This document shows positions 1-20,374 of a stretch of 20,374 nt of DNA, piece after piece. The position numbers and the translations under genes were made by a program. Numbering within the stretch: position 1 is the first letter of the stretch; every line of letters begins with the position of its first letter. The DNA lies in the IMG/VR virus record IMGVR_UViG_3300009030_000028, positions 1 through 20,374 of that record, one strand, 5' to 3'. The notes beneath the pieces are model-generated. The model worked only from the letters and a program-made list of their open reading frames with translations. It ran no database searches and had not been told where the DNA came from. This stretch comes from a virus.

Positions 1-1824
1 AGAATGTCGGCCCGGATCGCGACCGCCAGCAACATCATCCTCAAGGCCGCGCAGTCGGTCGGCTTCCAGCCATTCGGTGAAACCAGCGCCGACATCGTCA
101 CTTACAAACTGTCGAAGGGTCAGACGTTACAGATGGACAGGGACGAGCGGATGTACCTGCTCAACCTGCTCCGGCGACGGATCGCGTTCGAGGACATTGT
201 TCATCGCGGCACGCCGATCAAGTTGCGCGCCAATCCATCGAAGTCGATCAGACTCACCGCCGAGGACGTGCGGATCATTCAGGAAACGATGCCGGGCGTG
301 AACACGCCGGGGACCGACAACGCCGTCGCGGCGCTGATGTTCGACATCGTCAACGGCCCCGCCCGGCGGGCCATGAGCAAGTGGTCGATCGAAAATCGCG
401 GATGGGACATCACGGCGGGCGAGGCGTTCTACTGGATGTCTCGACGCGAGCATACGGAAGAAGTCAGCCTGACCGGGTCGTCGTTCACACGTCGAACGAT
501 GCACCAGTTGTCGATCCTCAAGCCCAAGACGGAGGGCGCCGACAACGCCTACCTGATCGGGAGCATGATCCAGGAGGGTCGGCGCTATCTGAAACAGGTC
601 GCGATGTTGACCCAGGTCGGTCCGGAACTGGACATGGCGGCCAAGACCCTCAACAGCAAGCCGGTGCAGAGGGTCCTGCGGAACCTCAAGGGCGGCAAGC
701 GCATCACCAAGCGCTTCAACCAGACGTACGAGATGATGGCGGCGGACGCGGGTGTCGGACTTCCGGCCGAAGGTCCGCAGGAAACCGCCATCGGCAAGAT
801 CATCAGCAACGCCACCATCGGCGCGCTGGGTCTGAATGCCTGGGTCAGCCTGTACCAGCCGCTTTCGCTGATCCCGGCCGGTCTGTTCCAAGACCCCGTC
901 GCCTTGGCGCACGCGATAGCGACCGGGGCATCGCTGAACACGAAGATCGACGTTCGCATGAAGCAGTACGGCTATCTGCGACATCGGAACTTCGGCAGCA
1001 ACCTGGGGCTGGTGCAGGAAGGCGGAACACTGGGCACGCAACTGCTCGGACACCGCGATGGCTTGCGCGAGCAGTTCATGGCGATGATTCGCATGATGGA
1101 CCTCGCGGCGATCCGGGGCATCTGGCGAGCGGCCGAGATACAGGCGGGTGTGGAGCCGCAGGCCGACGGGCTGTTGAGCGATGCCGACCTGAAACTCGTT
1201 ATCGCGATCGCCGGGCCCACCATCAAGCAGTCACAGCCGACGTTCGACACGCTGCACCTGGCTTGGGCTGGCATCGAGGGCAAGCGGGCGCCGGTCACGA
1301 AACTCGCGTTCGGCGTGTTCCGCGCACAGATCTCGAAAAACATCAATATGTACCACCTGTTCGCCATGCGAAGGGAGTGGGGCAAACTCGCGATTGCAAT
1401 GTTCGCCACGACGTTCCTGATTGCGCTTGTCCGGGACTTCCGCGACACCGTCGCCCGACGCAAGAAAGTCAGGGACCCCTGGCACATCCGTATCGCGCGT
1501 GGCACGTTCAGCGCCCTGTTGGGCCAGCCGATATTCGGCGGCTTCCTTGTTCTGTTCTCCGACATCATGCTGGGCTTCCGTGGATACGAACCGTCCAACG
1601 TGGCGACCGGGATGGTCATGGATATGGCGAACGCATCCCGGCGACTGCGGGCAGCGTGGATAAAGAACGGGTTTCAGTCGGAGGAAACGCAGCGAGCTAT
1701 GGTCGAGTGGGTCGTCGCGGCCTCTACCTTCTCCGGGCTGCCGGTGCGTAGCCTATGGAAAGACCTGTCCCCCTGGTTCTGGCCCAAGCCGCCAGAAAGT
1801 ACGAAGCGAAAGGGCTTCCCGTGA
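1..1824 (+). CDS. Large internal virion (DNA-ejection) protein, C-terminal part
   Basis: The frame is open to the window edge, so this is probably the C-terminal 600 or so residues of a longer protein rather than a gene starting at the ATG at position 4. The sequence is mostly helical and basic, with two hydrophobic stretches near the end (around residues 465-480, IAMFATTFLIALV, and around 515-525) that could be membrane-associating. No enzyme motif is visible. The role is inferred from position: in T7-like phages the last internal core/ejection protein gene (gp16) lies directly before the tail fibre gene, as here, and such proteins are large and enter the cell envelope during DNA ejection. 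The stop overlaps the GTG of the fibre gene (GTGA), indicating coupled translation. The family assignment is inference; that it is a real coding region is well supported by length and tight linkage. Confidence 0.6.
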   Translation, partial: RMSARIATASNIILKAAQSVGFQPFGETSADIVTYKLSKGQTLQMDRDERMYLLNLLRRRIAFEDIVHRGTPIKLRANPSKSIRLTAEDVRIIQETMPGVNTPGTDNAVAALMFDIVNGPARRAMSKWSIENRGWDITAGEAFYWMSRREHTEEVSLTGSSFTRRTMHQLSILKPKTEGADNAYLIGSMIQEGRRYLKQVAMLTQVGPELDMAAKTLNSKPVQRVLRNLKGGKRITKRFNQTYEMMAADAGVGLPAEGPQETAIGKIISNATIGALGLNAWVSLYQPLSLIPAGLFQDPVALAHAIATGASLNTKIDVRMKQYGYLRHRNFGSNLGLVQEGGTLGTQLLGHRDGLREQFMAMIRMMDLAAIRGIWRAAEIQAGVEPQADGLLSDADLKLVIAIAGPTIKQSQPTFDTLHLAWAGIEGKRAPVTKLAFGVFRAQISKNINMYHLFAMRREWGKLAIAMFATTFLIALVRDFRDTVARRKKVRDPWHIRIARGTFSALLGQPIFGGFLVLFSDIMLGFRGYEPSNVATGMVMDMANASRRLRAAWIKNGFQSEETQRAMVEWVVAASTFSGLPVRSLWKDLSPWFWPKPPESTKRKGFP

Positions 1825-3503
1825 TTGACACCATCATCATCACCGTGCCGTACGTCGGCAGCGGCGCGACCAATGAAAACTTCGTGATCACGATCCCGTT
1901 CTGGGACCCGTCCGACATCATCGTCCTTGAGGACGGCGTGAAGCAGGTGCAGGACGTCGACTACTCGGTGTCCGGCGGCCAAGGCAAGACGGGAACGGTC
2001 ACGTGGATCGGCACAACGACCGGCGCGATCGACATCGTCCGCAACATCCCGCTGACGCAGCTTCTCCAATACTTCACCGAGGGGCGGTTCCCGGCCGAGA
2101 GCCACGAGGAGGCGCTGGACAGGGCGATCATGGCGCTGCAGCAGTGCCTCTCCCGATCCCTCATTGACGGGCTGTCGTTCACGGCGCAGAGTCGCCAGGT
2201 CAAGGATGTTCTGGCCGGGACGGACGGGAGCGACGCGGTAAATCTGGATCAGCTTCAGGCGCAGACGTTTCTTGATTCCGGCGTCACCATTCCGACGCCC
2301 ATCGATCCCGGCCAGGACGGCAGTCACCTTGAGGCGCTGGGGGGAACCTACATACTCGCCCTGCACAGCGAGGTCCCGGTTCCGGGCGCGGGCGACGAGG
2401 CGAGAGTCCTGACCGTTGCAGACGCCGTGGGTAATTTCGGCTGGGAGGACCCGCAGGGCGTTGTCAACAACTTCATCATCAACGGCGGTATGCGGATCGC
2501 ACAGCGCGGCGACACCATCAGCATTGGCACGTTTCCGGTGAACGACGACGACACCTACACACTGGACCGCTGGAACCTGATCTCGGACGGCAACAACCGT
2601 GCCGACATAATCAAGGACGTCGCCGACTTGCCAGCGGGGGCTTCGGCGGCGATGAACCTTCAGAAAAAGACGGGGTCCTCCGCACTTCACGCCGGGATAA
2701 TCCAGATTCTCGACAACGCCGACACGCGGACCATCCTGGCGGACGGAACGGCGTCGGTCGTGTCGATCAGTTTCAAGGCGAAACGCAGCGGCTCGTCCAC
2801 ACAACTCGCTATGCAGTTGATCGGCTGGACGGGCACGGCGGACGCCGTCGTGTCCGATCCGATCCTGGCTTGGGGTGCGGGCGCGCCAATCGGGCCACCG
2901 CCGACGCTCAAACCAAGCTGGGACAGCGGCGGGCCGGACATGGACGGCTGGTTCATCCCGCAAGCGGACGGCCTCATATTCACTCAGACGGGGTGGACCC
3001 AACACACCATTCCGAACATCGCGATCGACGAAGCGGGCATCAACAACCTCGCGCTTCTCTTTCACATTACCGGCGGCGAAACCTCCCGCCTGTTCATTAC
3101 CGACATCCAGTTGAACATCGGGGCGCGTGCGCGGGTGTTCCAGCAACGGACTACACAGCAAGAACTCGCACTCTGTCGGCGTTACTTCCAGAATTACGAC
3201 CCCGGCACGGTGGGAGATTATTTCTGCCAAGGCTTTGTCGAAACGGCGACCACGACCAGCCACTTCGGTATGCCACTGACCCAGCAAATGCGGGTCGCTC
3301 CGACGTTCGCCATCAGGGACGCCGCTTCCTTCCAGCAACATGACGTGTCGGGCGCGGTTGTCCTGAGCGACCTGACACTTGTCGAGTCGTCGCCTGAGTC
3401 CATATCGATGCAGGGAACACACGCGGCCGGGACGGCTGGCGACGTCAGCATCCTCGAAGTATTACTAAGCGACGCTGAAATAAGGCTCGACGCCGAACTA
3501 TGA
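1821..3503 (+). CDS. Tail fibre protein with T7-type N-terminal domain
   Basis: Predicted receptor-binding fibre of the short tail, 560 residues from the GTG start. The first 115 or so residues match the T7 tail-fibre N-terminal attachment domain in pattern: an early beta-rich part with PYVGSG and ITIPFWDPSDIIVLEDG, then the DYSV/GTVTWIG/RNIPLTQ segment and a helical stretch with EEALDRAIMALQQ. The middle contains INGGMRIAQRG (around residue 220) followed by YTLDRWN, a combination common in fibre shafts preceding a variable carbohydrate- or receptor-binding C-terminus. An upstream in-frame ATG at 1755 would overlap the previous gene by 70 bases; the GTG at 1821 is preferred because it sits exactly at the GTGA junction, has AAGGG 7 bases upstream, and makes the protein begin where T7-type domains do. 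The stop overlaps the terminase ATG. Confidence 0.85.
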   Translation: MIDTIIITVPYVGSGATNENFVITIPFWDPSDIIVLEDGVKQVQDVDYSVSGGQGKTGTVTWIGTTTGAIDIVRNIPLTQLLQYFTEGRFPAESHEEALDRAIMALQQCLSRSLIDGLSFTAQSRQVKDVLAGTDGSDAVNLDQLQAQTFLDSGVTIPTPIDPGQDGSHLEALGGTYILALHSEVPVPGAGDEARVLTVADAVGNFGWEDPQGVVNNFIINGGMRIAQRGDTISIGTFPVNDDDTYTLDRWNLISDGNNRADIIKDVADLPAGASAAMNLQKKTGSSALHAGIIQILDNADTRTILADGTASVVSISFKAKRSGSSTQLAMQLIGWTGTADAVVSDPILAWGAGAPIGPPPTLKPSWDSGGPDMDGWFIPQADGLIFTQTGWTQHTIPNIAIDEAGINNLALLFHITGGETSRLFITDIQLNIGARARVFQQRTTQQELALCRRYFQNYDPGTVGDYFCQGFVETATTTSHFGMPLTQQMRVAPTFAIRDAASFQQHDVSGAVVLSDLTLVESSPESISMQGTHAAGTAGDVSILEVLLSDAEIRLDAEL

Positions 3504-5050
3504 CGGACATACCCGCGCACATCCAGCAGCTTGTCACGCGCGCCAAAGAGAGCGAGCGCAAATACGCGCTGCACACGCAGTACCGTGGCACGGACGCCAT
3601 GGGCTGCGTGGGCGGGCCGTACCCGTGGCAACAGAGGTTTCATGACGCGGGCGGTCACAAGAGTCACCGTGCGATCATCGCGGGCAACCGGACCGGCAAG
3701 ACGCGGACCATCGGCGCCGAAATCGCGATGCACCTGACCGGGTGGTATCCGGACTGGTGGACTGGCCGTCGGCACACCGATCCGATCATCGCGTGCGTCA
3801 GCGGCATCACCAACGAAGAAACCCGAAACGTCGCGCAGTACCAGCTTCTCGGAGACATCCAGGACGAGAATGGTCGGCGCAGGCCCGACGGAACCGGATG
3901 GATCCCGTGGGCGCACATCGGCGAGTGCCATTACCGGCAGTGCGGCGTGACCAATGTCGTCGACACGTGCCGCATCAGACACGTGTCCGGGCTCTGGTCG
4001 AAACTCATGTTCAAGAGCTATGAGCAGGGCCCGCTGAAGTTCCAGGGGTTCGAGGCCAACTATATGTGGTTCGACGAGGAACCGGAGGACGACAAGATTT
4101 TCTCCGAGGCCATGACGCGTCTCATCGACCGGCGCGGCTCGTTCCTGCTGAGCCGTACCCCGCTGTTCGGACACTCGACGATCATCCGGTACTTCGTCGA
4201 CGGCACGTCGGCGGGAACATGGTGGACGACGGCGACATGGGACGACGCGCCGCACCTCGACGAAACAGCCAAGAAGGAATTGCTGGACGCGTATCCACCG
4301 CATGAGCGGGATGCCCGTACCAAGGGCGTTCCCATGATGGGCGCAGGTGCCGTGTACCCGATCTCCGACGACGAGTTGTTGATCGAGCCGGTTCCGATCC
4401 CCCGCCACTGGAGACGTATCTGCGGGATCGACTTCGGGATGGGACACCCGGCCGCAGCGGCATGGCTGGCGCTGGATTCGGAAACCGACATCCTGTACCT
4501 CTACGACTGCTACAAGAAAGCCGACGAGGTTCCGCTTTTCCACGCGGCCACCATCAAGAGCCGTGGCCCGTGGATCCCGGTCGCCTGGCCGCAGGACGGG
4601 CTCCAGCGCGACAAGGGCGGCAGCGGGATTGCCCTGGCCGAGCAATACAAGTCTCACGGCGTCAATACCCTCGACGATTATGCCCATTGGGACGTCGATA
4701 CGATGGCGAGCGAGTCCATTCAGCGACCGACGTCGCGGGCGGCCGGGTCGAACCTGCTTCTGGAGCGGATGCACACCGGTCGGTTCAAGGTGTTCAACTC
4801 TGCGGCCGGTCAGGAGTTCCTGAAAGAGAAGCGGATGCTTCACCGGTCAGCGAAACCGCCTTTCGAGATCGTTCCGGAGTTCGACGATATCGAGTCAGCC
4901 GTTCGATACGGTCTGATGATGCTGCGTTTCGCCTTGACGGAGGTCGAGGCACGCCAGCCCATTCAGTCGCAACAGCAGGACGACTACAATCCGCTGGAGC
5001 GTTTCTCGGTAGGATCTGCCCAGCAACCCGATTGGGATATCAGTTTTTGA
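3500..5050 (+). CDS. terL: Terminase large subunit, T7-type
   Basis: DNA-packaging motor: an ATPase that pumps phage DNA through the portal and a nuclease that cuts the concatemer. At 516 residues it has the expected length. The ATPase domain shows Walker A GNRTGKT (residues 62-68), the family segment FKSYEQG...FQG just before Walker B YMWFDEEP (188-195), and a coupling-motif-like SRTPL around residue 217. The C-terminal nuclease domain begins around residue 313 with CGIDFGMGHPAAAAW, the RNase H-like first acidic motif. The start ATG overlaps the fibre stop (ATGA), so translation is probably coupled; there is no strong ribosome site. A one-mismatch copy of the 12-bp palindrome (agacacgtgtcc, 3977-3988) lies inside the gene. 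No small terminase gene is adjacent; a candidate sits far away on the other strand at 10768-11415. Confidence 0.95.
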   Translation: MTDIPAHIQQLVTRAKESERKYALHTQYRGTDAMGCVGGPYPWQQRFHDAGGHKSHRAIIAGNRTGKTRTIGAEIAMHLTGWYPDWWTGRRHTDPIIACVSGITNEETRNVAQYQLLGDIQDENGRRRPDGTGWIPWAHIGECHYRQCGVTNVVDTCRIRHVSGLWSKLMFKSYEQGPLKFQGFEANYMWFDEEPEDDKIFSEAMTRLIDRRGSFLLSRTPLFGHSTIIRYFVDGTSAGTWWTTATWDDAPHLDETAKKELLDAYPPHERDARTKGVPMMGAGAVYPISDDELLIEPVPIPRHWRRICGIDFGMGHPAAAAWLALDSETDILYLYDCYKKADEVPLFHAATIKSRGPWIPVAWPQDGLQRDKGGSGIALAEQYKSHGVNTLDDYAHWDVDTMASESIQRPTSRAAGSNLLLERMHTGRFKVFNSAAGQEFLKEKRMLHRSAKPPFEIVPEFDDIESAVRYGLMMLRFALTEVEARQPIQSQQQDDYNPLERFSVGSAQQPDWDISF

Positions 5051-5062
5051 GAGGATGATCCC

Positions 5063-5239
5063 ATGGCGTCACTGTTCGGAAAAACCAAGACTCCGGCCCT
5101 TCCCGATCTCTCGGCCGAAAAGTCGGAGGCGTCGGAGCGTGAGCGTCTGCGTCGCGCCCAGCAGTCCGGCCGCACCGCCACTGTCACGGGTGGTACGATC
5201 GGCAGTCCCCTCGCGCAGAAAAGAGCGCTCGGAGCATGA
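5063..5239 (+). CDS. Conserved small phage protein between terminase and portal
   Basis: A 58-residue protein. It starts with MASLFGKTKTPALPDL, continues with a charged segment rich in Glu and Arg, and ends with RAQQSGRTATVTGGTIGSPL. This architecture matches a small protein seen beside portal genes in many podoviruses and siphoviruses: a short Pro-rich head, a charged helix, then an RGR-T-x-L-TG-like tail. The family has no established function that I know of; a virion-assembly role is only suggested by location. The start has a good ribosome site (GAGGA at 5051-5055, 7 bases upstream), and the stop overlaps the next ATG as ATGA. Confidence 0.75.
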   Translation: MASLFGKTKTPALPDLSAEKSEASERERLRRAQQSGRTATVTGGTIGSPLAQKRALGA

Positions 5240-5547
5240 CTATCACAGCACAAGAACCGGGAAGGGCGAAGCTGCTCCAACTCCGGACCACCTGCGACGA
5301 TCTCGGCGTCGCGTGGCATCATCGCTGCAAGGCGTCAACACTGATGGATCGGATCGCCTCGTACCGGGATGCACAGCGGGAGCGTGGACCGGAGCATGAC
5401 GTTATGTACGCGATGCCCGGCGAGTACCGGGCGGCCCTTCGCGTCTGCTGCCGCGACGTGCCCAACGCTGGCCGGAAGGTCAAGAAATACATCAGGGAGT
5501 TGATGGAACGTGTCGTTAACGCCGAGTCAACTTCTTCAACGCTTTGA
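5236..5547 (+). CDS. Small protein with SAP/HeH-like N-terminal motif
   Basis: A 103-residue protein of unknown function. Residues around 10-45 (KLLQLRTTCDDLGVAWHH, then RCKASTLMDRIASY) follow the helix-extension-helix pattern of SAP/HeH/LEM-type modules found in small phage proteins: L-R-x2-C-x2-LG-V-x-[WFY]-HH...TL-x-RI. The rest is charged, with two Cys residues in RVCCRDVP and a basic C-terminus. The HeH fold often binds DNA, so a packaging role such as a small-terminase-like function is conceivable given its position between terminase and portal, but the sequence does not show this. The start is coupled to the previous stop (ATGA), and the last 38 bases overlap the portal gene in another frame. 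Confidence 0.7.
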   Translation: MTITAQEPGRAKLLQLRTTCDDLGVAWHHRCKASTLMDRIASYRDAQRERGPEHDVMYAMPGEYRAALRVCCRDVPNAGRKVKKYIRELMERVVNAESTSSTL

Positions 5548-7153
5548 GCAGGCCGAGAGCGACCGGCTAACGACCGATTCCCACTGGGAGGAGGTCGCGC
5601 GGCTTGCGCTGAGCAACCGTGCTTTCACGACCCGGTGGTCGGCCGGTGCCAAGCGCGATCAGGAAATCTTCGACGCCACCGCCCCGAACGCACTGGACGA
5701 CTTCAGCGGGGCCATGCACGGCCTGAACTCGAACCCGGCGATCCGCTGGATGGACATGATCAGCGACGATTTCGACATGGAATCGCTGGACACGGAAACC
5801 CGCCAGTGGCTTTACGACACCACCAGCCGCATTCTGCTGTATTTCGCCAGCCCCAGATCCGGCTTCAGCACCTCCAGCCACGAGACGTATCTGGACCTCG
5901 GCGCCTTCGGGACAGGTGTCAGCACGGCGATCGTGACAAAGGGGTGGCTCCGTTTCGACGCGCAACTGCTGTCATCGTGCTATCTGGTCGAAAACGAGCA
6001 GTCCGAGATCGTCGAGGTGTATCGCAAGATGTGCCTGACCCCCCGGCAGGCCATCGCGACGTTCGGCCCGGACGTGTGGGACCGCAACGTGCGGGAACGC
6101 GCCAGCGAGTCCGGGCAGGGGCAGGAGGACAAGATCGACGTCATCCATGCCGTGTATAAGGTCGACGACGCCGACCCGATGGACGTGAGTTTCCGGGGTA
6201 TGCCGTGGCAGAGCCGGTACATCTGGCGGGACGAGAAGAAGTTTGTCCGTCAGGGCGGGTTCCGGGAGAGCCCGTACCTGACCCCGCGATGGACCAAGGC
6301 CAGCGGAGAAACCTACGGCCGGGGCCCGGCAATGCGGGTTCTCCCGGCCATCAAGGTCGCCAACGCCCTCGCCCGCATGAACCTCATCGCCGGGGAGCAG
6401 ATCATCAGGCCGCCCATCGGGGTCCCGGTGGGATCGATGGCGGGTCCGATCACGACGCAGCCGGGATCGATCTGGTATCTCCGGACGGGCGGGAAGAATC
6501 GCCCGGAGCCGATCAACCTCGGAACGCGGCCGGACATCGGGATGGAGATGCTTCGGGACGCGCGGCTTCAGATCAAGGCCGCATTCATGCTCGACAAGCT
6601 GGAACTGCCCACTGCCGACGACCGGCACGGGCAGCCCCGCATGACCGCCGCAGAGGTCAACCAGAGGCGTATGCGGAGCCTCATCTTCGCCAGCCCGGCC
6701 ACGACGCGGATCCAGGTCGAGTACCTGACCGAAGCCGTGAGCCGCGTGTTCATGTGGATGTTCCGGACCAATCGTCTCTTGCCTCCCCCTGAACGGCTCA
6801 TCGGCCGGGGGTTGAGGCCGCTTTACACGAGCCCGTTGGCCCAGAGCCAGCGAGCCAGCGAGATCACCAACGTCATCAGCGCCCTGACCACGGCCCAGTT
6901 GTTCATTCAGGCCGATCCGAGGCTGATGCAGAACGTCCTGAACCCGGAGGAGGCCCTTCGCGGTATCTGGTCGCTCTCCAACGCCCCGCCCAAGATGCTC
7001 CGGAGCCGCGCCGACTCTGCCGCCCGTCAGGAGCAGGATCAGCAGGCCGAGGAACTTCAGGCCGCCGGTCAGATCGCCGAATCATTCGCCTCGGCCGGAG
7101 CGAATGCCAGCAAGGTATTGGCGGCCGGACAGGTGAAGCCGCCAGGTGTCTGA
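5510..7153 (+). CDS. Portal (head-to-tail connector) protein, podovirus type
   Basis: Forms the ring at the unique capsid vertex through which DNA enters and leaves, and to which the tail attaches. At 547 residues it fits the T7 gp8/BPP-1 Bbp-type head-tail connector family. Recognisable features are the N-terminal helix SQLLQRFEQAESDRLTTDSHWEEVARLALSN, then FDATAPNALDDFSGAMHGLNSNP with W-MDM soon after, a central ETYGRGPAMRVLPAIKVANAL segment, and the polar C-terminal helix with AARQEQDQQAEELQAA. The GTG start at 5510 lies 38 bases inside the previous gene and is the only start giving the canonical N-terminus; GGGAG lies upstream at about 5496-5500. The stop overlaps the following gene's GTG by 8 bases. 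Confidence 0.93.
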   Translation: MSLTPSQLLQRFEQAESDRLTTDSHWEEVARLALSNRAFTTRWSAGAKRDQEIFDATAPNALDDFSGAMHGLNSNPAIRWMDMISDDFDMESLDTETRQWLYDTTSRILLYFASPRSGFSTSSHETYLDLGAFGTGVSTAIVTKGWLRFDAQLLSSCYLVENEQSEIVEVYRKMCLTPRQAIATFGPDVWDRNVRERASESGQGQEDKIDVIHAVYKVDDADPMDVSFRGMPWQSRYIWRDEKKFVRQGGFRESPYLTPRWTKASGETYGRGPAMRVLPAIKVANALARMNLIAGEQIIRPPIGVPVGSMAGPITTQPGSIWYLRTGGKNRPEPINLGTRPDIGMEMLRDARLQIKAAFMLDKLELPTADDRHGQPRMTAAEVNQRRMRSLIFASPATTRIQVEYLTEAVSRVFMWMFRTNRLLPPPERLIGRGLRPLYTSPLAQSQRASEITNVISALTTAQLFIQADPRLMQNVLNPEEALRGIWSLSNAPPKMLRSRADSAARQEQDQQAEELQAAGQIAESFASAGANASKVLAAGQVKPPGV

Positions 7154-7499
7154 TCAACCTTCACCGGCGGCCCAGTCCGCAGCGGATTACCGCGAGACAT
7201 TTGTCCACGCGAAGTCGGGCCAGCGTGTGCTGCGCGACCTGATGGGCAGGTTCTCGGTGATTTCGGGGATGCAGTCGACCGATGCGCACGGGTTGGCGAT
7301 CCTGGAGGGCCAGCGCCAAGTGGTGCTGCACATTATTCACCACGCGCTCGAACCAACGTCCCGCGACAAGATCGCCGACTGGGCGCAGGCCCAACTGGAT
7401 CAACTCGGATACGATTACATGCCGGGCAGGCCGTTGCGCAAGGGCGAACGGTCGAGCCTTGAGCAATTCGGTCTGGAATCAGCCCCCGACGGAGAATAA
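7146..7499 (+). CDS. Bbp19-like phage protein
   Basis: A 117-residue protein with the pattern of the Bbp19-like phage domain: DYRETFVHAKSGQRVLRDLM, then RFSVISGM, then the helix EGQRQVVLHIIHHAL. The family is named after Bordetella phage BPP-1 Bbp19 and lies directly behind the portal gene, as here; its molecular role is not established to my knowledge. The tail (KGERSSLEQFGLESAPDGE) is charged and probably disordered. The GTG start (7146) is inside the end of the portal gene and is in the frame that gives the normal N-terminus. Expression is probably coupled to the portal, and the protein is likely involved in head or connector assembly (inference). Confidence 0.8.
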   Translation: MSDQPSPAAQSAADYRETFVHAKSGQRVLRDLMGRFSVISGMQSTDAHGLAILEGQRQVVLHIIHHALEPTSRDKIADWAQAQLDQLGYDYMPGRPLRKGERSSLEQFGLESAPDGE

Positions 7500-7502
7500 A
7501 CC

Positions 7503-8027
7503 ATGGTCCTCGCAGAACCAGTAAGAGGTCAGACCGGGCTCAAAAAGGCCCTGAAGATGAAGCCGGTCCAGGTCACGAACAAATGGGTCGCAGCCCTCAC
7601 GCCCGGCGGCATTGACGGTCAGGATAACTCCGGGACCATCAACGATCCCGATCTCCATATCACCAACAACACGACCCGGATCGTCAAGATCGATCAGTCC
7701 GGGACGACGCTCCGGGCCCGCCTGAAGTACGACGACGGGGACACCCCAAGCGTGGACCCCCAGATCGTCATCTTCGGCAAGACCGGCGACGACACCGACG
7801 GCGGGTCGGCGTGGGAGCGGCTTTACAACAAGGCCGGGACCACCACCGTCGTCATCGCCACGGCCGTCACCACCGACGTCACCGACGGGGCGGACAAATA
7901 CACCGAGGTCGACGCGTCGGTCCACGCATGGGACCTCAACGGCTGTGACGAGATTCTGGTCGGGGTCATCGTGGCCTACGACGCGACCCTCCCGGCACTG
8001 GCGGAACTGCAAGTCAAGATCATCTGA
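7503..8027 (+). CDS. Hypothetical virion-region protein
   Basis: A 174-residue protein that I do not recognise. It is rich in Thr, Val, Asp and Gly and looks all-beta: alternating segments such as LHITNNTTRIVKIDQSG, LRARLKYDDG, PQIVIFGKTG and TTTVVIATAVTTDV. This composition is typical of jelly-roll or Ig-like capsid-decoration and stabilisation proteins, which agrees with its position right after the portal and Bbp19-like genes where a head protein would be expected. No cysteine pairs, signal peptide or enzyme motif are visible (only one Cys, in NGCDEIL). It has a clean ribosome site (GGAG at 7491-7494, 8 bases before the ATG) and a TGATG junction with the next gene. Confidence 0.7.
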   Translation: MVLAEPVRGQTGLKKALKMKPVQVTNKWVAALTPGGIDGQDNSGTINDPDLHITNNTTRIVKIDQSGTTLRARLKYDDGDTPSVDPQIVIFGKTGDDTDGGSAWERLYNKAGTTTVVIATAVTTDVTDGADKYTEVDASVHAWDLNGCDEILVGVIVAYDATLPALAELQVKII

Positions 8028-8287
8028 TGGCGAAACAACGGCGCCCCGGTGTCGTCGAGGCCCTTGAGTTCGCGACCACCGAGGAACTGGCGATGGCCCT
8101 CCGTGACCGCGTGGATTGCTACGTCCTGGCGATCCTGGAGCCGGTCCGGGGGGACGCCGACAAGATGGACCACCTTGAGCAGCACCGGATTTGGTATTAC
8201 GGCGGCCGGACCACCAGCATCGGGCTACTCGAAGTCACGCTGTTCGATCTGAAGCACGAGCATCTGATCGAGCCCAAACGGACCTGA
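8027..8287 (+). CDS. Hypothetical small protein, end of virion operon
   Basis: An 86-residue protein of unknown function. It starts MAKQRRPGVVEALEF, has a central predicted helix TTEELAMALRDRVDCYVLAILEP, and contains an aromatic segment HRIWYYGGRTTS. No known domain is evident. It shares one base with the preceding stop (TGATG), so it belongs to the same transcription unit. It is the last plus-strand gene before the convergent minus-strand operon, and GGACACCTGTCC, a one-mismatch copy of the 12-bp palindrome, follows its stop by 5 bases. Confidence 0.65.
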   Translation: MAKQRRPGVVEALEFATTEELAMALRDRVDCYVLAILEPVRGDADKMDHLEQHRIWYYGGRTTSIGLLEVTLFDLKHEHLIEPKRT

Positions 8288-8365
8288 CGCCTGGACACCT
8301 GTCCCGCCGTAACCGCAAAGCTAACCATTGTTGTGCGCGTGGACACGTGTCTGGGCGCTTATGCA

Positions 8366-8391
8366 AGCATATGCGCTGTTATGCGCATGCT
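8366..8391. terminator. Hairpin in the convergent gap, possible bidirectional terminator
   Basis: Between two converging genes (plus stop at 8287, minus stop at 8391) the sequence can pair AGCAT with ATGCT outside and GCGC with GCGC inside, with a 2-base bulge and a 6-base loop. It also holds the short palindromes GCATATGC and ATGCGCAT. There is no proper U-tract on either side, so termination is only suggested by location. Two near copies of the palindrome family (8293-8304 and 8341-8352) flank it on the left. Confidence 0.35.
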
Positions 8392-9053
8392 CAGAGAATC
8401 TCCTGCCCATCGAAACCGCGATTCTCGTCGGCGTTCCGTCTGATGGGGTGATTCCGAAACTTCACAGGGGCGCCGCCGCCGTCAGGCGGGGCAGCCGTGT
8501 ATTCGATCGTCAGCCTCGGCCGCAGACTCCTGGCCCCGCTCGAACTGCTGTGGTACGACCCGCCCGCCGCCGAGATGTCGGTGGTGTTGATCAGCATGTC
8601 CAGGAACCCGGACCGGTCATCCAGGGCATCCTGGGTCAAGGGCGTGATCGTGAACTCCAGGTCCTCGTCGTTAAGGACCGTCCCCGTCTCGGCGTCAGTC
8701 AGGTCCACGTCTGACGCGGCACCCGCCCCGCCGGGCCACACGTTGCCGAACTCATAGCTGTTCCATGTGACCTCGGCCTCGACCCACGGCTGCGTGAGCC
8801 GGGCGCACCGGTAGTCGTGATCGCCAGTGGGACCGGAGATGTTCGATATCCGCAACGTGGCCGTGTCGATCGTGGACCCTGCCGGAACGACGCTGACATC
8901 GAACGAAATTACGATCGATTCCTTGTTGCTCGACCCCCCGTCAGCCAGAAGCAGCAGCGTGATCGGACTGGGGGTCGGCGTGTCAGGAGACGTCTCCGAG
9001 ATCGATGTGTCCAGAGCGGCCGATTCGTCAGGCTGGATGACGATCGTGGGCAT
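8391..9053 (-). CDS. DNRLRE-domain-like surface or fibre protein
   Basis: A 220-residue protein resembling the DNRLRE/disaggregatase-related beta-sandwich domain used for carbohydrate binding or attachment on secreted and phage surface proteins. Supporting segments in order are MPTIVIQPDESAALDTSI at the start, SIVISFDVSVVPAGSTIDTATLRIS (the characteristic T-I-x-x-A-x-L-x-L strand), LTQPWVEAEVTWNSY (the W-x-E-x-x-V-T-W motif) and RSLRPRLTIEYTA at the end of the domain. A short tail (VKFRNHPIRRNADENRGF) follows. There is no signal peptide, consistent with a virion component. It is the last gene of a minus-strand operon whose other members look DNA-related, an unusual place for a structural gene. 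The start ATG lies 3 bases after the stop of the 30-residue basic peptide. Confidence 0.7.
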   Translation of the reverse strand: MPTIVIQPDESAALDTSISETSPDTPTPSPITLLLLADGGSSNKESIVISFDVSVVPAGSTIDTATLRISNISGPTGDHDYRCARLTQPWVEAEVTWNSYEFGNVWPGGAGAASDVDLTDAETGTVLNDEDLEFTITPLTQDALDDRSGFLDMLINTTDISAAGGSYHSSSSGARSLRPRLTIEYTAAPPDGGGAPVKFRNHPIRRNADENRGFDGQEIL

Positions 9054-9056
9054 GGG

Positions 9057-9149
9057 CTAGCGCTTCTTGGGGGCCTTCTTCTTGGCCTTCTTGACGCGAG
9101 CCTTCCGAATCACCTTCTTCTGCTTCGGCGTGTGCCCGTGTAGTGCCAT
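9057..9149 (-). CDS. 30-residue Lys/Arg-rich micro-protein
   Basis: The minus strand encodes MALHGHTPKQKKVIRKARVK followed by KAKKKAPKKR, then a TAG stop. About half of the residues are Lys or Arg and none is acidic, which resembles protamine-like or histone H1-tail peptides that bind nucleic acid non-specifically. It fits exactly between two genes (12 bases after the upstream stop, 3 bases before the next start), which argues that it is translated. The ribosome site is weak, so translation may be coupled to the upstream gene. A role in compacting DNA or binding RNA is inference from composition only. Confidence 0.6.
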   Translation of the reverse strand: MALHGHTPKQKKVIRKARVKKAKKKAPKKR

Positions 9150-9161
9150 GGGCGCATCTTA

Positions 9162-9611
9162 TCAGTCTGCCGGGTCCTCGAACAACTCTCGGATCATCAT
9201 GGCAGCGGCCCGGAGGTCGTCCTGCAAAAGGGCGTCGGTGCCGGTGGCCTGAACGTCGAGGTCAGCCTTGATAATCCGGCCCACGCCGCTGTTGATCCTG
9301 CGATTCTGCGTCGCCGCCTTCGTGGCACTGTCACAGGCCCCCTCCAGCATCCACCCTTCGGTGGTGTTGCGGATCGACACGGTGTTCAACGGCTGGAGCA
9401 ACTGGTGGAACAGGGCGCAGTAGCCCGCCCACGCCTTCGTCGAATCACTCCACGGGAGAGCCCACCGGTTTTCGGTCGCGTGTTCCCATATCTGCTTCGT
9501 GGTGATCGGACCCATGCGGGCGATCAACCCGACGCACTGCTGCAATACGCTCTCGCGCAATGCGGCCTTCGTGATGGTCGTAACCGTCTCGGTCATGTGC
9601 TTGGTCATCAT
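9162..9611 (-). CDS. Hypothetical protein, possible winged helix
   Basis: A 149-residue protein of unknown function. Residues around 33-90 read like a winged-helix domain: MGPITTKQIWEHATENR, a helix with W-AGYCALFHQLLQPL, then a hairpin-like SIRNTTEGWMLEG. The C-terminal part is helical (RRINSGVGRIIKADLDVQ, ending in an acidic LFEDPAD). No catalytic motif is seen. The frame is open further upstream to 9902, but the start is placed at 9611 because this ATG shares one base with the stop of the preceding gene (TGATG) and everything upstream overlaps that gene. A tandem in-frame ATG lies 3 bases on. It is probably a DNA-binding protein working with its operon partner (inference). Confidence 0.65.
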   Translation of the reverse strand: MMTKHMTETVTTITKAALRESVLQQCVGLIARMGPITTKQIWEHATENRWALPWSDSTKAWAGYCALFHQLLQPLNTVSIRNTTEGWMLEGACDSATKAATQNRRINSGVGRIIKADLDVQATGTDALLQDDLRAAAMMIRELFEDPAD

Positions 9612-10306
9612 CAGACCTTCCTGGCCTTGTTGCGGGCCTGTGCCTTTTCGTAACCGATCTCGAAACGCTCGGCCTGCTTCTCGAACTGCGCGGCGAAGCG
9701 GTACAACTGCTTGTGAACCGTGGAATCCCCCATCTGGTCCTGTTTCGTGGACTGGAGAAACGTGATGAACTCGCCGGTCCGGCCCATCCACGTCGTCCAG
9801 CGGGTCAACCAGGACCGGAGCGTCATCTTGCCGCTGGACACAAGGGCAGCAGGCTTGACGCGATCCTTCTCGACATCCCACCCGTCGTTGTCCCGGAGCC
9901 ATTCGCCGACCTTCTCGCCACGGGCGATCCGCTTGGCGACGTCCAGGGTTGCGCCCTCGGCAACGTAGTGCTGGACGTACTCGTCCTCCTCGTCAGGCAT
10001 CTTGACGCCCGACGCGGCGATGGCGTTGGCAAGGTTGTCGCTGCTGATAGACAGGGGGTCCCCTGGGGACCCGTCGCCGCCAAGTCCTACGGCAATAGCG
10101 TACTTGTCGACCCATCGCCTGATCGTTGCGTGTCCGGGCGCGTTGCCGCTGGCGTAATCACCCAAGGCCCGGCCGATCTCATTCATGTCGTGGCCCTTGT
10201 TGATTCCCTCGACCACGACGTACTCGCTGAGTTGGTAATCCTTCGCATTGACGATCTCGTCAAAGCCCTCTGCGAACTGTCTAGCCCAAGTCTTGCTGTA
10301 GCTCAC
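9611..10306 (-). CDS. Putative DNA-binding protein with helix-turn-helix-like region
   Basis: A 231-residue protein, first gene of the minus-strand operon. The N-terminal third contains a possible helix-turn-helix: SEYVVVEGINKGHDMNEIGR, then ALGDYASGN, then APGHATIRRWVDKYAIA, where ATIRRWVDKY resembles a recognition helix. The middle is acidic (MPDEEDEYVQHYV) followed by a helix with KRIARGEKVGEWL. The C-terminal segment is strongly helical and charged (YRFAAQFEKQAERFEIGYEK, then basic residues), a likely coiled coil or oligomerisation part. The start is GTG, chosen because AGGAG lies 7 bases upstream (10315-10319). I do not recognise the family. As first gene behind a strong promoter with an inverted repeat in its leader, autoregulation is plausible but unproven. 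Confidence 0.65.
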   Translation of the reverse strand: MSYSKTWARQFAEGFDEIVNAKDYQLSEYVVVEGINKGHDMNEIGRALGDYASGNAPGHATIRRWVDKYAIAVGLGGDGSPGDPLSISSDNLANAIAASGVKMPDEEDEYVQHYVAEGATLDVAKRIARGEKVGEWLRDNDGWDVEKDRVKPAALVSSGKMTLRSWLTRWTTWMGRTGEFITFLQSTKQDQMGDSTVHKQLYRFAAQFEKQAERFEIGYEKAQARNKARKV

Positions 10307-10345
10307 GTGATTGCTCCTGGTGTCAGAACCGCCGCCGCTCCGGCT

Positions 10346-10407
10346 GTGACGTCCCGGAGGAGTACCAGAGCGGCGACGATGTGTAGTTGTTCAAGACGGG
10401 ACGTCAC
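10346..10407. promoter_or_regulatory. 11-bp inverted repeat in the 5' leader of the minus operon
   Basis: Arms GTGACGTCCCG (10346-10356) and CGGGACGTCAC (10397-10407) are perfect inverted copies separated by 40 bases, lying between the promoter and the GTG start at 10306. Each arm contains the small palindrome GACGTC, so the arms could be two protein-binding sites. Alternatively, in RNA, they could form an 11-bp stem with a large loop that ends before the ribosome site. Confidence 0.6.
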
Positions 10408-10413
10408 GATCAG

Positions 10414-10441
10414 ACTGTAGCAGACTGCGGTAGAACGTCAA
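10414..10441 (-). promoter_or_regulatory. Sigma70-type promoter for the 10306-8391 operon
   Basis: On the minus strand TTGACG (10436-10441) is followed after 16 bases by TACAGT (10414-10419), preceded by TGC, which makes an extended -10 element. This is close to consensus and stands out in GC-rich DNA. Two direct copies of CAGTCTG (as CAGACTG on the plus strand, 10411-10417 and 10421-10427, 10 bp apart) overlap the -10 and the spacer, suggesting a regulator on one face of the helix. Confidence 0.7.
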
Positions 10442-10767
10442 GGATTGAGTCCCGGAAAATGGGCCTGGAATATGGACAGGGCACCCCACCCCACCCCGCG
10501 AGTTCGCCGTTGGGGCCCCCCCCCGCGCCCACCGGCCCCCAGCGGACACTTGTCCAGCCGCGATCGGCCGACGTCGGTCACCGGGTCGGGTCGGCGACGT
10601 CTCCGGACACGTGTCCAGACCCTAACATCGGTGGGTTCAAGGTGCTTTAAGCGCAATCGCTACGGGCGCTAGCGCCAAGGCCTATGCCATTACCTAACAA
10701 CCGGGTCGCCAGTCGGGTCGGCAGTCGGGTCGACGTCGGCCGTATCGGTGGACACGTCTCCAGCCGG
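10442..10767. other. Intergenic region with C-tract and palindromes
   Basis: No gene is seen here. It lies behind the stop of the second minus operon and in front of the promoter of the first. It contains a run of nine C (10517-10528 area, GGGGCCCCCCCCC), palindrome copies at 10544-10555 (one mismatch), 10605-10616 (exact) and 10750-10761 (one mismatch), and the perfect 12-bp palindrome GGCGCTAGCGCC at 10665-10676. It also has repeated GGGTCGGCAGTCGGGTCG-like sequence around 10700-10735. No U-tract terminator for the upstream operon is apparent. Confidence 0.6.
10605..10616. repeat. GGACACGTGTCC palindrome, exact copy
   Basis: Perfect 12-bp palindrome, one of seven exact copies in the window. 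One- and two-mismatch relatives start at 3977, 8293, 8341, 10544, 10750, 10813, 10876, 11410, 15788, 15931, 18963 and 19608. This copy is intergenic, upstream of the promoter at 10414-10441. Confidence 0.85.
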
Positions 10768-11415
10768 TTAGACAGGCCTATCGGCATCCGGGTCGACATC
10801 TGGGTCGGCGCTGGACACGTCTCCAGAGACGGACGCAGGACCGCCGTCTGCCGCGTCCGGATCAGGATCCCCGGTAGACACGTCTCCAGCGGACAAGGCC
10901 CGTAGAGTCGGCGTCTGTCCGTCCACGGTCGCTGTCTTGGACACGTGTCCAGCGGACAGCGATACCGCCAGCGACAACCGCATGTCATCCGGGAGATCGG
11001 CCAGCGCGGACAGAAGATCCGCCCACGCTTCAGCCGGAGGCGCCATGGACTGGGTCAAGACGTCGATACGCTGAGTCGGCTTCCCATCGGTCCGGTCAAG
11101 GATCCGCTCAGTCGAGTCGGCGCCGAGTCGGCGACCCGCCCGCCCGATCGATTGCAGATGGCACGTGAGACAGTCGGCAGCCGCCATACGCTTGCTAGGC
11201 GTCGCAGTCGGGTCCTCGGCAATGTCCCGCAATCGGTCTGCCGGATATTTGGCTTTCCCGTGATCGTCCTCGGCGTCAAACAGGTTCAGCCACTGCTTGT
11301 AATTCACGCCCGCAGTAGCGACGCCGGTAGCTCGACGTGGATCAAAGCCCGATATGAACGGTCGGCCGGTTGCGCCCATGCCGGAAGTGTACGGCGCAAA
11401 CAAAGACCCGGACAC
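10768..11415 (-). CDS. Small-terminase/DUF5681-like protein with repeat-encoded tail
   Basis: A 215-residue protein. Two segments recall DUF5681 and small-terminase-type phage proteins: the N-terminal GRPFISGFDPRR and the central KRMAAADCLTCHLQSIGRAG leading to STERILDRTDGKPTQRIDV, where the family typically has 'LDRxxGKPxQxV'. This would fit the missing small terminase, which binds phage DNA for packaging, but the gene sits far from the large subunit and on the other strand, so the call is tentative. The last 60 or so residues are low-complexity and Asp/Ser/Pro-rich, with SAGDVSTGDPD and SGDVSSADPD units generated by in-gene copies of the 12-bp palindrome (10813, 10876, 10939). The GTG start at 11415 has no clear ribosome site; an ATG at 11379 (MGATGRPF) is a realistic alternative. 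It is the last gene of the operon. Confidence 0.5.
   Translation of the reverse strand: MSGSLFAPYTSGMGATGRPFISGFDPRRATGVATAGVNYKQWLNLFDAEDDHGKAKYPADRLRDIAEDPTATPSKRMAAADCLTCHLQSIGRAGRRLGADSTERILDRTDGKPTQRIDVLTQSMAPPAEAWADLLSALADLPDDMRLSLAVSLSAGHVSKTATVDGQTPTLRALSAGDVSTGDPDPDAADGGPASVSGDVSSADPDVDPDADRPV
10939..10950. repeat. GGACACGTGTCC palindrome, exact copy
   Basis: Exact copy inside the minus-strand gene 10768-11415, where it is read as Gly-His-Val-Ser within SLSAGHVSK. Variants at 10813-10824 and 10876-10887 follow in the same gene and encode similar GDVS units. Confidence 0.85.
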
Positions 11416-11463
11416 GCGTCAACGCATCCGGGTCAGTCTGCCGCAATGTCTCGCAGTCGGAGC

Positions 11464-11826
11464 CTAGCCGTTGTCCCGCCATGGCATCGGTCCGTCTGAG
11501 TCGGCCGGAACGGTCGCGGACTGCGCTACCCACTGATCCCAACACCCTTGGCACAACTCGGCGCCGCTGTCCGGTAGCGGTCTGCCGCACCTGCAGTCGG
11601 CGGCCGGAGGATCGCCGTCAACGGACTCAGGCAGACCGGAGTGTACCGCGTCGAGTGTCCGATCCATATCCGCCAGGACCCGGTAGACGTCGTCGAGTCG
11701 ACCGTCTATAGCCGCCAACGTCGAGTCGATAGAGCGTACGGTCTGCTCCAGCGCGTCGAGTCTCCAGTCGAGACAATGATCGAGCGCACCCGCGATGAGC
11801 TTGATAACGAATGAACGAATAAACAT
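11464..11826 (-). CDS. Coiled-coil protein with C-terminal zinc-ribbon-like motif
   Basis: A 120-residue protein of unknown function. The N-terminus (MFIRSFVIKLIAGALDHCL) is hydrophobic and could be an amphipathic membrane anchor. It is followed by a heptad-like helix of about 45 residues (LDALEQTVRSIDSTLAAIDG, continuing to DRTLDAVHSGL) typical of a coiled coil. The C-terminal part has four cysteines, CRC and then CQGC 13 residues on (DCRCGRPLPDSGAELCQGCW), resembling a minimal zinc ribbon. It has a good start: AAGGGG lies about 10 bases before the ATG and just behind the stop of the VWA gene. The operon context suggests an accessory to the ATPase/VWA pair, for example an adaptor, but this is inference. 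Confidence 0.65.
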   Translation of the reverse strand: MFIRSFVIKLIAGALDHCLDWRLDALEQTVRSIDSTLAAIDGRLDDVYRVLADMDRTLDAVHSGLPESVDGDPPAADCRCGRPLPDSGAELCQGCWDQWVAQSATVPADSDGPMPWRDNG

Positions 11827-11838
11827 AGTGAATCCCCT

Positions 11839-13206
11839 TTAGAGTGTTTCGTCGGTCGGAACAATGACTGTCTTGCAATTCGGCCAGTCTGGAATCGTCG
11901 TATATGGCGTGCCGACTAAGCAATTGACAAGCCCCCAAATCACGGGCGCTTCAGGACACGTGTCCGGATAGATGCTTTGCATGTCGGAGAATGAAACGAT
12001 GGCGTCGACCTGATCACAATTGTCGGCGATCCAAGCGAACGCCGGAATATGACTTGTCCCACCACCGACGCGGCAGTCGGTCAGATCCGGACATTCGCCG
12101 TCCATCGGTTCCCACTGGAAAGAACGGACGACCCCCGTGTTGAAGTAAATCACCGCCAGTCGGGCAAACAGGCCCGACTCCACGCATTCCCGGACACATG
12201 CCAGCGCGTCGGCAATGTCACGCGGGTTCATCGACGACGAGACGTCGATCATGACCGCAACCGTACCCGCCATCGGCTCTGCAGGACCGTAGTCCGGACC
12301 GACGACCCCGATGGTATGAAACACGCATCGGTTCATCCTTGCATACGTCCAGTCGCGCTCCACGGCTTCCGTCAGATACTCCCGCAGCACTTCCCGCCAG
12401 TCGACGATCGGGGGGGTCCGGTCGGCTTCGAGCGCGTCGCGGATACTCGCCGGTATGAACGCGTCCGAGCGCCCGATGCAGGCTTCATACGCGTCGGCGA
12501 CCGACTGCTTAACGTCGGGCTCATCGTCGACCGGAGTGTCCTCCACGTCGCCCCATCCGGTCGGCGAGTCGTCTGGACACGTGTCCACGTCGGATCCATC
12601 GTCCGGATCACTGCCGCCGGTATCGGCGTCGCCACCGGAATCGGAATCCTCGGCGTCGGCGCTGTCGCTGTCTCCGGATCCGCTGTCGCTGTCGCTGTCG
12701 CTGTCGCCATCGTCGGCGCTGTCCACGTCGCCGCCATCGTCGTCGTCACCGGGATCATCGGCCGGAGACGTATCCGGGTCATCCGGGTCATCGGAGTCGA
12801 CAAAACGGTAATACCCTTCAGCAGACAGACCCGGAGGCGCTTCGATCGTCTCCGGATAAATGCCGTCTGCCGGAAGAACCCCGCCCGCGTCGCGGATAGT
12901 TTCGTTCACGGTCGCGTCACAAGCGATATTCCACTGTTTGCTCGGGCGCTTCCCGCGTCGACTGCCCAGCGTATGACCCTTTGCCACGTGATCCAACTCG
13001 TGAATCAGAAGCCCGTAGCACTCATCCGGAGACAACGTGTCAATGAACGCCGGGTTAAACCGGATCCGGTTTCCATCCGTGCAAGCAGTCGCGACCGACT
13101 TGTCGGACACCATGTCCAATCGCATAGCAATGATCGCGTAAAACGCCCATGTCGGATCGAGCAGCAGTCGCATCCGCGCCCGGGTCATAGCTTCAATCGC
13201 TGTCAT
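11839..13206 (-). CDS. Metallopeptidase-like/VWA protein (DUF2201 type, CobT-like layout)
   Basis: A 455-residue protein with three parts. Residues 1-135 resemble the DUF2201 putative metallopeptidase domain: the helix YGLLIHELDHVAKGH carries HExxH plus a further His (H69, E70, H73, H78), followed by WNIACDATVNETI. Residues 137-230 form a very acidic Asp/Ser linker (runs such as DSDSDSDSGSGDSDSADAED). Residues 315-455 form a von Willebrand A-like domain starting VAVMIDVSSSM, whose DVSSS (321-325) is the metal-ion-dependent adhesion motif, with a Thr in GGGTSHIPAF and an Asp in SFSDMQS as further ligands. The acidic linker before a VWA domain is the layout of CobT, partner of the AAA+ CobS in cobaltochelatase. 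The ATG overlaps the preceding stop (ATGA). It is likely a partner of the MoxR-type ATPase two genes upstream; the target is unknown. Confidence 0.85.
   Translation of the reverse strand: MTAIEAMTRARMRLLLDPTWAFYAIIAMRLDMVSDKSVATACTDGNRIRFNPAFIDTLSPDECYGLLIHELDHVAKGHTLGSRRGKRPSKQWNIACDATVNETIRDAGGVLPADGIYPETIEAPPGLSAEGYYRFVDSDDPDDPDTSPADDPGDDDDGGDVDSADDGDSDSDSDSGSGDSDSADAEDSDSGGDADTGGSDPDDGSDVDTCPDDSPTGWGDVEDTPVDDEPDVKQSVADAYEACIGRSDAFIPASIRDALEADRTPPIVDWREVLREYLTEAVERDWTYARMNRCVFHTIGVVGPDYGPAEPMAGTVAVMIDVSSSMNPRDIADALACVRECVESGLFARLAVIYFNTGVVRSFQWEPMDGECPDLTDCRVGGGTSHIPAFAWIADNCDQVDAIVSFSDMQSIYPDTCPEAPVIWGLVNCLVGTPYTTIPDWPNCKTVIVPTDETL
11954..11965. repeat. GGACACGTGTCC palindrome, exact copy
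   Basis: Exact copy inside the VWA gene, translated on the minus strand as Pro-Asp-Thr-Cys-Pro (IYPDTCPEAPV). Confidence 0.85.
12575..12586. repeat. GGACACGTGTCC palindrome, exact copy
   Basis: Exact copy inside the acidic-linker part of the VWA gene, again read as Asp-Thr-Cys-Pro (DVDTCPDDSP). Two copies giving the same tetrapeptide in unrelated parts of one protein suggest that the DNA sequence, not the peptide, is being kept. Confidence 0.85.
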
Positions 13207-14096
13207 GATCGAGCCCCTTTGCCGACTCCAGCGGCCTTGAGAACTAACGCCGTAGCCGCGTCCGTTTCCACGTCGGCGAGCGTATCGGTCAGATGCGTCA
13301 TCGACGTCTGCAGGATCGATTCATACTCAGTAATCCGGTCACGCAATGCCATCGACCGATCACGAATGACCCCTATGGCTTTCCCGGTCAATGTCGCCGG
13401 GTCGGCCAACATGCCACGCATCTCGGTTGCGTCCTTGCCTATCTCATGATCGATTGCAGAAGCGATAGACGCGAACGCAGCCGGGTCCGCAATCAACTGG
13501 AGACAATGCGTCTCCACCGACACGGCCGCAACTTGACACGCCGCAATCGCCTTATTCCATTGACCCAGCCGCGTCTCCGGTAGCCAGTAGATCGATCCGC
13601 GATCGCGCAACGGCTGGCCGAACAACTGCTCGACGCATAGCGCCAAGTATCGGGACACTTTGTTCCGGCCGAGTCGACCCGATTCCCGCTTGATAGCCCG
13701 GTGGAGATCGGACGCGATCGTAGAGCTATATCCAGCTACGGCCGCGCCCGTACTTCCGTCGGACCAAATCTGTACGTCGTCCACGTCGGTTGAACCCTTG
13801 ACCGGATAAACACTGGCGATCGTCGGGTAGTCGTTCTTATCGACTCCAGCCAACTCCCGGACAGCGCAGACCCCATGGCGTCGGCCCTTGATTGGCCGGA
13901 TAAGGATCCCGGACCCGGAGAATGACGACTGCATAGCAGACCGGTAAACCGACCCCCACTGTCGCCGAGCCGGAACACAAGCGCCGAACCCAGCGCGCTT
14001 AGCTTCAGCGAACAACGCGTCATAGTCCGCGTCGCCGACTGTCCAATAGACCAAGTATCCTGCAATCTTGACATTCGTCGGTTTGGGCGCTGTCAC
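13203..14096 (-). CDS. Unknown partner protein between MoxR ATPase and VWA protein
   Basis: A 297-residue protein that I cannot assign with confidence; phage proteins of the DUF6744 type, which sit beside MoxR and VWA genes, are a possible comparison. The N-terminal half is a mixed fold (VKIAGYLVYWTVGDADYDAL, GFGACVPARRQWGSVYRSAM, then GSGILIRPIKGRRHGVCAV). The C-terminal half is helical: TASDLHRAI-type helices, RYLALCVEQLFGQPL, and a long terminal coiled-coil-like stretch (SMALRDRITEYESILQTSMT then a helix with LADVETDAATALVLKAAGVG). The frame is open upstream to 14225, but the start is placed at the GTG at 14096 because it overlaps the ATPase stop (GTGA). The stop overlaps the VWA ATG, so the three genes are translationally linked and probably act together. 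It may be an adaptor or substrate (inference). Confidence 0.7.
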   Translation of the reverse strand: MTAPKPTNVKIAGYLVYWTVGDADYDALFAEAKRAGFGACVPARRQWGSVYRSAMQSSFSGSGILIRPIKGRRHGVCAVRELAGVDKNDYPTIASVYPVKGSTDVDDVQIWSDGSTGAAVAGYSSTIASDLHRAIKRESGRLGRNKVSRYLALCVEQLFGQPLRDRGSIYWLPETRLGQWNKAIAACQVAAVSVETHCLQLIADPAAFASIASAIDHEIGKDATEMRGMLADPATLTGKAIGVIRDRSMALRDRITEYESILQTSMTHLTDTLADVETDAATALVLKAAGVGKGARS

Positions 14097-15244
14097 GATG
14101 CGCCGCCTTTGCCCGACGTCTTGGCACTCGCGGCAGTCGCGTCGATGATAATGTCGCGGTATCGCGTCATGAAATCGCGACCGGTCGCCGACTGGAGAAT
14201 TGTCCCGTCCGTCGCGCCGACGCACTGGATCAGGATAAAGACTTTGTATTCCTCCTTTTTGAATCGGTCAGCGTAGACCAATGCGGGCTCTGCCTGATCG
14301 GCCGGTAGTCCCTTGACCGCGTCGCCGATGAGCGCCGACATGGCGAAGCACGCGCCGGGCTCAGCGTCGGTCGGCACGTCCACGCCAGTCGGATCCGCTT
14401 GCACGTCTGCCCAACTCGGCAAGCCGGAATAAACTCGGCGATGCGCCCAGTAAGACGCAGCCACGCCCGACCCGACAAGCCCCTCGATTGCAGCCAACTG
14501 TCGCGCCGAGTTTCCATAGGCGCCCATGGCACTGGACACGTATTCCCATGAGCGCGGACACGCGAACGGCTCATCGGGCTGGGTCGGGTCGAACGTCTGG
14601 AAATGCTCCGGTTTCCATTGAAGATACGATCGGCAAGACGCGTCGACACCATTCGCGAGCGCCCAATCTTGCCATTCGGATAAGCGAGACGTGACCGAAT
14701 ACCGAATGACGCGCGACCCCAACGCGGTATGCAGGTTCACACTTCCCGCCTTATCGGCGGCCCGGTTTCCGGCCGCGATCATGACGACCCGGTTGCCGAG
14801 TCGGGTCCGCTTCAACTGTCGATCCCGGAACAATTGTGTGAGGCAGTTTTGGATCGCGTTCGGGCACTGGCCTATTTCGTCAAACAGGATCCCGATGCGC
14901 GCGCTGTCATCGGTCGGGATCCAGTCGGGCGAATGATTCACCATGATCAGTCGACCGTCGTCGTCCTTGGATGGTATGTCCCACCCGCCCAGATCCGACG
15001 GCTGAGAGTCGGACGCGCGAAACGTATACCACGCGTCGCAGACCTCATCGAGCGCCGATTCAATCGTCGCAGACTTCCCCTCGCCGGGAGGCCCCATGAA
15101 GCACGGGACAGGGAAGCGCCGCGCGGCTGCATACCCGCGCTTCCGGTCATCCCCCTCGGCGTCGACTGCCGCCCACAGGGCCGCGCAGTGTTCCTTGACA
15201 ATAATCCCCATGTCCCGATTACCGATACTGCTGAGTGTCGCCAT
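14093..15244 (-). CDS. MoxR/CobS-type AAA+ ATPase
   Basis: A 383-residue AAA+ ATPase, first gene of the second minus operon. Visible motifs are Walker A GPPGEGKS (51-58), Walker B ILFDEIG (119-125) followed by CPNAIQNCLTQLF as in MoxR proteins, sensor 1 VVMIAAGN (153-160), and LHTALGSRVIRYSV around 171-184, whose Arg is a likely finger. MoxR ATPases use ATP to remodel partner proteins and commonly pair with VWA proteins, which here follow one gene later. An in-frame ATG lies at 15280, but the ATG at 15244 is chosen because GGAGA sits 8 bases upstream and the other start has none. An exact palindrome copy (15286-15297) lies 42 bases upstream of the start, in the expected promoter region. The GTGA junction couples it to the next gene. 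Confidence 0.88.
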   Translation of the reverse strand: MATLSSIGNRDMGIIVKEHCAALWAAVDAEGDDRKRGYAAARRFPVPCFMGPPGEGKSATIESALDEVCDAWYTFRASDSQPSDLGGWDIPSKDDDGRLIMVNHSPDWIPTDDSARIGILFDEIGQCPNAIQNCLTQLFRDRQLKRTRLGNRVVMIAAGNRAADKAGSVNLHTALGSRVIRYSVTSRLSEWQDWALANGVDASCRSYLQWKPEHFQTFDPTQPDEPFACPRSWEYVSSAMGAYGNSARQLAAIEGLVGSGVAASYWAHRRVYSGLPSWADVQADPTGVDVPTDAEPGACFAMSALIGDAVKGLPADQAEPALVYADRFKKEEYKVFILIQCVGATDGTILQSATGRDFMTRYRDIIIDATAASAKTSGKGGAS

Positions 15245-15285
15245 GGCGTTCGTCTCCGATAGTGTTTCCCGCAGGTTCATCCGTT

Positions 15286-15297
15286 GGACACGTGTCC
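15286..15297. repeat. GGACACGTGTCC palindrome, exact copy, MoxR promoter region
   Basis: Exact copy 42 bases upstream of the preferred MoxR start and 6 bases upstream of the alternative ATG at 15280. This is the best-placed copy for acting as an operator. Confidence 0.85.
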
Positions 15298-15348
15298 AGC
15301 GATACGACCCGACTCATCAGTCTACATTACTTGTCGGCAGTCTGCCGC

Positions 15349-15375
15349 ACTATACCGCGATATATAAGGTTATAT
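15349..15375. other. AT-rich island in GC-rich control region
   Basis: The stretch ACTATACCGCGATATATAAG, continuing to GTTATATT, is mostly A and T apart from a central CCGCG, in a region otherwise dominated by G and C. It contains several -10-like hexamers on both strands (for example TATAGT on the minus strand at 15349-15354) but no convincing -35 partner, so a specific promoter cannot be drawn. It could be the MoxR operon promoter or a DNA-unwinding element. Confidence 0.5.
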
Positions 15376-15390
15376 TCCGACTCGGCGACA

Positions 15391-15430
15391 CCGGATCCGC
15401 CCGCGTCGATCCGGATCCGCCCGCGTCGAT
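15391..15430. repeat. 20-bp tandem repeat, two exact copies
   Basis: CCGGATCCGCCCGCGTCGAT occurs twice head-to-tail without a mismatch (15391-15410 and 15411-15430), and a third copy begins but stops after CCGG. Confidence 0.9.
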
Positions 15431-15433
15431 CCG

Positions 15434-15511
15434 GCCGACGTCGCCGAGTCGGTCCGCGTGTTCGGGTCGGGTCGGGTCTGCCGACGTCGCCGACGTCGCC
15501 GAGTCGGTCCG
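15434..15511. repeat. 23-bp direct repeat pair with GACGTC/GAGTCGG units
   Basis: An exact 23-base sequence, starting GCCGACGTCGCC and ending GAGTCGGTCCG, occurs at 15434-15456 and 15489-15511, 55 bp apart. The gap holds GGGTCGGGTCGGGTCTGCC and an extra partial copy of GCCGACGTC. The array continues with GGCGTCGGTCCGGATCCGGTCC up to about 15535. Confidence 0.85.
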
Positions 15512-15542
15512 GCGTCGGTCCGGATCCGGTCCGGTTATGCGC

Positions 15543-20374: not shown

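Follow-up and report, generated by a model that had tools for sequence, protein, structure and literature searches.

The window, as we call the whole stretch of DNA that was analysed (20,374 nt, positions 1–20,374 of IMG/VR record IMGVR_UViG_3300009030_000028), comes from a small uncultured tailed phage (podovirus). Its minus strand carries the following operon, with a palindrome upstream:

15286–15297, no strand assigned: perfect palindrome GGACACGTGTCC; the ATPase start lies 42 bp downstream
14093–15244, minus strand: MoxR/midasin-type AAA+ ATPase, 383 amino acids (PHROG_1297, AAA+ motifs)
13203–14096, minus strand: orphan middle protein (P0004), 297 amino acids, GTG start (overlaps, Shine-Dalgarno, coding signal)
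11839–13206, minus strand: DUF2201 protein, 455 amino acids, with a predicted zincin domain, a low-complexity linker and a C-terminal VWA domain
12988–13002, minus strand: HELDH zinc-binding motif, residues 69–73 of the DUF2201 protein
12511–12801, minus strand: Asp/Ser-rich low-complexity linker, residues 136–232 (39 Asp and 15 Ser of 97)
12232–12246, minus strand: DVSSS, the MIDAS motif in the VWA domain (residues 321–325, with T384 and D408)
11464–11826, minus strand: fourth gene, 120 amino acids (Shine-Dalgarno, coding signal)

At 62% G+C, the length of these open reading frames alone is not above chance (the longest stop-free run in shuffled sequences had a mean of 267 and a maximum of 478 codons). 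Despite this, the genes are considered real because of the PHROG and Pfam matches and because the codon-usage score was above zero in the gene frame only, for all four genes including the orphan middle one. The ATPase stop codon (TGA, 14095–14093) overlaps the GTG of the middle gene at 14096 in GTGA, and the end of the middle gene at 13203 overlaps the ATG of the DUF2201 gene at 13206 in ATGA, confirming the single operon of the preliminary description. The four-base overlaps on both sides of the middle gene suggest translation coupling. The fourth gene begins at 11826, 12 nt past the DUF2201 stop, which its AAGG overlaps. The middle, DUF2201 and fourth genes each have this Shine-Dalgarno AAGG at a spacing of 9 nt. 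For the ATPase we kept the start given earlier at 15244, which has GGAG at a 9-nt spacing, over a longer frame of 395 amino acids from the in-frame start at 15280, which has no usable Shine-Dalgarno sequence.

The fourth protein has a hydrophobic N-terminus, a coiled-coil region and CxC/CxxC pairs that may form a zinc site; its match to the coiled-coil family DUF7310 was sub-threshold (E 5e-5). The palindrome upstream of the ATPase is present in seven exact copies in the window, and 15 matches were found at no more than one mismatch versus 0.09 expected, and we regard the copy at 15286–15297 as a putative operator of the operon. A RecE/RecT link, to which recombination genes in the window pointed, was rejected: of 15 carriers or relatives examined, just one has RecT. 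The 63-bp motif array was also searched for in other contigs. One match was a viral contig whose coding repeats are of the GDVS type; the portion of it inspected showed no genes like those of the window. Further matches were in Planctomycetaceae and Elusimicrobia.

The ATPase is matched over its full length by PHROG_1297 (E 2.7e-65; profile positions 24–353 of 356). Counted from the start at 15244, its motifs are GPPGEGKS at residue 51, ILFDE at 119, AAGN at 157, SR at 177 and PRSW at 230, so that the full AAA+ set recognized earlier (Walker A, Walker B, sensor 1, arginine finger and sensor 2) is present and is invariant among five relatives. The best PDB profile matches were midasin (E 8e-22) and CbbQ/NirQ/NorQ (E 9e-6). 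The nearest solved AAA+ proteins are thus midasin, CbbQ and MoxR, and the profile matches, the helix-2 insert aside, place the protein in the MoxR/helix-2-insert AAA+ clade.

In the third gene, Pfam DUF2201_N (E 2e-35) and DUF2201, the VWA part (E 3e-10), were both matched above their cut-offs in one protein, which also matched PHROG_1314 (E 2e-55). The elements that had been described for it (HExxH...H, the acidic linker and DVSSS) were located, and its motifs are HELDHVAKGH at residue 69, WNIACD at 92, DVSSS at 321, GGGT at 381 and FSD at 406. The third histidine of HExxH...H is the conserved H78. In alignments of five to eight relatives, H69, E70, H73, H78, N93 and D97 are invariant, as are the residues of a full MIDAS (D321, S323, S325, T384 and D408). 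The linker composition is not conserved, being Asp/Gly-rich, Pro/Gln-rich or short in relatives. An AlphaFold2 model of the protein (pLDDT 64) was good for the VWA domain; the fold search, which covered the VWA part, gave PDB matches with Z of about 12, and Foldseek ranked the midasin MIDAS domain best and also listed NorD. Sequence matches of the zincin domain to M48 and the mini-gluzincin MJ1213 were weak (E 0.005–0.03), and the sequence-level search found no solved close relative of this domain. The protein is therefore a predicted zinc metallopeptidase fused to a VWA domain. The PHROG_1314 label and many public records call relatives of N4 gp25 an HNH endonuclease. No HNH model matched the window protein or the scanned relatives, which matched DUF2201 instead, and the label looks wrong.

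The middle protein, P0004, had no relatives in 50,697 phage records or in IMG/VR, where single-protein scans with P0002 and P0004 returned none, and nothing in Pfam, NCBIfam or PADLOC matched it above cut-off. DUF6744, proposed for searching in the preliminary description, reached E 0.04 and 13.3 bits against a curated cut-off of 27 and was not found in seven records. DUF3150 was likewise rejected, the hhalign probability (0.1–0.2) being equal to that of a shuffled sequence, and against the fetched loci P0004 scored no better than a shuffled sequence. Its AlphaFold2 model, built without relatives, has an alpha/beta N-terminus followed by long helices at low confidence (pLDDT 43) and was not used.

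Both partners, the ATPase and the DUF2201 protein, were present within about 5 kb in 21 of 21 examined loci bearing either, including all nine fetched through the ATPase alone. N4 and hundreds of further phages carry the pair, with the Walker and HExxH residues invariant where aligned, in line with the preliminary description. Five- and eight-member profile alignments held no conserved stretch usable for scanning, and a search of genome contigs with a two-sequence profile found nothing. What sits between the partners varies. The order AAA-DUF3150-DUF2201 occurs in four IMG/VR contigs (L009, L010, L020 and L023), cyanophage MinM2 and two plasmids, and the L010 trio has stop/start overlaps as in the window and a middle protein of 297 amino acids. 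In many carriers (N4, S6, S-TIM54 and LUZ7) the middle gene is absent or small. The triad is thus not conserved as a unit, which removes that part of the earlier description: the position between the partners is taken by DUF3150 or by an unrelated protein, or is empty, a new observation of this analysis. Also new are two points of distribution. The module is accessory in the window's lineage, being absent from all eight phage genomes with the nearest terminases, and the ATPase/DUF3150/DUF2201 trio is also found on conjugative plasmids (Burkholderia/Simplicispira), which have no virions.

The window pair is, by these sequence matches, a divergent member of the known N4 gp24/gp25 module (PHROG_1297/PHROG_1314) and not a new one. 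As in N4, the same two families lie in the same order and on the same strand with catalytic and MIDAS residues kept, and gp24 matches the window ATPase at 28%. N4 differs in having a shorter protein and no third gene between the pair, and the window DUF2201 protein falls outside the Schitoviridae clade (tree support 100/98). N4 gp24 and gp25 are core genes of Schitoviridae (PMC7650795), whereas the module is accessory in the window's lineage. A MoxR ATPase beside a VWA protein with an N-terminal metallopeptidase was also published for jumbo phages (group 2.2) in 2021 (PMC7824862); unlike these, the phage of the window is a small podovirus, and its operon has an orphan as an additional third gene. 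The chaperone-type pair with a peptidase fused to the VWA protein therefore stands as first described, but the combination had been recognized before (PMC7650795, PMC7824862). MoxR-vWA-centric ternary conflict systems likewise join a MoxR ATPase and a VWA protein to a distinct third protein (PMC7159879), but their third components (VMAP, iSTAND, FtsH, beta-propeller) were not seen in the window, and no effector domain was found. The trios of the plasmids, MinM2 and IMG/VR share the three-gene order, but their DUF3150 is not detectably related to the window's middle protein. RavA-ViaA, NorQD and CbbQO also pair a MoxR-clade ATPase with a VWA partner, with sequence matches limited to the AAA+ and VWA folds, and their VWA partners are not known to have an HExxH domain.

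What is observed directly is the gene order, the families and the intact ATPase, zinc-site and MIDAS residues. On this basis we consider it likely (probability about 0.6) that the operon encodes an ATP-driven remodelling peptidase of the N4 gp24/gp25 type, whose target is a protein of the host or the phage in the infected cell. By analogy with RavA-ViaA, CbbQO, NorQD and midasin, the ATPase would assemble as a ring. As in other MoxR-VWA pairs, the VWA domain may dock on the ring or present the target through its MIDAS metal site, ATP hydrolysis would remodel the target, and the tethered zincin domain, brought in by the disordered linker, would cleave it. Genome context suggests action during takeover and replication and not on the virion. 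In most phages the pair lies in the early/replication region, adjoining helicase and DNA polymerase in LUZ7, dCTP deaminase in N4 and X2_28B, rIIA/rIIB/helicase in Vequintavirus, DNA polymerase in CRP-7 and Phosso, and primase-helicase in L021. Since conjugative plasmids also carry the module and close virion relatives lack it, it probably works inside the cell rather than in the particle.

Judging by position, the third-slot protein (DUF3150 in some carriers, the orphan 297-residue protein here) is probably a lineage-specific helper that gives specificity. That the middle gene is a passenger outside the machine, as its lack of sequence relation to DUF3150 and the many carriers with no middle gene or a small one could indicate, is a weaker but serious alternative, opposed by the overlaps on both sides and by DUF3150 filling the same slot in several distant carriers.

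A special case of the remodelling-peptidase reading is counter-defence or host takeover, in which the module would dismantle a host protein encountered by phages and conjugative plasmids alike, such as a defence complex. The sharing with plasmids, the accessory distribution in the window's lineage and a variable third subunit suited to changing targets fit this version. It is nonetheless unlikely: core status in the whole N4-like family would be unusual for counter-defence, and the PADLOC library, whose scope is defence and not anti-defence proteins, gave no match to the window system.

A virion assembly machine, in which a structural protein is folded by the MoxR-VWA pair and trimmed by the peptidase, follows the chaperone/peptidase role proposed for the jumbo-phage pair (PMC7824862). 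For the archaeal virus ATV, tail development was reported to need a MoxR-VWA pair, there without a peptidase (cited in PMC7824862 and PMC7911831). Cyanophage S-TIM54 has the pair amid its virion structural genes, which would suit assembly and counts against the in-cell reading. Yet the eight phages with the nearest terminases make virions without the module, the window operon lies on the strand opposite to the packaging and tail genes, and the early location in most phages does not fit. Accessory status and presence on virion-less plasmids argue against virion maturation as the general job, so this role, a candidate in the preliminary description, is weakened and we regard it as improbable. 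A CobS/CobT-like role in inserting metal into a macrocycle or an enzyme, to which the AAA+ and acidic-linker VWA outline had been compared and to which a weak match of one ATPase relative to a porphyrin-biosynthesis PHROG (E 0.004) could be related, is very improbable: no CobS/CobT model of Pfam or NCBIfam matched at E 1, the acidic linker varies among relatives, cofactor genes are absent from every neighbourhood seen, and the HExxH domain is not known as a CobT feature.

The remodelling-peptidase reading can be extended, speculatively and with the odds against it, to an ATP-driven peptidase common to phages and conjugative plasmids whose target is determined by an interchangeable third subunit. 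The usual DUF3150 would here be swapped for an unrelated protein, and the middle gene would serve as a specificity cassette through which different host proteins are disabled. The third slot indicates where specificity may lie. The comparison also makes the role of gp24 and gp25, which belong to the core of a large phage family, testable, and N4 growing on E. coli K-12 offers a convenient system for testing what the module does.

The window is a complete IMG/VR viral record; it comprises 20,374 bp with 62% G+C and is classed as linear, possibly a genome fragment. Plus-strand genes for tail, terminase and head-tail adaptor proteins occupy its left half, a minus-strand gene block starts at 15.3 kb and ends at 8.4 kb, and this is followed by a plus-strand block that includes an HTH gene, a RecE-like exonuclease and RecT. 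The minus-strand block opens with a four-gene operon:

15244-14093, minus strand, ATPase gene
14096-13203, minus strand, middle gene
13206-11839, minus strand, DUF2201 gene
11826-11464, minus strand, fourth small gene

The ATPase/middle and middle/DUF2201 junctions each overlap by 4 bases, and the fourth gene follows after a 12 nt gap, its Shine-Dalgarno sequence overlapping the DUF2201 stop codon. The codon-usage signal seen in the rest of the phage's genes is present in all four frames and absent from every other frame across the four-gene region. The window's virus has near-identical contigs (99.9%) and an 87% relative among IMG/VR records from other metagenomes (L006, L007, L008); L007 reaches past the left end of the window, and none of the three covers the ATPase, middle and DUF2201 genes.

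The ATPase matches its family, PHROG_1297, across almost the full length (E 3e-65). Since the solved structure nearest to the family profile is midasin, with CbbQ/NorQ also among the matches, we assign it to the MoxR-type AAA+ proteins. In Pfam, the DUF2201 protein carries DUF2201_N (putative metallopeptidase) and the DUF2201 VWA domain. Alignments with 5-8 distant relatives showed that H69, E70, H73, H78, N93 and D97 of the first domain and D321, S323, S325, T384 and D408 of the VWA are kept. The VWA part of the AF2 model is good, and Foldseek ranks the midasin MIDAS domain first among its matches. The 97-residue, low-complexity linker contains 39 Asp and 15 Ser; linkers of relatives are Asp/Gly, Pro/Gln/Gly or short, so acidity is not a defining feature. 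PHROG_1314, the family of this protein, and many RefSeq phage records (LUZ7, S6, phage G and others) bear the label 'HNH endonuclease'. The label is probably an error, because in the members scanned Pfam found the DUF2201 metallopeptidase-VWA architecture and no HNH domain.

Matches in phage records numbered 774 for the window ATPase and 407 for the DUF2201 protein, and included N4, LUZ7, Erwinia S6, Vequintavirus, cyanophage S-TIM54, jumbo phages and Bacillus phage G. In each of the 21 loci read that bear AAA or DUF2201, the two genes lay within ~5 kb of each other, and DUF2201 was present in 9/9 loci fetched through the ATPase alone. The N4-like family includes N4 gp24 and gp25 among its core genes, gp25 by one of three methods and gp24 by at least two (PMC7650795). 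The VWA tree puts the window outside the Schitoviridae clade (support 100/98), deep and on a long branch; its place in the ATPase tree is not firm.

Neither 50,697 phage records nor the IMG/VR scan yielded a relative of the window's 297-aa middle protein; DUF6744 gave a sub-threshold match (E 0.04), and the alignment with DUF3150 was no better than shuffled controls. The order AAA-DUF3150-DUF2201 occurs in four IMG/VR contigs (L009, L010, L020, L023), cyanophage MinM2, a Simplicispira plasmid and the Burkholderia plasmid pBVIE02, with small genes interrupting the three in MinM2 and the Simplicispira plasmid. L010 resembles the window in its stop/start overlaps and 297-aa middle protein. One further IMG/VR locus (L024/L025) holds the same families in another order, with DUF3150 ~480 bp downstream of the pair. 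Because the pairing holds across loci while the middle protein is either DUF3150 or not alignable with it, the pair is fixed and the third slot variable. In the literature searched, DUF3150 and DUF6744 were not named in any paper.

On the model of RavA-ViaA, CbbQO, NorQD and midasin, the ATPase would form a ring on which the VWA/MIDAS domain docks and presents a target; ATP hydrolysis would remodel this target, and the tethered zincin may then cut it. Virion maturation has been proposed for the pair in jumbo phages (PMC7824862), and in S-TIM54 the module adjoins virion genes. S-TIM54 is an exception, as most carriers have replication or nucleotide genes nearby: helicase/polymerase in LUZ7, dCTP deaminase in N4 and X2_28B, rIIA/rIIB/helicase in Vequintavirus, primase-helicase in the IMG/VR contig L021, and polymerase in CRP-7 and Phosso. 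Conjugative plasmids also carry the module, and neither gene is present in the eight phage genomes (39-58 kb) with terminases most similar to the window's. The module is thus accessory in the window's lineage, and homologous packaging machinery functions in its absence. Plasmid carriage and accessory presence fit an intracellular action on a phage or host protein better than virion maturation.

The palindrome GGACACGTGTCC has exact copies at 10605, 10939, 11954, 12575, 15286, 15544 and 15736 and eight further copies with one mismatch, giving 15 matches against 0.09 expected. One of these copies precedes the ATPase start by 42 bp. Related copies at 10750, 10813, 10876 and 10939 are spaced by exactly 63 bp, inside or beside the end of a gene whose 21-aa repeats conserve the motif-coding part only. 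At 8341 the window has a one-mismatch copy, whereas the 87%-identical contig has a perfect one. The palindrome is a candidate operator or stoperator-like site, or a replication element. Immediately after the HTH gene, a tRNA-like element (16602-16701, plus strand) scored 46.9 bits with the Rfam tRNA model (cut-off 29) and received no ARAGORN call; its T arm is degenerate, and its anticodon loop holds a ~33-nt insert with a perfect 8-bp hairpin (CCACGTCG-GGAAA-CGACGTGG). The 830-bp non-coding region ahead of the operon contains a tRNA T-arm-like sequence (GGGTTCGAGTCCCC, ~15595-15615), which could be what remains of a tRNA attachment site.

Earlier publications cover the pair, the peptidase-VWA fusion and the chaperone idea (PMC7824862, PMC7911831, PMC7650795). 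MoxR-vWA ternary systems are also known among cellular conflict systems (PMC7159879), but their third parts are other than the window's. The point of interest of the window's module is its exchangeable third slot.
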